Of a DNA stretch of 64,000 bases, positions 1 to 64,000 are shown one piece after another. The notes beneath the pieces were generated by a model that searched no databases, had not been told where the DNA came from, and worked only from the letters and a program-made list of their open reading frames with translations. The stretch spans positions 124,001-188,000 of the forward strand of contig NZ_QXHU01000003.1 of NCBI RefSeq assembly GCF_009663465.1, given 5' to 3'. The position numbers and the translations under genes were made by a program. The number at the start of each line of letters is the position of its first letter. Within the stretch, counting starts at the first letter, position 1. Source of the DNA: Riemerella anatipestifer (GTDB taxonomy: Bacteria; Bacteroidota; Bacteroidia; Flavobacteriales; Weeksellaceae).

Positions 1-967
1 CTGCATCACTACTTGTAAACTTATGAAAACCTATTCTTTGTGGGTCTGCACACATATAAATATACTCATGTTTTTCAGCATTTAGCACTGCATCTACCGA
101 GTTTTTATCTGTTACACAAATAGGTCCAGGAGGAATACCAACATTAGCATAAGTATTGTATGGCGAAGGCGTTTTTAAATCTTTGTAATACACCCTTTTA
201 ATAACTTGATTAAAACCACTTGATTGGTTAATAGCATAAATCACTGTAGGGTCAGATTGTAGTTTCATACCCTTTCTATAACGGTTGAGGTATAGCCCTG
301 CAATGGTTTTCTGTTCATCTACCCTACCTCCAGATTCTTTATACACAATAGAAGCCAAAGCATAAATTTGATTTCTATCTAAACCTAATTTCTTTTCTTT
401 CTCTAGGCGTTCAGCGTTCCAAAAATCATTGTATTGTTTCTCAAAAACACCAAAGAACTCCTTCGGACTTACTGTCCAAAAAAACTGATAAGTATCTATA
501 AAGAAATACTTTTTTAAGTCTTCCGCTTCCGACAAACCTTTAGACTGAGCAATTTGATTAAACTCTTTTATAAAGGCTAATGAGTCCACCTCCGTTTTTT
601 TTGCTACACGCCCCATCATTTGGTAAACATTATCAAAAGCAATAATTCTAAAATTATCAGGCGACTGATTTCCTGCCTTTATCATATTTACCAAAGCGGT
701 ATTATCCATACCTTCGGTAATTTTATAGCGTCCCATATGGAAAAAACGATTCATATTTTTGCTCAATGCTACCTGCTTAAAACTTTCTTTATCTTTAAGA
801 TAAGGAGCAACAGAATCTAATATTTGTTCAAAATGAGCCTCTTTAGGGATATAGAAAACACCTTCTTTTGAAACATTATTTCCGTAGTATTTCTTATAAA
901 AACGGTACCCGAAATAACCACCCACCACAAGGACAACAGCAAATATAAATCCGATTATTTTTTTCAT
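1..967 (-). CDS. mltG: Endolytic murein transglycosylase MltG (C-terminus cut by window edge)
   Basis: Reading the minus strand from the ATG at 967 gives an uninterrupted frame to base 1. The protein starts with one membrane segment (KKIIGFIFAVVLVVGGYFGY) and continues into a YceG/MltG domain. The family's catalytic Glu lies in LASIVYKESGG, followed by GLYLNRYRKGMKLQSDPT and the GIPPGPICVTDKNS segment typical of the family. MltG cleaves nascent peptidoglycan strands on the periplasmic side of the inner membrane. About 322 residues are visible; only the last few tens appear to be missing. It lies 10 bp downstream of dapF on the same strand, so the two are probably cotranscribed and both serve the cell wall. 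Confidence 0.93.
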   Translation of the reverse strand, partial: MKKIIGFIFAVVLVVGGYFGYRFYKKYYGNNVSKEGVFYIPKEAHFEQILDSVAPYLKDKESFKQVALSKNMNRFFHMGRYKITEGMDNTALVNMIKAGNQSPDNFRIIAFDNVYQMMGRVAKKTEVDSLAFIKEFNQIAQSKGLSEAEDLKKYFFIDTYQFFWTVSPKEFFGVFEKQYNDFWNAERLEKEKKLGLDRNQIYALASIVYKESGGRVDEQKTIAGLYLNRYRKGMKLQSDPTVIYAINQSSGFNQVIKRVYYKDLKTPSPYNTYANVGIPPGPICVTDKNSVDAVLNAEKHEYIYMCADPQRIGFHKFTSSDA

Positions 968-977
968 TTTATGACTT

Positions 978-1739
978 CTAAATAGTTCCTTTAAAAACCT
1001 GCACCGCAGGACCTTCTAACCACACATTACAAAAGCCTACATCTTTCTTTTCAGCATAAACTTTGAGATTACCTCCCAGAGTTTTAATATTTACAGAATT
1101 TCTATTCTTATCCTGAATAAAAGACAATGCAGATGCCGTTACTCCTGTGCCACAGCTATAAGTCTCATCTTCCACACCTCGTTCATAAGTACGCACAAAA
1201 AGAGTTTCATCATCTATTTTTTCAACAAAATTAACATTGATACCTTCCTTCTGATATTTTTCAGAATATCTCACTTGTTTACCTTCTTTATAAACATCTA
1301 ACTTCTCTACCTCCGAAACAAATCTCACGTAATGAGGTGAGCCCGTATTAAGCACAAAATCAGACGCATCTCTACTGATATTAGAAACATCTATCATCTT
1401 AAGTTTTACCACATTTCCATTTACTTCAGCTTCGTGCAATCCGTCTATCGCATTGAAGGTACATTTATTTTCAAAAACACCTAAAAAATGTGCAAAAGCC
1501 ACCAAACAACGCCCGCCATTACCACACATCGTGCTTTCTGCTCCATCAGCATTATAATAGACCATTCTAAAATCAGTATCAGGACAATTTTCTAGCAAAA
1601 TAAGACCGTCTGCTCCCACCCCAAAACGTCTATGGCAAAGATGTGCTATATTTTCTTTGCTTTTATTAAAATTCATTTGGCGGTTATCCACCATAATAAA
1701 ATCATTACCAGTCCCTTGATATTTATAAAAAGTAAGCAT
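978..1739 (-). CDS. dapF: Diaminopimelate epimerase
   Basis: 253 residues, slightly short of the usual 260-280. DapF interconverts LL- and meso-diaminopimelate for lysine and peptidoglycan synthesis, in the cytoplasm. Both active-site cysteines are visible in their family motifs, MCGNGGRC near residue 72 and YSCGTGVTAS near residue 196. The N-terminal KYQGTGNDFIMVDNR motif sits at the very start, which supports the ATG at 1739. A TAnnTTTG promoter motif lies just upstream, and mltG follows after 10 bp. Nothing unusual is seen. Confidence 0.96.
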   Translation of the reverse strand: MLTFYKYQGTGNDFIMVDNRQMNFNKSKENIAHLCHRRFGVGADGLILLENCPDTDFRMVYYNADGAESTMCGNGGRCLVAFAHFLGVFENKCTFNAIDGLHEAEVNGNVVKLKMIDVSNISRDASDFVLNTGSPHYVRFVSEVEKLDVYKEGKQVRYSEKYQKEGINVNFVEKIDDETLFVRTYERGVEDETYSCGTGVTASALSFIQDKNRNSVNIKTLGGNLKVYAEKKDVGFCNVWLEGPAVQVFKGTI

Positions 1740-1757
1740 AAAGATATTTTAGTGTTG

Positions 1758-1784
1758 CAAATGTAGCCTTTTTATACCAATCAA
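1758..1784 (-). promoter_or_regulatory. Putative dapF-mltG promoter
   Basis: On the minus strand a TACATTTG box (1758-1765) is preceded, after 16 bp, by TTG (1782-1784). This resembles the Bacteroidota promoter TTG-N19-TAnnTTTG, with a somewhat short spacer. It lies about 20 bp before the dapF start. Confidence 0.5.
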
Positions 1785-2046
1785 CATAAAAATAAGATAA
1801 AACTAATGCTCACAAATTATAGCATTATTAAAATATGATATTATACTCATTTTCACAGACCTTGACACCAAACTAAATCAGAAAATAGTTCGTATGTGGA
1901 AAAACAATACTCTACCAAAGTGATATTAAAGGGGTAGAACTACCTAAAAACATAATTCTATTACCAATATCCTTTATTGTCTAAACTAAATTCTATTGAA
2001 GATTTTTTGGTAACGTAGGAATTGATGCTCCTATTCGCCACCAAAC

Positions 2047-2318
2047 ACTTCTTTCCCATTAGTTCAGAACCCAAATACTCCCAATTTAACCTAGTGGACT
2101 TGGTCTAGAACCTAGAACTCTTGGTTCAGAACGTCATTTACTTCCTAACGAACCTAGACGACTTGGTCTTTAGCTTAAATCACTTCCTATTTAACCTAGA
2201 CGACTTAGTCTAGAACCCAAAACACTTCCAACTTAACCTAGACGACTTTATATCTAACCCCAACCTCTTCCCAACGAACCTAGGCGACTTAGCCTAGAAC
2301 CCTAAATTCCCTCCTCGC
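2047..2318. repeat. Degenerate 21-bp-period intergenic repeat array (copy 1)
   Basis: About 13 consecutive units of 21 bp fill most of the 633-bp gap between dapF and the DUF5606 gene. Clear unit starts (AACCTAG or AACCC) occur at 2088, 2109, 2151, 2193, 2214, 2235, 2256, 2277 and 2298. Strong and weak units alternate, so the best copies recur every 42 bp. Several units contain the small palindrome CTAGAC-N6-GTCTAG. The shared core is CCTAGACGACTTNGTCTAG. Stop codons occur in the repeat frame on both strands, so it is not coding. The same consensus underlies the array at 36474-36704. The remaining gap (1786-2046) shows no gene. Confidence 0.8.
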
Positions 2319-2329
2319 TCTATTAAACA

Positions 2330-2362
2330 AAAAACTTTGCTAAGAGATTCAGCAAAGTTTTT
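2330..2362 (-). terminator. Intrinsic terminator after the ruvX-def-DUF5606 operon
   Basis: Inverted repeat AAAAACTTTGCT / AGCAAAGTTTTT with a 9-base loop, T-rich on the minus strand, 11 bp past the DUF5606 stop codon. Confidence 0.8.
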
Positions 2363-2372
2363 GTGATAGTGG

Positions 2373-2795
2373 TTATTTTTCTGTTTCGTTTTCTTCTTCT
2401 TTCACGAAGCTATTTGGTGTAATGTAGCCCGCCTTCTGCAGAAGGTTGTACCATTGTGCTAATTTTCTAATGTCGGACACATACACTCGCTCTGTATCAT
2501 AGGTCGGTAGAGATTTTAGCATAAATGCTCTAAGCTCTTCGTCCGAAGATTTATGGTTGATAGTTTGCTCGTAATTTTCGTTTTTAGCGATATTTTCAAA
2601 CACTTCGAACAATGGCACTTCTCTATCAAAACTGAACATTGCGATGTTATCCAAAAGACTTACCTGACTTGAGTTAGAAATGCTTAGCTTCTTCTTAGTG
2701 GTAATATCCTCTACAATGAACCCATTTCTAAGTTGAGAAACTAATTTATAAAGCCCTGGTTTTCCTGAAATTGAAATAATTTTTTCTAAAAGCAT
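2373..2795 (-). CDS. DUF5606 domain protein
   Basis: 140 residues matching, by recollection, the Bacteroidota-specific DUF5606 family. It opens with the family's LLEKIISISGKPGLYKLVSQ segment and has a C-terminal helix reading DIRKLAQWYNLLQKAGYI. It is probably cytoplasmic, with no signal peptide or membrane segment, and ends in an acidic tail. It is the third gene of the ruvX-def-DUF5606 run, 27 bp after def, an arrangement common in Flavobacteriia. The function is unknown; the operon suggests a housekeeping role near translation or repair. Confidence 0.8.
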   Translation of the reverse strand: MLLEKIISISGKPGLYKLVSQLRNGFIVEDITTKKKLSISNSSQVSLLDNIAMFSFDREVPLFEVFENIAKNENYEQTINHKSSDEELRAFMLKSLPTYDTERVYVSDIRKLAQWYNLLQKAGYITPNSFVKEEENETEK

Positions 2796-2822
2796 ATCTT
2801 CGTTTTTTATCTTTATTTTAAT

Positions 2823-3395
2823 CTATTTAGGGAATCTCATTTTGTAGCTTACGCTTACCTCTCCTGCCGATATTTTGTTGAGTTTCCCTTTCACTAATTT
2901 CTTTTTGAGCGCACTTAGTTTATCGGTAAACAGAATGCCCTCTATGTGGTCGTACTCGTGCTGTATAACTCTTGCTCTAATATCGGAGTAAGTTTCTGTA
3001 TGTTTTTTGAAATCCTCATCGTAATACTCTATCGTGATGGTGTCTTTCCTTTTAACATCTTCTCTTACTTCTGGTATAGAGAGGCAGCCTTCGTTAAACT
3101 TCCACTCCTCCCCTGTTTCTTCTAATATCTTGGCATTGATGAATACTTTTCTGAAATCTTTAAGCTCATTCGCAATATCTAAGTAGTCTTCGTCTTCTGC
3201 CAGTGGTCTTACATCTACAATAAAAAGTCTAATATCTAACCCTATTTGCGGTGCTGCAAGCCCTATCCCGTGAGCTCCTTCCATAGTTTCAAACATATTT
3301 TGGATAAGCTCCTTCAGATTAGGATAATCTGGGGTAATGTCTTGTCCTTTCTTCCTAAGTACAGGGTCGCCGTAGGCTCTTATTGGTAGTATCAT
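2823..3395 (-). CDS. def: Peptide deformylase
   Basis: 190 residues, normal length. It removes the formyl group from the initiator methionine of new proteins. All three metal and active-site motifs are present: GIGLAAPQIG near residue 44, EGCLSIPE (metal-binding Cys) near residue 103 and QHEYDHIEG (two His and the catalytic Glu) near residue 145. Its start codon overlaps the ruvX stop by 4 bp, implying translational coupling. Confidence 0.97.
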   Translation of the reverse strand: MILPIRAYGDPVLRKKGQDITPDYPNLKELIQNMFETMEGAHGIGLAAPQIGLDIRLFIVDVRPLAEDEDYLDIANELKDFRKVFINAKILEETGEEWKFNEGCLSIPEVREDVKRKDTITIEYYDEDFKKHTETYSDIRARVIQHEYDHIEGILFTDKLSALKKKLVKGKLNKISAGEVSVSYKMRFPK

Positions 3396-3805
3396 CTCTT
3401 TTGGTCTAAAAAATTTTGTAAAATTATGGTGGCACTTATTTTATCTATAAGTCCTTTTTCTTGTCTTTGTTTTTTGTTTTTCCCGCTTTGACTGATGAAA
3501 AAAGAAGCCATCTTGGAGGTAAATCTTTCATCTAAACGGCGGACTTCTATCTCTGGAAATTGAGTTTTGAACTTTTCTATAAATTCTAAGATAGAAGTTT
3601 CTACTTCAGAGACATTGCCCTTTAAATCCACGGGGTAGCCTACAACCACAGCTTCTACAACATTACTGCGGATATATTCGGATAAGAATAACAAAAGTTC
3701 TCCCGTTGGCACTGTGGCAAGCCCACTAGCGATGAGCTTCATATCATCTGTTGCCGCTATACCCGTGCGTGCTTTACCGTAATCTATGGCTAATATCTGT
3801 CCCAT
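3392..3805 (-). CDS. ruvX: Putative pre-16S rRNA nuclease / Holliday junction resolvase-like RuvX (YqgF)
   Basis: An RNase H-fold nuclease of the YqgF family, acting on pre-16S rRNA 5' ends and historically described as a Holliday junction resolvase. The N-terminal ILAIDYGKARTGIA carries the first catalytic Asp, with VVVGYPVDLKG in the middle and VRRLDERFTSKMA containing the conserved DER. The open frame extends to 3838. I prefer the internal ATG at 3805 because family members begin with MGQILAIDYG, giving 137 residues. It heads the operon with def and the DUF5606 gene. Confidence 0.9.
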   Translation of the reverse strand: MGQILAIDYGKARTGIAATDDMKLIASGLATVPTGELLLFLSEYIRSNVVEAVVVGYPVDLKGNVSEVETSILEFIEKFKTQFPEIEVRRLDERFTSKMASFFISQSGKNKKQRQEKGLIDKISATIILQNFLDQKR

Positions 3806-3918
3806 AAAGAGGTGCAAATTTAATGATTTTTTAAACATATTTAAACATCGATGGTATTTTTAAGCATATAAATCAAAACCCACCTGCCTATTCTCGGTAA
3901 AGTAAGACAAAATTTACT

Positions 3919-3986
3919 AACTTTGCGTTCGGCAACGCTTTAGAATAAAACTCTAGAGCGTTATCTTTGTTTTTAGCATACCTTTG
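3919..3986 (+). promoter_or_regulatory. Putative mfd promoter region
   Basis: Three TAnnTTTG boxes occur in the 160-bp gap upstream of mfd: TAACTTTG at 3919, TATCTTTG at 3962 and TACCTTTG at 3979. None has a clean TTG at 19 bp, so which one is used cannot be told from sequence. Confidence 0.4.
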
Positions 3987-4005
3987 TTATTATAGATTGA
4001 GTAAT

Positions 4006-7000
4006 ATGATTTTGTCCCCAATCCACGAAAGCCTTTTGCCTTTCCTTCTGAAACATCAATTTGGAAGCTCCATTTTGGAAGCCTTGCCCCAGCATCAGCA
4101 CATTTCAGTGAAGGGAATGGCGGGTTCTAGCCCAAGTTTAATCTGTGCCGAACTATTCCTCACCCGAAACCAACCTATCCTCCTTATAGTAGATGATAAA
4201 GAAGATGCCCACTACACCACTACAGAACTGGAAGAACTACTCGGCGAAGATAAGGTACTCTATTTCCCTGCCACCCACCTAGAGCCTTACCAAACCGAAA
4301 AAACACAAAATGCCAATTTGGTATTAAGAACCGAAGTGCTTAATCAGCTCAACGCCAATACAGAGCCAAAAGTTATTGTAGCCCACTACGCTGCCCTTTG
4401 TGAAAAGGTGCTTAAAAAGGAAGATTTTAAAGCCATTTCTCACCATATTAAGGTGGGCGACCAGCTAGATTTTGATTTTACAGGCGAACTATTGGAGCAA
4501 TTTAATTTTCACTTAACCGATTTTGTTTCCGAACCAGGAGAGTTTGCCGTAAGAGGCGGTATTGTAGATATATTCTCCTATGCCAATGATAAGCCTTATC
4601 GTATCACTTTTTTTGGCAACGAGGTAGAAAGCATCAAAACTTTTGATATTGAAACTCAACTATCCATAAGTAAGGTAGAAAGTCTGCAATTGGTTTCTAA
4701 TATGAATTTTGCAGTGCAAGGCACCAAAGTTCCGTTCCTAGACTTACTGCCAAAAGATAGCTTTATTGTTACTAAAAATGCCTATCTAGGACTTAACTAC
4801 ATCAGAGATTTTTACACAAAAGCAGAGGAAAAATATACCCAACTCAACTCCGACATCAAACATCAAAAACCCAACGAACTATTTATATCAGACGAGGTAT
4901 TTTTTAAAACCTATCAAAAGTTTAGAACAGTAGATTTTACCTCGCAATCGTTACAACTTCCTCAAGCTCCTTTTATTGAACTCAAACAAAACCCACAACC
5001 GAGTTTTAATAAGAATTTTGAACTCCTCATAGAAGACCTAGAAGAAAAACAAAAGCAAGGCTTTAATTTATGGATTTCATTTTCCTCCGAAAAACAAAAA
5101 GAACGACTGAAAAGTATTTTTGAAGATTTGGGAAGCGCCATTTCTTTTCAGTTTTTCAAATCGGAGCTGCATCAAGGGTTTATAGACCACCAGCACCAAA
5201 TCCTTGTCTATACCGACCATCAAATTTTTGATAGATACCAACGCTACCGAGCTAAGAACACTTTTGCAAAGTCGGAACAACTCACGCTTAAAGATTTAAT
5301 GTCTTTAAAAGTAGGCGACTACATTGCCCATATTGACCACGGCATCGGGAAGTTTATGGGACTGGTAAAGGTAAACAATGGTGGTAAAACTCAAGAATGC
5401 TTTAAATTAACTTACAAAAACGGAGATTTACTCTATGTAAGCATACACGCCCTGCATAAAATTTCTAAATATAATGGTGCCGAAGGTAAAGAAATTACAC
5501 TTTCCAAAATAGGCTCTCCTTCGTGGAAGAACCTCAAAAATAAAACGAAAGCCAAGGTTAAACAAATTGCATTTGACCTTATAAAACTTTACGCTAAAAG
5601 GAAAACCGCCAAAGGCTTCGCCTATACACCAGACACTTACCTCCAAAATGAATTAGAGGCTAGTTTTCTCTACGAAGATACTCCAGACCAAGAAAAGGCA
5701 ACGCTAGATGTTAAACGAGATATGGAAGCCGATACCATTATGGATAGGCTCGTCTGTGGTGATGTAGGATTTGGTAAAACCGAAGTGGCTATAAGAGCCG
5801 CCTTTAAAGCCGCTACAGATGGTAAACAAGTCGCTGTTCTTGTACCGACAACCATTTTGGCGTTTCAGCACTACCGAAGTTTTGCTGAAAGGCTTAAAGA
5901 TTTCCCTGTTAATATTTCGTACCTCAATCGTTTTCGTACAGCAAAACAAAAACGAGAAACCTTAGAGAAACTCGCCGAAGGTAAAATTGACATCATCATC
6001 GGTACCCACCAACTCGCCTCCGATAAAGTCAAGTTTAAAGATTTAGGGCTTCTCATTATAGACGAAGAACATAAGTTTGGAGTTTCTGTAAAAGATAAAC
6101 TTAAAACTTTAAAAGCAAATATAGATACTCTCACGCTTACCGCTACGCCTATCCCTAGAACACTACAATTTTCGCTAATGGCAGCGAGAGATTTATCCGT
6201 AATTAAAACACCTCCACCCAACAGACAACCTGTGGAAACTCAACTCATAGGTTTTGATGAGGAAATTATCAGAGATGCCATTTCTTACGAATTACAAAGA
6301 GATGGGCAGGTCTATTTCATCAATAATAGAATTGATAATTTAAAAGACATTGCGGGAATGATACAACGCCTCGTCCCCGATGCTAGAGTGATTACAGGAC
6401 ACGGACAAATGGACGGTAAGCAGCTAGAAGAAAACATATTAGACTTTATGGAAGGAAGGTATGATGTACTGGTTTCCACCACGATTGTGGAAAGTGGTGT
6501 AGATGTACCTAACGCCAATACTATCTTTATTAACGATGCCCAAAGGTTTGGTATGGCAGATGTCCACCAAATGCGTGGGCGAGTAGGAAGAAGCAACCGA
6601 AAAGCCTTTTGTTACCTCATTACACCACCTTTTGATATGGTAACTTCTGATGCCAGAAAACGCCTTGAAGCCATAGAGCAGTTTTCCGATTTAGGCAGTG
6701 GTTTCCAAATCGCAATGAAAGACCTTGAAATTCGTGGTGCGGGTGATTTGCTTGGTGCAGAACAAAGTGGATTTATCAACGAGATGGGTTTTGAAACTTA
6801 TCAAAAAATAATGCAAGAAGCACTAGAAGAACTACAAAACGATGCCGAGTTTGAAAGTCTTTTTGAAAACGAAGCAGACCGCAAAAAACTGTTCAAGTCT
6901 TCCAAAGATGTTAATATTGATACCGATTTGGAACTGATGCTACCCGACTCCTATGTAAGTAGCACAGAGGAGCGACTAAGCCTCTACCAAAAACTTTCAG

Positions 7001-7365
7001 AAATAAATAATAAAGAGGAGCTAAAACGCTTTGAGGCAGAACTAGAAGACCGTTTTGGTCCATTGCCAGAAGAAGCCATTAACCTACTAAAATCAGTGGA
7101 ATTAAAATGGCTAGCTGCAGCTATTGGTTTTGAAAAGATTATAATGAAAAATGGCATCTTCTTAGGCTATTTCCCTAGTAATCCGCAAGACAAATTTTAC
7201 CAAACCGAAAAGTTTAAAAAGATTATTCAGTATCTAAGCCAAAATCCTCAAAAGGCAAGTCTTAAAGAAAAACATTCGGCAGAGGGCAACCAGCTTATGA
7301 TGAGAAAAGAGCATATTAACGATGTAGATGAAGTGAATGAACTCCTACAAGCTATACTCAATTAA
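4006..7365 (+). CDS. mfd: Transcription-repair coupling factor
   Basis: Mfd removes stalled RNA polymerase and recruits UvrA to lesions. Domains in order: a UvrB-like N-terminal part; the RNA-polymerase-interacting CarD-like domain (VGDYIAHIDHGIGKFMGL, near residue 440); the SF2 translocase with Walker A GDVGFGKTE, Walker B DEEH, TATPIPRT and VSTTIVESGVDVP with QMRGRVGRS; and the C-terminal TRCF domain that occludes UvrA binding. The frame is open from a TTG at 3967. I choose the ATG at 4006 because MILSPIHESLLPFLLKHQ fits homologues, giving 1119 residues. It is monocistronic and ends in a shared terminator. Confidence 0.97.
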   Translation: MILSPIHESLLPFLLKHQFGSSILEALPQHQHISVKGMAGSSPSLICAELFLTRNQPILLIVDDKEDAHYTTTELEELLGEDKVLYFPATHLEPYQTEKTQNANLVLRTEVLNQLNANTEPKVIVAHYAALCEKVLKKEDFKAISHHIKVGDQLDFDFTGELLEQFNFHLTDFVSEPGEFAVRGGIVDIFSYANDKPYRITFFGNEVESIKTFDIETQLSISKVESLQLVSNMNFAVQGTKVPFLDLLPKDSFIVTKNAYLGLNYIRDFYTKAEEKYTQLNSDIKHQKPNELFISDEVFFKTYQKFRTVDFTSQSLQLPQAPFIELKQNPQPSFNKNFELLIEDLEEKQKQGFNLWISFSSEKQKERLKSIFEDLGSAISFQFFKSELHQGFIDHQHQILVYTDHQIFDRYQRYRAKNTFAKSEQLTLKDLMSLKVGDYIAHIDHGIGKFMGLVKVNNGGKTQECFKLTYKNGDLLYVSIHALHKISKYNGAEGKEITLSKIGSPSWKNLKNKTKAKVKQIAFDLIKLYAKRKTAKGFAYTPDTYLQNELEASFLYEDTPDQEKATLDVKRDMEADTIMDRLVCGDVGFGKTEVAIRAAFKAATDGKQVAVLVPTTILAFQHYRSFAERLKDFPVNISYLNRFRTAKQKRETLEKLAEGKIDIIIGTHQLASDKVKFKDLGLLIIDEEHKFGVSVKDKLKTLKANIDTLTLTATPIPRTLQFSLMAARDLSVIKTPPPNRQPVETQLIGFDEEIIRDAISYELQRDGQVYFINNRIDNLKDIAGMIQRLVPDARVITGHGQMDGKQLEENILDFMEGRYDVLVSTTIVESGVDVPNANTIFINDAQRFGMADVHQMRGRVGRSNRKAFCYLITPPFDMVTSDARKRLEAIEQFSDLGSGFQIAMKDLEIRGAGDLLGAEQSGFINEMGFETYQKIMQEALEELQNDAEFESLFENEADRKKLFKSSKDVNIDTDLELMLPDSYVSSTEERLSLYQKLSEINNKEELKRFEAELEDRFGPLPEEAINLLKSVELKWLAAAIGFEKIIMKNGIFLGYFPSNPQDKFYQTEKFKKIIQYLSQNPQKASLKEKHSAEGNQLMMRKEHINDVDEVNELLQAILN

Positions 7366-7370
7366 ATGAA

Positions 7371-7402
7371 AATGCCTCAGAATATTCTGAGGCATCTTTT
7401 TA
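7371..7402. terminator. Bidirectional terminator between mfd and yceI
   Basis: Perfect inverted repeat TGCCTCAGAAT / ATTCTGAGGCA followed by a T run on the plus strand and preceded by A-rich sequence. It lies between convergent genes. Confidence 0.85.
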
Positions 7403-7421
7403 ACCTTTAAAAAAGTAATAT

Positions 7422-8081
7422 TTATTTTAATTGAGAAGCATCTATACTCACATGTACAGTTACTTCGTTTTTAATAACTCCATTAGCCACAGGCATTTGG
7501 AATTTAACTCCAAAATCTTCTCTCTTAATATCGGTAGGTTCAGTTTTAATGCTTACTTTGCCTTCCTCCACCTTTACATTAGCTTTAAATTGTACCGGTT
7601 TTGTAATTCCTTTAATGGTAAGATTACCATCTAAAAGAGTGTTATAATCTCCTTCGGTAGCTTCTGTAACCTTAGTGATTTCAAAAGATGATGTTGGGAA
7701 TTTTTCTACCTCAAAGAAATCCTCATTCTTAAGATGACCATCTAATTTAGCTGATTTCTCTGCATCATCTGTAATATCTCTATTGGCTAAAGTATTCATA
7801 TTCGCCACGAATTTCCCACTCTCTAGCTTTCCGTCTTTTACAGTAATTTCTCCACTTTCAAATTTAATATCTCCAAAGTGACTGGTATTATCAGATTTCA
7901 CCACCTTATAGCCTTTCCACTCTATCTTACTGGTTGCTGTATCTAAGACATATGCTTGTCCTTCGTTGGTAGTAGTAACTTCATTAGACTCACTAGTAAG
8001 AGGTTTATCTTTTCCACAAGAGTTTAATGTTAACAACCCTACGCTTGCAGCCACTAATAAACTTAAAATGTTTTTCTTCAT
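7422..8081 (-). CDS. YceI family lipoprotein
   Basis: 219 residues. The N-terminus is a lipoprotein signal with lipobox LTLNSCGKD (Cys about residue 22). The rest is a YceI-like lipocalin fold that begins YVLDTATSKIEWKGYKVVKS and contains the family's LTIKGITKPVQFKANV strand pair. YceI proteins bind isoprenoid or other lipids in the periplasm; the ligand here is unknown. It lies alone between the mfd terminator and the two-component operon. Confidence 0.88.
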   Translation of the reverse strand: MKKNILSLLVAASVGLLTLNSCGKDKPLTSESNEVTTTNEGQAYVLDTATSKIEWKGYKVVKSDNTSHFGDIKFESGEITVKDGKLESGKFVANMNTLANRDITDDAEKSAKLDGHLKNEDFFEVEKFPTSSFEITKVTEATEGDYNTLLDGNLTIKGITKPVQFKANVKVEEGKVSIKTEPTDIKREDFGVKFQMPVANGVIKNEVTVHVSIDASQLK

Positions 8082-8159
8082 TGTGCTTTGTATTTATGAT
8101 ATTAGAATAGGGCTAATGTAAGACTTTTTGCTCAAACCTGCAAACAAACGGTTCTTATG

Positions 8160-9191
8160 CTAAGCCTTATCTAAGGTAAAAATAAAGCTGGCTCCATTCA
8201 AATAGACGCTTTTAGCCTCTATACTTTGCCCGTGTGCTTCTAAAATATGCTTTACAATGGCTAATCCCAAACCAGAACCTCCTTCCCTTCTGTTTCGACT
8301 ACTCTCTACACGGTAAAAACGTTCAAAAACACGAGGAAGTATCTCTGGTTTTATCCCCATACCGTTGTCTTTGACCTCTACCACCGCCTTATCTCTATGA
8401 ACCGAAGTAACGACTTCTACCACCGCTTTCTCTCTATTAGCATAATGTATTGCATTAGAAACTAAATTGAGTAAAACTTGTGATATTTTTTGTTTATCTG
8501 CCAAAACCCATATAGCTCCACTACTTTTAAGGCTTAGTTGTGTCCCTTTCTTTTGAGCTTCTATATCTAAAAAATCAAAGATTTCTTTCACCAAAGTATT
8601 GATGTCAAATCTCACAAATTCAAGGGTTATTTCGCCACTTTCAAAGCGGTTAATCATATCCAAATCTTTAACGATATTCATCAATCTATCTAAAGATTTA
8701 TCTATACGATGCAGATATTTATCTCTTATCTCTAAGTCCTCTACACCGCCATCTATCAGAGTTCCCACATAACTCTGTATAGAAAATAGTGGCGTTTTGA
8801 GTTCGTGTGATATATTGCCTATGTACTCTTTACGGTAACGTTCCATCTCCTTCATCATATCAATTTCTGAACTTGCCTTTTCGCTAAGTCCAGAAATTCG
8901 TTCGCCTAGTTCTTTAAAATTGATATTCTCGTCTTCGGTAGCAATTTCATCTGGTAGAATAGTAGAGATTTGCCTTATCTTTTCTTTACCATAAAACCTA
9001 AATAAAAAACTAACAATAGCATAATTGATAAAGAATATAACCGACAACACAAAAAACAATACAATAATAAAATTGGTATTATAAAACCAATCTTTGGTCT
9101 TTACATATTCAAACGCAAAAACCACCAACCCCATAGCCCCTGTAAGGCATAAAGATGCTATAATACTAAGCGAATTAGGCTTCATTTTCAC
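8160..9191 (-). CDS. Sensor histidine kinase, PhoR-like
   Basis: 343 residues. Two membrane segments near residues 9-27 and 41-64 are followed by a linker and a HisKA domain with the phosphoacceptor His in NISHELKTPL (about residue 129). A HATPase domain follows, with N box NLVSNAIHYA, G1 VKDNGMGI and G2 GGSGLGLAIV. There is almost no extracytoplasmic domain between the membrane segments, so it probably senses membrane or internal cues. It starts 1 bp after the response regulator stop, so the pair is cotranscribed. A phosphate-type role is inferred from the PhoB-like partner and the upstream direct repeats. Confidence 0.9.
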   Translation of the reverse strand: MKMKPNSLSIIASLCLTGAMGLVVFAFEYVKTKDWFYNTNFIIVLFFVLSVIFFINYAIVSFLFRFYGKEKIRQISTILPDEIATEDENINFKELGERISGLSEKASSEIDMMKEMERYRKEYIGNISHELKTPLFSIQSYVGTLIDGGVEDLEIRDKYLHRIDKSLDRLMNIVKDLDMINRFESGEITLEFVRFDINTLVKEIFDFLDIEAQKKGTQLSLKSSGAIWVLADKQKISQVLLNLVSNAIHYANREKAVVEVVTSVHRDKAVVEVKDNGMGIKPEILPRVFERFYRVESSRNRREGGSGLGLAIVKHILEAHGQSIEAKSVYLNGASFIFTLDKA

Positions 9192-9192
9192 C

Positions 9193-9870
9193 CTAGATAA
9201 TTAATTTATAACCAATCCCCTTAAGTGTTTGAATGCTTTTGGAGCCTAATTTTTCTCTTAATCTTCGGATATGAACATCTATTGTGCGTTCTCCTACCAC
9301 CACATCGTTCCCCCATACCTTTTCTAAGATTTCCTCTCTCTTAAATACCTTTTCTGTATTAGACGCCAAAAGATTCAACAAATCAAACTCTTTTTTAGGT
9401 AAAATAAAACTTTCATCGCCTTTAGTTACTTTAAAATTATCTCTATCAATAATTAGCTGCCCTACTTTTAAGATTTTATTTTTCTCTTCTACTTGTTGCG
9501 TAAGACTCATTAGAGCATTTACCTTAGAAATAAGCACCTTAGGTTTAATGAGCTTTACGATATAATCGTTTGCTCCTGCTTGATACCCCGCCAACTGTGA
9601 AAACTCCTCACCTCTTGCAGATAGGAATACAATGAGGCAACCGTCCAATATATTTATTTTTCTAATCTCTTGACAAGTTTCTATACCATCTTTATCAGGC
9701 ATCATAACATCAAGAAGAATAAGGTGTGGGAGTATCTCTTTAGCTTTCTCTATACCTTCATTTCCGTTATTGGCAGTGTGTACTTCATATCCTTCTTTCT
9801 TTAGGTTGTAGGAAATAATTTCCAAAATATCAGGCTCATCATCTATTAGGAGTATCCTTTTACCTTTCAT
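9193..9870 (-). CDS. OmpR/PhoB-family response regulator
   Basis: 225 residues. Receiver domain: acidic pair DDEPD, phosphoacceptor Asp in LILLDVMMPDKDG (about residue 54), LSARG, and a conserved Lys in YIVKLIKP. It is followed by a winged-helix trans_reg_C domain (REEILEKVWGNDVVVGERTIDVHIRRLREKLG, split here by motif) ending in TLKGIGYKL. This is the PhoB-type architecture. The promoter region carries two 11-bp-spaced TTAAC direct repeats, consistent with autoregulation. It is divergent from a TonB-dependent receptor, a likely target. Confidence 0.92.
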   Translation of the reverse strand: MKGKRILLIDDEPDILEIISYNLKKEGYEVHTANNGNEGIEKAKEILPHLILLDVMMPDKDGIETCQEIRKINILDGCLIVFLSARGEEFSQLAGYQAGANDYIVKLIKPKVLISKVNALMSLTQQVEEKNKILKVGQLIIDRDNFKVTKGDESFILPKKEFDLLNLLASNTEKVFKREEILEKVWGNDVVVGERTIDVHIRRLREKLGSKSIQTLKGIGYKLII

Positions 9871-9895
9871 TTTTAGTTTTTATTAGTTAGGGATT

Positions 9896-9956
9896 CAAAT
9901 TTAGTTATTTTTTAACTTAAAATTAACACACTTCCAGTTCTTAACATAAAGTTAAT
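9896..9956. promoter_or_regulatory. Response regulator promoter with PhoB-box-like direct repeats
   Basis: On the minus strand TAAATTTG (9896-9903) is a -7-type box 26 bp before the response regulator start. Immediately upstream, on the plus strand, TTAAC occurs at 9912 and 9923 (11 bp apart), and TTAAC/TTAAT at 9941 and 9952 (again 11 bp apart). PhoB-family regulators bind tandem 11-bp direct repeats, so these are candidate operators shared by the divergent regulator and receptor genes. Confidence 0.5.
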
Positions 9957-10072
9957 ATACACCATCATTTGTTAAATATTATTTAATACAAAATTAAACT
10001 TTCCGAAACTCTATTTAAGATTACAATGTAATTTCTTTGCACCAGAAAAACGAATATCTAATAAGTTTAAAA

Positions 10073-12685
10073 ATGAAGTATAACAGGCTTAGTCTTGCTG
10101 TTTTGTTCTTGTGTTCCTCCACTACATTCGTCTTGGGACAGGAAGCTAAAAAAGACAGTATTAAAAATGAAAAGAAAATAGATGGTGTCCAACTGAAAGC
10201 CACTATTAACAAAAAAACTGAAACTGCAGTATTGCAGGCTGTTAAAAAATCTAGCGTTCAGGTACAAGCCATGGGTTCTGAAGAAATTTCTAGGAAGGGT
10301 ATTTCTAATGTAGAACAAAGTTTAACCAAAATCACTGGAGTGAATACCGTGGAAGGTAAAGGGTTATTTGTAAGAGGGTTAGAAGAAAGATACAACACTC
10401 TACTTATAAACGGATTAGGCTCCCCATCTAACAACCCATTCCAAAAAATTATTGCTCTAAAACAGTTCCCAACCGATGTCGTAGGGAAGCTAAATATCTA
10501 TAAAACCTTTAATAGTGATCTTTACGCCGACTTTGCTGGGGCTACTTTTGATATAGAAACATTAACTTATGATAAACCTTTTACAAAAGTAGAGTTTAGT
10601 GTGGGATTTAACAGCCAAACTACTTTTAGAGACAAATTTAAAATCAATGAAAATGCCAATACTATCAATGGTTATCTAGGTCTTAATTCTAAAAATAGGC
10701 AACTACCTAACGAAGTGAGAGGCTTCCGCCCATCTAATTATATTTTCAATGGGCAACAGTCTGTTTCTTCTTTTAAAGATTCTTGGAATGTAGATAATAT
10801 AAAGGCATTACCCAATACAGGGCTCTCTTTCACTACCGCACAGCGTTTTAAGGCTGGTTCTGGTAGAATAGGGTTGCTTTTATCCTTAAATCAGTCCAAT
10901 AAATATCAATACCAAGAAGGGCATAATAACCTATTCTTATTTTCGGGGTCTAACATTACCTATAACAACAAACTCTACCAAAAAGAATATGAATATGAAA
11001 CCGAGTCTTCTGTATTAGTGGGATTAGGCTACAAGAACAAAGGTACAGATGTAATGTTGAATGCGATATTCTTACAAAATTCCACCAACATTATACAAGA
11101 TAATATTGGGTACGTGGACCAAGGAAACTCTGGGGAAGGTCTGTTCCGTGTGAACCAACAGGATATTTCTAGATTTACAGATATACAACTTATCGCTTCC
11201 CAAAAATTAGGCAAAAGACACCTTATAAAAGCTGGTGGTAGCTGGGTAAACAACATTTACCAACAGCCTGATAGAAAGATATTTTCAGGAATTCCTGAAA
11301 CTCCTCATGACTATGATAGAATAAGGCTAAGTTACGGAGGAAATAACCTTATCCGCCAATACCTAGATGTGAATGGTAAAAATTATCTTTCCGCTTTCGC
11401 AGAGTATAAATTGAGTTTAGGTGAAAAAAATGATAGAAAATCTTACCCTATAGAACTAAGTTTGGGATATAATGGTTTTATGGATAGAAGAAGTACTTCG
11501 TACAGATTTATCTATTCTGTATTTAATAATAATGTTTCACCGAGTGGAAGAACAGTTATTATAAACCCAGATACACCACAAGATACCTTTAACCAATCTA
11601 CGCTCAACGGATTCTTTAATTACAGAGAAGGCTCTAATGTAGTGTACAGAAACAATATTTATCAGTTTGTAAATGCAGGATATACTAGCATCAACTATAA
11701 ACCAAACGATACTTGGGACATTATTTTAGGTGGTAGAATAGAAAACAATATGAATATCACGAGGTACAAAGAACTTTCCAACTCCATCAATGGACCTTTT
11801 CTAAACCTTACTAGAAATCAGTACTATCTATTACCTTCAGTATCAGTTAAAAAAGAGCTAAACTCTAAAACTAACTTAAGATTTGCTTTCAGTAAAACTA
11901 TTACTAGACCTATCTTAATAGAGTATATGCCAATTACCTATATCAACCCTAACAACGAAAATATACTAGGTAACCCCAAACTTACCAATAGTGAAAACTA
12001 TAACTTTGACCTTAAGTATGAGCTATTTCCTACGAAAGACGAAATGTTTGCTTTTGGTATCTTCGGAAAGAAAATCGTAAATGCTATAGAAAAATCCTAC
12101 ACTGCATCGGCAAATTCTAATGGACAAACCATTACCTTTTTCAATGCCACCGAAGCCAATCTAGCAGGTATAGAGTTAGAAGGAATCATCAATCTAAAAA
12201 GAATTTCAGAAAGCCTTTCTCCTTTCTCACTAGGCACAAACGCTACCTTAATGTACTCTGATGTTAAGCGTAGTAGCCTACAAAAAGAACAAGAATCCGA
12301 CAGACAAAAAGGATTAAAAAGAGGTTTACAAGGTGCCGCACCGTGGACTCTAAATGCAGATTTGAAATACGAGACAAAGAATGCAAAGAATTTAACTCAA
12401 ACAGCATCTTTGGTGTATAATGTTTCTGGTTCTAAAATCCATACACTAGGATCAATCGGAGTAGATCATATTTATGAAAGACCTTTCCATAAGTTAGATT
12501 TTGTTTACCAAAAAGAACTTTCTAAACAATGGAAGACTAAATTCAGTATCATCAATATACTCAATACTCAATACAGATTGGAGTATGGTAATAACAGCGA
12601 TGTAGAAGTAAGAGCAGATAGCTTCGTACATACAGACTATAGAAGAGGAACTAACTTTAATCTTTCAGTAGAATATACTTTTTAA
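10073..12685 (+). CDS. TonB-dependent outer membrane receptor
   Basis: 870 residues from the ATG at 10073, where a clear signal peptide begins (MKYNRLSLAVLFLCSSTTF, cleavage near LGQ). The frame is open from a TTG at 10037. The plug domain includes SRKGISNVEQSLTKITGVNT and GLFVRGLEERYNTLLINGL, followed by a long beta barrel ending in an aromatic residue (SVEYTF). No carboxypeptidase-like N-terminal domain is seen. It imports an unknown ligand across the outer membrane with TonB energy. A lipoprotein gene follows after 37 bp. Phosphate-linked uptake is inferred from the divergent PhoB-like regulator. Confidence 0.9.
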   Translation: MKYNRLSLAVLFLCSSTTFVLGQEAKKDSIKNEKKIDGVQLKATINKKTETAVLQAVKKSSVQVQAMGSEEISRKGISNVEQSLTKITGVNTVEGKGLFVRGLEERYNTLLINGLGSPSNNPFQKIIALKQFPTDVVGKLNIYKTFNSDLYADFAGATFDIETLTYDKPFTKVEFSVGFNSQTTFRDKFKINENANTINGYLGLNSKNRQLPNEVRGFRPSNYIFNGQQSVSSFKDSWNVDNIKALPNTGLSFTTAQRFKAGSGRIGLLLSLNQSNKYQYQEGHNNLFLFSGSNITYNNKLYQKEYEYETESSVLVGLGYKNKGTDVMLNAIFLQNSTNIIQDNIGYVDQGNSGEGLFRVNQQDISRFTDIQLIASQKLGKRHLIKAGGSWVNNIYQQPDRKIFSGIPETPHDYDRIRLSYGGNNLIRQYLDVNGKNYLSAFAEYKLSLGEKNDRKSYPIELSLGYNGFMDRRSTSYRFIYSVFNNNVSPSGRTVIINPDTPQDTFNQSTLNGFFNYREGSNVVYRNNIYQFVNAGYTSINYKPNDTWDIILGGRIENNMNITRYKELSNSINGPFLNLTRNQYYLLPSVSVKKELNSKTNLRFAFSKTITRPILIEYMPITYINPNNENILGNPKLTNSENYNFDLKYELFPTKDEMFAFGIFGKKIVNAIEKSYTASANSNGQTITFFNATEANLAGIELEGIINLKRISESLSPFSLGTNATLMYSDVKRSSLQKEQESDRQKGLKRGLQGAAPWTLNADLKYETKNAKNLTQTASLVYNVSGSKIHTLGSIGVDHIYERPFHKLDFVYQKELSKQWKTKFSIINILNTQYRLEYGNNSDVEVRADSFVHTDYRRGTNFNLSVEYTF

Positions 12686-12722
12686 TTTGAATCAAAAAAA
12701 TCAATAATTTAATCTAATAAAA

Positions 12723-13940
12723 ATGAAAAAACATCTTTTATCATTATGCTCTTTAGCACTTGTACTATCCGTAACTTCTTGTACTATAGACATTCGTGAG
12801 GACAACGATGCTTCCACAAGTACCAAAATAGAAAATACTACTGGAAGTGTAATGGAAGGTTCTGGAAGCCTTAACGGTACTATTACTAAAGACCTCCTAA
12901 TCAAAAAAGGTAACTATACTCTAGACGGTGTGGTAAAAGTAGCTAGCGGAGTTACACTTACCATAGAACCAGGAGCTGTATTTACTGCCAATTCTTCTAA
13001 CGATACTAGCTTAGTAATTCTGCAGGGTGCTAAAATCAATGCACAAGGTACTGCTGATAACCCTATCGTATTTACTTCTAATACCAAAATCCCTGGAGAC
13101 TGGGGTGGAATTTCAATCTATGGTAAAGCCCCCATAATTGCCGCAAATGGTAACAAAACTGCTATTTCTGAAGACGGTAATAATTTGCAGTATGGAGGTG
13201 ATGATGCCAACGACAATTCTGGTGTAATGAAATTTGTAAGAGTAGAATATGGAGGTAAAAAAATCGGAGACGGAAAATCTGAAAACAACTCTATGACTTT
13301 CTATTCTGTTGGAGCGGGTACTATACTAGAGAATCTAGTCGCTTATAAAGGAACAGACGACGGATTTGAGTTCTTCGGAGGTACAGTAAGTGCTACTAAC
13401 CTTGTTTCTTATGGAAACTTTGATGACTCTTTCGACTGGCAAGATGGCTGGTCTGGACAAAACAATTCTAATTGGTTTGCGTACCAAACGAAAGTAGGTA
13501 ACTTTGGTATGGAGATAGAAGCCTCTTCTAATAAAAATAATACAGCTCCTAAAATTAATGGTATCACACTTATTAGAGAAGCTGGTACTAAACCTGAAGT
13601 AGAAGGCTCTACAGAAATCTCTGCTATCCAGTTCAAAAAACAAGGCTCTGGAATATTCAAAAATGTTTATATAGACGGATACAAGGATAACAATGGGAAG
13701 AAAGCCTATGCGGTACTTATCCAAGATAAAGATACCCAAAACGATCAAGTGGCTACCAACAATATTAAAGTAACACCTATCAACTATCTAAACTCATCTA
13801 ATCCTGCTGTGTGGGGCTATGGTTACGCCAATGATAACCCAGCAAGTTTCACTTCTGATTCTTCGGTTAAGAAGGTAAATCTAGTTTCTGGAGCGTGGGC
13901 AAATGTAGATGGAGTGGACTTATTAAAGGCTTTAAAGTAA
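12723..13940 (+). CDS. Surface or periplasmic lipoprotein, predicted parallel beta-helix, partner of the TonB receptor
   Basis: 405 residues with a lipoprotein signal (LALVLSVTSCTID, Cys about residue 20). The body is rich in Gly, Asn and Thr and has repeating turns typical of a right-handed beta-helix (GDWGGISIYGKAPI, RVEYGGKKIGDG, GTDDGFEFFGGTVS, NFDDSFDWQDGW). It immediately follows the TonB-dependent receptor and probably works with it as a ligand-capturing or processing partner. I do not recognise a specific function. Asp/Glu-rich loops could bind metal. Confidence 0.75.
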   Translation: MKKHLLSLCSLALVLSVTSCTIDIREDNDASTSTKIENTTGSVMEGSGSLNGTITKDLLIKKGNYTLDGVVKVASGVTLTIEPGAVFTANSSNDTSLVILQGAKINAQGTADNPIVFTSNTKIPGDWGGISIYGKAPIIAANGNKTAISEDGNNLQYGGDDANDNSGVMKFVRVEYGGKKIGDGKSENNSMTFYSVGAGTILENLVAYKGTDDGFEFFGGTVSATNLVSYGNFDDSFDWQDGWSGQNNSNWFAYQTKVGNFGMEIEASSNKNNTAPKINGITLIREAGTKPEVEGSTEISAIQFKKQGSGIFKNVYIDGYKDNNGKKAYAVLIQDKDTQNDQVATNNIKVTPINYLNSSNPAVWGYGYANDNPASFTSDSSVKKVNLVSGAWANVDGVDLLKALK

Positions 13941-13980
13941 AATATACTACTAAGTACTAAAATTAAGTTTTTCATTGTAA

Positions 13981-14017
13981 AAAAGTTAGCTACCCCAAAT
14001 TGGGATAGCTAACTTTT
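13981..14017. terminator. Bidirectional terminator
   Basis: Long inverted repeat AAAAGTTAGCTA / TAGCTAACTTTT with a C-rich/G-rich inner pair, between convergent genes. It overlaps the stop codon of the minus-strand oxidoreductase by 2 bp. Confidence 0.85.
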
Positions 14018-15062
14018 ATTTAGCTAAAAAACGTAAACCATTAACTTCCTTAGGCAATTCTATTTGAGTTTGAGTAAAATCGTATAATATTTTAGAAAAA
14101 TAGCTACCATTGAGAATCCCCCTTGCCCCTAATCCATTAAAAACATACAAATTAGAATATACCTCGTGAGCTCCCAAAATAGGTCTTCTATCCTTAACTG
14201 TAGGTCTAAAACCATAACAAACCTCTTGTATTTCAAAATCAAACGGATAAAATTCTCTAAGCCCGTTTTTGAGTTGTTCTACGGCCTTAGTGTCTATTTT
14301 CTCATCAGTATTATCTCTATCATAGGTTCCTCCATAGTAGAAAGAGTTAGTATCTTCTAAAGGAAATAAAAAATGTTTTTTCTTAATAGTAACATCAGAG
14401 TATAGCTCTTTAGAAAGTTTTACTTTAAGATGATGCCCTTTATTTGGATTTACCATAATATCCCTAAAAAAAGGATTATTTTTAACGCCTATCCCCTCCG
14501 CAAAAACAACCTTTTTATAAATCCAATCTTTATATTTATTATTTTCCACATCAATTTGATTATAATCAAATCGTTCCTTTATCAATTTATTTTGACGCTC
14601 CAAATAGTGTAAATAATCACTAAAAAACAAAGGTACATTTAGCCTTGAAGACCTCAATACTTTACCTGTCTCAAAAGGATTTTCTACATTTTCTAATGTA
14701 TAGAAATCATCACTCAAAAAAGGCTTCAAATCTTCCTTCTCTAGCCTTTTTTTCTTCCACAATTCTCTCTCAGATTCGTCATGAAATATCCTATGTATAG
14801 GGGCTTCTATTAAATAATTTGTACCTGTATAAGCTTCTATTTCCTTTATTGTATCTGTAAGAAATTCTATCTGCTCATTAGCCTTCCAAAAAGTGGTAAA
14901 CTTCTTAAGAACTACAGGGTTTACAATGCCAGCCGATACTTGAGAAGCTCCTTTTTCACCATCTGAAAATAAAACAAAAGAGTGATTATTTTTCAATAAT
15001 TGATGAGCAAAAAATAATCCAGCATAGCCATCTCCTACAATAATATATTCTACATTTTTCAT
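14016..15062 (-). CDS. FAD-dependent oxidoreductase (DAO family)
   Basis: 348 residues. The N-terminal Rossmann motif YIIVGDGYAGLFFA binds FAD, and the C-terminus has the DAO-type GLGARGILNGSYFSKIL and a RRPILGAH segment. It is cytoplasmic, and its substrate is not identifiable from sequence. It lies downstream of gldKLMN in the same direction but is separated by a terminator hairpin just before its start, so it may be transcribed by read-through or its own promoter. The gene also follows gldN in other flavobacteria as I recall; a role in gliding or secretion is not established. Confidence 0.8.
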   Translation of the reverse strand: MKNVEYIIVGDGYAGLFFAHQLLKNNHSFVLFSDGEKGASQVSAGIVNPVVLKKFTTFWKANEQIEFLTDTIKEIEAYTGTNYLIEAPIHRIFHDESERELWKKKRLEKEDLKPFLSDDFYTLENVENPFETGKVLRSSRLNVPLFFSDYLHYLERQNKLIKERFDYNQIDVENNKYKDWIYKKVVFAEGIGVKNNPFFRDIMVNPNKGHHLKVKLSKELYSDVTIKKKHFLFPLEDTNSFYYGGTYDRDNTDEKIDTKAVEQLKNGLREFYPFDFEIQEVCYGFRPTVKDRRPILGAHEVYSNLYVFNGLGARGILNGSYFSKILYDFTQTQIELPKEVNGLRFLAK

Positions 15063-15085
15063 AAAATCTTTTTCGTTTTAAACAC

Positions 15086-15113
15086 AAAACCTGAGCTTAT
15101 GAACTCAGGTTTT
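15086..15113 (-). terminator. Terminator after gldN
   Basis: Inverted repeat AAAACCTGAG / CTCAGGTTTT with an 8-base loop, between gldN and the FAD oxidoreductase gene, 23 bp upstream of the latter's start. Confidence 0.75.
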
Positions 15114-15149
15114 ATTATGATACAAAAACATACACGGAACGTTTAAAAT

Positions 15150-16064
15150 CTAGTAATTCCACATATCATTTTCCATTTCTAATATTTGGTTTTTAATTCT
15201 TTCACTTTCTTCCAACTGAGCCTCTGCATCATTGGGAATGTAATCCTTAATTACCCCACTTCCTAATCCATTTTCAGACTTGTAAATGATAGAAGAGAAC
15301 CTTCTCGCATTAAGAATATCATCAAAACTAATATCAGAAGACAAATTTTTATTATTAAAAACTCTAGCATTTGCCGTAATCTGCCTAGCATCTGGATAAA
15401 ACACCCAAAAAAGATCTATAAACTCCTCCTTATCAGCAAATTGTTGTCCCATAGTTTGTGGATCTGGTCCCATAGCTGCTATTCCAAGAAGACGATATTT
15501 CATTTGTCCATCTCTTCTATCAATATACCACATACCTTTTATTTTCAACAACTTAACCTGTTCAGACTTCGTTTCATAAACATCTGTGCCTGCTTTCTTA
15601 TCTTCCTCAGATACTTTTTCTCCACTGTTAATCTTATCAATGAGCCAGTCTGAAGTTACCACTCTACTCATCCTTTGTTGTATTTCTTCAGGTTTTAGTC
15701 TAGTCGTAAACATCTCATCATCATAGACCTCCTTTATTTTACCGCTATTAATACCATCTAACAATAGCTGATAGAGAGATTTATTCTGCGAAACCAAACC
15801 ATCAGAATTATGGTAGAAAGGCTGATTGATTTTTTCATTCATATCAATAATTTCCCACACTACCATACTTCTAAGGATATCCTTATCTTCTATGTAACCA
15901 TAATCTAAAGGTTTAACCTCCGTAGACACTATTTCATCTCCTTTCTGAGCTTGATTCCCCTCTCTTAATTTGCGAAATTCTTCTGGAGATTTTGCATTAA
16001 GAATATTCTGCCCCCAAGCAAAACTAGAAGCTAATATGAAAGTACTAAAAATGATTTTTTTCAT
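15150..16064 (-). CDS. gldN: Gliding motility / type IX secretion protein GldN
   Basis: 304 residues with an N-terminal signal peptide (FSTFILASSFAWG). The family-typical segments DYGYIEDKDILRSMVVWEIIDMNEKINQP and WVFYPDARQITANARVFN, described here by their ends, identify it as GldN/PorN. With GldK it forms the periplasmic ring on the outer membrane side of the type IX secretion motor. It is the last gene of the gldK-L-M-N operon and is followed by a terminator. Confidence 0.95.
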   Translation of the reverse strand: MKKIIFSTFILASSFAWGQNILNAKSPEEFRKLREGNQAQKGDEIVSTEVKPLDYGYIEDKDILRSMVVWEIIDMNEKINQPFYHNSDGLVSQNKSLYQLLLDGINSGKIKEVYDDEMFTTRLKPEEIQQRMSRVVTSDWLIDKINSGEKVSEEDKKAGTDVYETKSEQVKLLKIKGMWYIDRRDGQMKYRLLGIAAMGPDPQTMGQQFADKEEFIDLFWVFYPDARQITANARVFNNKNLSSDISFDDILNARRFSSIIYKSENGLGSGVIKDYIPNDAEAQLEESERIKNQILEMENDMWNY

Positions 16065-16121
16065 TGATACTATTATTTTATTTTTCCTTAATAAAAATAA
16101 GGAATACTCAATCTTATAAAT

Positions 16122-17681
16122 TTATTGAACATTTATTACCACCGGAGAAATGTTCTTAAGCATTTGTCCACCCAAACCACTAGCCGTAGCTTGTATATCA
16201 TAAACATAAACTACATCGCCAGAACGCAAGTTAGCTGTCTGTGCTGCTACCGAACTCAAACTATTACCGCTGATAAAACTAGCTGCCTTACCTGGTATTT
16301 TCACTCTAAATCCAGTTACTGTAAAACTTACAGGAAATTCAAAATCTGGAATTGCGGCAGATATAGTTTGATTTTTAATAGAACTTGCAGGCATAGAAAC
16401 CACATTCTGTCCTCTAATTTCCCCTTGCGGAGCAGGAACACTTTTCACTCTGAACGGGAATGAAGCTGTAGTAGCTTTACCATTAGGCAAAGTACCCGTA
16501 ACTGTAATATTTACCAAATTACCAGCTCCTGGACGGATAATCCATTTGCCTTTACCTCCAGATACAGAAGCTCCAGCAGCAGATAATTTTACTGACGCAT
16601 TATCAACACCTAGCATAGATGCAGAAATAGGATTATCTACTCCCCTATAAAGTACATTCATCTTGTCAGCAGAAACTACAGCTCCGCTTTGCAATGCTAC
16701 TTCCTTAGCACCAGCAATAACGCGATAAGAATGTGAAAAAGGTAATCTTATTGGCTTCTGATTAGCATCTAAAAATGTAATTTCTCCATTAAATTTAAAG
16801 TCACCTACACTCGCTGTATTAAGACTTTTAAAACCTTGACCATTAGCCATTCTATCTACACCAGATATAGACATACCAGGAACAGAACTTGCATAAGTAC
16901 CAACAACAATCTTAGCCTCTGCTTTATCTCCTTGCAAAACAACCGTCGGTGCAGCAACAATAGCTTCAAATGCATTAAACTTAATATCCGCATCTACTTT
17001 CTCTTTAAGCATATTAGCCAAAGCATCTGATTGTAGATTTCTAGCTTCAGACTGCAACACCTCCAAGTTAGCTAATGCAGCTACCAATGGCTGATTATAA
17101 AATTTAGAAACTAACCAATCCTTTTTAATACTATTCGTACCAATACTAGCATTAAAAGAACTGTTAGCTCTTTCTATAATAGCTTCATTCTGGGAGTTTT
17201 TAGGAAAAATTTTCAAAACCAAATCTCTAACCTCCCCCATCAAAGTCTTCAACTTCTCTGCATTTTTACTTGGACTAGCTTCATTTGCCTTATCGAAAAA
17301 GTAAAGCGTAGAAGCATCAGTATTATTTAAAGCATTAAAATTAAATTCTTTAGAAGCCATATCTTGACCTGCAAACTTCTGCATTTCTGTTTTAGAAGCC
17401 TCTATAAACTTTACCAAAGCATCTATCTTTTCCTTCAATAATTTGTATTGTTCATAAGGTTGAGAAAAAGACTCTGGAGAATTTTCCGCCTTTTGGCGAA
17501 GAGTTTCTTCAAATATTTTATTCTTGGATTGAGTTAATAGCGTTGCTTGACTCAAAGTATCTTTTGTGTCATTATAAGAGCGTATAATCTCTTGATCTAT
17601 CTGCATTGCAAGCATCGCAATAAAAACTAGATACATCAAGGTGATCATCTTCTGACGCGGTGATAATTTTTCCTTTGCCAT
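16122..17681 (-). CDS. gldM: Gliding motility / type IX secretion motor protein GldM
   Basis: 519 residues, normal length. It starts KEKLSPRQKMITLMYLVF, a short cytoplasmic stretch running into a single membrane helix with the conserved Glu/Asp-containing end (AMQIDQEII). A helical N-terminal periplasmic domain and Ig-like D2-D4 domains follow. GldM is the shaft of the proton-driven GldLM motor that powers type IX secretion and gliding, and it contacts the GldKN ring. It is 49 bp downstream of gldL. Confidence 0.96.
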   Translation of the reverse strand: MAKEKLSPRQKMITLMYLVFIAMLAMQIDQEIIRSYNDTKDTLSQATLLTQSKNKIFEETLRQKAENSPESFSQPYEQYKLLKEKIDALVKFIEASKTEMQKFAGQDMASKEFNFNALNNTDASTLYFFDKANEASPSKNAEKLKTLMGEVRDLVLKIFPKNSQNEAIIERANSSFNASIGTNSIKKDWLVSKFYNQPLVAALANLEVLQSEARNLQSDALANMLKEKVDADIKFNAFEAIVAAPTVVLQGDKAEAKIVVGTYASSVPGMSISGVDRMANGQGFKSLNTASVGDFKFNGEITFLDANQKPIRLPFSHSYRVIAGAKEVALQSGAVVSADKMNVLYRGVDNPISASMLGVDNASVKLSAAGASVSGGKGKWIIRPGAGNLVNITVTGTLPNGKATTASFPFRVKSVPAPQGEIRGQNVVSMPASSIKNQTISAAIPDFEFPVSFTVTGFRVKIPGKAASFISGNSLSSVAAQTANLRSGDVVYVYDIQATASGLGGQMLKNISPVVINVQ

Positions 17682-17730
17682 TTTAGTTTTTTAGTGTTAA
17701 AAATAGATTAAAACTTTGAAAAAGAAAATC

Positions 17731-18414
17731 TTATCCTTTCATTGCATTCAGCATACCTCCATAAACTCTATTAAGATTATTAAGGTTAGCTGTAAGCCCG
17801 TCTAATTCTTGATTAAATTTCTCCGACTGCTCTACTGATTTTTGTAAATCAGAAACATATTTTTGATGATATTCTGATTGAGCTTTGCCATGCTCTAACT
17901 GTAGTGCATAAAGTGCATTCATACTTTCCAAATGACTTGCCGCCAATGTAAGCTGATCATTATATTTCTGAGTAGAAGAGGACACATCTACAGTCTGATT
18001 AATCTGATCTACAGATGCAGAAAATTTATCTATCCCTGTTCTAAGTCTTTCAAATAATTGAACATCTAAATTAGCTTCCTTCAGCATCTTATCCAATTTC
18101 TCAGAAAGAGACACTTCTAATTGCTTTATTTCTTGTGTCTGTTCTACTACATTTTTTCTCGGTTTAGGCTGAGCATTAGCGTCTAATAATTCTGGATATA
18201 CATTCTCCCAAGCATACTTAGATTCTTCAGTAGGCGGATTAAAAGCATATAGTAGAAATATAAGAGCCTCGGTAATCAACCCTGCCCCTAAAATCCATGT
18301 GGGATTTATTAAGCCACCAAAAGTAGTGTGAGTCATTTTAAAAAACGCCCCTAAAATTACCACAGAAGCACCTACCGAGTAGATGAAATTTAAAGTTTTA
18401 TCACTTAGTTTCAT
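17731..18414 (-). CDS. gldL: Gliding motility / type IX secretion motor protein GldL
   Basis: 227 residues. Two membrane helices at about residues 9-25 and 38-58 (IYSVGASVVILGAFFKMTH; ILGAGLITEALIFLLYAFN) carry the conserved Glu in GLITEAL, as expected for the proton-channel subunit. A long cytoplasmic coiled-coil-rich tail follows. It forms the inner-membrane GldLM motor with the adjacent GldM. Confidence 0.96.
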   Translation of the reverse strand: MKLSDKTLNFIYSVGASVVILGAFFKMTHTTFGGLINPTWILGAGLITEALIFLLYAFNPPTEESKYAWENVYPELLDANAQPKPRKNVVEQTQEIKQLEVSLSEKLDKMLKEANLDVQLFERLRTGIDKFSASVDQINQTVDVSSSTQKYNDQLTLAASHLESMNALYALQLEHGKAQSEYHQKYVSDLQKSVEQSEKFNQELDGLTANLNNLNRVYGGMLNAMKG

Positions 18415-18445
18415 GATGTAAAAAAAATATTATTGTCTTTATTTA

Positions 18446-19858
18446 TTATTTAGTTCTTCTTTTAAATTTAGCTGAACCTTCTGGTATATCCTGTACAGTT
18501 CTAAATCCAATATAACTTCTAGCAGAGTCCTTTCTCTCCCAATCTCTATAACCAGTCATCAATAGATAGCCTACATCTTTCCAAGAACCTCCTCTTACTG
18601 ATTTTTTGGTATCTCTATAAACTTGATTAGACAGATATGGATTCAGAGTCGAAGAAAACTGGTAAGTTGTATTATTATAAGGAGACTCAGTCCATTCAGA
18701 TACATTTCCCGCCATATCGTAAAGACCAAAATCATTCTTAGGAAAAGATTTTACTGGAGCTGTATAGGTATAGTTACCTTTTTTCTCATTTTCTATATAG
18801 TTACCTCTTTTGGGCTTAAAATTTGCCATATAACATCCTCTATCATCCATCAAATAAGGTCCCCCCCAAGGATAAGTAGCATTTTCCCTACCTCCCCTAG
18901 CAGCATACTCCCATTCTGCTTCTGTAGGCAAACGGAACGCCATCGGAGGTTCTTTTCTCTTCTTAGATTTTTTATTATCGTCTCTCTTAGCTTTTGTTTT
19001 AAAATCACAATAGGCTCTAGCTTGATCCCAAGTTACCCCTACCACTGGATAGTTTTTATAAGCCTTATGCCAAAAATAACCATCGTACAATGGTGTATTA
19101 TAGGCATAATTAAAATCTTTAATCCAAACTGTCGTATCAGGATAAACAGCGATACTCTCCTTTTTAAGATAGTTTGAACTTCTTTTACCATCTTTTACAG
19201 CAGACTCTATATCTTCCCATTGATAAGCATACCTCAACTTTCTAGTATCAATAACTCTCTCCCCATTTATTCTTTCTGCTGGAGGAAGATACATAGACTC
19301 TATAATTTCCGCATATTGAACATCTGGATAATCGGAAGTATTCCATTTTAACGGAACTCCCCAGTCTAATCTTTTAGATTCATCGTAGCCATCTCTGCCT
19401 CCTTTTGACTCCAAATATTCTTGATACGGCGTAGCATTTCCTGTTTTTTTAGAGAGATAAGCATAATCTGATATACCTGTACCATTACCTCCACCTGAAG
19501 TAACATCACCAGCAGCTTCTGCAAGTAAAGTTCTTGCGACAGAATCCCTTACATAGTCTATAAATACTCTATACTGCGCATTGGTAACTTCTGTCTCATC
19601 CATAAAAAAAGATGATACAGTAACCGTTTTTAACGGGGCTTTTTCTGGCATATTAGTATAATCTACATCCGCCATACCCATTACAAAAGATCCTCCAGGA
19701 ATAGCCACCATACCATACGGTCTTTCCGCTATAAATGACTGCGATTTTCCTTTTGGTATAAGTTCTCCTTTAGTAGTAGGCTTACCAGAAGACTTGCTCC
19801 CCCTAGAACACGACACAACCAAAGAGGCTGATAAGAGTACAAAAAATATTTTCTTCAT
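18446..19858 (-). CDS. gldK: Gliding motility / type IX secretion lipoprotein GldK
   Basis: 470 residues. It is a lipoprotein (LSASLVVSCSRGS) with a formylglycine-generating-enzyme-like (FGE-sulfatase) domain: GMVAIPGGSFVMG, DETEVTNAQYRVFIDY, FRLPTEAEWEYAARGG, DMAGNVSEWTE and VRGGSWKD. GldK is the outer-membrane-anchored ring component. It is the first gene of the gldKLMN operon, with a good promoter 81-113 bp upstream. Confidence 0.96.
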   Translation of the reverse strand: MKKIFFVLLSASLVVSCSRGSKSSGKPTTKGELIPKGKSQSFIAERPYGMVAIPGGSFVMGMADVDYTNMPEKAPLKTVTVSSFFMDETEVTNAQYRVFIDYVRDSVARTLLAEAAGDVTSGGGNGTGISDYAYLSKKTGNATPYQEYLESKGGRDGYDESKRLDWGVPLKWNTSDYPDVQYAEIIESMYLPPAERINGERVIDTRKLRYAYQWEDIESAVKDGKRSSNYLKKESIAVYPDTTVWIKDFNYAYNTPLYDGYFWHKAYKNYPVVGVTWDQARAYCDFKTKAKRDDNKKSKKRKEPPMAFRLPTEAEWEYAARGGRENATYPWGGPYLMDDRGCYMANFKPKRGNYIENEKKGNYTYTAPVKSFPKNDFGLYDMAGNVSEWTESPYNNTTYQFSSTLNPYLSNQVYRDTKKSVRGGSWKDVGYLLMTGYRDWERKDSARSYIGFRTVQDIPEGSAKFKRRTK

Positions 19859-19938
19859 CTGATGATGTTTAATTTAATTTTCTAATTTCTAGTTTAAAAC
19901 TTGCTAACAAAAACTTCAAACACTGAAAATTTGATGTG

Positions 19939-19971
19939 CAAAGATAATTATTTTTTTGAATTATTATACAA
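19939..19971 (-). promoter_or_regulatory. Putative gldKLMN promoter
   Basis: Minus strand TATCTTTG (19939-19946), with TTG (19969-19971) 22 bp upstream: a Bacteroidota-type promoter about 80 bp before gldK. Confidence 0.6.
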
Positions 19972-20030
19972 ATGTTAATAACTCAACGAACTTTTCCTAC
20001 AATTATTTTGTAGATATATCAAATAATTCA

Positions 20031-21884
20031 TTATTCTACAGTAACAGATTTTGCTAAGTTTCTAGGCTGATCTACATTAGCTCCTCTATAAACAGCAATA
20101 TAATAAGCCAATAACTGTAATGGCACTGACGCTATAATTGGAGAGAAACATTCTGATGTTTCGGGGATTTCAATTACATAATCCGACATAGAAGCCACCT
20201 GTTCATCACCATTAGTTACTACAGCTAGTACTTTACCTTTTCTGGCTTTAATTTCCTGTACATTACTCACCACTTTATCGTAATGTTTATTTTTAGGCGC
20301 AATTACAACAATAGGCATATTCTCATCAATGAGTGCAATAGGACCATGCTTCATTTCTGCTGCAGGGTAACCCTCCGCATGAATGTAAGAAATTTCCTTT
20401 AACTTCAATGCTCCCTCTAGAGCTGCAGGAAAATTGTATCCTCTACCAAGATATAAGAAATTTGTTGATTCTACAAAATCGTGTGCTATCTTCTTCACAT
20501 AATCGTGAGTAGAAGCCAACACTTCCTCTACTTTTTTAGGAATAGTATCTAATTCTGTAATCAGTTTCATAAATTCTTGATTACTTAGATTTCCATTGTG
20601 TTTACCTAATTTGAGCGCCATCATTGTTAAAATGGTAAGTTGTGCAGTAAACGCCTTAGTGGAAGCCACTCCTATCTCTGGTCCAGCGTGAGTATAAGAC
20701 CCTGCATCTGAAAAACGAGCAATAGAAGAATCTACCACATTACAAATACCATAAACAAATGCTCCTTTTTCTCTCGCCATTTTGATAGCTGCCATTGTAT
20801 CAGCTGTTTCTCCTGACTGAGAAATCGCAATAACTACATCTTTATCTGTTATAATTGGATTTCTATATCTAAATTCAGAGGCATATTCTACTTCTACAGG
20901 TACTCTTGCAAATTCTTCAATTAGGTACTCTCCTATCAATCCTGCATGCCAAGAAGTACCGCACGCAATGATAATGATACGATTAGCATTATTTAACTTC
21001 TCTAAATGATCCCAAATACCAGCCATTTTGATAATGCCTTCATCTACCAAAAGACGACCTCTCATAGTATCGTGAATAGATTTAGGTTGCTCAAAAATTT
21101 CTTTAAGCATAAAGTGCTCATAACCTCCTTTCTCTATCTGTTCTAGATTGAGCTTAAGCTCTTGAATAGCAGGAATTATCTTGGAATTATCCTCTATTTT
21201 TCTAATATCGACACCATTTTCTAAAGATATAGTTGCCATATGACCTTCCTCTAGGTAGATAGCCTCTTTAGTAAACTCTACAAATGGAGAGGCATCTGAT
21301 GCAATAAAATATTCTTTATCTCCTATCCCTATCGCAAGAGGAGAACCCAACCTTGCTACTACTAAAAGACTTGGGTAATCTTTATGCATTACTGTAATTG
21401 CATACGCCCCATAAACCTCATTAAGAGCATAACGAACAGCTTCTGGAAAATCCAATTCTTTATTTTCATCCATAAAATACTGAATAAGATTAACCAAAAC
21501 TTCAGTATCTGTTTCTGAATGAAAAACATAACCTTTAGCTATCAACATAGTTTTAATGGTATCATAGTTTTCTATAATCCCATTATGTACTATAACCACC
21601 TTACCATTATTAGAAACATGAGGATGTGAATTTTTATCACTAGGCACACCATGAGTCGCCCATCTTGTATGCCCCATACCTATGTGTGATGTATTCTCAA
21701 GATTCTTCGATATACTTACTAAATCGGAAACTTTACCTTTAGTTTTTTTAACATCATAAGAGACACCCGAATTTTCTAGCACTATCCCAGCACTGTCGTA
21801 ACCGCGATATTCTAATCTTTTTAGACCGTTAATAACTACTTCATAAGCATCTCTATGCCCTGTATATCCTACTATTCCACACAT
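20031..21884 (-). CDS. glmS: Glutamine--fructose-6-phosphate aminotransferase (isomerizing)
   Basis: 617 residues, usual length. It makes glucosamine-6-phosphate from fructose-6-phosphate and glutamine for cell wall and LPS. The class II glutaminase domain starts with the nucleophile Cys in MCGIVGYTGHRDA, which fixes the start. Two SIS isomerase domains follow (AISQSGETADTMAA, GPEIGVASTKAFTAQ). The C-terminus NLAKSVTVE is the conserved end. It lies 6 bp downstream of the DUF4270 gene. Confidence 0.97.
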   Translation of the reverse strand: MCGIVGYTGHRDAYEVVINGLKRLEYRGYDSAGIVLENSGVSYDVKKTKGKVSDLVSISKNLENTSHIGMGHTRWATHGVPSDKNSHPHVSNNGKVVIVHNGIIENYDTIKTMLIAKGYVFHSETDTEVLVNLIQYFMDENKELDFPEAVRYALNEVYGAYAITVMHKDYPSLLVVARLGSPLAIGIGDKEYFIASDASPFVEFTKEAIYLEEGHMATISLENGVDIRKIEDNSKIIPAIQELKLNLEQIEKGGYEHFMLKEIFEQPKSIHDTMRGRLLVDEGIIKMAGIWDHLEKLNNANRIIIIACGTSWHAGLIGEYLIEEFARVPVEVEYASEFRYRNPIITDKDVVIAISQSGETADTMAAIKMAREKGAFVYGICNVVDSSIARFSDAGSYTHAGPEIGVASTKAFTAQLTILTMMALKLGKHNGNLSNQEFMKLITELDTIPKKVEEVLASTHDYVKKIAHDFVESTNFLYLGRGYNFPAALEGALKLKEISYIHAEGYPAAEMKHGPIALIDENMPIVVIAPKNKHYDKVVSNVQEIKARKGKVLAVVTNGDEQVASMSDYVIEIPETSECFSPIIASVPLQLLAYYIAVYRGANVDQPRNLAKSVTVE

Positions 21885-21890
21885 AATACT

Positions 21891-23396
21891 TTATTTTTTA
21901 GCGTAAATAATATTTAATTTCACTTTATTTTGATCGGTTGTTTTAGAACCAACTAATACTATTCTTTGAGGAGCATAAGCTCTAGTATTATAATTTTGAC
22001 CTAACAAAACTCCTTGTGTACTTTTTAAATAATCTCCTACATTAATTTCTAAGTCTCTATTTTCAGTCTCTTTTTCTATGATATTTTTAAGAGTTTGAGT
22101 AATCGTAATATCATAATAAGCTGGGTTATTTGTCAAATCGTTACCTTTAATAAAATAAAATGACGGCGACAAAGACAATGCTGAAACATCAACTAAAAAA
22201 TCATTTAGATTAGCATACTTAACCAAGAAACTTGATGGTTTAGCGTAAGATTTATTCCAAACACTACTATCTGTATATAATCTAATCTTGGCGGAGAGAA
22301 TACCTATATTCTCATTTTTGTAAAGATTTTTAATTTTCTGTATTTCCGTTGAAGGTATTTTTAAAACTGCACCAGCACCTCCCATACCTTGCAGATAAAG
22401 TCTTTCATCTCCATTAGTTTTATCAACATTAGTCATCGCTGTACTATAAGCAGAAGGTCTATTATAATCTATCTGATTAAAATGAACATTACTTGAACCT
22501 AAATCAAACTGATATACTGAGGAAGTTTTTGTAGTAGTTCCATTAGAGGTCGTATCATAGGTATAATACATCTTAATACTGACATCATTAGGATAAAATT
22601 TCAAAATATAACCGTCATTTTCTACTACAGAAAGTTTTATCCCTTTAATGTGACGGATAAAACTGGCCGCATCTTTCAGTTCTGTAGAGCCTTGTTTATT
22701 TACTATTTTATCTTGAAAATACTGTGCATCAAGAGGTATCCTTATTCCTACAGTTCTAGACAATAATTCTTTATTATCAGCATCGCTTGTAATACTAACT
22801 GAAGATACCTTACCATCAAGTGATACTGTTGCTAAATTAACCCCTAGCGCTACTTTTTGATTAGAGTAATATTTCTTCTCTGTAGAATATAAAAAATCAT
22901 CTACCTCATCCACCTTAAGCGTTAGTGGTTTATTATTACCATACTTCTGTATAGGATAAGTTGTTACTACCTTTTTAGCGGCTACATTACCCATAAAAAC
23001 ATAGTTCTCATCTGTTGATGTAGTTGCAGAGTCTGAAGCATAAATAGGTTTTAACTCTAAAACAACCGAATCTACCTTAGCATTAGTACCAAAGTCTGGA
23101 TTATAGCTAAGTAAACGCAACTGTGTTACATAAGAAGATTTTTGCATTCCGAAGTTATCTTCTGTAAAAGCTCCCAAAGTTGCCTGAGAAATACGAGATG
23201 CGTCAGACTGTATGGTATCATTATTATTGAGGTTATAAGCTATCACATCATAACTTTGTGTTTCACCCGTTGCTGCTCCACTAGCAAAAAACTGTTCACC
23301 AAGATTATTTGCTTCTGACTCACAACTTTGTATCCCCAAACTCCCTAATCCTGCTATAACAAACAGCTTAAAGATTTTTTTTGTTTCTATTATCAT
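21891..23396 (-). CDS. DUF4270 family lipoprotein
   Basis: 501 residues. It has a signal with lipobox near GSLGIQSCESE and a body of beta-rich repeats matching, by recollection, the Bacteroidota DUF4270 family (SRISQATLGAFTEDNFG, AKVDSVVLELKP). It is probably surface or periplasmic, function unknown. The order starch-synthase-like, DUF4270, glmS, divergent from panC, is frequent in flavobacteria, suggesting an envelope role. Confidence 0.82.
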   Translation of the reverse strand: MIIETKKIFKLFVIAGLGSLGIQSCESEANNLGEQFFASGAATGETQSYDVIAYNLNNNDTIQSDASRISQATLGAFTEDNFGMQKSSYVTQLRLLSYNPDFGTNAKVDSVVLELKPIYASDSATTSTDENYVFMGNVAAKKVVTTYPIQKYGNNKPLTLKVDEVDDFLYSTEKKYYSNQKVALGVNLATVSLDGKVSSVSITSDADNKELLSRTVGIRIPLDAQYFQDKIVNKQGSTELKDAASFIRHIKGIKLSVVENDGYILKFYPNDVSIKMYYTYDTTSNGTTTKTSSVYQFDLGSSNVHFNQIDYNRPSAYSTAMTNVDKTNGDERLYLQGMGGAGAVLKIPSTEIQKIKNLYKNENIGILSAKIRLYTDSSVWNKSYAKPSSFLVKYANLNDFLVDVSALSLSPSFYFIKGNDLTNNPAYYDITITQTLKNIIEKETENRDLEINVGDYLKSTQGVLLGQNYNTRAYAPQRIVLVGSKTTDQNKVKLNIIYAKK

Positions 23397-23422
23397 TGAA
23401 TGTATTAAATAAAATCTATTTC

Positions 23423-24196
23423 TTAATATATATCACCTACAGACTCAGGAGTAACATACTCCTTCTTGTCTGAACAAGCTCTAGAAAATATCTTGTCTAA
23501 ATCTTGCTCTAAAAATTCATCTCCTTTCACTACCACATCTACAAGATTCATACCTTCTTCCAAAAAACTATAGAAGCTAGGCTCATCAAACGCTTTAATT
23601 CCTTTTATATTATCAAATTTAAACTTATTTACCACTGTTTTCTTGTCAAAAGCCAAATTTTCCTCATTGTATACAGACAAAATAAACTTAGTATCATCAA
23701 AATAAGAGTCTTTTTTGTAGTAATGCTTAAGGTATACTGGGATAAATGCTGACATCCAACCATTAAGATGAACCACATCGGGCACCCAGTTGAGTTTTTT
23801 AATGGTTTCTATAACGCCTCTTGCGAAAAACATTGCTCTCTCATCATTATCTTCAAAAGGAAGTCCTTCCTCATCTTTATACGCAAATTTTCTTTTAAAA
23901 TAATCTTCGTTATCTATAAAGTAGACCTGCAACCTTTCACCTGGTAAAGATGCTACTTTAATGATTAAAGGTTGGTCTAAATCATTGATAATAATATTCA
24001 TACCTGAAAGCCTAATCACTTCGTGTAACTGGAACTTTCTTTCACTAATATATCCAAAACGAGGCATAAAAACACGCACATCATTCCCCTCTCCATACAT
24101 TTTAAGCGCCATCCTATTTACCGCATCAGACATTGCACTTTCTTCTTGGTAAGGAAACATCTCTGTAGTAACATATAAAATCTTTTTGTCTGGCAT
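23423..24196 (-). CDS. Starch/glycogen synthase-like protein, N-terminal GT5 domain only
   Basis: From the ATG at 24196 (MPDKKILYVTTEMFPYQEES) the protein is 257 residues; the frame is open to 24241. It matches the N-terminal Glyco_transf_5 domain of glycogen synthase (ILYVTTEMFPY, VVHLNGWMSAFIPVYLK). The C-terminal nucleotide-sugar-binding half of a GT-B enzyme (full length about 480) is absent. A stand-alone catalytic role is therefore doubtful, and a glycan-binding or regulatory role is possible. It lies 26 bp upstream of the DUF4270 gene. A TATTTTTG box at 24239-24246 may be its promoter. Confidence 0.75.
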   Translation of the reverse strand: MPDKKILYVTTEMFPYQEESAMSDAVNRMALKMYGEGNDVRVFMPRFGYISERKFQLHEVIRLSGMNIIINDLDQPLIIKVASLPGERLQVYFIDNEDYFKRKFAYKDEEGLPFEDNDERAMFFARGVIETIKKLNWVPDVVHLNGWMSAFIPVYLKHYYKKDSYFDDTKFILSVYNEENLAFDKKTVVNKFKFDNIKGIKAFDEPSFYSFLEEGMNLVDVVVKGDEFLEQDLDKIFSRACSDKKEYVTPESVGDIY

Positions 24197-24308
24197 AATT
24201 CTTATTTTTATCTTCAACTTAAAAGACAGTTGTTTATGCAAAAATACAACTTTTTAAACTAATAACAGTGTATTAACAATTTTTTATAATTTTGGAGAAA
24301 TTTTTCAA

Positions 24309-25157
24309 ATGAAACTATTAGACAGTAGAAAGGAATTAGAAACCTATATCAAGAATATAAAACTAGAGAATAAAACCATTGGATTCGCTCCTACTATGGG
24401 GGCTTTACACAAAGGGCATCTCTCGCTCTACGAAGCTGCTAGACCTGATAACGACATTGTGATTTCTTCTATTTTTGTTAATCCTACGCAGTTTAACAAC
24501 CCTGACGACCTAGAGAAGTACCCAAGAACTTTAGAAGCCGATTTAGAAAAACTTAGAAAATCAAAATTAGTAGATGCTGTATATACACCAAGTATAGAAG
24601 ATATCTACCCCGAAAAATCCGTAGCAAAAAACTACGATTTTGATGGGTTAGAAAATGAAATGGAAGGCAAAATGAGACCAGGTCATTTTGATGGTGTAGG
24701 CACAGTGGTAGAAGAGCTTTTCCGACAGGTACAGCCAAACAACGCTTACTTCGGAGAGAAAGATTTCCAGCAACTTGCCATTATCAGAAAGTTAGTGGAA
24801 AAGAAAAACTTTCCAATCAATATACACGGAGTGCCTATTTACAGAGAAGAAAACGGCTTAGCGATGAGCTCTAGAAATATGCGATTATCCGAAGCTGAAA
24901 GAGAAGATGCCAAAATTATTTACAAAACCCTTTTAAAGGTAAATGATTGGTTTAGAGTTGTTAGTATTCCTGAAATAAAAGAGAGAGTACATTCCATTTT
25001 TGAAAAAGAAAAAAACTTTGATTTAGAATACTTTGTAATTGCTGATGAAAACACTTTAAAAGAAACCGATTTCTTCTATAAAGATTGTTCTTACAGAGCT
25101 TTTATTGTTGTTCATGTAAATCAAGTAAGGCTTATAGACAATATGCATCTAGCCTAA
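24309..25157 (+). CDS. panC: Pantoate--beta-alanine ligase
   Basis: 282 residues, normal. It joins pantoate and beta-alanine using ATP for coenzyme A synthesis. Family motifs: PTMGALHKGHLSL (HIGH-like), FVNPTQFN, GEKDFQQL, and AMSSRNMRLSE (KMSKS-like). It is divergent from the starch-synthase-like gene; TAATTTTG at 24287-24294 may be its promoter. PorP/SprF follows after 18 bp. Confidence 0.96.
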   Translation: MKLLDSRKELETYIKNIKLENKTIGFAPTMGALHKGHLSLYEAARPDNDIVISSIFVNPTQFNNPDDLEKYPRTLEADLEKLRKSKLVDAVYTPSIEDIYPEKSVAKNYDFDGLENEMEGKMRPGHFDGVGTVVEELFRQVQPNNAYFGEKDFQQLAIIRKLVEKKNFPINIHGVPIYREENGLAMSSRNMRLSEAEREDAKIIYKTLLKVNDWFRVVSIPEIKERVHSIFEKEKNFDLEYFVIADENTLKETDFFYKDCSYRAFIVVHVNQVRLIDNMHLA

Positions 25158-25175
25158 TTACCAAACAATCAAGCT

Positions 25176-26123
25176 ATGTATAAAAAGATTTTGTTTACCA
25201 TTTCTATTTTTATCACTATTATTTCCTATGCACAGGAGACGCTTCCGTATTACCAACAATATTTATTAGACGGTAAATATCTCTTTAATCCCGCTCATTT
25301 TGGAGAAACAGACGACATTATAATCAATAGCCATTATCAAAAACAATTCGCCAAGCTAGAACATTCTCCCAACACACAATCTATAGGTGCACGCGCTAAT
25401 GTTACTGATAGACTTGGTGTAGGTGCTTATTTTTTCAGAGACCAAAACGGACCAACCTCTGCCAATGGAATTAGCGTGGGAGCCGCTTATTTTATCCCAA
25501 TAAATGATAATAAAAGAAAAAACCAATTTTCATTTGGTACTAGCATCAATCTTTATAATTCCAATATAGATTTGGCTCTTCTTAATCCAAAAGATTCTAG
25601 CGACCCCTTGATACAAAGCGGTACCAATAGTGTATTTTTAACCTATGCTAACCTTGGTTTACAAGCTACTTATAATGGCTTTTTCGGTAGTTTTTCAGTA
25701 GTGGATATTCCTCTAAGTAAAACCACCTACATTGTTAATGGAATAGAACCTTCTCCCACCAAATTTTTCATCAATACTGGCTATGATTGGGATTTTTCTG
25801 AAAATCTTTCGTTAGAACCCTCAGTTTTAATCAATTTAAACACCAACTCATCTAGAATTATTGACGCTAATTTGTTAGCAAAAATTAAAGACGAAGACAA
25901 TTATTTCGCAGGAGGCATTAGCTACAGAACAGCCAAATCAACATTTGGAAACCAACAACTTAGTTTCTCCCCTCTTATCAAACTTAAATTTAACCAATTT
26001 AGTTTCGGAGCAGCTTATAACATTAACCTCTCTCCTATTGCAGATTATGGTGGCAACAGCTTTATGATTAACTTAGGCTACGCTTTTGAAAATTTTATCA
26101 ACACTAGAGGCTTCCGATATTAA
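25176..26123 (+). CDS. PorP/SprF family type IX secretion membrane protein
   Basis: 315 residues with a signal peptide (LFTISIFITIISYAQ). It has the PorP/SprF hallmark start TLPYYQQYLLDGKYLFNPAHFG, GVGAYFFRDQNGPTS, and alternating beta-barrel strands ending in an outer-membrane-like C-terminus. Members anchor type IX motor or substrate components at the outer membrane. No linked SprE/PorE gene is seen here, so it may be one of several paralogues. Confidence 0.88.
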   Translation: MYKKILFTISIFITIISYAQETLPYYQQYLLDGKYLFNPAHFGETDDIIINSHYQKQFAKLEHSPNTQSIGARANVTDRLGVGAYFFRDQNGPTSANGISVGAAYFIPINDNKRKNQFSFGTSINLYNSNIDLALLNPKDSSDPLIQSGTNSVFLTYANLGLQATYNGFFGSFSVVDIPLSKTTYIVNGIEPSPTKFFINTGYDWDFSENLSLEPSVLINLNTNSSRIIDANLLAKIKDEDNYFAGGISYRTAKSTFGNQQLSFSPLIKLKFNQFSFGAAYNINLSPIADYGGNSFMINLGYAFENFINTRGFRY

Positions 26124-26143
26124 ACATTAAAAATCATCTATCT

Positions 26144-27265
26144 TTGATATACTTACACATTCCGTTTTGCAAGCAAAAATGCAGTTATTGTAACTTTCAC
26201 TTTTCCACTTCGTTGAAATTGAAAGACGATATGCTTTTAGCTCTAAAAAAAGAGTTATACCTAAGACAACACGAGTTAGAAAACAAAAATCTACCATCAT
26301 TATATTTTGGTGGCGGCACACCTTCTATCCTTAGCGTAGATGAAATACAAAGACTTATAGACGAGGTATTGAGATATTTTACATTTAATTCTGACATAGA
26401 AATCACCTTAGAAGCAAACCCCGATGATTTAAACCAATCCTTCTTAAAGGCTCTTTCTAACACGCCTATCAACAGGTTAAGCATTGGCACTCAAAGTTTT
26501 TTTGAAGAAGATTTAAAACTTATGAACAGAGCCCATAGTGCTTCCGAAGCGGAAGGCTCTATAAAAAGAGCCCAAGACACAGGTTTTGAAAACATTAGTA
26601 TAGATTTAATCTATGGCTCGCCAGCTTCCAACCATTCTCTTTGGAAAGAAAGTTTACAAAAAAGTATAGAACTTCAAGTGCCACATATCTCATCTTATGC
26701 CCTTACCGTAGAACCCAAAACTGCTCTACAAAAGTGGATTGAACAGAAAAAAATCAATGCTCCAAAGGAAGAAGAACAGCTTATTGCTTTTCAATACCTT
26801 GCAGAAACACTTAAAGCAAATGGATTTGAACATTACGAAATTTCTAATTTCTCCAAACCAAACTATCACTCTAGGCATAATACCGCTTATTGGAAAGGCT
26901 TACCTTATTTAGGTATAGGACCATCAGCTCACTCCTACGACGGACAAAAACAACGCAGTTGGAATATCGCTAATAATAGTTTATATATCAAAAGTTTAGT
27001 AGAAAACTCACTCCCAAAAGAAACGGAAATTTTATCAGAAAAAGAACAATTTAACGAACTCATTATGATAGGTCTTCGTACCAAATGGGGTGTTGAGTAC
27101 AATATCATCAGTCAATTTTCGGAAGAAATACTAAAGCCATTCCAAAAAAGCCTAGGAACCAAACTAAGTTTAAGAGTATTAAAATTAGAAGAAAATCAGC
27201 TTTTTATACCAGAAGAACATTGGTTTATGGCAGATGGCATTATTTCTGATTTGTTTGTTGTCTGA
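26144..27265 (+). CDS. hemW: Radical SAM protein HemW (heme chaperone)
   Basis: 373 residues. The [4Fe-4S]-binding CxxxCxxC motif CKQKCSYC sits right after IYLHIPF, followed by YFGGGTPSIL, NRLSIGTQSF and YEISNFSKPNYHSRHN, as in HemW/HemN proteins. It probably inserts heme into target proteins rather than acting as an oxidase. No in-frame ATG lies between the upstream stop and the conserved N-terminus, so the start is the TTG at 26144. This is 20 bp after the porP/sprF stop. Confidence 0.9.
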   Translation: MIYLHIPFCKQKCSYCNFHFSTSLKLKDDMLLALKKELYLRQHELENKNLPSLYFGGGTPSILSVDEIQRLIDEVLRYFTFNSDIEITLEANPDDLNQSFLKALSNTPINRLSIGTQSFFEEDLKLMNRAHSASEAEGSIKRAQDTGFENISIDLIYGSPASNHSLWKESLQKSIELQVPHISSYALTVEPKTALQKWIEQKKINAPKEEEQLIAFQYLAETLKANGFEHYEISNFSKPNYHSRHNTAYWKGLPYLGIGPSAHSYDGQKQRSWNIANNSLYIKSLVENSLPKETEILSEKEQFNELIMIGLRTKWGVEYNIISQFSEEILKPFQKSLGTKLSLRVLKLEENQLFIPEEHWFMADGIISDLFVV

Positions 27266-27299
27266 TTTATCTATTTTTGTTTTTAAAAACCCAAACACA

Positions 27300-27800
27300 A
27301 TGAAAAGAGTTATTATATTACTACTAACAGGACTTTCCCTTATCTCTTGCCAAACTCAATACGGCATAAACGAAGATAAAGTACAAAGTTACATGGATAA
27401 AAATGAGTTTACCATAATGGCAAAAAGGGCACTTCCTAATAATTACGATGTTATCAATATAGCACAATCGTTCCCTACCGTTGGAAGCCGAATGTTTGAG
27501 CTAGATTATGGCTATGCTGTTACTCTAAAAAAAGACAGCCTATCCGTTAATCTCCCTTACTTTGGCAGAATGTTTAATGCTAGTCTAAACCCTTCTAAAA
27601 ACAGTTTCAATACAGAAACAAAAGATTTCAAATTCTCCAAAAATAAAACTAAAAAAGGATATACCTATCATTTTAGTCTTTCTCACCCTGAAAATGTAAG
27701 TGATATATACATTGATATTTTTAAAAACGGAAAAGCCTACATTTCTATCAATAGTAGAGACAGGCAGCCTATTTCCTACGACGGCTACCTAGTGGAATAA
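27300..27800 (+). CDS. Small hypothetical lipoprotein
   Basis: 166 residues from the ATG at 27300 (KRVIILLLTGLSLISCQTQ, lipobox Cys about residue 17). The longer open frame from 27234 overlaps hemW and would spoil the signal. The rest is a beta-rich domain of unknown function; family members are common in flavobacteria beside hemW, by recollection (called DUF4251-like, uncertain). It is probably periplasmic or surface exposed and cotranscribed with hemW. Confidence 0.75.
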   Translation: MKRVIILLLTGLSLISCQTQYGINEDKVQSYMDKNEFTIMAKRALPNNYDVINIAQSFPTVGSRMFELDYGYAVTLKKDSLSVNLPYFGRMFNASLNPSKNSFNTETKDFKFSKNKTKKGYTYHFSLSHPENVSDIYIDIFKNGKAYISINSRDRQPISYDGYLVE

Positions 27801-27863
27801 CCTTGAAACAATTATAATTGAACCATTATACAAGCTAATCTTTTAAGTTTAGTAGGAAAACCT

Positions 27864-27871
27864 TATTTTTG
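27864..27871 (+). promoter_or_regulatory. Putative pheS -7 box
   Basis: TATTTTTG, 22 bp before the pheS start; no strong TTG at the expected distance. Confidence 0.4.
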
Positions 27872-27893
27872 CACCCAAATTAGAAAACGAAGA

Positions 27894-28904
27894 ATGTTAG
27901 AACACATCGAAGCATATTTACAAGAGGTAAAGCAATTTCAGTCTTCAAATAAAGATGAAATAGAACAGTTCAGGATAAAATTTAACGGTAAAAAAGGAAT
28001 TTTAAACGCCATCTTTGATGAGTTTAAACAAGTTCCGAACGAACAAAAAAAAGCTTTTGGACAGAAAATAAATGTTCTAAAACAAGCCGTTGCCGAAAAG
28101 CTAGAAGAACTTAAAAATGCAACAGCCTCTAACATTGTAATAGAAAAAGAAGATTTAACTCGCCCTGGGTATCCTTTGGAACTAGGAAGCAGACACCCTA
28201 TCAACTTAGTAAAGAATAGGATTATTGAGATATTTAAGTCCATAGGATTTGCGGTATCAGACGGTCCTGAAATAGAGGACGACTGGCACAACTTTACTGC
28301 CCTTAATCTGCCTGAATACCACCCTGCTAGAGATATGCAGGACACCTTTTTTATAGAGCAAAATCCTGATATTCTTCTTAGAACACATACCTCATCTGTA
28401 CAGATAAGACATATGGAGCAAAATGAACCTCCTATGCGTATTCTATCACCAGGTAGAGTATTTAGAAATGAGGCTATTTCTTCTCGTTCACATTGTATTT
28501 TCCACCAGATAGAAGGTCTTTATATCGATGAAAAGGTGAGTTTTGCGGATTTAAAGCAAACTATACAGTTTTTCACTACGGAGCTTTTTGGAAAGTCTAA
28601 AATTAGAATGAGACCGTCTTATTTCCCATTCACTGAGCCAAGTGCGGAAGTTGATGTTTATTGGGGGCTTAACTCCGAAACAGACTACCGAATTACTAAA
28701 GGTACAGGTTGGCTAGAGATTATGGGCTGTGGTATGGTAGATCCTGCCGTACTTAAAAATGTAAATATAGACCCTGACAAATACAGTGGCTATGCTTTTG
28801 GTATGGGAATAGAGCGAATCGTAATGCTCCTCTACCAAATGAGCGACATTCGTATGTTCTTTGAAAACGATGTAAGAATGTTAGAACAGTTTAAAACGCT
28901 ATAA
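27894..28904 (+). CDS. pheS: Phenylalanine--tRNA ligase alpha subunit
   Basis: 336 residues, typical. The N-terminal coiled coil ([13 protein letters not shown]...) binds tRNA and is followed by the class II catalytic core: motif 2 [20 protein letters not shown] and motif 3 [10 protein letters not shown]. It charges tRNA-Phe together with PheT, which is not in this window. It stands alone between a TAnnTTTG promoter motif and a strong terminator. Confidence 0.97.
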
Positions 28905-28910
28905 GTAACA

Positions 28911-28944
28911 AAAAAGGAAACTTAAAATTTTAAGTTTCCTTTTT
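28911..28944. terminator. Bidirectional terminator after pheS
   Basis: A perfect palindrome with 17-base arms (AAAAAGGAAACTTAAAA on the left) between the convergent pheS and ABC ATPase genes. Confidence 0.9.
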
Positions 28945-28949
28945 TATTT

Positions 28950-29642
28950 TTAATGGGTATATGCTGCAAAGGCTTCTTCTAAGGAAGCATATTTGCCTTT
29001 GAACTCCTCTATTGGAGAATCTTGCATAATGTTGCCCTTGTGTATCAGTATCACTCTACTGCACAACGCCTCCACCTCCTGCATAATATGTGTAGATAAG
29101 ATAACCGTTTTTTTACGCCCAATCTCTTTAATCACTTCTCGTATCTCTAAAATTTGGTTTGGATCTAGTCCGTTTGTTGGCTCGTCTAAAATTAGCAAAT
29201 CTGGCTGATGGATAATGGCTTGAGCTAAACCTACCCTCTGTTTATATCCTTTGGATAATTGCCCTATTTTCTTAGATTTTTCTGGTGTTATCCCTACCAA
29301 ATCTATCACTTCATCTATCCTCTGTTTAGATATGTGATGAATATCTGCCACCAACTCTAAATACTCTCGCACATACATTTCCGTATAAAGCGGATTATTT
29401 TCTGGTAAAAAGCCTATCTTTTTCTTAGCATCTAATGTTCCTACTAACGAAGATCCATTGAAAGAAATTTCCCCTTCTTCTATATCCAAAACACCAGAAA
29501 TAGTCTTCATTAAAGTAGATTTACCTGCCCCATTAGGTCCTAACAAACCTATAATTTCATTTTTTTGTATGGTAAGGTTAATTTGGTTTAATGCAACCTG
29601 CTCCCCAAACTTTTTAGTAAGATTTACAATATCTAAAATCAT
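28950..29642 (-). CDS. ABC transporter ATP-binding protein, GldA-like
   Basis: 230 residues: one ABC ATPase domain with Walker A LLGPNGAGKSTL, a Q-loop region GFLPENNPLYTEMYVREYL, signature QLSKGYKQRVGLAQA, Walker B LLILDEPTNGLDPNQ and switch His in STHIMQEV. The PENNPLY and IGQLSKGYKQRVGLA stretches resemble GldA of gliding flavobacteria. It lacks the extra C-terminal stretch that brings GldA to about 300 residues. No cognate GldF/GldG permease is adjacent. It is the last gene of the truA, ABC exporter, ABC ATPase run. Confidence 0.85.
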   Translation of the reverse strand: MILDIVNLTKKFGEQVALNQINLTIQKNEIIGLLGPNGAGKSTLMKTISGVLDIEEGEISFNGSSLVGTLDAKKKIGFLPENNPLYTEMYVREYLELVADIHHISKQRIDEVIDLVGITPEKSKKIGQLSKGYKQRVGLAQAIIHQPDLLILDEPTNGLDPNQILEIREVIKEIGRKKTVILSTHIMQEVEALCSRVILIHKGNIMQDSPIEEFKGKYASLEEAFAAYTH

Positions 29643-29678
29643 ATATCAATAATATCAGTAACAAATGTATAAAAATAA

Positions 29679-31430
29679 CTATTCTTTCTTCGTCCCAAGT
29701 TGAGATTGATACAGCAAGGCATAATAACCATTGAGTGCCAGCAATTCCTGATGTGTCCCCTCTTCTACTATTTTACCTTTATCCATCACCAGAATTTTAT
29801 CCGCCTTCTCTATGGTAGAAAGCCTGTGAGCAATGATGATAGAAGTTCTATTTCTAGTAATTTTCTCCGTAGCCTTTTGAATCAATTTTTCGCTTTCGTG
29901 GTCTATGGAAGAAGTGGCTTCATCAAGAATAAGAATTTTAGGATTAGAAAGATATGCCCTCAAAAAAGAAAGCAATTGGCGCTGCCCCAAAGAAATAGAA
30001 GCCCCTCGTTCACTTACCACATAATGATAGCCATTAGGCAAACTTTCTATAAAATCGTCCACCTCTATTTCTTTTGCTATGGTTTTAATTTGCTCTAGAG
30101 TGATGGTTTCATCGCCGAACGTTAAATTTTCGTAAATGCTTCCGTGAAATAAGAAAACATCTTGCAATACCACTCCTATATGTTGCCTTAAACTATACAA
30201 ATCATAATCTCTAAGGTCTTTACCATCTAGTAAAATTTGCCCAGAACTCACATCATAAAAACGAGTAATAAGATTGATGATAGTAGATTTACCCGCTCCT
30301 GTAGCTCCTACAATCGCCACAGTTTCTCCTTGGTTTACTTTAAAATCAATCCCTTTAAGCACTTCCTGTTTATCATCATAAGAGAAATGCACCGCCTTAA
30401 AGTCTATCTCTCCTTTAATATCTGTAATAATTTCTTTCCCTTCATTAGGCATCGCTTCTTCTTGGTCCATAATACCCAAAACTCGCTCTGCTCCTACTAA
30501 ACCTCTTTGGATATTATTAAAACGGTCAGCAATTTGGCGTAGCGGTCTTATCAGCATATTTACAAACTGTATAAACGCTATCACTTCCCCAGGCGTAGCA
30601 TTTTGATTATACAAAGCATTATAACCCGCATAGAACAAAATAAGCCCAATGAATAAAGAAGTAATAAGCTCCACCACAGGGAAAAACAAGGAGAAATAAA
30701 ACACTGTTTTTAGCAACGCTTTTTTAAGACTTGCATTGATGGATTCAAACTTTTCAAATTCTGCATCTTGCCTATTAAATACTTGAATGATAGACATACC
30801 CGAGAGCCTTTCCTGTACGAATGAATTTTGTGTTGCCGTCCATTGCCTTTCATCACCAAAAGATTGTTTAAGTTTCTTTTGAAAAAAACGAGTGATGAGT
30901 ACCATAATTGGCAATATCGCTAACGCCACGAAACTCAACTGAACATTCACATTAAACATCGCTACAAGCACCATCACTATCCTTAGCACATCTCCAAAGA
31001 CCATTAGAAAGCCATCTGTATAGACCGTAGCTATGGTTTCTACATCTCCAACGGCACGAGTAACCAATTGTCCAATAGCCGTTTTATCAAAAAATGAAGT
31101 CTTGAAGTAAATCAGTTTGTGGTAGAGCTTTTCTCTTATATCTCTCATTACATTTTGAGAAATATAGTTGGATAAAAACACCAACAAAAAATTAAGAATA
31201 GTCTCCGCAATCACCAAACCAACTAACCAATAGATACTCTGCATCAAAAGCGTAGTACTTTTCAGTTGCATAATATCGTGGTCAACAATATTTTTGGTAA
31301 GAATTGGACGATAAGTAGAAACCACCGCCAAGATAATGGATACCAATAACGCCAACAGAAACCATCGCCTAAAATTCATTCCGATGAAAAATAAGCGTTT
31401 AATAAGTATTCCTGTAGTTTGTTTCTTCAT
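29679..31430 (-). CDS. ABC exporter, fused permease and ATPase (MsbA-like)
   Basis: 583 residues. Six membrane helices occupy the first about 320 residues. The ATPase follows with Walker A GATGAGKSTI, an unusual signature SLGQRQLLSFLRA, Walker B ILILDEATSSID and H-loop IIAHRLSTI. It probably works as a homodimer exporting lipids or drugs. The start is 6 bp from the truA stop. The substrate cannot be told from sequence. Confidence 0.92.
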   Translation of the reverse strand: MKKQTTGILIKRLFFIGMNFRRWFLLALLVSIILAVVSTYRPILTKNIVDHDIMQLKSTTLLMQSIYWLVGLVIAETILNFLLVFLSNYISQNVMRDIREKLYHKLIYFKTSFFDKTAIGQLVTRAVGDVETIATVYTDGFLMVFGDVLRIVMVLVAMFNVNVQLSFVALAILPIMVLITRFFQKKLKQSFGDERQWTATQNSFVQERLSGMSIIQVFNRQDAEFEKFESINASLKKALLKTVFYFSLFFPVVELITSLFIGLILFYAGYNALYNQNATPGEVIAFIQFVNMLIRPLRQIADRFNNIQRGLVGAERVLGIMDQEEAMPNEGKEIITDIKGEIDFKAVHFSYDDKQEVLKGIDFKVNQGETVAIVGATGAGKSTIINLITRFYDVSSGQILLDGKDLRDYDLYSLRQHIGVVLQDVFLFHGSIYENLTFGDETITLEQIKTIAKEIEVDDFIESLPNGYHYVVSERGASISLGQRQLLSFLRAYLSNPKILILDEATSSIDHESEKLIQKATEKITRNRTSIIIAHRLSTIEKADKILVMDKGKIVEEGTHQELLALNGYYALLYQSQLGTKKE

Positions 31431-31436
31431 ACCGTC

Positions 31437-32192
31437 TTAGTTTCTAAAAATCTGCTCCCAATTATACCCTACATCTACCAAAAATAACCCTTGTGCAGGA
31501 GCCGAAGTCCCTGCTGCATTTCTTTCTTTGGCTTCTATTACCTTTCTTAAATCTTGTGGTGCTATTTTGCCACTCCCTATATCCACCATCGTCCCCACGA
31601 TAGCCCTTACCATATTTCGCAAAAATCTATTGGCAGAAATGGTAAACTTAAGTTCTGCACCCTCTTGTACCCAAAAAGCCTTATAAATTTCGCAGAGGTT
31701 AGTTTTGGTATCGGTGTTTAGTTTAGAGAAACTTGTAAAATCGGTATATTCAAAAAGGATTTTGCAAGCCTCGTTCATCGCTTCTAAGTTTAGCGGACGC
31801 CTCCAATAGCCCCACGCCGAGTTTTGCGTAAACGGATTTTTCTCTAACGAAATATAATATTCGTAGGTTCTGTAAGTAGCATCAAACCTTGCGTGAAAAT
31901 CACTAGATACTCTAAACAATCGTTTCACCGAAATATCTGGTGGCAAAAAACTATTGAGCCTTTTAGGCAATAGCTCTTCCTCTAAAATTAAATCTGTATC
32001 AAAATGAGCAAACATTTTCTTCGCGTGTACGCCCGTATCGGTACGCCCTGCTCCTGTGGTTTTTATTTCTTCTCTTAAAATGGTAGAAAGTGCCTGCTCT
32101 AAGGTTTCTTGCACAGAAATCTGCTTAGGTTGTATCTGATAACCAAAATATTTTTCGCCGTTGTAAGAAAATTCTATGCAATATCTTGACAC
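31437..32192 (-). CDS. truA: tRNA pseudouridine(38-40) synthase
   Basis: 251 residues. It makes pseudouridine at positions 38-40 of the tRNA anticodon arm. The catalytic Asp is in TGAGRTDTGVHAKK near residue 52. Other family segments are FSYNGEKYFGYQIQP, FHARFDATYRTYEYYI and RFLRNMVRAIVGTMVDIGSG. It is the first gene of a three-gene minus-strand run, divergent from a phosphoesterase gene. Confidence 0.96.
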   Translation of the reverse strand: MSRYCIEFSYNGEKYFGYQIQPKQISVQETLEQALSTILREEIKTTGAGRTDTGVHAKKMFAHFDTDLILEEELLPKRLNSFLPPDISVKRLFRVSSDFHARFDATYRTYEYYISLEKNPFTQNSAWGYWRRPLNLEAMNEACKILFEYTDFTSFSKLNTDTKTNLCEIYKAFWVQEGAELKFTISANRFLRNMVRAIVGTMVDIGSGKIAPQDLRKVIEAKERNAAGTSAPAQGLFLVDVGYNWEQIFRN

Positions 32193-32278
32193 TTGTATCT
32201 TATTTTTAGACTACAAAAATCGGAAAATATATTGACTTATAATCCCTATAATTAAAAGAAATCTTATAAATTAGCCCC

Positions 32279-32773
32279 GTGAAACAGATATTACTTCTTT
32301 CGGATACACATTCTTACCTTGACCAGCGTATTTTAGACTATGCTAAAAATGCAGACGAAATTTGGCATTGTGGCGATTTTGGAAATATGGAAGTGGTGGA
32401 AACTCTAGAAAAAATAAAACCTCTAAAGGGCGTTTATGGCAACATAGATGGTACCGAAATAAGAAAGATTTTCCCTGAAGTATTAAGATTTAAATGTGAA
32501 GAAGTAGAAGTTCTAATGATTCACATTGGTGGTTACCCCAACAAATATAGCCCTCTAGCAAGAAAAGAAATTCTAGAAAAAACACCTCAACTGTTCATTA
32601 GTGGGCACTCACATATTCTAAAAGCAATGTACGACCAAAAGCATCAACTCCTACACCTCAACCCTGGAGCAGCAGGTACTCAAGGGTGGCACCAAGTGCG
32701 AACGATGATGCGTTTTAAGATTGATGGAGCAGAAATCAAAGATTTGGAAGTGATAGAACTCGGTAAAAGATGA
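32279..32773 (+). CDS. YfcE/MJ0936-type metallophosphoesterase
   Basis: 164 residues. It has the metal-binding motifs LLSDTHSYLD, WHCGDFGN, YGNIDG, IHIGGYP, SGHSHI and NPGAAG. It is a cytoplasmic phosphodiesterase of the YfcE type; the natural substrate is unknown. The stop overlaps the next gene by 4 bp. Confidence 0.92.
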   Translation: MKQILLLSDTHSYLDQRILDYAKNADEIWHCGDFGNMEVVETLEKIKPLKGVYGNIDGTEIRKIFPEVLRFKCEEVEVLMIHIGGYPNKYSPLARKEILEKTPQLFISGHSHILKAMYDQKHQLLHLNPGAAGTQGWHQVRTMMRFKIDGAEIKDLEVIELGKR

Positions 32774-33267
32774 AAATAGGAGATAGCATTTCTGTAATTG
32801 ATGATGACTTGTGGGGCATCGTTACTTCTATACACGGCAACGAGGTGGTTTTCCGTGACGAATACCATTTTACTCACCGCTATCCCAAACATCTACTCAC
32901 TTTAAGAGATGCTTCTCTGTATGAACAAACACCCATCGTACGAAAACCAGAAGCCAATCACACCTCTAAACTACCTAGAAAGAAAAATCAGCACTTGATA
33001 TTAGACCTTCATTTTGACCAGTTGGTAAATAACCCTGACCATTACGATAGTTTTGAACGGCTATTTATTCAAAAACAAAAATTGGAGGAAACACTTGATT
33101 TTTGTAAATTTAATAAAATAAAAAAGCTAGAAATAATCCACGGCATTGGAGATGGAGTTTTGCAAAAGCTAGTCTTTGATACCCTTAAAAGCAAAACCAA
33201 TATTGAATTTGAAGAAAGTGATTTTTTCTATCATCAATCGGGGTCGGTTATGGTTAATTTCATTTAG
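32770..33267 (+). CDS. Smr domain protein (DUF2027-like)
   Basis: 165 residues. An N-terminal SH3-like segment (KIGDSISVIDDDLWGIVTSI) precedes a C-terminal Smr domain with the conserved LDLHFDQL and IHGIGDGVLQKLV motifs (the LDxH and HGxG nuclease-type signatures). Smr domains cleave or nick nucleic acid, for example collided-ribosome mRNAs. The exact role here is unknown. It overlaps the phosphoesterase gene by 4 bp, so the two are coupled. Confidence 0.85.
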   Translation: MKIGDSISVIDDDLWGIVTSIHGNEVVFRDEYHFTHRYPKHLLTLRDASLYEQTPIVRKPEANHTSKLPRKKNQHLILDLHFDQLVNNPDHYDSFERLFIQKQKLEETLDFCKFNKIKKLEIIHGIGDGVLQKLVFDTLKSKTNIEFEESDFFYHQSGSVMVNFI

Positions 33268-33299
33268 AGTTTGTATTTTTACGCTTTAAATCAAAGTAA

Positions 33300-34139
33300 A
33301 TGAAAACTATCAACCCAAAAGAACTTCCTCCATTTGAGGTTCAGATGCTACTGCAACACGCCATTGCTCCTAGACCTATTGCTTTAGCTTCTACCATAGA
33401 CCAAGAAGGCAATATTAACCTCTCACCTTTCAGTTTCTTTAATCTTTTTAGCTGTAATCCGCCCATTGTGATTTTTTCTCCTTCTAGAAGGATGAGAGAT
33501 AACAGCACTAAAGATACTTTGGAGAATGTGTTACAAGTTCCTGAAGTTAATATCGGTATCGTAAACTACCCCATCGTTCAACAGATGTCTCTTTCTTCTA
33601 CGGAATACGATAAAAGCATCAATGAATTTGTGAAAGCGGGATTTACAATGAAAGATGCCGACCTAATTGCTCCCAAACTTATAGAAGAATGCCCCGTAAA
33701 CCTAGAATGTAAGGTCTTAGAAGTAAAACCTCTAGGCACAGAAGGTGGTGCGGGGAACTTGGTGATTTCGGAAGTGGTTAAAATACATATCCGAGAGGAA
33801 TATCTGAACGAAAACGGCACTCTAGACCAAGCCAAACTGGACCTAGTGGCGAGATTAGGAGGTAACTGGTATTCTAGAAACAATGCGGACAACCTGTTTG
33901 AAGTCCCTAAACCCCTAGTAACTAAAGGGATTGGCATAGACCAACTGCCTTGTGAAATAAAAAACAGTAAAGTATTTACAGGGAATGATTTGGGAATGCT
34001 CGCTAACGTGGAACGACTGCCCAAAGGCAGCTATACCGATGATGAAGCCACTCATCTAAAGGCTCAATGCCTACTTACCGAGGCAAAAATAGAAGAAGCG
34101 TGGCAGTGTTTAGTCTCTATTAAGGTAAAAAAACTATAA
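33300..34139 (+). CDS. Flavin reductase-like FMN-binding protein
   Basis: 279 residues. The FMN-binding split barrel starts with HAIAPRPIALASTIDQEGNI and NLSPFSFFNLFSCNPP, typical of the flavin reductase/flavoredoxin family. It is cytoplasmic, and the substrate is unknown. It is the third plus-strand gene of a small cluster and is followed by a terminator. Confidence 0.87.
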   Translation: MKTINPKELPPFEVQMLLQHAIAPRPIALASTIDQEGNINLSPFSFFNLFSCNPPIVIFSPSRRMRDNSTKDTLENVLQVPEVNIGIVNYPIVQQMSLSSTEYDKSINEFVKAGFTMKDADLIAPKLIEECPVNLECKVLEVKPLGTEGGAGNLVISEVVKIHIREEYLNENGTLDQAKLDLVARLGGNWYSRNNADNLFEVPKPLVTKGIGIDQLPCEIKNSKVFTGNDLGMLANVERLPKGSYTDDEATHLKAQCLLTEAKIEEAWQCLVSIKVKKL

Positions 34140-34171
34140 TACTCAATAAAATCATTGTATTTTGAGAAAAT

Positions 34172-34203
34172 AAAAAGCCACTTATCTATTAAAGTGGCTT
34201 TTT
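34172..34203. terminator. Bidirectional terminator
   Basis: Inverted repeat AAAAAGCCACTT / AAAGTGGCTTTTT between the convergent flavin reductase and cysK genes. Confidence 0.85.
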
Positions 34204-34273
34204 AATACAATTAAACTGATTGCTCAATCCTAATTGCTCTGTTTATTTTTTTAACTTCGTATTACAACATCAG

Positions 34274-35185
34274 CTAAAATAAGCCTTCAACAGACCAATA
34301 ACGCTCTCCTGTATCATAATTAAAGGTTAATATTCTACTTTCTTTAGGAACTGACTTAAGTAGTTGTGCAACAGCTGCCAAAGACGCCCCTGTAGATATA
34401 CCTCCTAATATTCCTTCTAATTTTGCTAACTGCTGGGCATAATGAAATGCTTCTTCTTTAGAAATTTTTAGAACTTCATCTACATATTGCCCTTGATAAG
34501 TATCTGGCACAAATCCAGCACCAATGCCTTGTATAGGGTGCGGTCCTGGCTGCCCTCCACTAAGTACAGGAGATGCTTCGGGTTCTACAGCATATACTTT
34601 TAGGCTAGGGAAATGCTCTTTTAATACTTTTGACACACCTGATATATGCCCTCCAGTACCCACTCCTGTAACTAAGAAATCTAGTCCTTCTGGAAAAGAT
34701 TTTAGTATCTCTTGAGCTGTTGTTTTGGTATGAACTAATGGATTTGCTGGGTTTTGGAATTGCTGTGGTATCCAATAATTGGTATTCTCGTCTGCCAATT
34801 CTTTCGCCTTTGCAATAGCTCCAGACATTCCTTTTTCTTTAGGGGTTAACACTAGCTCTGCCCCGTATGCCGCCATTAGACGACGACGCTCAATACTCAT
34901 AGATTCAGGCATTACTAATATCAGTTTATAGCCTTTTACTGCAGCTACCAACGCCAGCCCTACCCCTGTATTCCCAGAGGTTGGTTCTACGATAATGGTG
35001 TCTTTGGTAATGATACCTTTACTCTCTGCATCTTCAATCATCGCTAGAGCGATACGGTCTTTGATGCTTCCTCCAGGATTATTTCGCTCCAGTTTGATGT
35101 AGACACTTGAGTGTTCCCCGAATAAACGGTTGATTTTGACTTCGGGTGTATTCCCAATCGTCTGAAGAATGTTTGTGTACGCCAT
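34274..35185 (-). CDS. cysK: Cysteine synthase (O-acetylserine sulfhydrylase)
   Basis: 303 residues. It converts O-acetylserine and sulfide to cysteine. The PLP Lys lies in [12 protein letters not shown], the PLP phosphate loop in [11 protein letters not shown], and the substrate loop in PTSGNTGVG; the C-terminal region has [10 protein letters not shown]. CysK versus CysM cannot be settled by eye. It lies 33 bp downstream of cysE, so both share the attenuated leader described upstream. Confidence 0.95.
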
Positions 35186-35218
35186 AATTGTATTTATTTT
35201 AAGGTGATTTATTAGTAT

Positions 35219-36058
35219 TTATATTACATAGTTAATGATAGGGATTTCTACTACCTCAATGCCTTTTACGATAATTTGGCTTTTATGAAAGACTTTGGTG
35301 TAGGGTTCAATACTGTGGGTAAGCCATACGTTGCCTCCCACAATACTATGATGCCCCACAACAGTATCGCCACCGAGTATGGTAGCCCCCGAATAGATGA
35401 CTACTTCATCTTCAATCGTGGGGTGCCTTTTGGTGTTCGCCTTATCAAGGGAAACGGAAAGCGCCCCCAATGTTACGCCTTGGTATATCTTAACCCTGTT
35501 CCCTATGATGGTGGTTTCTCCTATTACGATTCCTGTGCCGTGGTCAATCATAAAATTCTCTCCTATTTGGGCTCCAGGGTGAATGTCTATCCCCGTACGG
35601 CTGTGCGCATATTCGGTTAAGATACGAGGTAGTAATGGGACTCCTTGCAGCCACAGCTCACGAGCCAAACGGTATATTGCTATGGCAAAAAAACCAGGAT
35701 AGGTAACCTGTACTTCTCTAACGGAAGTCGCTGCGGGGTCGTTAGAAGCAAAATAATGGGCATCTTTCATCAATTTTTGGTAAACCTCTGGTAATGTTTC
35801 TTCAAAAAAATGTTCTACCTCTATATTCCTTTCTTTTTCTCCACAAAAGGCTGTAATAATGGCTTCAAATTCGTTTTTTAATTGCCCATAATGGGCTTCA
35901 AGGCTAAGCCTTGAGAAACATATATCTTCTTCCGTAAGAAATAAAAAGCGAAATATACGCTCGGCAAAATCTTCGATACGCTGTTTGTTTACGTAATGTT
36001 TTATCTGCCTACTTTGTGAGTAGAGTATCTCCACCAACCGACTATTGCTAGTATCCAT
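35219..36058 (-). CDS. cysE: Serine O-acetyltransferase (CysE/EpsC type)
   Basis: 279 residues. The first step of cysteine synthesis: serine plus acetyl-CoA gives O-acetylserine. An N-terminal helical SATase domain is followed by a left-handed beta-helix: PGAQIGENFMIDHGTGIVIG with the catalytic Asp-His, TIIGNRVKIYQGVTLGALS and VGHHSIVGGNVWLT. The extended N-terminus is of the EpsC type. It is the first gene of cysE-cysK. A 180-nt leader with a 26-codon ORF and a terminator precedes it. Confidence 0.95.
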   Translation of the reverse strand: MDTSNSRLVEILYSQSRQIKHYVNKQRIEDFAERIFRFLFLTEEDICFSRLSLEAHYGQLKNEFEAIITAFCGEKERNIEVEHFFEETLPEVYQKLMKDAHYFASNDPAATSVREVQVTYPGFFAIAIYRLARELWLQGVPLLPRILTEYAHSRTGIDIHPGAQIGENFMIDHGTGIVIGETTIIGNRVKIYQGVTLGALSVSLDKANTKRHPTIEDEVVIYSGATILGGDTVVGHHSIVGGNVWLTHSIEPYTKVFHKSQIIVKGIEVVEIPIINYVI

Positions 36059-36076
36059 AATTTTTATTTTTCTATT

Positions 36077-36107
36077 AAAAAAAAAGCCACTACCTATTTT
36101 GGCAGTG
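36077..36107 (-). terminator. Leader terminator (attenuator) of cysE-cysK
   Basis: On the minus strand CACTGCC (36107-36101) pairs with GGTAGTG (36094-36088), extended by flanking pairs, and is followed directly by nine T (36085-36077). It sits 18 bp before the cysE ATG, upstream of the operon rather than after a gene. CACTGCC can alternatively pair with GGCAGTG inside the leader ORF, forming an antiterminator. Confidence 0.8.
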
Positions 36108-36141
36108 ACTTTCTAATAATTCTATGTTATATCTTACTCAA

Positions 36142-36222
36142 CTATACAACGAAACGCACACACTGCCTATCTAAACTTGCAGTGTAGCACATACTTTTCG
36201 CTATTTGGTTTGTTAAAATCAT
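36142..36222 (-). CDS. Candidate cysteine-sensing leader peptide (26 codons)
   Basis: ATG at 36222, TAG at 36144-36142. The last 16 residues, from an internal Met, read MCYTASLDRQCVRFVV. Two Cys codons occur at positions 12 and 21. The ORF contains ACACTGC (36185-36179) and GCAGTGT (36166-36160), which pair with each other, and the second can instead pair with the terminator's left arm. A ribosome stalled at Cys12 (36189-36187) would mask the first segment and free the second. A TAnnTTTG box is 20 bp upstream. The internal Met11 is an alternative start. Leader function is inference, but the geometry is that of trp-type attenuation. Confidence 0.72.
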   Translation of the reverse strand: MILTNQIAKSMCYTASLDRQCVRFVV

Positions 36223-36241
36223 ACTTTCTCTAATGATGGGA

Positions 36242-36249
36242 CAAATATA
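36242..36249 (-). promoter_or_regulatory. Putative cysE-cysK promoter -7 box
   Basis: Minus-strand TATATTTG followed by TCCC. It lies 20 bp upstream of the leader ORF and is nearly identical to the boxes at 61060 and 63450. A TTT instead of TTG lies 19 bp upstream. Confidence 0.6.
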
Positions 36250-36473
36250 GAATTTTAATTTCGTAAAAAAAATTTTGGAGTGTATTTTTTTGAATATTAT
36301 AGTGAGAAAAAGCTAAAATTGATATAGAATCTTATGTTTTAAAACTTTTTTGGAACGACGATAGCCCTTTTTATTTTCTGTTTTTTCTACTTATACGAGT
36401 GGTTTTTATCTTCCTACAAATTATTTTTTTGAATTATTATCAATTTTATAGACAAAAACTGTTCATTCTTCTA

Positions 36474-36704
36474 TTCCTCAAAGCCGTTTTTGTATTCCTA
36501 CAAGCCATTTTTGTGTTCCTCACTGCCATTCTTCTATTCCTCACCGTCGTTTTTGTATTCCTACAAGCCATTTTTGTGTTCCTCACTGCCATTCTTCTAT
36601 TCCTCAAAGCCGTTTTTGTATTCCTACAGACCATTTTTGTGTTCCTACACGACTTTTTTCTATCCCTACCGATATTTTTTCTATCGCCTAAGGTACTTTT
36701 AGGT
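36474..36704. repeat. 21-bp tandem repeat array (copy 2)
   Basis: Eleven units of 21 bp in the gap between the cysE leader and the Sua5/YrdC gene. Units have the form TTCCTACAAGCCATTTTTG plus two bases. A 42-bp two-unit block at 36495-36536 is repeated exactly at 36558-36599. The last units (CCTACACGACTTTTTTCTA) match the consensus of the 2047-2318 array at about 15 of 19 positions. A T-tract recurs every 21 bp, about two helical turns. The repeat creates spurious open frames on both strands. Degenerate units may extend left to about 36390. The rest of the gap (36223-36842) holds only the cysE promoter and a small palindrome (AACGCC/GGCGTT near 36730-36750). Confidence 0.9.
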
Positions 36705-36842
36705 TAAAAATTGAAGCATTATTTTTTATTAACGCCCAAAGGTTGGCGTTTTGGGATTGAAAAAGGGCTCTTATAAGGCTTTTTATGCTTTTTTAGAAGC
36801 GATTGAGGGATTTTCGGGATTTTTTTAATTATTGTAAATGGC

Positions 36843-37391
36843 TTACTCTCTCAAGACTTTTATTCTGTTGTCTTTCCATATTCTAATGACCGAAGACCCT
36901 GCCCATTGGGATACTTTATCCTTTTGTTCTTCTACTACAAAGTCTACGGCGTTTATGAGTTTGGGACTAATATCCGAAAATTGCTTGGGACTTTTGTCGC
37001 CACTAAAGTTGGCAGATGTGGAAACCAGCGGGGCGTTGAGCTTACCAATGAGTTTTTGACAAAAAGCGTCTTTTACGAGCCTAATTCCTATGCTGCCGTC
37101 CTCTGCCAAGAGTTCTTTGGGTAAGCCTTTGGGAGCATCGTAGATTATCGTAACGGGTTTTTCGCTAAGGTCTATAATTTCCCACGCCATTTCTGGTACT
37201 TCTACTAAATCTTGCAGCCTTTTTTCGGTATCTACCAAAATAATGAGGGATTTATGTGGCTCTCTTTTTTTGATTTTGTAAATCTTTTGTATGGCTTCTG
37301 GGTTTGTGGCGTCGCAACCTAGCCCCCAAATGGTGTCCGTAGGGTAAAGCACTGTTCCCCCAGACTTTAAAACTTCTACTATCTCTTGCAT
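36843..37391 (-). CDS. Sua5/YciO/YrdC family L-threonylcarbamoyladenylate synthase
   Basis: 182 residues. It makes the threonylcarbamoyl-AMP used for t6A in ANN-decoding tRNAs. Family motifs: GGTVLYPTDTIWGLGCDATN, KIKKREPHKSLIILV, GSIGIRLVKDAF and PLVSTSANFSG. It lies 20 bp downstream of gldC on the same strand. Confidence 0.93.
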   Translation of the reverse strand: MQEIVEVLKSGGTVLYPTDTIWGLGCDATNPEAIQKIYKIKKREPHKSLIILVDTEKRLQDLVEVPEMAWEIIDLSEKPVTIIYDAPKGLPKELLAEDGSIGIRLVKDAFCQKLIGKLNAPLVSTSANFSGDKSPKQFSDISPKLINAVDFVVEEQKDKVSQWAGSSVIRIWKDNRIKVLRE

Positions 37392-37411
37392 TGGGTTAAT
37401 TTTTTAAAACG

Positions 37412-37738
37412 CTACAATTTAATGGCTGATTTTACGGCAAATTCTTCTGCTTTCTCTTCTAGCCATTGGGCAACATCGTCTTCCCCTGTAGCCCTCTGGT
37501 AAGTGTGCCCCAAAGAAACTAATATCTGGTGGAAAAAACGTTTCATATGGTCTACAGGCATATCTTTAGTCCAGAGGTCTATTCTAAGTGCTTCCATCGT
37601 TTTGTCGTCCCAAACAGAAATCATTGTGGCTTTGGTTTCTTGAGCTTCTATCCCGCCATCTTGGGCGTGCCAAGTCATTTTCTCTGGAATATGGTTTTCG
37701 TCTAGCTCTACATTTACTGTTATCTGTGTTTTTCTCAT
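37412..37738 (-). CDS. gldC: Gliding motility protein GldC
   Basis: 108 residues matching GldC: KTQITVNVELDENHIPEKMTW and KAMMISVWD-like ATMISVWDDKTMEALRIDLWTKDM, with MPVDHMKRFFHQ. It has no signal peptide, so it is cytoplasmic. GldC stabilises GldB function in gliding flavobacteria. It lies 30 bp downstream of gldB. Confidence 0.92.
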   Translation of the reverse strand: MRKTQITVNVELDENHIPEKMTWHAQDGGIEAQETKATMISVWDDKTMEALRIDLWTKDMPVDHMKRFFHQILVSLGHTYQRATGEDDVAQWLEEKAEEFAVKSAIKL

Positions 37739-37768
37739 AATCTATCTTTAATTTTTTTTAATTGTATG

Positions 37769-38734
37769 CTACTTACCTTGATATTTGGATTGGTTAAAAA
37801 TCTCCTCGCCCTTCATACTCAAAAATTGAGGAAGTGGTGTTTCTGGCTTTTCTTTAAAGAACTTTCTGCCAATCTCCCACCCTGTATAAACGCCTACTCT
37901 AGGCGAAGACTCGTTATCTACTTCTGTATAAAACTTAGAGAATGGTGCGGGTGCTAAAAATCTCCCCGAAAGCTGCATATCGTCGCTAAACAACAAATCG
38001 TTTTCTACAAAAAAGTTCCAAATGTTACTTTTGTTTTGAGTCGCCCACTCGTATTGTTTAGGTGTGTAGCCTATCTTTAAATAATCGGCTGTGTTGGGTA
38101 ACAGAGCGTCTTGTAAAAGCATTAGTTTTCCTTCGTACATCATTTTGTCTATGAATTTTTGTTCGCTCCTATCCATCGGCACGATGTGTTCCGACAACGC
38201 TAAAGCTGCTTTAGGTAATAAGTTTTGAGGGTTCATAGAAACTTGTAAATACTGATTAACCCCTCTATAATAGCGGTTGCCCTCCCCCATAAAGGCGGCA
38301 ATATCTATAAAGAGCCAATTTTTTTCGGCGTGATAAAAGACGGGAACTTCCACGTCTTGCACAGCAGAAGAATAAAGGTAAACTACAGGCGTTTTGAATT
38401 GAGGAAAATAGTGCTGCACACGTGCAAAGAGTTCGCTCAAACCTTTTTCTAACTCTGGCACATTCACTTTTTTGAGGGCTTCTTTGTAGATGTTTATCTC
38501 CAAGGTGTCTTTTCTTCTTAGCATAAAATCTTCATCAGAAACCGTCCCTTGAAACCAAGGGTATTCCTTCTTAAAATCTTCCAAAGAGTAATTTTCATCG
38601 TAAAACTGATGAGAAATATCTACGGTTTTTACCTTAGGTAAAGGTGCTTTGAGGTCTATATTCCAGCCTTTGTCTTCCTTTTGGCAAGAAACTAGCACTC
38701 CAAGTAATAGGATTAACCAACTAATGTGTTTCAT
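37769..38734 (-). CDS. gldB: Gliding motility lipoprotein GldB
   Basis: About 321 residues from the ATG at 38734, giving a clean lipoprotein signal (KHISWLILLLGVLVSCQKED); the open frame runs to 38764. The body has the GldB segments ENYSLEDFKKEYPWFQG, VVYLYSSAVQDVEVPVFY and GRFLAPAPFSKFYTEVDNE. It is the first gene of gldB-gldC, divergent from nadE, an arrangement conserved in flavobacteria by recollection. Confidence 0.92.
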   Translation of the reverse strand: MKHISWLILLLGVLVSCQKEDKGWNIDLKAPLPKVKTVDISHQFYDENYSLEDFKKEYPWFQGTVSDEDFMLRRKDTLEINIYKEALKKVNVPELEKGLSELFARVQHYFPQFKTPVVYLYSSAVQDVEVPVFYHAEKNWLFIDIAAFMGEGNRYYRGVNQYLQVSMNPQNLLPKAALALSEHIVPMDRSEQKFIDKMMYEGKLMLLQDALLPNTADYLKIGYTPKQYEWATQNKSNIWNFFVENDLLFSDDMQLSGRFLAPAPFSKFYTEVDNESSPRVGVYTGWEIGRKFFKEKPETPLPQFLSMKGEEIFNQSKYQGK

Positions 38735-38852
38735 CATTGTTCTAAAGATTTTTCTAAGTCGCAAAAGTAATCATTTTTAAACGCTTATTTTAGTCCATAA
38801 TCCAAAAACTTCTGTATTTTTACGCTTCTAATTTTAAATATCACAAAAAGCT

Positions 38853-39644
38853 ATGCAAACAGATAAAGTAATTCAGCACATTGTAAATTGGTTAAAAGAT
38901 TACGCCCAAAAAGCTAATGCAAAAGGCTATGTGGTAGGAGTTTCTGGCGGTGTAGATTCTGGAGTAGTTTCTACACTATGTGCGATGACGGGACTTAAAA
39001 CCCTACTACTAGAAATGCCCATTAGACAACAGCAAGACCAAGTGAGCCGTGCGTGGGAACATATAGAAGACCTCAAAAAACGCTTTCCTGATAATGTGGA
39101 AGCAATGAGCGTAAACCTCACTCCTGCTTTTGAGGAACTTTATAAGACCTTTAATGTCCAAGATGACCTCTACCCTAACGAAAAATTGGCTTTTGCTAAT
39201 ACCAGAAGTAGATTAAGAATGCTTACGCTCTACTATTACGGACAAATTAACGGACTCCTCGTGTGTGGTACAGGTAACAAGGTGGAAGATTTTGGAATTG
39301 GTTTCTACACCAAATATGGCGATGGTGGCGTAGATGTTTCTCCAATCGCTGACCTTTACAAAACGGAGGTTTACCAACTTTCTAAAGCCTTGAATCTCGT
39401 GAAAAGTATCCAAGAGGCAATTCCTACCGATGGGCTTTGGGATACAGACAGAACCGATGAGCAACAAATAGGAGCTACCTACCCAGAACTTGAAAAAATA
39501 CAGAAAGAATACCCTACCAAAACCCTAGAAGATTACACAGGAAGAGACCGTGAAGTCTATACCATCTTTGACCGAATGCACAAAGCAGCCCAGCACAAAA
39601 TGAACCCAATCCCTGTATGTGATATTCCTGAAGAATGGAGGTAA
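38853..39644 (+). CDS. nadE: NAD(+) synthase, ammonia-dependent
   Basis: 263 residues, the short form without a glutaminase domain. The P-loop GVSGGVDSGVVS binds ATP, and ANTRSRLRMLTLYYYG, GTGNKVEDFGIGFYTKYGDGGVD and PTDGLWDTDRTDEQQIGATY are NadE hallmarks, quoted in parts. It makes NAD from deamido-NAD. It is divergent from gldB. Confidence 0.95.
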   Translation: MQTDKVIQHIVNWLKDYAQKANAKGYVVGVSGGVDSGVVSTLCAMTGLKTLLLEMPIRQQQDQVSRAWEHIEDLKKRFPDNVEAMSVNLTPAFEELYKTFNVQDDLYPNEKLAFANTRSRLRMLTLYYYGQINGLLVCGTGNKVEDFGIGFYTKYGDGGVDVSPIADLYKTEVYQLSKALNLVKSIQEAIPTDGLWDTDRTDEQQIGATYPELEKIQKEYPTKTLEDYTGRDREVYTIFDRMHKAAQHKMNPIPVCDIPEEWR

Positions 39645-39685
39645 TATCGTAAAAATAATGATAAAGAATACCATATTTTCATAAA

Positions 39686-41008
39686 ATGTTTACAACTCAT
39701 AGATTAAATTTTACGGAGAACAAACTAATTTTTTCATATAGTTCTAAAAAACTGAATTTGCTTATCGCTATTCTGTTTTCTGTATTATGTTTTGCACAAA
39801 ATGATAGTTTAAAAATCGTACAGCCTCACAGAAAAAATACCGAATGGGCAATGAAACAGCCTTATGTTATTTTGATTTCTGCCGATGGGTTTCGCCACGA
39901 CTATCCCGAAAAATATAATGCCGAAAATATCATCACCCTTGGTAAAAGTGGCGTTCGTGCCAAAGCTATGATACCCTCTTATCCTTCTATTACAGGTCCC
40001 AACCACTATACTTTAGTTACGGGATTGTATCCTTCGCACCACGGTATGGTGGATAATCATTTCTATGATGAAAAAAGAAAAGAGGCTTTCTATTTTGGTA
40101 ATCCCAAAAATATTCGTGACGGCTCTTGGTTAGGAGGTTATCCTATTTGGGGTTTAGCGGAACGAAGTGGTATGCTTTCTGCCGCAATGATGTGGGTTGC
40201 AAGTGATGGCGATGCTGGTGGCATAAGACCTACCTACGCTTACAAATATAGCGGAAAAGTAACACCCAAAGAAAAAGTAACCCAAATTATAGATTGGCTA
40301 AAACTACCTGAAGAAACTCGTCCGCATTTTATCACACTATACTATCCCGAAGTTGACCACGCAGGGCACATCTACGGAACAGAAACTCCTGAAACACGAG
40401 ATGCCGTACAACTAGTAGATAAAAGCATTGGCGAACTGGTACAACGTGTAAAAGAGCTAAATCTACCAAATGTGAATTTCGTATTTGTATCGGACCACGG
40501 AATGACGAATGTAGATATTAAAAACCCTTTAGAAATACCCTCTTTTTTGAAGGATAAAAATCAATACCGATATGTTAATTCTCAAACATTAGTCAGAATT
40601 TCTGTTTTAGACAAACATAATATTAACGCAACTTATAAGAAACTAAAACAAGAGGCTACTCCAGAGTACAAGGTGGTTTTAGCCAAACGACTACCCCAAA
40701 AATTGCATTATGCTACTCGTGATGACCGTTTTAGCAGAATGGGAGATATTTACCTTCTGCCCAAAGCTCCAAAAATATTTTTAGAACAAGGACAAAAAAC
40801 CACTTTAGGAAAACACGGCTACAATCCTTATTGGGTAAAGGATATGAATGCGATGTTCATTGCTAATGGAGTTCAGTTTCAATCAAACAAAGAGATTTCG
40901 GAATTTAGAAATGTAGATGTTTACCCTTTTATTTTAGAAATTTTGGGCTTAAAACCTTTAGAGCAAATTGATGGTAAAAAAACTTTGATTAGAAAAGTGC
41001 TGAAGTAA
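39686..41008 (+). CDS. Secreted ectonucleotide pyrophosphatase/phosphodiesterase (ENPP-like, alkaline phosphatase superfamily)
   Basis: 440 residues with an N-terminal signal region ending near LFSVLCFAQ. Metal and nucleophile motifs of the phosphodiesterase/pyrophosphatase family are present: ISADGFRHDY, the nucleophile Thr in PSITGPNHYTLVTGLYPSHHGM (partly quoted), DHAGHIYG, SDHGMTNV and KHGYNPY. It probably hydrolyses nucleotide or phosphodiester substrates in the periplasm. It lies 41 bp downstream of nadE. Confidence 0.92.
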   Translation: MFTTHRLNFTENKLIFSYSSKKLNLLIAILFSVLCFAQNDSLKIVQPHRKNTEWAMKQPYVILISADGFRHDYPEKYNAENIITLGKSGVRAKAMIPSYPSITGPNHYTLVTGLYPSHHGMVDNHFYDEKRKEAFYFGNPKNIRDGSWLGGYPIWGLAERSGMLSAAMMWVASDGDAGGIRPTYAYKYSGKVTPKEKVTQIIDWLKLPEETRPHFITLYYPEVDHAGHIYGTETPETRDAVQLVDKSIGELVQRVKELNLPNVNFVFVSDHGMTNVDIKNPLEIPSFLKDKNQYRYVNSQTLVRISVLDKHNINATYKKLKQEATPEYKVVLAKRLPQKLHYATRDDRFSRMGDIYLLPKAPKIFLEQGQKTTLGKHGYNPYWVKDMNAMFIANGVQFQSNKEISEFRNVDVYPFILEILGLKPLEQIDGKKTLIRKVLK

Positions 41009-41167
41009 TTGAGAGCGTGAAGATTGTTATTTTTTAGAAATCTATATACAATTTGATACTAAATTATAACTCAGATTTTATACTTCTACACTTTTCAACT
41101 CACACAGTTAGTTAAATGTTACCCAATACCTTTCTCAAAAATCTATTTTAAATCAGCTTTTTCAATA

Positions 41168-41902
41168 CTAATCTTTTATTTTCATAACTTCAGAACCTGT
41201 AATTTTTAACATCATTTCTGCATATTCTTTTTCGGCTTTTTCAAACTTTGGTAATTCAAATAAAGAGTCGTCTATTTTAACTTCCTCTATAGTTAGTAAA
41301 GTCATTCTTATTGAAATAAAGTCACTTACTTTTTTTACTATTTCTAATGGATAAGACTTTGAAATATCAACAATTGCATTAAAATATTCGTAGTTATGAT
41401 TTTTGAAATTTCCCGAATCTAACTTTGCAATCTCTGAATTATAAAAGTAATACTCTTCACCAAGTTTGCCCCAGGTTAACTTAATTAAGTTACAATTATT
41501 ACCATTGATAACTTTTAAAGAATCAATTTTCTCAATTTTAGGTTCTTTCAAGTTTAGATTCATCCCATGATAATTTTTAGCATCTGTTATGACAACATGA
41601 TCAAAATCTTTTTGAAAAGTATATATTTTATTTAAATCAGCTTTGTAAACAATTCTTTTTCTATTATTTGAATTATCCTCTTTTATATAGTTTCCATTTT
41701 TTATAGTTACTGTAAATAAATCAAAGTAATCATCATCTTTTTTCATTTTTTCAATTACTTGTTCCTTTTTAATTTCAATATTTCCAAATTTTTCCGTTTG
41801 AATATCAAGTTCAACTTTGTATACTAATCTTCCCTCAAATGATTGTGCAAATGGCATTAAATAAATTAGAATCATACAAATTCCCAATAATATTTTTTTC
41901 AT
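41168..41902 (-). CDS. Secreted protein, GLPGLI/DUF4412-like
   Basis: 244 residues with a signal peptide (KKILLGICMILIYLMPFAQ) and a start SFEGRLVYKVELD similar to the next upstream gene and to GLPGLI-family proteins. It ends with a strand MTLLTIEEVKIDDSLFELP that recurs in the neighbour. It has no catalytic motif that I recognise. It is AT-rich and is the last of five small minus-strand genes in a cassette-like run. The GLPGLI motif itself is absent. Confidence 0.7.
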   Translation of the reverse strand: MKKILLGICMILIYLMPFAQSFEGRLVYKVELDIQTEKFGNIEIKKEQVIEKMKKDDDYFDLFTVTIKNGNYIKEDNSNNRKRIVYKADLNKIYTFQKDFDHVVITDAKNYHGMNLNLKEPKIEKIDSLKVINGNNCNLIKLTWGKLGEEYYFYNSEIAKLDSGNFKNHNYEYFNAIVDISKSYPLEIVKKVSDFISIRMTLLTIEEVKIDDSLFELPKFEKAEKEYAEMMLKITGSEVMKIKD

Positions 41903-42046
41903 TATTAACTAGTTTCTATGTTATTTTTATTCTCCAATATCCTGTCAACTTATGATTGTTTCCAATGATTGAATATTTCCAAAATGCAACCTTAACAAAG
42001 GTTTTGCGACTATATCAAATCAAACAAATTTGTGAATGTAAAAAAC

Positions 42047-42067
42047 ATTTTGCAAATACTATATTTA
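42047..42067. repeat. Cassette-junction motif, copy 1
   Basis: ATTTTGCAAATACTATATTT, 19 bp past the stop codon of the minus-strand gene 42086-42715. The same sequence recurs at 42833 and 44067, each time just past a stop codon. Confidence 0.6.
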
Positions 42068-42085
42068 CTGAAAGTTTTCTTATTA

Positions 42086-42715
42086 TCAATAAACTCTTTT
42101 CATAGTTTTTGTGTTAGCTGGCAAATCAAAAATAGTGTTATCAACTTTCATTTCTTTTACTTCTATTGCTACACTTTCTAATGTAAATTGTCCGTTGTCT
42201 ATTATAGATTTTAATGGTAATGAATTTGATTTTGAAAGAAAGTCATACCAATTTCCAAACTTATGATTTTCATACAATTTTGTATTAACCGAAAATTTTG
42301 TATTGAAGTAGTATTTCTGTATTCCACTTTTACAAGTCAGAACAAGTTCATCACACTTATAACCTAAAACCTCTGCCATCCCCTTATTAACTTCCGCTTT
42401 TAAAACTTTGTCTGAATTTGCAGCTCCATCGTTCCATAATAAAATTTCAGAATTTGCCATTTTACTATAAAGTTTATTTTCCTTATTTACATAAAGCTGC
42501 CATTGAAAAAATGAGCCGTTTGCGACAGACTTATAGTTACCATTTTTAATAAAATATTCTTGTACCGACCCCATCATTGTTGTGAATTGTTCGTCTGCTA
42601 CATTGGGGATCTTACTTCTGTACGTGTTTTTATAAACTATCTTTCCTTCAAATGTTTGCCCAAAAGAAGTGATGGCAAAAAGCGTCACAAGTAAAAAAAT
42701 AAATATTCTTGTCAT
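42086..42715 (-). CDS. Secreted protein, DUF4412/GLPGLI-like
   Basis: 209 residues with a signal peptide (IFIFLLVTLFAITSFGQ) and the start TFEGKIVYKNTYRSK. The end (LESVAIEVKEMKVDNTIFDLP) closely resembles the end of the downstream gene product. The two look like diverged homologues in successive cassettes. Function is unknown, and the location is periplasmic or exported. Confidence 0.7.
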   Translation of the reverse strand: MTRIFIFLLVTLFAITSFGQTFEGKIVYKNTYRSKIPNVADEQFTTMMGSVQEYFIKNGNYKSVANGSFFQWQLYVNKENKLYSKMANSEILLWNDGAANSDKVLKAEVNKGMAEVLGYKCDELVLTCKSGIQKYYFNTKFSVNTKLYENHKFGNWYDFLSKSNSLPLKSIIDNGQFTLESVAIEVKEMKVDNTIFDLPANTKTMKRVY

Positions 42716-42832
42716 ATTATTTTAATTTTAAAGAATCTTAATAATGTTTTTTTCAATTCTGTGAAATTAAACAAAATTCTGAAAGTAAAAGCATCCTGCA
42801 ATTAAGTTTTCTATCACTCCCTAAATTCCACC

Positions 42833-42852
42833 TTTTGCAAATACTATATTTT
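42833..42852. repeat. Cassette-junction motif, copy 2
   Basis: TTTTGCAAATACTATATTTT abutting and overlapping the stop codon of the minus-strand gene 42851-43363. Confidence 0.6.
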
Positions 42853-43363
42853 ATTTTTCAATCTCTCTTATTAAATCATTTACCTCATTGATATTCTTCA
42901 ATCTACACCATTTCATTTTTATTAAATAGGGTTCTGAATAAGCCATTCCTTCTTCATCAATTTTTGTAATTCCAATAAGATTATTATTTTCGTCAAAATA
43001 CTTAAAATAATAGTGAACTTCCAAAGTTCCTAATTCTCCCCACTCATATTTTGTACTATCATTGAGAATTTTTAAAAGTCTGAAACTTTCCTCTGGTTTG
43101 AGTTCGTATTTATTTTTCAATAGATTATGGTTTGAATAGAGAACTATTTTCTTTGGTTTCCATCTAGGAAAGGTTATTTTTTTTGAATTTTCAATTTCAA
43201 CAAGAGAAGAATAAGTTTTAGGATTAGCGATTTCGGGAAAGTAATTTCTATAAAATTTATTTTCAATTTCAAAATTTGCAAATTTTGGATTAAAATTTAT
43301 TTTCACTGAAATAATGATAATTGAAACTATTAAAATAGAAAAAAACAGAAATTTCTTCATCAT
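42851..43363 (-). CDS. Hypothetical membrane-anchored or secreted protein
   Basis: 170 residues. One strongly hydrophobic N-terminal segment (KFLFFSILIVSIIIISV) lacks a clear cleavage site, so the protein may stay membrane anchored. A small domain of unknown function follows (FRLLKILNDSTKYEWGELG, HYYFKYFDENNNLIGITKI). I do not recognise the family. It is very AT-rich, like its cassette neighbours. Confidence 0.6.
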   Translation of the reverse strand: MMKKFLFFSILIVSIIIISVKINFNPKFANFEIENKFYRNYFPEIANPKTYSSLVEIENSKKITFPRWKPKKIVLYSNHNLLKNKYELKPEESFRLLKILNDSTKYEWGELGTLEVHYYFKYFDENNNLIGITKIDEEGMAYSEPYLIKMKWCRLKNINEVNDLIREIEK

Positions 43364-43408
43364 ATTTTAGAATGGTTATAGTAGGGTTCCCACGCTTGGC
43401 AAACGGTT

Positions 43409-43987
43409 TTATTTTCCACGCAATATTTTCCTTAATTTTTCATAATCTCCACTCATACCAAACTCTTCTGTATTAGATTTTGTTCCAGCAATTACATTTG
43501 CATCACAACCAAAACAAATTTTTGCGATTCCAATTATCTTAGATTTTCTTTTAAATATTAAAATGTCTCTGTAAATGTAAATACAAGCAGTCTCATAAGA
43601 TTCTGAATGCTTTTTTTCTATAAAAATTTCGTTTATTTTGTTGAACTTATTTGGATCAATTTTTGATTTTGTATAACCAAAAGATTTTAAGTTGTCTACA
43701 AAATTTGTATCTGAAATTGATTTAGGAGTTTCTCCTAAAATCACTTCCTTTTTTAAAGAATCTTTTACAGACTTTTTTTGATTATCATATAATTCCCCAA
43801 TTTGGTCTTCTTCAATTTCGTTTTTATAATATTCAATTTCATCGTATTCAAAATATTTTTCACCTGTAATTTTTGGTTCTCTTATTACAATTTCAATATT
43901 ATGCTTTTCAACATTTTCTACTTTTGTTTCAGTTTTTGAGTTACAGCTAAAAATTAAAATTGTTGTTAGGAAAATTATATTTTTCAT
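43409..43987 (-). CDS. Hypothetical lipoprotein
   Basis: 192 residues from the ATG at 43987, where a lipoprotein signal begins (KNIIFLTTILIFSCNSKTE). The longer open frame to 44047 would place a non-signal stretch first. The mature part is charged, with a CFGCDANVIAGTKSNTEEFG segment near the end. No family is recognised. Just beyond its stop the sequence AACCGTTTGCCAAGCGTGGG (minus strand) differs from the other cassette junctions. Confidence 0.62.
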   Translation of the reverse strand: MKNIIFLTTILIFSCNSKTETKVENVEKHNIEIVIREPKITGEKYFEYDEIEYYKNEIEEDQIGELYDNQKKSVKDSLKKEVILGETPKSISDTNFVDNLKSFGYTKSKIDPNKFNKINEIFIEKKHSESYETACIYIYRDILIFKRKSKIIGIAKICFGCDANVIAGTKSNTEEFGMSGDYEKLRKILRGK

Positions 43988-44066
43988 TTGAGTAAATTTC
44001 ATTATTCGTTCCAAACTATCTGCCAACTGGAAAAGTAAATAGCACAAAATCCCCTATCATTTATTT

Positions 44067-44092
44067 ATTTTGCAAATACTATGTTAGCTACA
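44067..44092. repeat. Cassette-junction motif, copy 3, with half of the attC-like repeat
   Basis: TTTTGCAAATACTAT followed by GTTAGCTACA. The second part equals one arm of the large inverted repeat at 44686-44789. It lies just past the stop of the minus-strand gene 44101-44664. Confidence 0.6.
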
Positions 44093-44100
44093 GGTGTTTT

Positions 44101-44664
44101 TTATTTTCTGAAGATTCTTTTTAGCAAATTAAATTTTGGCTTTTTAACTTCAATATAAGGATCAAATTCTAATTTCTCAATATCTATAGAAATATCTAAA
44201 GGTTCTTTATATTGATTTTCTGCAGAGTCAACTTTGCCTATTATTTTACCTCCTTTTTGATATTCTAGATAAATTCCGTCCACCATTATATCAGGTTCAA
44301 TTTCCTTGATTAGTCCATTTTTGCCTAAAATATAAACACTACAAAAACTCCCAAAGAAATAGTATTCTGATGTTTGTACCAAACTTTGTACAATTGGATA
44401 CTCATCCGTTTCAAACATTAAGTTTTTATTTTCAAAGTTTAGTAGATAACATTTTCCTCCAGCAATTACACAACAAGTCTTATCATTATCATTGTATAAA
44501 ACTTTATCTAATCCATTTTCATATTCCCTTGAAAAGCAACCTACCCAATGGTTTCCTTTAGAAATATTAAAATCAACCCATAAAGAATAATTAAAATTTT
44601 CACCAAAATGAACCTCTTCAAATTGACCAGAAGTTGGTGTTATAGTAAGGATCTCAATATTCAT
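44101..44664 (-). CDS. Hypothetical cytoplasmic protein, possibly immunity-like
   Basis: 187 residues, no signal peptide. It starts NIEILTITPTSGQFEEVHFG, has three closely spaced Cys (TCCVIAGGKCYLL), and ends in a basic tail (KKPKFNLLKRIFRK). Small acidic-to-neutral beta-rich proteins of this kind are often immunity proteins in Bacteroidota, but no toxin is adjacent, so the function is open. It is the first gene after the attC-like element. Confidence 0.6.
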   Translation of the reverse strand: MNIEILTITPTSGQFEEVHFGENFNYSLWVDFNISKGNHWVGCFSREYENGLDKVLYNDNDKTCCVIAGGKCYLLNFENKNLMFETDEYPIVQSLVQTSEYYFFGSFCSVYILGKNGLIKEIEPDIMVDGIYLEYQKGGKIIGKVDSAENQYKEPLDISIDIEKLEFDPYIEVKKPKFNLLKRIFRK

Positions 44665-44685
44665 ATTTTGAAGAAATATTTGGAG

Positions 44686-44789
44686 TATTTGTAGCTAACG
44701 GTTAAGCATTTGCGAAAGACGAAACTGAATTGAACTTTAGATTCATTTCTGTTCAACCGTAGCAAACACTTAACCGTTAGCTACAAATA
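44686..44789. repeat. attC-like inverted repeat element (104 bp)
   Basis: Perfect 21-bp terminal inverted repeats: the left arm at 44686-44706 contains GTAGCTAACGGTTAAG, the right arm at 44769-44789 contains CTTAACCGTTAGCTAC. Inner pairs continue imperfectly (AAGCATTTGC with GCAAACACTT; TTGAAC with GTTCAA). Length, long stem and the GTTAGCT end resemble integron attC sites (GTTRRRY), with one mismatch. No integrase is in the window. A MITE is the alternative. Confidence 0.6.
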
Positions 44790-44844
44790 TACACAAACTC
44801 TAGCAAATCTTAAAGACCAAATCTTATGATTTTTAGAGTTTTAC

Positions 44845-44996
44845 TGCGTGAGGGCAGAGGGCATTGTTGGAGCTCCTTTTTTTCGGAAATGGAGAAAGGC
44901 TAGGCTCAGTTATTAGAGAGCTTCGGCTAAAAAAGAGCGACTGCCCGCAGACCGACCCATAAGCGTAGGGAATAGCCTCGGATTGGGGCACGCCCA
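44845..44996. other. GC-rich structured intergenic element, copy 1
   Basis: This is the other content of the 360-bp gap 44665-45024. It is markedly more GC-rich than its surroundings and has no open frame. It contains GGGCAG (44851) and CTGCCC (44941) as outer arms, the palindrome GGAGCTCC, and ends GGGGCACGCCC. A similar GCGTAAGGG...GGAGCT...GGGATACACCC element occurs at 55291-55424. It could be a repeated extragenic element or a non-coding RNA. Confidence 0.45.
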
Positions 44997-45024
44997 AATA
45001 TTTATAAAACTTATACGCCTAATG

Positions 45025-46206
45025 CTATAATGGTTCTTCGTCTAAGGTTTCTAGTATAATTTGACACCCTTTCTGTATTTCCTCTTTTGTTAGAGTAAGC
45101 GGTGGCGAGATTCTTAGATATTCGTTTCGGTACAGTTGCCAAAATACAATAAGCCCTTTATCCATACATTTTTTAGCTACTTTTAGGGTATATTCTGGTG
45201 AGCCTAGATTGACAGCGAGCATTAGCCCTTTACCATTGATATTTTTAATTTTTGGGTGTACTAATAGTTGTCTAAAAAGAGTTTCTTTTTCTTCTACTTC
45301 TTCCATTAACCCACTTTCTAGGATTTCTTTTAAGGTTGCATAACTGGCTGCAGCTATCAAAGGATTACCTCCAAAAGTGGTAATATGCCCCAATTTAGGC
45401 GAATGAGAAAGGCTTTGCATAATTTCCCTAGAGCTCATAAATGCTCCCACTGGAACGCCTCCGCCCATACCTTTGCCCATTACTAAAATGTCTGGCACAA
45501 TGCCAAAATGTTCAAATGCGAACAGTTTGCCTGTTCGTCCAAAACCTGGCTGTATTTCGTCTAGTATGAGTAAAGCACCTACTTCTTCGCATCTTTTTTT
45601 TAGTTGGATAAGATAGTTTGGACTAGGCACTAGAAAACCTGCCGCTCCTTGTATGGTTTCTACAATAACACCTGCGGTTTTTTCTGTGATTTGGTCTAAA
45701 TCTTTCTCATTATCAAACTCTATGAACGAAACCATAGGCAACAATGGACGAAACTCTCTTTTATGCACCTCATTACCAGAAACACTCAATGCTCCGTGGG
45801 TATTACCGTGATAAGAATTTTTGAAAGCTACAATTTCCTCTCTCCCTGTGTATCTTTTAGCGAGTTTCAACGCTCCGTCTATAGCTTCAGCTCCACTATT
45901 AACCAAATAGGTTACCTCTAATGGAGCAGGAGTTGCCTCTGCTAACAGTTTGCAAAGTGCCACAGGCTTCTCTTGTGCATACTCTCCATAGACCATTATA
46001 TGAAGATATTTATCTGCCTGCTCCTTAATAGCGTTAATGATTTTTGGATGCGAATGCCCTAAAGTATTGGCAGATACTCCTGCTACAAAGTCTAGATAGG
46101 CTTTACCATCTTTTCCGTAAATATAGTTTCCTTCTGCTCTTTCGGCTTCAAATCCTGAAGCAAAAGGGGTAGTTTGAGCTTGATATTTAAAGAAATCTTG
46201 TTGCAT
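45025..46206 (-). CDS. Class III PLP-dependent aminotransferase (acetylornithine/aspartate family)
   Basis: 393 residues. It has VSANTLGHSHPKI, SGAEAIDGALKLAKRYTG, LILDEIQPGFGRTGK and the PLP Lys in LVMGKGMGGGVPVGAF, then TFGGNPLIAA. It is similar to ArgD/RocD-type enzymes, but the amino donor is not clear from sequence. It is the last gene of the fur-ostA-aminotransferase run, 21 bp after ostA. Confidence 0.9.
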   Translation of the reverse strand: MQQDFFKYQAQTTPFASGFEAERAEGNYIYGKDGKAYLDFVAGVSANTLGHSHPKIINAIKEQADKYLHIMVYGEYAQEKPVALCKLLAEATPAPLEVTYLVNSGAEAIDGALKLAKRYTGREEIVAFKNSYHGNTHGALSVSGNEVHKREFRPLLPMVSFIEFDNEKDLDQITEKTAGVIVETIQGAAGFLVPSPNYLIQLKKRCEEVGALLILDEIQPGFGRTGKLFAFEHFGIVPDILVMGKGMGGGVPVGAFMSSREIMQSLSHSPKLGHITTFGGNPLIAAASYATLKEILESGLMEEVEEKETLFRQLLVHPKIKNINGKGLMLAVNLGSPEYTLKVAKKCMDKGLIVFWQLYRNEYLRISPPLTLTKEEIQKGCQIILETLDEEPL

Positions 46207-46227
46207 GGTCTAATTAAAAAGTAAATA

Positions 46228-47979
46228 TTAGTTTCGTTTTTTTCTTTTGGGTTCGTTTTTCCTTTTTGCTTCTTCTTGCTTTTGTTTCAGCTCTTGAGCT
46301 TTTTGGTAAAGGCTATCATCAGAAATATATTCTGTCTCAGGATAGTTAGGCGTGTCTAGGAAAATGTCTTTCCAATGTTTCAGTCGGTCTTTGGTATTCC
46401 AATTGAAATCTGGGAAAAATCGTTTTTCTTTGTTTACCATACTCATGGGATACACATCGGTATTTGCACCAATATTACACGAGATGATTTGCACCTTTTT
46501 TTCTTCAAACAAAGCTTCTATCGCTCCACAAGTAGAAAACGAGATGCCAATACGGTCAACTTGTTTTGTTTTTTCGTCTTGAGAATCGGCATAGGTAATG
46601 GCTTGTGCATTGCCCACCACTTTGGTAAGTTTTAGTTCTCCATCTACAAAAAACGCCGTCATAAAATTGCCCTTTACTTGGTTGAACTCATCTTTGTTAT
46701 TGAGTGAATCGGCTTTGCTAATAGCAAAAGCATTCCCTATTACTTTGATGGAATCTAATTCTTCCTTTTGGGTATTCATATACACCTCTATTTTATCTCC
46801 TGAGATTTGTTTTTGTCCTGTCCAAAATATCGGTTTTCCCATGAGATGTAAAATACCGTCAGTTTCGTTGAAACTTAGAGAATCGGCTCTACCTTGGAAG
46901 TTAGATTTGAAAATTCTAGCTTTATGAAAGGCTCTAAGGTAGCTTTTTTTTATGCCTGTGCTATCTGGCTTTTGGAAGGCTAATATTTTTTCTGCTCCGA
47001 AGTATATTGAATCTTCCTTCATTATCTTCACCGCATAAGGTTTTTCTGTTACCATAGCTGAATCTCTGAACTCATAAATTTCTCCGTAACCTCCTTTGAT
47101 AAATCGGTTCTCTTTTGGGTCGTCTAAATAGACATTTCCCTTAGCTGTACCGTAGCCTGTATTTTGGTTATAATACATGGTTTCTCCCGTGAGGACTTTC
47201 CCATTGTAATGTATTCTAGAGTTTTTATTGAGATACACCTCTTTGGAAGTCATAAGGTAACGCCCCTTTTCTGTATAAACATAATTTCTAGGATTTTGTT
47301 TATTGATGACTTTTGTTGCTCCTAAAAATTCTGCTACATTGGTTTTTTGATTTTGAATGATTTTAGAACCTTCTACACGATATTTATCATTGTCAATACT
47401 TACATTGCCTGAAACATCTACCGTCTGTGTGTTGATGTTATAGGTGGCTACCTGCGTCCAAATGGTATTTCTGCCATTGTAAATAGTTCCTCCCGAATTA
47501 AAATAAGCCGTATTGGGTAAACGGTCGTAATAGAGCGTTTCTGTTTTTATGGTTTGTTGTGGGTCTGTAAGTACTACATTCTTTCTTGCGATACCTCTTT
47601 GAGTTTTGCCATCATATTCCATTTCTTGGGAAGTAATGCGGTTGCCTTCGGCAGTGGTAAGTACCACATTGCCTATTGCTTTCACAAAGTTGTCATTTTG
47701 ATAAAATACAACCTTATCTGCCTTTAAAACTGAGCCTTGATGTTGAAACTCTACATTACCAATAAATACAGGATTACCTTCATATAAGTCAGGGCGTCTA
47801 ACCAAAGAGTCTGAGTGAATATGTTTTAACTTTTCTTCATTTCCTGCAACAGTACCTTTGGTATTAGGGTTTGGTTTAAAATACGCATCTTTTACCAATG
47901 GTGTTGTAGAGGTTTTCTCTTTCTGCTGTGCCAATGCAGAAAACCCTAAGCACATTAGTACGAGTATAATTAACCTCAT
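46228..47979 (-). CDS. OstA/LptA-like LPS transport protein
   Basis: 583 residues with a signal peptide (LIILVLMCLGFSALAQ). It has tandem OstA-like beta-jellyroll repeats (LKADKVVFYQNDNFVKAIGN, ITSQEMEYDGKTQRGIARKN, VLTGETMYYNQNTGYGTAKG) and a Lys/Glu-rich end. It is probably the periplasmic bridge carrying LPS between the membranes in Bacteroidota, longer than the E. coli LptA. Its ATG overlaps the fur stop by 1 bp (TAATG). Confidence 0.88.
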   Translation of the reverse strand: MRLIILVLMCLGFSALAQQKEKTSTTPLVKDAYFKPNPNTKGTVAGNEEKLKHIHSDSLVRRPDLYEGNPVFIGNVEFQHQGSVLKADKVVFYQNDNFVKAIGNVVLTTAEGNRITSQEMEYDGKTQRGIARKNVVLTDPQQTIKTETLYYDRLPNTAYFNSGGTIYNGRNTIWTQVATYNINTQTVDVSGNVSIDNDKYRVEGSKIIQNQKTNVAEFLGATKVINKQNPRNYVYTEKGRYLMTSKEVYLNKNSRIHYNGKVLTGETMYYNQNTGYGTAKGNVYLDDPKENRFIKGGYGEIYEFRDSAMVTEKPYAVKIMKEDSIYFGAEKILAFQKPDSTGIKKSYLRAFHKARIFKSNFQGRADSLSFNETDGILHLMGKPIFWTGQKQISGDKIEVYMNTQKEELDSIKVIGNAFAISKADSLNNKDEFNQVKGNFMTAFFVDGELKLTKVVGNAQAITYADSQDEKTKQVDRIGISFSTCGAIEALFEEKKVQIISCNIGANTDVYPMSMVNKEKRFFPDFNWNTKDRLKHWKDIFLDTPNYPETEYISDDSLYQKAQELKQKQEEAKRKNEPKRKKRN

Positions 47980-48446
47980 TATGCCTTTTTATGACCGTAG
48001 AAATAAAGTGAATGACTTTCTATTTTCACTCCAAATATTTCTTCTATAGAATCTTTAATTCCTTGGATACGAGGGTCGCAAAATTCTATAATTTCTGCAA
48101 TTTCTTTGCTACCTTCCTTTTTATAGATTACCAAATGGTCGTGCTGTTTATCAAAGAAAGATTTTTCGTAAGAAGCCGAAGTCATAGATTTTTCGCCAAA
48201 CTGGTGCTTACGAATAAGCCCTGCATCTAGAAAAATTTCTATACTATTGTAGATGGTGGCTTTACTCACATGATACTTCTTATTGAGCATAATGAGGTAG
48301 AGGTCATCTACATTAAAGTGTTCATCAAGTTTATAGATTTCCTCCAATATAGTGTATCGCTCAGGCGTGTTTCTAAACCCATTTTCTTGTAAATACTGTT
48401 TTAGAGCGTCTTTTATTATTTCTATATCTTTTTCTTGATGTTCCAT
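47979..48446 (-). CDS. Fur family transcriptional regulator
   Basis: 155 residues. An N-terminal winged helix (GFRNTPERYTILEEIYKLDEHFNVDDLY, shown in part) precedes a C-terminal dimerisation region with HDHLVIY and EFCDPRIQGI. The usual CxxC zinc pair is not seen, so metal specificity (Fe, Mn or Zn) is uncertain. It lies 26 bp downstream of kup and is coupled to ostA. Confidence 0.9.
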   Translation of the reverse strand: MEHQEKDIEIIKDALKQYLQENGFRNTPERYTILEEIYKLDEHFNVDDLYLIMLNKKYHVSKATIYNSIEIFLDAGLIRKHQFGEKSMTSASYEKSFFDKQHDHLVIYKKEGSKEIAEIIEFCDPRIQGIKDSIEEIFGVKIESHSLYFYGHKKA

Positions 48447-48472
48447 CAGGTACTATTATTTTCTAGATTTAT

Positions 48473-50458
48473 TTAGTTACTTGTTTTAAAATTTTCCATT
48501 TGTATACGCTTGTCTCCAGCTGCTGAATACAAAAGTGGAGCAGATTCTACCACCACATTATGAGTGGCAAGCCCAAAGGCTTTAAAATCGTTGCTACCTA
48601 ATTTTTTTACAAAGTTATAAATATTCATCGTAATTTTTTCCTTTATGGTGAAAAGATTGTCATTTATATAGACATTATCTATAATCACATACTTCATATC
48701 TGGAGGTATATTATGGCTTCTAAGCGATGGATAGTTACTCTTATCGGAGATAATTCCAGAATTCATCATATCCTCTAATACATCTTGGAAATAATCATTT
48801 ATCCTTCTATCTATTTTAAAACCTAGTAAGAAATTGATTTTATAAATCGTTCCAGGTAATACTTCATCTATTTCATATTTGAAAGTATAAGGGTTTTCTT
48901 GATTGATAATGTTCAGTATAAAATAATGATCAGCTCTCTTGGGTTGAGCTCTAATTATAGAATAAATAATTTTAGACTCTATTTCATCTTCCCTTTTAGC
49001 ACGGCTAAAGAAGGCTAGGTTAGTAGCATATTTAGGCACACTATCATCTAGTTTTAAATCTCTAATAGTAGAAATATAATTCTCTAGTTTTACAAATTTT
49101 ATAAATCTGTTTTTTATCATTCTACCATTATACCAAGCATACATACAAATACCTATAAAACCAGCAAGAACTACCGTAATCCAACCGCCCTCGTGAAATT
49201 TTATCACATTAGCACTGAAAAAGCCTAGTTCTATTGTACCATAAATACCTAAAAATAGAAAAATCAATAACTTATTAACTCGTTTTTTGATAAGGAAGAA
49301 AGATAGTAGCAGGGTAGTAGTAAGCATAGTTACCGTGATAGAAAGCCCGTAAGCGGCTTCCATTTTTTCGGATTCTTTGAAGTAAAGTACCACTACTATG
49401 CACATAAGGAGAAGTCCCCAATTAATTTTAGGAATATACATTTGTCCTTTAACTCCAGAAGGATAATCTATTTTATGGATAGGCCAAAAATTGAGCGACA
49501 TTGCTTCTGAAAATATCGTAAAAGAACCTGTAATAAGGGCTTGACTAGCAATAATAGCTGCTAAAGTAGCCAGTATTACTGAAGGTAAAACAAACCAATC
49601 TGGCATTATTCCAAAGAAAGGGTTGAGGCTGCCAAGAGTTTCGTGATTGTACTTTAATATCCAGGCTCCTTGACCTAAATAATTGAGAATAAGCATTGCT
49701 TTAACAAAGCTCCAGCTTACTCTAATATTTTTAGCTCCACAATGCCCCAAATCAGAGTAAAGCGCTTCGGCTCCTGTAGTACAAAGAAATACCGCTCCCA
49801 TTATAATGATGGCACTAGGAGAGTGTGTTATCAGTTTGTAAGCATAGTAAGGATTAAAGGCTTTTAAAACCTCTAAGTCTTCTGCCAAACGAAAGAAACC
49901 AAAACCTCCCAAAGCTAAAAACCAAAGCACCATTACAGGTCCAAAAAATTTACCTATAAACGAAGTTCCAAATTGTTGTACAAAGAAGATTGCTACTAAT
50001 ATCCCTAATGTAATGGGAACTACTGGAGTCTCGGGATTATAGATTTTCAACCCCTCAATAGCAGACATTACTGTAAGTGATGGTGTTATTACTCCGTCTG
50101 CAATCAGTGCAGAGGCACCTAGTATTGCAATTAGGTATAGCCACCTTTTTTTTAGATTTTTGACTAGTGAAAATAATGCTAAAATACCACCTTCCCCTTT
50201 ATTATCCGCTTTTAAAGAAACGAGTACATATTTTATAGTGGTTTGGATTGTAAGTGTCCAAATGATACAAGAAAGAGCCCCTTCTATATATTCATCAAAA
50301 GGAATAGAAGCATCTTTTCTAGCATTAACAATGGCTTTCATTACATAGAGAGGAGAAGTACCTATGTCTCCGAAAACAATACCTAAAGAGACTAATATTC
50401 CAATGAGTGAGAGTTTTTTTGTGTCAAAATGAGAATGCTCTCCGCTAAGTGTAGACAT
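48473..50458 (-). CDS. kup: Low-affinity potassium transporter Kup
   Basis: 661 residues. It starts LSLIGILVSLGIVFGDIGTSPLYVMKAI, and about 12 membrane helices follow, with GGILALFSL, TGAEALYSDLGHCGAKNIR and a hydrophilic C-terminal tail of about 200 residues. It is a K+/H+ symporter in the inner membrane. A TAATTTTG box (50485-50492, minus) is a likely promoter. It may head a transcript that includes fur, ostA and the aminotransferase. Confidence 0.95.
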   Translation of the reverse strand: MSTLSGEHSHFDTKKLSLIGILVSLGIVFGDIGTSPLYVMKAIVNARKDASIPFDEYIEGALSCIIWTLTIQTTIKYVLVSLKADNKGEGGILALFSLVKNLKKRWLYLIAILGASALIADGVITPSLTVMSAIEGLKIYNPETPVVPITLGILVAIFFVQQFGTSFIGKFFGPVMVLWFLALGGFGFFRLAEDLEVLKAFNPYYAYKLITHSPSAIIIMGAVFLCTTGAEALYSDLGHCGAKNIRVSWSFVKAMLILNYLGQGAWILKYNHETLGSLNPFFGIMPDWFVLPSVILATLAAIIASQALITGSFTIFSEAMSLNFWPIHKIDYPSGVKGQMYIPKINWGLLLMCIVVVLYFKESEKMEAAYGLSITVTMLTTTLLLSFFLIKKRVNKLLIFLFLGIYGTIELGFFSANVIKFHEGGWITVVLAGFIGICMYAWYNGRMIKNRFIKFVKLENYISTIRDLKLDDSVPKYATNLAFFSRAKREDEIESKIIYSIIRAQPKRADHYFILNIINQENPYTFKYEIDEVLPGTIYKINFLLGFKIDRRINDYFQDVLEDMMNSGIISDKSNYPSLRSHNIPPDMKYVIIDNVYINDNLFTIKEKITMNIYNFVKKLGSNDFKAFGLATHNVVVESAPLLYSAAGDKRIQMENFKTSN

Positions 50459-50629
50459 TATAATTTTTGAATTAAAAATAAGGGCAAAATTAAGCCAAAT
50501 TTAAATATGGCTAAAGAAAATTTAAACTTTCTTTATAGTAAACAGAGAAAGGAAGTAGTTTACAAAGTGCAACAAAAACACCCCATATTTTTTCAATACA
50601 GGGTTTATTTATATCATTATAATGAAATA

Positions 50630-50863
50630 CTAACCTTCCTTTTTATAAATATTAGTGTCGTAGTAAGGGAACTTACCTTCCGTAGGAGAATAGTACTCTT
50701 TATCTTTATCTCCGCCTAAAGTAACTACCAAAGTATAGCACCAGTAGATGAAGAAGCCACAACCTAGTAAGAATAGAACCCAGTTCAAAATATTACCAGC
50801 AGCATCATAGAATCCAAAAGACCATTTAAATAAATCGCTTAAAAATAACCAGAAAGAAGTCAT
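50630..50863 (-). CDS. DUF6341 family small membrane protein
   Basis: 77 residues. An amphipathic start (TSFWLFLSDLFKWSFGFYDA) and one membrane helix (WVLFLLGCGFFIYWCYTLVV) are followed by a conserved YYSPTEGKFPYYD tail. It is recognised from flavobacterial genomes as DUF6341, function unknown. It is divergent from the DUF6427 gene, and the pairing suggests a shared envelope function. Confidence 0.75.
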   Translation of the reverse strand: MTSFWLFLSDLFKWSFGFYDAAGNILNWVLFLLGCGFFIYWCYTLVVTLGGDKDKEYYSPTEGKFPYYDTNIYKKEG

Positions 50864-50906
50864 TGTTTTTCTTTTTTAAATTAACTTTGCACAAAATTAT
50901 AAAAAA

Positions 50907-51827
50907 ATGTTCAGATTACTCTCAAATGAAATTAAAATTTTTTCTATTCCTATCTATATAGGTGTTTTGTTTCTTATGGTAATCGGGTTTAATGCTTTAA
51001 ATTTCAATACTGTAGAGGCTTTTTCTGGTTTATTTAGCTTCACGGGTATTGCTTTAGGGTATTTTTTATTTAATAAGATAGGACTGAACTATAATAGACA
51101 CGTACCGTTTTTTATTTATACTTTCGTTGTATTTGCTTTTTATGAAGGAAATTTAGATATTGGGATAGCCTTTAATCTTTTCACTAATGCATTTGTATTA
51201 CTTATTTTAACCACTGGAGAGGAAGTTTTTAAGAAAAATTACTATCTGATTGTGGGGGCGTTACTTGCTTTGGGATATTTATTTTTACCTACGGTGTGGG
51301 CATTTACCATTTTTGTAATTATCCATCTAATAGCAACTTCAGATAAAATAGGGCTTAATATATTTAGGCTAGTTTTTGGTTTTATGCTAGTATTATTGTC
51401 TTACTTTGGAGTAATGTATCTCCTTGGGAACAATTCATTTAATCCAGCTTATCTACCTTTAATTACGCCTCGACTTCAAGAGAATTACTATCCGTTATAT
51501 TTTCTGTTACCTGTTTTGCTGATGGTGTTTTATGCCGTTGCCAATCATTTTATTCATTTTAATAAGAAAAGCCCTATTAGTAGGTTTAAATACACTTTTA
51601 TATTGCTATATACACTCACTCAATCTATAACGATATTTTTATATATGGGGACGGTGTACGAATATCTGCTATTCATTGCATTACCAGTAAGTATCATCGT
51701 GAGTAGAGCATTAAGATTTATACCACAATATTGGAAGCAAGAGCTAGGGCTTTGGGTGGTAGTTTTGAGTTTAGTTTTGTTTAAAATAGGAACTTTTTTA
51801 GATATTAAAGAAATAATAAATTTATGA
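50907..51827 (+). CDS. DUF6427 family polytopic membrane protein
   Basis: 306 residues with about 8-9 membrane helices and very few soluble residues (e.g. AFTIFVIIHLIATSDKIGLN, FILLYTLTQSITIFLYMG). It matches, by recollection, the flavobacterial DUF6427 family; function unknown. A TAACTTTG box at 50882-50889 lies directly upstream, with TTG 16 bp before it. It overlaps the DUF3109 gene by 4 bp. Confidence 0.78.
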   Translation: MFRLLSNEIKIFSIPIYIGVLFLMVIGFNALNFNTVEAFSGLFSFTGIALGYFLFNKIGLNYNRHVPFFIYTFVVFAFYEGNLDIGIAFNLFTNAFVLLILTTGEEVFKKNYYLIVGALLALGYLFLPTVWAFTIFVIIHLIATSDKIGLNIFRLVFGFMLVLLSYFGVMYLLGNNSFNPAYLPLITPRLQENYYPLYFLLPVLLMVFYAVANHFIHFNKKSPISRFKYTFILLYTLTQSITIFLYMGTVYEYLLFIALPVSIIVSRALRFIPQYWKQELGLWVVVLSLVLFKIGTFLDIKEIINL

Positions 51828-52411
51828 TTCAGATAGAAGATAAACTAATTTCGGAGGATTTGTTCTCGGAGGAATTTGTATGCAACCTTAACAAGTGTAA
51901 GGGAGCTTGTTGTATAGAGGGCGATGCTGGGGCTCCACTAGAGCAGTCGGAAGTAAAGATATTAGAGGACATTTATCCTAAAATTAAAAGCTACCTTCGC
52001 CCAGAAGGAATTAAAGCCATAGAAGAGCAAGGAACTTCCGTGGAAGATTTTGAGGGTGATTTAGTAACACCATTGATTGATAATAGAGATTGTGCTTATG
52101 TTATTTTTGATGAAAATGGCATCACCAAATGTGGTATAGAGAAGGCTTATGAAGAAGGAGCTATCGATTGGCAAAAACCAATCTCCTGCCATTTGTACCC
52201 TATTAGAATTACAGAATACTCTACTTTTACAGCGTTCAATTATCATGAGTGGAAAATATGTAGCGATGCCTGTGCTTTAGGAAAAGAGCTTAAAGTACCT
52301 GTGTATAAGTTTCTAAAAACACCTTTAATCAGAAAATATGGGGAAGGTTTTTACCAAACATTAACGGAAGCTGCGGAAGAATACGAACGTGCTTTTGGTA
52401 ATCGTGAGTAG
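51824..52411 (+). CDS. DUF3109 family Cys-rich protein
   Basis: 195 residues. The N-terminal NLNKCKGACCIEGDAGAPL and later CHLYPIRI and CSDACALGK carry conserved Cys residues, suggesting a metal or Fe-S site (YkgJ/DUF3109 group). It is cytoplasmic, role unknown. It is translationally coupled to the DUF6427 gene. Confidence 0.85.
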   Translation: MIQIEDKLISEDLFSEEFVCNLNKCKGACCIEGDAGAPLEQSEVKILEDIYPKIKSYLRPEGIKAIEEQGTSVEDFEGDLVTPLIDNRDCAYVIFDENGITKCGIEKAYEEGAIDWQKPISCHLYPIRITEYSTFTAFNYHEWKICSDACALGKELKVPVYKFLKTPLIRKYGEGFYQTLTEAAEEYERAFGNRE

Positions 52412-52418
52412 TAGAAAC

Positions 52419-52450
52419 TTGGCTTCTTTGAAGAATATGGCTTATCTTTG
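52419..52450 (+). promoter_or_regulatory. Putative promoter of the TPR-like membrane protein gene
   Basis: TTG at 52419-52421, 21 bp, then TATCTTTG at 52443-52450; 32 bp upstream of the start. Confidence 0.6.
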
Positions 52451-52482
52451 CAAAAATCTTAACTAAAAAACAACTAAAACAG

Positions 52483-53052
52483 ATGAATAATAAGTATATT
52501 AAACTTGTGGTAGCTGCCCTTATGATAGCTTTTGGTATTTATTTGATGTTTAATAGAAATATAGGTTGGGGTATTGTAATGGTGTTACTATCCTCGTTGC
52601 CTATTATATTATTCTTCAAAAATGAGTTTATCCTTCTTGCGTTTTGGCAGTTAAGAAAGCAGAACTTCCCTAAAGCCGCACAATGGTTAGCTTCTATAAA
52701 GAATTATAAAAGTCAGTTGCACCGTTCGCAATACGGTTACTATCATTACTTACAGGGGCTTACTCTAGCTCAAGACGAGCCTAGAAAGGTAGAACCTCTA
52801 ATGAAAAAGGCTTTAGAATATGGTCTGAATATGAAACACGACCGTGCAATGGCAACCCTTAATTTAGCAGCAGGAGCAATGCAAAGAGGACGCAAACAGG
52901 AGGCTCAAAGACTGCTAGAGGAAGCAAAAAGACTAGATAGTTCGGGTATGATGACAGAGCATATCAAAACAATGAAAGACCAACTTAAAATGCCTACTAT
53001 GCAGAAACACATGCATAACCCAAATATGAGACAAAGAGGTAAATTCTTTTAA
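52483..53052 (+). CDS. Membrane protein with TPR-like helices
   Basis: 189 residues. Two membrane segments near residues 7-43 (LVVAALMIAFGIYLMF; IVMVLLSSLPIILFF, reminiscent of DUF2892) are followed by TPR-like helical pairs (YYHYLQGLTLAQDEPRKVEPLMKKALEYG; RAMATLNLAAGAMQRGRKQEAQRLLEEA, quoted by their ends) and a Met/His-rich tail (KMPTMQKHMHNPNMRQRG). It may be an assembly factor; function unknown. Confidence 0.72.
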   Translation: MNNKYIKLVVAALMIAFGIYLMFNRNIGWGIVMVLLSSLPIILFFKNEFILLAFWQLRKQNFPKAAQWLASIKNYKSQLHRSQYGYYHYLQGLTLAQDEPRKVEPLMKKALEYGLNMKHDRAMATLNLAAGAMQRGRKQEAQRLLEEAKRLDSSGMMTEHIKTMKDQLKMPTMQKHMHNPNMRQRGKFF

Positions 53053-53070
53053 AATATAAGTTAATAAAAC

Positions 53071-53105
53071 AAAAATCCCTTAGCAAAAAGCTAAGGGATT
53101 TTTTT
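53071..53105. terminator. Bidirectional terminator
   Basis: Inverted repeat AAAAATCCCTTAGC / GCTAAGGGATTTTT with an AAAAA loop, between convergent genes. Confidence 0.9.
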
Positions 53106-53117
53106 ATTGATAAATAA

Positions 53118-53603
53118 TTATTTCTCTTGAAAGGTTTTGTAATGGTCTTTGGTAATCCACACTTTACCGTCTTTTGTAAAGATGAGTCTGTCGGCATTTC
53201 TTCTACCACATTGGTAGTTGATGTCCGCCTCGTAGTAACGGTCTCTTCTAGGAAGCTGATTTTCTCTGTTTCGGAATTTATCTCCACCAATAGCTTTCCC
53301 AGGCAGCACTTCGCAAAGATTACCAGAGGAAGGATTCCACCCTGATTTTTTAGCTTCACTTTTGGTAATGTAGTATGCTGGAAGTTCGTGATGTTCTTTT
53401 ATATAAGCAATTACGGTGTTTTCTTCTGTAAGAGCCTCAATATCTTGCTGAGTGCTTTCTTGAGAAGACGCACTTGTGCTAACCTCTGAGGTAACATTAT
53501 TTAGGGCATCAGGACTAGATTTCTGAAAACATTTAACTCCTATTAAAGTCCCTGCTAATAGTCCTAAAACTAGGAAAATCCATTTACTATTAAGGTATTT
53601 CAT
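53118..53603 (-). CDS. Barnase-family secreted ribonuclease
   Basis: 161 residues. An N-terminal membrane segment (WIFLVLGLLAGTLIGVKCF), a Ser/Thr/Glu-rich linker and a microbial RNase (barnase/N1) domain follow. The domain tracks barnase closely: ITKSEAKKSGWNPSSGNL, PGKAIGGDKFRNRENQLP, YEADINY (catalytic Glu) and GRRNADRLIF (Arg), ending KDHYKTF (catalytic His). It should cleave RNA outside the cytoplasm. No barstar-like inhibitor gene is adjacent. It lies 8 bp downstream of a porin gene. Confidence 0.9.
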   Translation of the reverse strand: MKYLNSKWIFLVLGLLAGTLIGVKCFQKSSPDALNNVTSEVSTSASSQESTQQDIEALTEENTVIAYIKEHHELPAYYITKSEAKKSGWNPSSGNLCEVLPGKAIGGDKFRNRENQLPRRDRYYEADINYQCGRRNADRLIFTKDGKVWITKDHYKTFQEK

Positions 53604-53611
53604 TGTAATAA

Positions 53612-54865
53612 TTAAATTCCTATTTCTACTTGAAATCTAGCGTACCAATTATTATCCTTTCTTCCATCTATATAGAGAAAATTATTTTTACTTACTTCTA
53701 CTTGAGCTTTAAAGGCGTGTTCCCAAATATACTTAGTAATACCAAAGGAAAACTGATTTTGTTTTGGTATTAAGTTCTGTATATTTTTACTAGGTGTCAT
53801 TTCAGAGAAACGCCCAATAACTTCCCAATTCTTAGGGAAAATATAACTGAGTTGAGTATCGTAGCCGTGTCCTGCCGCCACAGGTATTACTTTAGAAAAA
53901 TCGGCATTATGTGTGAGAGGGTTGCTGGTGCTTCTGCTCATATAAGCAACGGTAGCTGTCCAGCCATTGTATTTCATCATACCATCTAAAAGGATAGACT
54001 GCAAATCTCTACTCTCCAACAATCCTTTACCTCTTTGCCCTTGCGAAAAGTTAGACCTTTGGTTAAAATGATAAGTGCCTCCTAGGTAAATCTTAGGTGT
54101 AGGCTCTCGTTGTAGGTCGCCTTCAAAAAATTCTCCATTATTCTTAAAAGCTCCTAGAGGGTAGAGTTCCACTCTCCCAGTGTAGGCAAGTCCGTCAGTT
54201 TTGTCATTAAAGTTTCTTCCTTCCCCAGTAGTTATGGCAGTTTTTAAGCTGTACCCAAACTCGTTAGCTTTAGTATTGTTATAAATGGCTTGGAAACCAA
54301 AATCCCTATCAATGTTAAACATAGCGTTGTTGATGGAACGGTCAGTAAGGTCTAATGCTCCCGATGAGTTCACCCTTTGTCTGTTACCTGGTAGTTTTGT
54401 TTGTCCGAAACCAAGCATAAGTTTATTGGTGGCTTTATAAAATACAATAGCATCTCTTATGATGTTAAGAGGATTCCCTTCTTTAATTTCGCCCACATCA
54501 TCAGGAGCAAAGGAAAGCTGTATGGCATACAAAAACCTAGGATTACCCACATACCCATCAAACCTCAAACGAAGACGGCGGATGGCTGCTTTATACTCTG
54601 TATTTCTGTTATCATTAAAATCAGCTTCCAGCCTGTTCTGCATTCTAAAACGAATATTAAATTGGAATAGACTATCGGGAGAAGTAATTCCTACACCTTT
54701 ACCAAAACTATAGTAAGGGAGAGCCTCTAAGTGCAGCTGTTTAACCGTCTTAGAGGATAAAACAGTATCTTTTTTAAGTAGAATAATGGTGTCTTTTTTT
54801 TTAACCTCTTGAGACTTTAACCCTAGAGATAAAATGAAAAAGCATAGGCTAAATAGATGTTTCAT
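53612..54865 (-). CDS. Outer membrane porin, phosphate-selective porin O/P-like
   Basis: 417 residues with a signal peptide (FSLCFFILSLGLKSQ). The beta-barrel has RRLRLRFDGYVGNPRFLYAIQ, LGFGQTKLPGNRQRV and GLAYTGRVELYPLGAF, as in the OprO/OprP family, and ends with a barrel-like strand (YARFQVEIGI). The phosphate preference is a family label, not visible here. It shares a probable transcript with the RNase gene. Confidence 0.87.
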   Translation of the reverse strand: MKHLFSLCFFILSLGLKSQEVKKKDTIILLKKDTVLSSKTVKQLHLEALPYYSFGKGVGITSPDSLFQFNIRFRMQNRLEADFNDNRNTEYKAAIRRLRLRFDGYVGNPRFLYAIQLSFAPDDVGEIKEGNPLNIIRDAIVFYKATNKLMLGFGQTKLPGNRQRVNSSGALDLTDRSINNAMFNIDRDFGFQAIYNNTKANEFGYSLKTAITTGEGRNFNDKTDGLAYTGRVELYPLGAFKNNGEFFEGDLQREPTPKIYLGGTYHFNQRSNFSQGQRGKGLLESRDLQSILLDGMMKYNGWTATVAYMSRSTSNPLTHNADFSKVIPVAAGHGYDTQLSYIFPKNWEVIGRFSEMTPSKNIQNLIPKQNQFSFGITKYIWEHAFKAQVEVSKNNFLYIDGRKDNNWYARFQVEIGI

Positions 54866-54985
54866 TCTGGTATTATTTTCTAGGAAACAAATTTAATTAA
54901 ATTTAAACTTTGTACCTATAACTCCTTAAAAAAAGACTCTTACTGTATCCAAAGAAAAAGATTACCTCCTTGCCGTTGAAGGGAA

Positions 54986-55026
54986 GTTGCCACTAACTTA
55001 TATATACTCTGATATCCAGCGGCAAC
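54986..55026. other. attC-like short stem-loop
   Basis: GTTGCCACT (54986-54994) and AGCGGCAAC (55018-55026) form a 9-bp stem with one mismatch around a 23-base loop. The minus strand reads AAGTTAGTGGCAAC, similar to integron attC core ends. It lies in the 633-bp gene-free gap 54866-55498. Confidence 0.3.
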
Positions 55027-55110
55027 CAAGTACGATATAAGATTGCAGCGTGGGTAAGTTGCTAAAATTAGCACTACTGAACTTCTATGGAACTAAGCAC
55101 TTTCGTTGCG

Positions 55111-55160
55111 TCAGCCTCGCGTAAAATTTCCATCGGGCAAGAAAATTTACGCGAGGCTGA
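55111..55160. other. Large hairpin in the porin-thioredoxin gap
   Basis: TCAGCCTCGCGTAAAATTT pairs with AAATTTACGCGAGGCTGA (one bulged A) around a 13-base loop. The stem is GC-rich for this genome. It is not next to a gene end, so an ordinary terminator role is not obvious. Confidence 0.6.
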
Positions 55161-55290
55161 TGAAAAAAATAGTCCTCCCCTATAGAGTAAAAATAGCTTC
55201 GGGGTGGCAGATTTTGTTAGGGCTTAAAGCGACATAAAAGTGTTACGAAATACGGGAACGAATTATCAGACTAAACGAAATAAATAGAGC

Positions 55291-55424
55291 GAGTAAGAGC
55301 GTAAGGGACAGGAGCTACTACCTCGCAGACACAAAGCTATGAGGCTTCGTATGGCTGTAGCGAGGAGTAAAAGTGGATAGCCCAACCCGAGCGACTGGTA
55401 AAGTCATTGGCGAGGGATACACCC
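55291..55424. other. GC-rich structured intergenic element, copy 2
   Basis: Contains GAGCGTAAGGGACAGGAGCT, then CGCAGACACAAAGC, and ends GGCGAGGGATACACCC. Layout and motifs resemble 44845-44996. No open frame. Confidence 0.4.
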
Positions 55425-55438
55425 TCTTTTTATAAAAA

Positions 55439-55469
55439 ACGCCTTTCTCTTCTTATAGAGAAAGACGCT
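55439..55469 (-). terminator. Terminator after the thioredoxin gene
   Basis: On the minus strand GCGTCTTTCTCT pairs with AGAGAAAGGCGT and is followed by a T run. Confidence 0.8.
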
Positions 55470-55498
55470 TGGTTTCGTATTCTACACAAATCGCAGGG

Positions 55499-56041
55499 CT
55501 ACTTAATAACCGATTCAAACTTTTTTTGGAAATTTTCCCATTGTTCCTTGGTCTCTATTTTCTTATATTCATCTTTGTAAAATAAAGAGAGATAAAGTTC
55601 TAGTTCTTTAGGTCTAAAAGCTCCAACTAAGTTAGTAATGGGCTTCCCTGCTTCGTCTAGAAAAACGGTTGTTGGGTAAGCATTTACATTTAGAAATCTA
55701 GCTAACTCATGCGGAGCATTTCTACCCGAAATATTAGCTCTATAATTAGGATTTGTGAAAGTTCTATCTTGATAATGGGCAACCTCATCGCCTTCGCCGT
55801 TGAATTTAACGGCATAATAGTTTTCGTTAATAATTCTAGCTATTTCAGGGTGACCGTAGGTTTCCTTTTCCATTAGTTTACACGGACCACACCAAGGTGC
55901 ATATACATCTACTAAGATTTTTTTTGGTTTAATCTTTTGAGCCGCTAAAGCCTCATCAAAAGTAAGCCATTTCACCTCTTGCGCTAACACTAAATTAAAC
56001 ACAAACAATCCGAATACTATAATTGCTTTTTTCATTATCAA
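55499..56041 (-). CDS. Secreted thioredoxin-fold protein
   Basis: 180 residues with a signal peptide (KAIIVFGLFVFNLVLAQ). The thioredoxin active site is WCGPCKLMEKETYG, followed by VNAYPTTVFLDEAGKP with the cis-Pro. It is probably a periplasmic thiol-disulfide protein; the partner is unknown. The start may be either of two Mets two codons apart (56041 or 56035). A terminator hairpin lies between it and the POT transporter upstream. Confidence 0.88.
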   Translation of the reverse strand: MIMKKAIIVFGLFVFNLVLAQEVKWLTFDEALAAQKIKPKKILVDVYAPWCGPCKLMEKETYGHPEIARIINENYYAVKFNGEGDEVAHYQDRTFTNPNYRANISGRNAPHELARFLNVNAYPTTVFLDEAGKPITNLVGAFRPKELELYLSLFYKDEYKKIETKEQWENFQKKFESVIK

Positions 56042-56103
56042 TTTCCTTTAATTAGGCAACAAATGTACATAATTCTTTTTTAAACCAAAATAAATATAAA
56101 ATT

Positions 56104-56136
56104 AAAAACTCTGAACTTTGAAGTTCAGAGTTTTTT
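56104..56136 (-). terminator. Terminator after the POT transporter gene
   Basis: AAAAACTCTGAACTT / AAGTTCAGAGTTTTT inverted repeat, 9 bp past the stop. Confidence 0.9.
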
Positions 56137-56144
56137 TTAATATG

Positions 56145-57929
56145 TTATTTAACGCCGTGCATCATTTTAACCAAATACTTACTTAGTAAAAATAAAATAA
56201 CTGAAGATATACCAGACATAAATACAAATAACATAAAGAAATCATACAAACTAGCTACTTTAAATCCTAAAAAAGATTTTTCTTTTACTACTTGAGCTTT
56301 CTCTATTTCTAATTTTATATTTTGTTTCAAATTTTCATCTTTAATATCCGCTACAGTAATCTTATCAAAAGGTATCATATTTTGCCCACCAATTTGAACA
56401 ACATTCTTTTTATCATTGATATTAAAATCTTTGTTTATGAGAGATGTATTTGCTTCTTTTTCAAAATCTTGAACCTTATTTACAGAAACATATGATTGTG
56501 GATAAAAAGAAGATAATGTTCCTGCAAATTTGTTAGCCGTTGCTGTACTTAAAAACCAAACCCCCATTAGTAATGAAACAAATCTTACAGGAGCTAGTTT
56601 ATTAACCATAGATAAACCTATAGGCGAAAGACATAATTCCCCAAATGTATGTATTGTATATAAACTTACTAGCCACATCATACTTACTTTCACTCCTGGA
56701 GCTAAGCCTTTTACTCCAAAAGCAATTACTAAATATCCTAAAGCCAGCAAAAATAAACCTATAGCCTGTTTATATGGGGAAGCAGGTTCCATTTTCCTTT
56801 TACTCAAAGTAGACCATATAACTGCAAATATTGGAGCAAAAACAACAATCGCTACTGCATTGATTGACTGAAAATAAGATGCTGGTACTACTTTTCCTAA
56901 TAAATGTCTATCTGTTTGTTCCTCTGCAAAATAGGTAAGGGAAGCCCCCGCTTGCTCAAAAGCAGACCAAAAGAATATGACAAAGAAAGCCACTATATAT
57001 ATTACCCAAATTCTTTTCTTTTCAATCTTGGTTAGTGACGGGTCAGATATAATATACCCTGGTGCAGCTAATGTTAAAGAGAAAATAAAGGCACCTATTA
57101 AATCTTTATTCCCATCATCTCCACTCATTAAAAAGTAAAAAGCACCTAATAAAACTAACCAAATCCCTCCCCATACTATCATCAATTTTGTTGCTGCCGC
57201 TTTTTTTGTAGCACTGGTATCATCTGCTAAACCAACATTAACTACATCATCTTTCACGGGAGTCTCACTAATAGTTGGTTTTCCGCCTATAGCTTCTCCT
57301 TCTGGAGTAACTAAATACTTATTTTTAAATAGTAAAAAAATAATAACACTCAATATCATTCCTATACAAGCTACTAAGAACCCCCACTTAAAATCTGCAG
57401 CATTACCTGTATCTCCCAAATATCCACATAATAAAGGAGCTATAAAGGCACCCAAATTGATTCCCATATAAAAAATAGTAAAAGCACCATCTACTCTACT
57501 ATCATTTTCAGAATATAATTGTCCAACCATGGACGAAATATTAGGTTTAAAAAAGCCATTCCCAAAAATTAAGAATCCTAAACCTGTAAACATAAATAAA
57601 GGAGCAATATCCTTACTCTCATATAAGTATCCCGACATAAACATTAAGAACTGCCCTAAAGCCATCAAAATACCTCCTACAACTATAGATTTTCTATTCC
57701 CCCAATATCTATCTGCTATATACCCACCAATCAAAGGTGTTAGGTATACCAATCCAGTATAACTACCATAAATTTGGGCACCTAATCCTTTATCAAACAT
57801 TAAAGCCTTAGTCATAAATAATACAAATAAGGCTCTCATACCATAATAACTAAAACGCTCCCACATTTCCGTTACGAACAAAAGATACAGCCCCGCTGGG
57901 TGACCTTTTTTACTAACTGTTGTATCCAT
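56145..57929 (-). CDS. Proton-dependent oligopeptide (POT/PTR) transporter
   Basis: 594 residues, typical for Bacteroidota. ExxERF-like TEMWERFSYYGMRALFVLFM is the proton-coupling helix 1 motif. PTR signatures GGYIADRYWGNR and GNGFFKPNISSMVGQLY are present. About 14 membrane helices are predicted, with a soluble insertion between helices 6 and 7 and another near residue 490. It imports di- and tripeptides. Single-gene unit. Confidence 0.94.
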   Translation of the reverse strand: MDTTVSKKGHPAGLYLLFVTEMWERFSYYGMRALFVLFMTKALMFDKGLGAQIYGSYTGLVYLTPLIGGYIADRYWGNRKSIVVGGILMALGQFLMFMSGYLYESKDIAPLFMFTGLGFLIFGNGFFKPNISSMVGQLYSENDSRVDGAFTIFYMGINLGAFIAPLLCGYLGDTGNAADFKWGFLVACIGMILSVIIFLLFKNKYLVTPEGEAIGGKPTISETPVKDDVVNVGLADDTSATKKAAATKLMIVWGGIWLVLLGAFYFLMSGDDGNKDLIGAFIFSLTLAAPGYIISDPSLTKIEKKRIWVIYIVAFFVIFFWSAFEQAGASLTYFAEEQTDRHLLGKVVPASYFQSINAVAIVVFAPIFAVIWSTLSKRKMEPASPYKQAIGLFLLALGYLVIAFGVKGLAPGVKVSMMWLVSLYTIHTFGELCLSPIGLSMVNKLAPVRFVSLLMGVWFLSTATANKFAGTLSSFYPQSYVSVNKVQDFEKEANTSLINKDFNINDKKNVVQIGGQNMIPFDKITVADIKDENLKQNIKLEIEKAQVVKEKSFLGFKVASLYDFFMLFVFMSGISSVILFLLSKYLVKMMHGVK

Positions 57930-58060
57930 ATATTAAAAATTGTTATGTTTTTTCGTTAAAGACCAACAAATATAACCTTTTTTGGAGTTCCACAAAGAAA
58001 CTAGGCTAAAAAATGTTAATCTACACACAAAAGAAAATGGCTCGTGATAATATTGTAACA

Positions 58061-58104
58061 AAAAATGCTACTTTATTCTCTATTTTTACTAAAGTAGCAT
58101 TTTT
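58061..58104 (-). terminator. Terminator after the 913-residue TonB receptor
   Basis: AAAAATGCTACTTTA / TAAAGTAGCATTTTT inverted repeat, 7 bp past the stop. Confidence 0.9.
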
Positions 58105-58111
58105 ATAAAGT

Positions 58112-60853
58112 TTAAAAGTTAAAGCTTAATCTAGAAAACACATATCTTCCGTTGAGCCCAAACTGTGAGGTCGCTCGTGTGTAAACAAACTGTCCATTAC
58201 TGGTAGAAGCAGGAAGATTTCGGCTAGGATAAACATCAAATAGGTTGTTGGCTCCTAGTGTAAAGGTAATTTTAGGAGAAAAAGCATATCCAATAGATAA
58301 ATCTGTAACTACTCTATCCGTCATTATTTGGTGCTCGTTAGGCAACGTAATACCATCGCCATTTGCATCTACAACATCAGCTCCTGTTACTTTTCCGAAA
58401 TAGCTATTTCTTAAATAAACATTCAGTTTTTTGTAACTAAGGGTATGAGAAAGCCCCGCCTTGAATCTAGGAATAGCTTCTTCTACGTAAATTCTAGAAC
58501 GCTCGGAGAAATAAGTCTCGTCTAAACCTGCTGCTTTAAGCACTGGTGAAGAATGTATCTCTCCTACTCTTCTTGTTTGGCTAAGGTTAAGAGCAAAATC
58601 ATTAGTTAGTTTAAAATCATTATTTTTAAAATCGTGGCTTATCACTACATCTAGCCCTTTAGTTTCTGTGTCTATGGCATTAGCAAAAAACTGTGCCGCA
58701 TTTACGTTAGCTTGTGCAAATAGATTTTGCAACTCTGTATTAGCTCCTGCTCTGAAGGTATCCGTAAGCACCACTCTATTGTTGATACGCGTAAAGTAGG
58801 CATCTCCTGTAATGCTTAATCTTGCAATAGGAATACGATAAGTAAATCCTGCACTTACAGATTGAGAAGTCTCTTGCTTGAGTTTAGGAATCCCTAACAG
58901 ATTGGCTATTCTAGAGTGATTGTTAAAAGTCCCTACCTCTTGCAGTTGCCCATTAAGGAAAAGTGTAGAAGTGGTATTGTAATAAATCTGGTGTACAGAT
59001 GGAGCTCTAAATCCAGTAGAACCTGCTAGACGGAAATTAAGATTATCCGTTGCTTTTATTCTGGAAGCTAACTTGTAGTTTAGTGTAGACCCAAAATCCG
59101 AATAATTTTCAAAGCGAGTAGCTGCTGCAACTAGAAACCTTTTGGTAAAGTTAGCTTCTACATCGGCATAGAATGCGTAGGAGCTCCTACCATTACTACC
59201 TGCATTCTCTGCACGGAAGCCACCAAATACCTGTGAGCCACCAGGTAGAGTATTCCCAAAGAAATCCGTTGGTTTTTGGCTATTGGGCGTTTGTGCCGTT
59301 TGTGGGTTACCAAACACATCATAGGAAAGATAAGAAGCAGGCTCGCCTTCTCTAATTTTAAAGTTTTCGGTTCTCTGCTCTGCTCCAAAAGCCAGATTAA
59401 GCCCTGCCCAAACATCATAATTCCTATAAACATCTAAATTAAGCGTGTTTTGAAGGAAACGCAATCCTCCAGCATTAAATTCATTTGGAGAGTTGAACCT
59501 CAACGAGGTATTGCCAGAGTTTCTTACATTATAATCAAAACTGTTCTGCCCAAAAGTATTGCTCAAATCTACTTGCCACGCTCCTAAATTCCCTTTGATA
59601 CCTGCCGCTAGCGAGAGGTCTTCTATATTGGTATTGATATTAGGTAAGAAGCCATCAAGATTAAACCCTGTAAAGGTTCTGGATTGGTTGGGTCTTCGGT
59701 AGAAACCTCCTGAAGTCCCGTTTCTGAAGCCATATCCCCCAAAGGTATAGACCTTCCATTCGTCATTCAAGGGGACTTCTATGTTGGCAAAAAACTGGTG
59801 AGTGCTTAGTTTAGATTGCCCCACGAGCATATTAAAATCTTTTCGGTTAAGCCCTCGATACGCTAATTCTTGGTTGGTAACGTCTTCCGAGAGTATTTTC
59901 TGCAAAGCACTAATGCTGTTGGCAGCCTGTATCTTGTTCTGAAAATCTGGTGCAAAGTAGGCTACCTTTTGGGCATAATTATGAATATAATCTACCAACT
60001 GCTGCTGGTTGGGCGTGGTATTGATATTCGTGAATAGTGAGGATAGATTAACGCCTCCCTCTGCCGCTCTTCGTTCTATAGCATTATAGGCGTTAAAGAT
60101 TTTACCTTCTTCCTCGTTGGCACGATAGGTAGGATTTCTGAATTGAGATGACCAAGTAAGGTTATAGAAACCACCTTTAGAACCTATCTTATTACCGTAG
60201 TTTAAATCTACCTGAAAGGTTTCCCCATCTATCCCTTTGGTGTGGTTATTAGAGGCGTTGCTCGGATTAGCTCCGAAGGAGAGTTGCCCTTCTAGTTTGC
60301 CTGTATTTCTTTTAAGATTGAGGTTCATTACCCCTGCAATAGCATCAGAGCCATATTGTGCCGAAGCACCATCTCTAAGCACTTCTATTTTGCTAAGTGC
60401 AAAGGCTGGTATGGCGTTGAGGTCGGTACCTACGGTACCTCTCCCTGGTGTCCCATTAACATTGATGAGGGCAGAGGTATGCCTCCTTTTACCATTAACT
60501 AATACCAAGACCTGGTCTGGACCTAAGCCTCTAAGCTGTGCAGGGTCTAGGTGGTCTGTACCATCAGCTCCCGTCTGTACGGTAGAAGTAAATGATGGGG
60601 CTACCACATTCAGTATTTGGTTGATATTGGTTTGAGGCAATGTAACCCCCATTTTTTGAACATCAAACACATCTACTGGCACGGGGCTATCCGTTTTAGA
60701 ACGAGCTCCAGAACGGCTCCCTAGTAGTACTACTTCTTCTACTTGTTTGGTCTTTACAGTATCCTTTCTGCTTTGTCCGTAAAGTCCTTCTCCCACAAAA
60801 AACAACGCCGAGGCTGTAATGAGGTAAGATTTTGTTCGTAATGACTGTTTCAT
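58112..60853 (-). CDS. TonB-dependent outer membrane receptor under leader-peptide attenuation
   Basis: 913 residues with a signal peptide (SYLITASALFFVGEGLYGQ). The plug domain has QTNINQILNVVAPSFTSTVQ, DPAQLRGLGPDQVLVLVNGK and the conserved LRDGASAQYGSDAIAGVMN. The barrel ends in RLSFNF. No carboxypeptidase-like domain and no SusD partner are seen. The 5' region contains a promoter, a 20-residue leader ORF rich in Met/Cys and an intrinsic terminator 38 bp before the ATG. This points to regulation by sulfur amino acid supply, hence possible uptake of a sulfur-containing ligand (inference). Confidence 0.92.
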   Translation of the reverse strand: MKQSLRTKSYLITASALFFVGEGLYGQSRKDTVKTKQVEEVVLLGSRSGARSKTDSPVPVDVFDVQKMGVTLPQTNINQILNVVAPSFTSTVQTGADGTDHLDPAQLRGLGPDQVLVLVNGKRRHTSALINVNGTPGRGTVGTDLNAIPAFALSKIEVLRDGASAQYGSDAIAGVMNLNLKRNTGKLEGQLSFGANPSNASNNHTKGIDGETFQVDLNYGNKIGSKGGFYNLTWSSQFRNPTYRANEEEGKIFNAYNAIERRAAEGGVNLSSLFTNINTTPNQQQLVDYIHNYAQKVAYFAPDFQNKIQAANSISALQKILSEDVTNQELAYRGLNRKDFNMLVGQSKLSTHQFFANIEVPLNDEWKVYTFGGYGFRNGTSGGFYRRPNQSRTFTGFNLDGFLPNINTNIEDLSLAAGIKGNLGAWQVDLSNTFGQNSFDYNVRNSGNTSLRFNSPNEFNAGGLRFLQNTLNLDVYRNYDVWAGLNLAFGAEQRTENFKIREGEPASYLSYDVFGNPQTAQTPNSQKPTDFFGNTLPGGSQVFGGFRAENAGSNGRSSYAFYADVEANFTKRFLVAAATRFENYSDFGSTLNYKLASRIKATDNLNFRLAGSTGFRAPSVHQIYYNTTSTLFLNGQLQEVGTFNNHSRIANLLGIPKLKQETSQSVSAGFTYRIPIARLSITGDAYFTRINNRVVLTDTFRAGANTELQNLFAQANVNAAQFFANAIDTETKGLDVVISHDFKNNDFKLTNDFALNLSQTRRVGEIHSSPVLKAAGLDETYFSERSRIYVEEAIPRFKAGLSHTLSYKKLNVYLRNSYFGKVTGADVVDANGDGITLPNEHQIMTDRVVTDLSIGYAFSPKITFTLGANNLFDVYPSRNLPASTSNGQFVYTRATSQFGLNGRYVFSRLSFNF

Positions 60854-60890
60854 AATAATTATACTTTTTAAAAATTAAATTCGTGATAAT

Positions 60891-60923
60891 AAAAAAGCCG
60901 CTTACTTTTACTAAGTAGCGGCT
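60891..60923 (-). terminator. Leader terminator (attenuator) of the TonB receptor gene
   Basis: On the minus strand AGCCGCTACTT pairs with AAGTAAGCGGCT and is followed by TTTTTT. It sits between the leader ORF and the receptor start. TATAGCCGC (60926-60918) can alternatively pair, at 8 of 9 positions, with GCGGCGATA (60983-60975) inside the leader ORF. Confidence 0.8.
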
Positions 60924-60953
60924 ATATACAAGTGCTTAATTTGTTATTGTTGT

Positions 60954-61016
60954 CTAAAACACTGGTGTACCATCTATCGCCGCATCTTGTGCAAGACACA
61001 TCATAAAACACGGCAT
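60954..61016 (-). CDS. Candidate Met/Cys leader peptide (20 codons)
   Basis: ATG at 61016, TAG at 60956-60954. It reads MPCFMMCLAQDAAIDGTPVF, with three Met and two Cys in the first seven residues. A strong TTG-N19-TACATTTG promoter starts the transcript about 40 bp upstream, and the terminator follows 30 bp after the stop. From the internal Met-Cys it resembles the cysE leader (MC..A..D). Stalling at the Met-Met-Cys codons would leave GCGGCGATA free to form the antiterminator. Not a conventional protein gene; confidence refers to the leader call. Confidence 0.7.
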   Translation of the reverse strand: MPCFMMCLAQDAAIDGTPVF

Positions 61017-61059
61017 TATTGAAAGACTGTTGTACATCTAGTGAGTAATTTTAACGGGA

Positions 61060-61089
61060 CAAATGTATCTACAATAATTGACTCTACAA
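61060..61089 (-). promoter_or_regulatory. Promoter P1 of the TonB receptor leader
   Basis: Minus strand TTG (61089-61087), exactly 19 bp, TACATTTG (61067-61060): a textbook Bacteroidota promoter. About 60 bp around it is nearly identical to P3 (63450) and similar to P2 (61773). Confidence 0.85.
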
Positions 61090-61130
61090 AATTTTTGTTC
61101 TATTTTTTTTACTATCGTACTGATGTGGTA

Positions 61131-61255
61131 GCATTAGTTTCGTTCCGTATTGCTTTAGTCTAGGGCTTATTTGGAGAATATCTTCCCCAAAATTAAATTT
61201 ATCTATGAAGCAGAACTATCTATTCCGATACCTTATAGATTAAAGAAACTAATGC
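61131..61255. repeat. Inverted repeat pair flanking about 100 bp
   Basis: GCATTAGTTTC at 61131-61141 and GAAACTAATGC at 61245-61255, perfect 11-bp arms. Beside it TTAAAATTGGTT is repeated at 61259 and 61280. No gene is seen in 61090-61512; the pair could be a small MITE-like remnant. Confidence 0.45.
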
Positions 61256-61512
61256 CTCTTAAAATTGGTTTTATTCTCCTTAAAATTGGTTGGTGAATGG
61301 GCAAACAAGGAGAAGTTTTGTTCTAAAAACGGATTTGTTAAACGGAAACTATTGGTACACAAACTAAAATCAGCTGCTTATTCAATTCTATTGTAGTAAA
61401 TGTATTTTTGGCTTTACAGAGCTAAACCAATTTGCGAGAAGATTTTTTTTTACAGAATAATATGTCTTAGCTCCCTCTTGAATTACTCTTCTCTCTTTTA
61501 CAAATTTTAATA

Positions 61513-61539
61513 GTAAATGAGGCTCTTCGCCTCATTTAC
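61513..61539 (-). terminator. Terminator of the 55-residue membrane protein gene
   Basis: GTAAATGAGGC / GCCTCATTTAC perfect stem, 14 bp past the stop; moderate T content after it. Confidence 0.6.
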
Positions 61540-61552
61540 CTCTGTTTCTGTA

Positions 61553-61720
61553 TTATTTTCTACTCTTCGCTAAGAATACAAGCGGACCAAATACAGGAAA
61601 AAAACATACAAATAAATGCCATAATAGTCTGTTAGGTTCGTTTTTTCCAATATTTACGACTGCCCAAATAAAGTTTGCTATAATTAAAGCAAAAACTAAT
61701 GTTAAAATTAAAATGTTCAT
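61553..61720 (-). CDS. Small two-helix membrane protein, PLDc_N-like
   Basis: ATG at 61720, TAA at 61555-61553; 55 residues, read directly from the minus strand. The N-terminal helix (ILILTLVFALIIANFIWAVV) is followed by a polar turn (NIGKNEPNRLLW) and a second helix (HLFVCFFPVFGPLVFLAK), ending KSRK. The layout resembles the short phospholipase D N-terminal (PLDc_N) domain seen in small envelope proteins and bacteriocin-immunity-type proteins. It is preceded by promoter P2 (degenerate) and followed by a hairpin. Confidence 0.65.
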   Translation of the reverse strand: MNILILTLVFALIIANFIWAVVNIGKNEPNRLLWHLFVCFFPVFGPLVFLAKSRK

Positions 61721-61772
61721 AGTAAGTTAAGTTATCAATTTATTGCCCGTCTAGCGGATAATTTCAGCGAGG

Positions 61773-61802
61773 CTAATGTATATACAATAATTGATTCTGC
61801 AA
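61773..61802 (-). promoter_or_regulatory. Promoter P2 (degenerate copy)
   Basis: Minus strand TTG (61802-61800), 19 bp, TACATTAG (61780-61773), within the same conserved block as P1 and P3. It lies 53 bp upstream of the 55-residue ORF. Confidence 0.6.
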
Positions 61803-61845
61803 AATTTTTTTCTATTTTTTTTATTCTAATGTTATGTGGAGTTGG

Positions 61846-62060
61846 GTACAATCAGCCTGCGGGAACTTAAACACACTTGTGTGAAAGGCAAAACAAGACA
61901 ATTTGTCCTATAAAACAGTGGTGGTTTGGTTTAATCAACCTGCGGGAACTTAAATACACTTGTGCGAATGGTAAAACAAGACAACTTGTCCTATAAAACG
62001 GTGGTGGTTTGGTACAATCAACCTGCGGGAACTTAAATACACTTGTATGAAAGGTAAAAA
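61846..62060. repeat. 83-bp tandem repeat array, 3 units
   Basis: CCTGCGGGAACTTAAA starts units at 61856, 61939 and 62022, exactly 83 bp apart; the third decays after about 40 bp. Units contain the 11-bp palindrome GACAACTTGTC (in the first unit one base differs). The array lies on the upstream side of P2. The rest of the gap to 62144 shows no gene. Confidence 0.92.
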
Positions 62061-62144
62061 AATATCAAGGCAACTCAACATAACTGCTGGGGTTAATTAT
62101 CTGCTCTATTTCAACACCACTCCCATTATATTAGAAATACTTCC

Positions 62145-62954
62145 TTATTGTATTTCTAATTCTATAGGATTATAGTATTTCGCCACTTCTATACTTTTCA
62201 CTCTTAATTTTTGTAACATTTCGGGATCATCTATATAATTATCAAATCTATTTGGATTTGATTTCATATTTTTTTTGTAATTGAAAATTTTTGCTTTATT
62301 TACCAATTTTGCATTTGTGTAAATATTAGCTGATTTACAAGTATATTTCCGTTTTACAAAAGCGTACATTTTAAAATGATAATCATCTTTATCATCATAC
62401 AATTCTACAATTAGACCTGGCAGATTTCCAAACTTATAGGGACCATATTGAAAAGGAATATCATTTGAAAAATAAGCTATCCAATTACGACCATACTTAG
62501 TTGTAACGGCTTTCTGGCAGTTTATATTACCTATCTTTTTATATTCATCAATTAGTTTCCAACTAGTATCGTTTTTTTCTTCATATTTGAAATTTTTCCC
62601 ACCAATATTAAGACTAACATAAATTTTTGAATTTGTCATTCCAATACCTTCACGAAAATCATTTTGATATTTAGAACGGCTAGCCAAATCATTTAAGACA
62701 TTTGATGTTTCTTTAAGTTTTTTTGTATGGACTAGAGAATCCTCTACATACTGATTCATATTTTTAAAATAAGCTTCATTTTTTCCAATCAAAAGAGCAA
62801 ATGTAGTCTCATAAATTGGTGCATACTCCCTATTGCTTAACTTATAATTTAACTTATAATCAGCCTCATATTCTACATTAAAAGGGATTTGAGAGTAGAG
62901 TATTGAATGAACTAATACCAACAATAAAATTGGAATAAATTTTCTTTTTTTCAT
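62145..62954 (-). CDS. GLPGLI family secreted protein
   Basis: 269 residues with a signal peptide (FIPILLLVLVHSILYSQ). It contains the family signature in FGNLPGLIVELYDDKDDYHF near residue 180, preceded by WIAYFSNDIPFQYGPYKF. GLPGLI proteins are exported Bacteroidota proteins of unknown function, often next to small secreted peptides or TonB receptors. Here it follows a 68-residue peptide gene after 47 bp. Confidence 0.88.
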   Translation of the reverse strand: MKKRKFIPILLLVLVHSILYSQIPFNVEYEADYKLNYKLSNREYAPIYETTFALLIGKNEAYFKNMNQYVEDSLVHTKKLKETSNVLNDLASRSKYQNDFREGIGMTNSKIYVSLNIGGKNFKYEEKNDTSWKLIDEYKKIGNINCQKAVTTKYGRNWIAYFSNDIPFQYGPYKFGNLPGLIVELYDDKDDYHFKMYAFVKRKYTCKSANIYTNAKLVNKAKIFNYKKNMKSNPNRFDNYIDDPEMLQKLRVKSIEVAKYYNPIELEIQ

Positions 62955-63001
62955 AATATCAAAAACGGCAATCCATCTTTAGGATAGATTGCCTAAATTT
63001 A

Positions 63002-63208
63002 TTAGTGAGTATAGAAAACTATTTTCCCACTAGTTCCACAATTTATCTCGTTGATATCTTGCAATAAATCGATTAATTCCGCTCTAGTCATACCAGAGTT
63101 AGATGAAACATTCACTGAAACAACATCTCCACAAGAGGTTCTGAAAGGGAAAGCGAATACACCACCAATTCCAAGTAGCACAAAGCCCAAAGTTACCGTC
63201 TTTTTCAT
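63002..63208 (-). CDS. Small secreted peptide precursor
   Basis: 68 residues. A signal peptide (VTLGFVLLGIGGVFAFP) is followed by FRTSCGDVVSVNVSSNSGMT, then a helical LIDLLQDINEINCGTSGKIV. It has two Cys after the signal, which could form a disulfide. I do not recognise a named family. It sits directly before a GLPGLI gene and behind P3, with its own short leader-like ORF, so it is probably exported and jointly regulated with GLPGLI. Confidence 0.7.
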   Translation of the reverse strand: MKKTVTLGFVLLGIGGVFAFPFRTSCGDVVSVNVSSNSGMTRAELIDLLQDINEINCGTSGKIVFYTH

Positions 63209-63223
63209 AATTTTTAAAACGAG

Positions 63224-63265
63224 TCCTCAATTTTACTTAATCAAGTCGAGGATTTTTACTTGATT
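63224..63265 (-). promoter_or_regulatory. Overlapping alternative hairpins before the small peptide gene
   Basis: AATCAAGT pairs with ACTTGATT (63239-63265), or TCCTC pairs with GAGGA (63224-63252); the two cannot coexist. They lie 16-57 bp before the peptide start. Neither has a strong T run, so a regulatory role is uncertain. Confidence 0.3.
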
Positions 63266-63356
63266 AAAATTAACTATTGCTTTTCACTTCTCTTAGTGAT
63301 TTCTTACTCCAAATTATGAAAGGATTAACACCTACAGCTCTTTAAAACTTTCTATA

Positions 63357-63407
63357 CTATACTCTTAACCACGTAAAGTAAGAACAGGAGATTCTAAAAC
63401 ACGACAT
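63357..63407 (-). CDS. Leader-like ORF (16 codons) behind P3
   Basis: ATG at 63407, TAG at 63359-63357, reading MSCFRISCSYFTWLRV with two Cys. The preceding 50 bp and first codons (AATGTCGTGTTTTA) align with the P1 leader (AATGCCGTGTTTTA), then diverge. No convincing terminator follows. It may be a decayed or differently wired copy of the receptor leader. Confidence 0.4.
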   Translation of the reverse strand: MSCFRISCSYFTWLRV

Positions 63408-63449
63408 TACATCAAAATAAAATATACATCTAATGAGTAGCAACGGGGC

Positions 63450-63479
63450 AAATGTATCTACAATAATTGACTCTGCAAA
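63450..63479 (-). promoter_or_regulatory. Promoter P3
   Basis: Minus strand TTG (63479-63477), 19 bp, TACATTTG (63457-63450), same block as P1. It lies upstream of the leader-like ORF and the small peptide-GLPGLI genes. Confidence 0.8.
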
Positions 63480-63521
63480 TTTTTTTTCTATTTTTTTTAT
63501 TCTAATGTTATGTGGAGTTGA

Positions 63522-63857
63522 GTACAATCAACCTGCGGGAACTTAAATACACTTGTGTGAAAGGTAAAACAAGACAACTTGTCCTATAAAACGGTGGTGA
63601 TTGGGTACAATCAACCTGCGGGAACTTAAATACACTTGTGCGAATGGTAAAACAAGACAACTTGTCCTATAAAACGGTGGTAGTTTGGTTTAATCAACCT
63701 GCGGGAACTTAAATACACTTGTGCGAATGGTAAAACAAGACAACTTGTCCTATAAAACGGTGGTAGTTTGGTTTAATCAACCTGCGGGAACTTAAATACA
63801 CTTGTGCGAATGGTAAAACAAGACAACTTGTCCTATAAAACGGTGGTGGTAGAGGTT
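63522..63857. repeat. 83-bp tandem repeat array, 4 units
   Basis: Units start (CCTGCGGG) at 63532, 63615, 63698 and 63781, exactly 83 bp apart. The last three are nearly identical. Each contains GACAACTTGTC and CGGTGGT. The array lies immediately upstream of P3, as the 61846 array does for P2. The final 63858-64000 shows no gene. Confidence 0.95.
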
Positions 63858-64000
63858 AATTACACTCACAAATACAAAAGTATCTTGTGATAAAATATTG
63901 TTAATTTTTTCTCATTATTCCCTCACCCCCACCTCGTTTCAATACACCGTTATACGATATTTTCTATAAAATAATAACCTCTCAACAAGAACGTTTACAT

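Follow-up and report, generated by a model that had tools for sequence, protein, structure and literature searches.

A putative cysteine-responsive transcription attenuator in front of cysE-cysK in Riemerella anatipestifer and other Bacteroidota

Does the cysteine-synthesis operon cysE-cysK of Riemerella anatipestifer carry its own cysteine-sensing switch? The question is raised by the region in front of cysE in the window, that is, the whole analyzed stretch of 64,000 nucleotides (contig NZ_QXHU01000003.1, positions 124,001 to 188,000). A short ORF containing two Cys codons lies here between a promoter-like box and an intrinsic terminator that precedes the first gene of the operon. The initial annotation, made from the sequence alone, took this arrangement for a Trp-type attenuator with a cysteine-containing leader peptide. 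Both the sequence and the list of ORFs agree with all of its positions for the promoter box, the ORF, segments 1-4, the run of nine T and the cysE start (Table 1), and segments 1:2, 2:3 and 3:4 can pair as it had drawn them. Judging by the sequence comparisons and folding models presented below, we assign the element, with a probability of roughly 0.9, to the ribosome-mediated transcription attenuators of the trp/his type, its signal being cysteine.

Table 1. Features of the cysE-cysK locus (positions are those of the window)
Feature	Position	Strand	Basis or remark
Putative promoter -7 box TATATTTG, Bacteroidota type (TAnnTTTG)	36242..36249	-	sequence; weak when taken alone
Leader peptide ORF MILTNQIAKSMCYTASLDRQCVRFVV, ATG start, 26 codons	36142..36222	-	sequence, ORF list, Cys leaders in relatives
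Cys12 codon TGC, proposed control codon	36187..36189	-	22 nt before segment 2
Cys21 codon TGT, within segment 2	36160..36162	-	sequence; L005 likewise (CAG TGT)
Segment 1, ACACTGC	36179..36185	-	sequence, folding
Segment 2, GGCAGTGT	36160..36167	-	sequence, folding, pairing test
Segment 3, CACTGCC	36101..36107	-	sequence, pairing test
Segment 4, GGTAGTGGC	36086..36094	-	sequence
Intrinsic terminator (3:4 hairpin and T9 run)	36077..36114	-	hairpin dG -18.7; T9 = 36077-36085
cysE, serine O-acetyltransferase	35219..36058	-	NCBIfam TIGR01172, E 2e-46, below curated cut-off
cysK, cysteine synthase A	34274..35185	-	NCBIfam TIGR01139, E 1.5e-122, above cut-off
Terminator closing the cysE-cysK operon	34171..34204	-	

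From this anatomy we infer the following course of events, from the start of transcription to the response to cysteine or charged tRNA-Cys. Transcription would begin just after TATATTTG, and a ribosome would translate the 26-codon leader. With Cys-tRNA-Cys plentiful, the ribosome would continue to the stop codon, segment 1 would pair with segment 2, and segment 3 would be left free for segment 4; once the 3:4 hairpin had formed, RNA polymerase would halt at the T-run shortly before cysE. With charged tRNA-Cys scarce, the ribosome would stall with Cys12 in the A site and cover segment 1. Segments 2 and 3 could then pair before segment 4 is made, no terminator would form, and cysE-cysK would be transcribed. 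The element very probably couples transcription of the operon to the cysteine supply, halting it or letting it proceed.

Taken by itself, the window leader folds at -46 kcal/mol, compared with a mean of -27.4 for shuffled sequences (z -5.2; none of 200 shuffles as good), and both a 1:2 hairpin and the 3:4 terminator are present in its minimum free energy fold. The 2:3 pairing is also better than in shuffles (p 0.006). The promoter box is unremarkable alone, as the window contains TATATTTG 8 times, with 6.3 occurrences expected, and two Cys in 25 codons are not rare (p ~0.13) when considered alone. The box count and the Cys content of a single leader being weak points, the case rests on relatives.

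Among six examined genomes of the genus, four carry a close cysE homolog. The window and G002 show no differences at the 173 positions from the promoter box to the T-run, 27 differences at 470 positions upstream (5.7%) and nine at the 840 positions of cysE. The near-identical congeners (L003 and L004) are too close for covariation and contribute a conservation count only. In G003 (locus L005), CysE is 55% identical to that of the window, and a leader is again found ahead of cysE-cysK. This leader, MILTSKSKAVFCCFMTIKQCSSF, has a TTG start and tandem Cys codons (TGT TGC). It keeps MILT and the Gln-Cys of segment 2, while the Cys pair stands at the position of Cys-Tyr in the window. The 1:2 hairpin (TGCTTTAT/ATAAAGCA) occupies the same place with another sequence, 2:3 is formed by AGCAGTG/CACTGCT, and the 3:4 terminator is kept as well. 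In both leaders the second Cys codon (CAG TGT) falls inside segment 2.

Two side observations concern the same genus. G004 and G005 are without a close cysE homolog, so some members of the genus seem to lack cysteine synthesis via the cysE route. Between the cys promoter and the L-threonylcarbamoyladenylate synthase gene, the window contains a 63-bp tandem repeat (three 21-bp units, ~3.5 copies, 36464-36684). In the region upstream of the promoter that includes it, the alignment with congener G001 is poor (139 of 500 columns differ), which may reflect the repeat copy number.

To see the distribution of the element, we surveyed up to 400 nt upstream of 261 cysE loci (249 distinct), taken from the family and the order, from Flavobacterium and from a named sample spanning the phylum. 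About 22 of them combine a Cys leader with a terminator downstream of it. Cys-rich leaders of this kind precede cysE in at least 10 Flavobacterium genomes (they include MRFTCCSVCTCMGRLSAEERYYI, MKFTCCNKCACMGIISAGVCCCI, MMLFVCNMCCMMWKNPQSISIA, MNLIICNTCCKMWKFPQRTSIA, MAVLTNKCTECMCFLLYGDALTVHKN, MVPAKNIMQCSCCPSYRDGLAMA and MKKVNQSYKASCICCPEKRGVSVLLLLV) and in two other Bacteroidota MAGs (MIRLQNMRCCCSPYRGC and MKFIQIICCCCCSPCKGE); MRFTCCSVCTCMG, MMLFVCNMCCMMW and MKFIQIICCCCCSPCKGE may serve as examples among the relatives. Most relatives have a match to TAnnTTTG 16-29 nt upstream of the leader start; in a few, none was found. In all five Flavobacterium loci checked, cysE is followed by cysK. The initial annotation had suggested alignment across Weeksellaceae as a check. 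Cys codons, alternative stems and terminator have indeed persisted among the relatives although the sequences have changed, but the element is not general to Weeksellaceae: it is absent before cysE in most other genera of the family, where some 70 cysE loci have no Cys leader. Most cysE genes surveyed across the order are likewise without such a leader. The few terminators seen at these loci of other genera in the family (L016, L075 and L055) follow upstream genes and were rejected as leader elements. The survey also revealed a SAM-II riboswitch in Flavobacterium at L155:2686-2745 (+) and L167:947-1026 (-). It apparently sits before metK, which diverges from cysE-cysK with its Cys leader; two sulfur amino-acid switches would then stand back to back.

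The mechanism was tested on 14 distinct leaders picked for Cys codons and a terminator, not for antiterminator pairing. Two loci were excluded from the statistics: L188, whose leader has two isolated Cys codons, and L223 (Flavobacterium luminosum, MNNKCNCCCKKCC), whose terminator lies 183 nt upstream of the start selected for cysE. Upstream of cysE in L223 we observed MNNKCNCCCKKCCMSAPTVYYHI and a terminator; possibly the start is wrong or another short gene lies between. The first arm of the terminator pairs better with its own leader (sum of -156 kcal/mol) than with swapped ones (-115, sd 8.4), none of 20,000 permutations being as good. Compared with dinucleotide shuffles, the antiterminator pairing is significant at a combined p of 3e-12, and formation of this 2:3 pairing would exclude the terminator. 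In one locus, L252, the antiterminator is not significant (p 0.40), and this locus is classed as an attenuator solely on the strength of its CCC leader, its terminator and its sister locus L274.

The position of the Cys codons bears on what the leader senses. It might be argued that the leader is translated but that control is exerted by translation in general, through any slow-down (antibiotics, starvation for several amino acids), and not by cysteine. Such control would fit the window leader, in which just one Cys codon occupies the control position, and the Met and Trp codons found nearby in some relatives (MCCMMW). Nevertheless, every one of the 14 leaders has a Cys codon 12-24 nt before segment 2, whereas shuffling of residues gives a mean of 7.7 leaders (0 of 20,000 shuffles as good), and runs of up to five Cys occur in relatives. 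Cys accounts for 31 of the 56 codons at 12-21 nt before segment 2 and for none at 36-45 nt. Moreover, the codons at the control position are those of the end product, since cysE-cysK make cysteine. We therefore regard control by translation in general as improbable. According to the model, a stall on such a Cys codon would place the ribosome over segment 1, with segment 2 still free.

The protector hairpin 1:2 is present in the window, in G003 and in the G335/G482 group. In several relatives it is weak or unclear, and in weak cases an automatic pick of the fold-best hairpin cannot be relied on. To model stalling at 15 loci, we truncated the RNA behind segment 3 and represented the ribosome by a blocked stretch. 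In the window, a modelled stall at Cys12 raises the 2:3 pairing probability from 0.00 to 0.99, and in 14 of the 15 loci the stalled value is at least 0.77 (the exception, L252, has 0.38). The free leader also forms 2:3 in six of the modelled loci; there, low expression would need a ribosome at the stop codon covering segment 2. When segment 4 is present, the folding model favors the terminator at equilibrium in most cases, even with a stalled ribosome. The switch must therefore be kinetic, as in known attenuators. Points against the attenuator, besides the scarcity of such leaders in the order and the unremarkable Cys content of the window leader, are that this leader has one Cys codon only at the control position, that its second Cys codon lies within segment 2, where a stall would favor termination, and that the 1:2 pairing is weak in several relatives.

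Alternatively, the hairpin could be a plain constitutive terminator, or an insulator separating transcription units, and the ORF a product of chance. Intergenic terminators are common, and the two Cys codons of the window leader could be accidental. However, ~700 nt separate the terminator from the end of the nearest upstream gene on the same strand, this interval contains a promoter-like box and a conserved ORF, and the leader is conserved with compensated stems, all of which makes this explanation highly improbable. Control of the terminator by a metabolite-binding riboswitch, a T-box or a protein-binding leader, with an incidental ORF, is just as improbable. The leader is strongly folded and Cys T-boxes are known before cysE in Firmicutes, but Rfam families, T-box included, have no match anywhere in the window or at the leader in six relatives, and only complementarity and Cys codons, with no sequence core, are conserved across the relatives. 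Overall, the conserved Cys codons, stems and terminator, together with the spacing of Cys from segment 2, support the initial reading of the element as a Trp-type attenuator with a Cys leader.

We also scanned the organism's own genome (1.79 Mb of loci with some overlap, about three quarters of 2.31 Mb). Of 35 genes with a terminator in front and free space, cysE has one of the two best antiterminator scores; the other top candidate is without a leader ORF. A Trp leader, MKTNSVIQKWWCQTLKQGLNFYRI (WW, GTG start), was found before trpE at L295:11617-11691 (+), corresponding to C1 ~385917, with a terminator at 11735. With this second candidate attenuator, leader-peptide attenuation seems not to be limited to cysE-cysK in the organism. 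Two other tandem-Cys ORFs of the same genome, each with a terminator-like hairpin downstream, were set aside, having few Cys codons and not standing before a gene in the scan. A search of the leader DNA against plasmids produced no match.

The element resembles trpL and hisL of E. coli in the end-product codons of the leader ORF, in the pairings 1:2, 2:3 and 3:4, and in the T-run terminator before biosynthetic genes. The control codon of trpL lies ~17 nt before segment 2, and the distance here is 12-22 nt. Here, in contrast, the amino acid is cysteine, the phylum is Bacteroidota, and segment 2 lies within the leader ORF. A different solution is represented by the T-box with tRNA-Cys specificity before cysES in Firmicutes, which senses tRNA-Cys charging and controls a terminator before cysE; it has no leader peptide, the tRNA binding the RNA directly. 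Short Cys-codon ORFs before cysteine and sulfur genes, and the proposed cysteine-responsive attenuation, are shared with Actinobacteria. For this phylum, cys leader peptides have been predicted without conserved terminator hairpins, and none in Mycobacterium (Seliverstov et al. 2005, PMC1262725), while mycobacterial polycysteine leaderless short ORFs are described as cysteine-responsive attenuators (Canestrari et al. 2020, doi 10.1111/mmi.14498, as cited in PMC13236596 and PMC9094748). Unlike the actinobacterial leaders, that of the window has both a terminator and an antiterminator, and thus does not belong to terminator-less control.

The initial annotation knew of no described example in Bacteroidota. 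For a Cys attenuator this holds in the literature searched, but attenuation by leader peptides as such, ahead of amino-acid operons, has already been suggested for Flavobacterium psychrophilum (PMC9723704), which belongs to the same phylum as R. anatipestifer and to the same genus as most of the relatives found, and the Trp leader before trpE is a candidate in the genome itself. Among the conserved structured 5' elements of that study, the main text mentions those of pheA and hisG and does not name cysE, which may be on its supplementary list.

In the CysE tree, leader-bearing genes fall into three separated groups, with eight changes, at least four of them forced by well-supported branches. 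The element has therefore been gained or lost several times. By this tree, the family of the window includes Chryseobacterium. Bacteroidota mRNAs are generally without Shine-Dalgarno sites. It is conceivable, although we would rate it at slightly less than even odds, that a cysteine-specific attenuator of the terminator type arose more than once before cysE in this phylum, the RNA sequence being free to change as long as the position of the Cys codons and the complementarity were kept, and that the switch was repeatedly built anew where translation initiates without such sites.

Ribosome-mediated transcription attenuation is a known kind of control; its use with cysteine as the signal in several lineages of Bacteroidota is what appears to be new, and the sequence data support it well. 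Terminator-type leader-peptide attenuation would thereby extend to cysteine, as the Cys leaders in the literature searched are actinobacterial and have no conserved terminators. For some Bacteroidota, where that literature describes no regulator of cysteine synthesis, the element offers a testable account of how this synthesis may be controlled.
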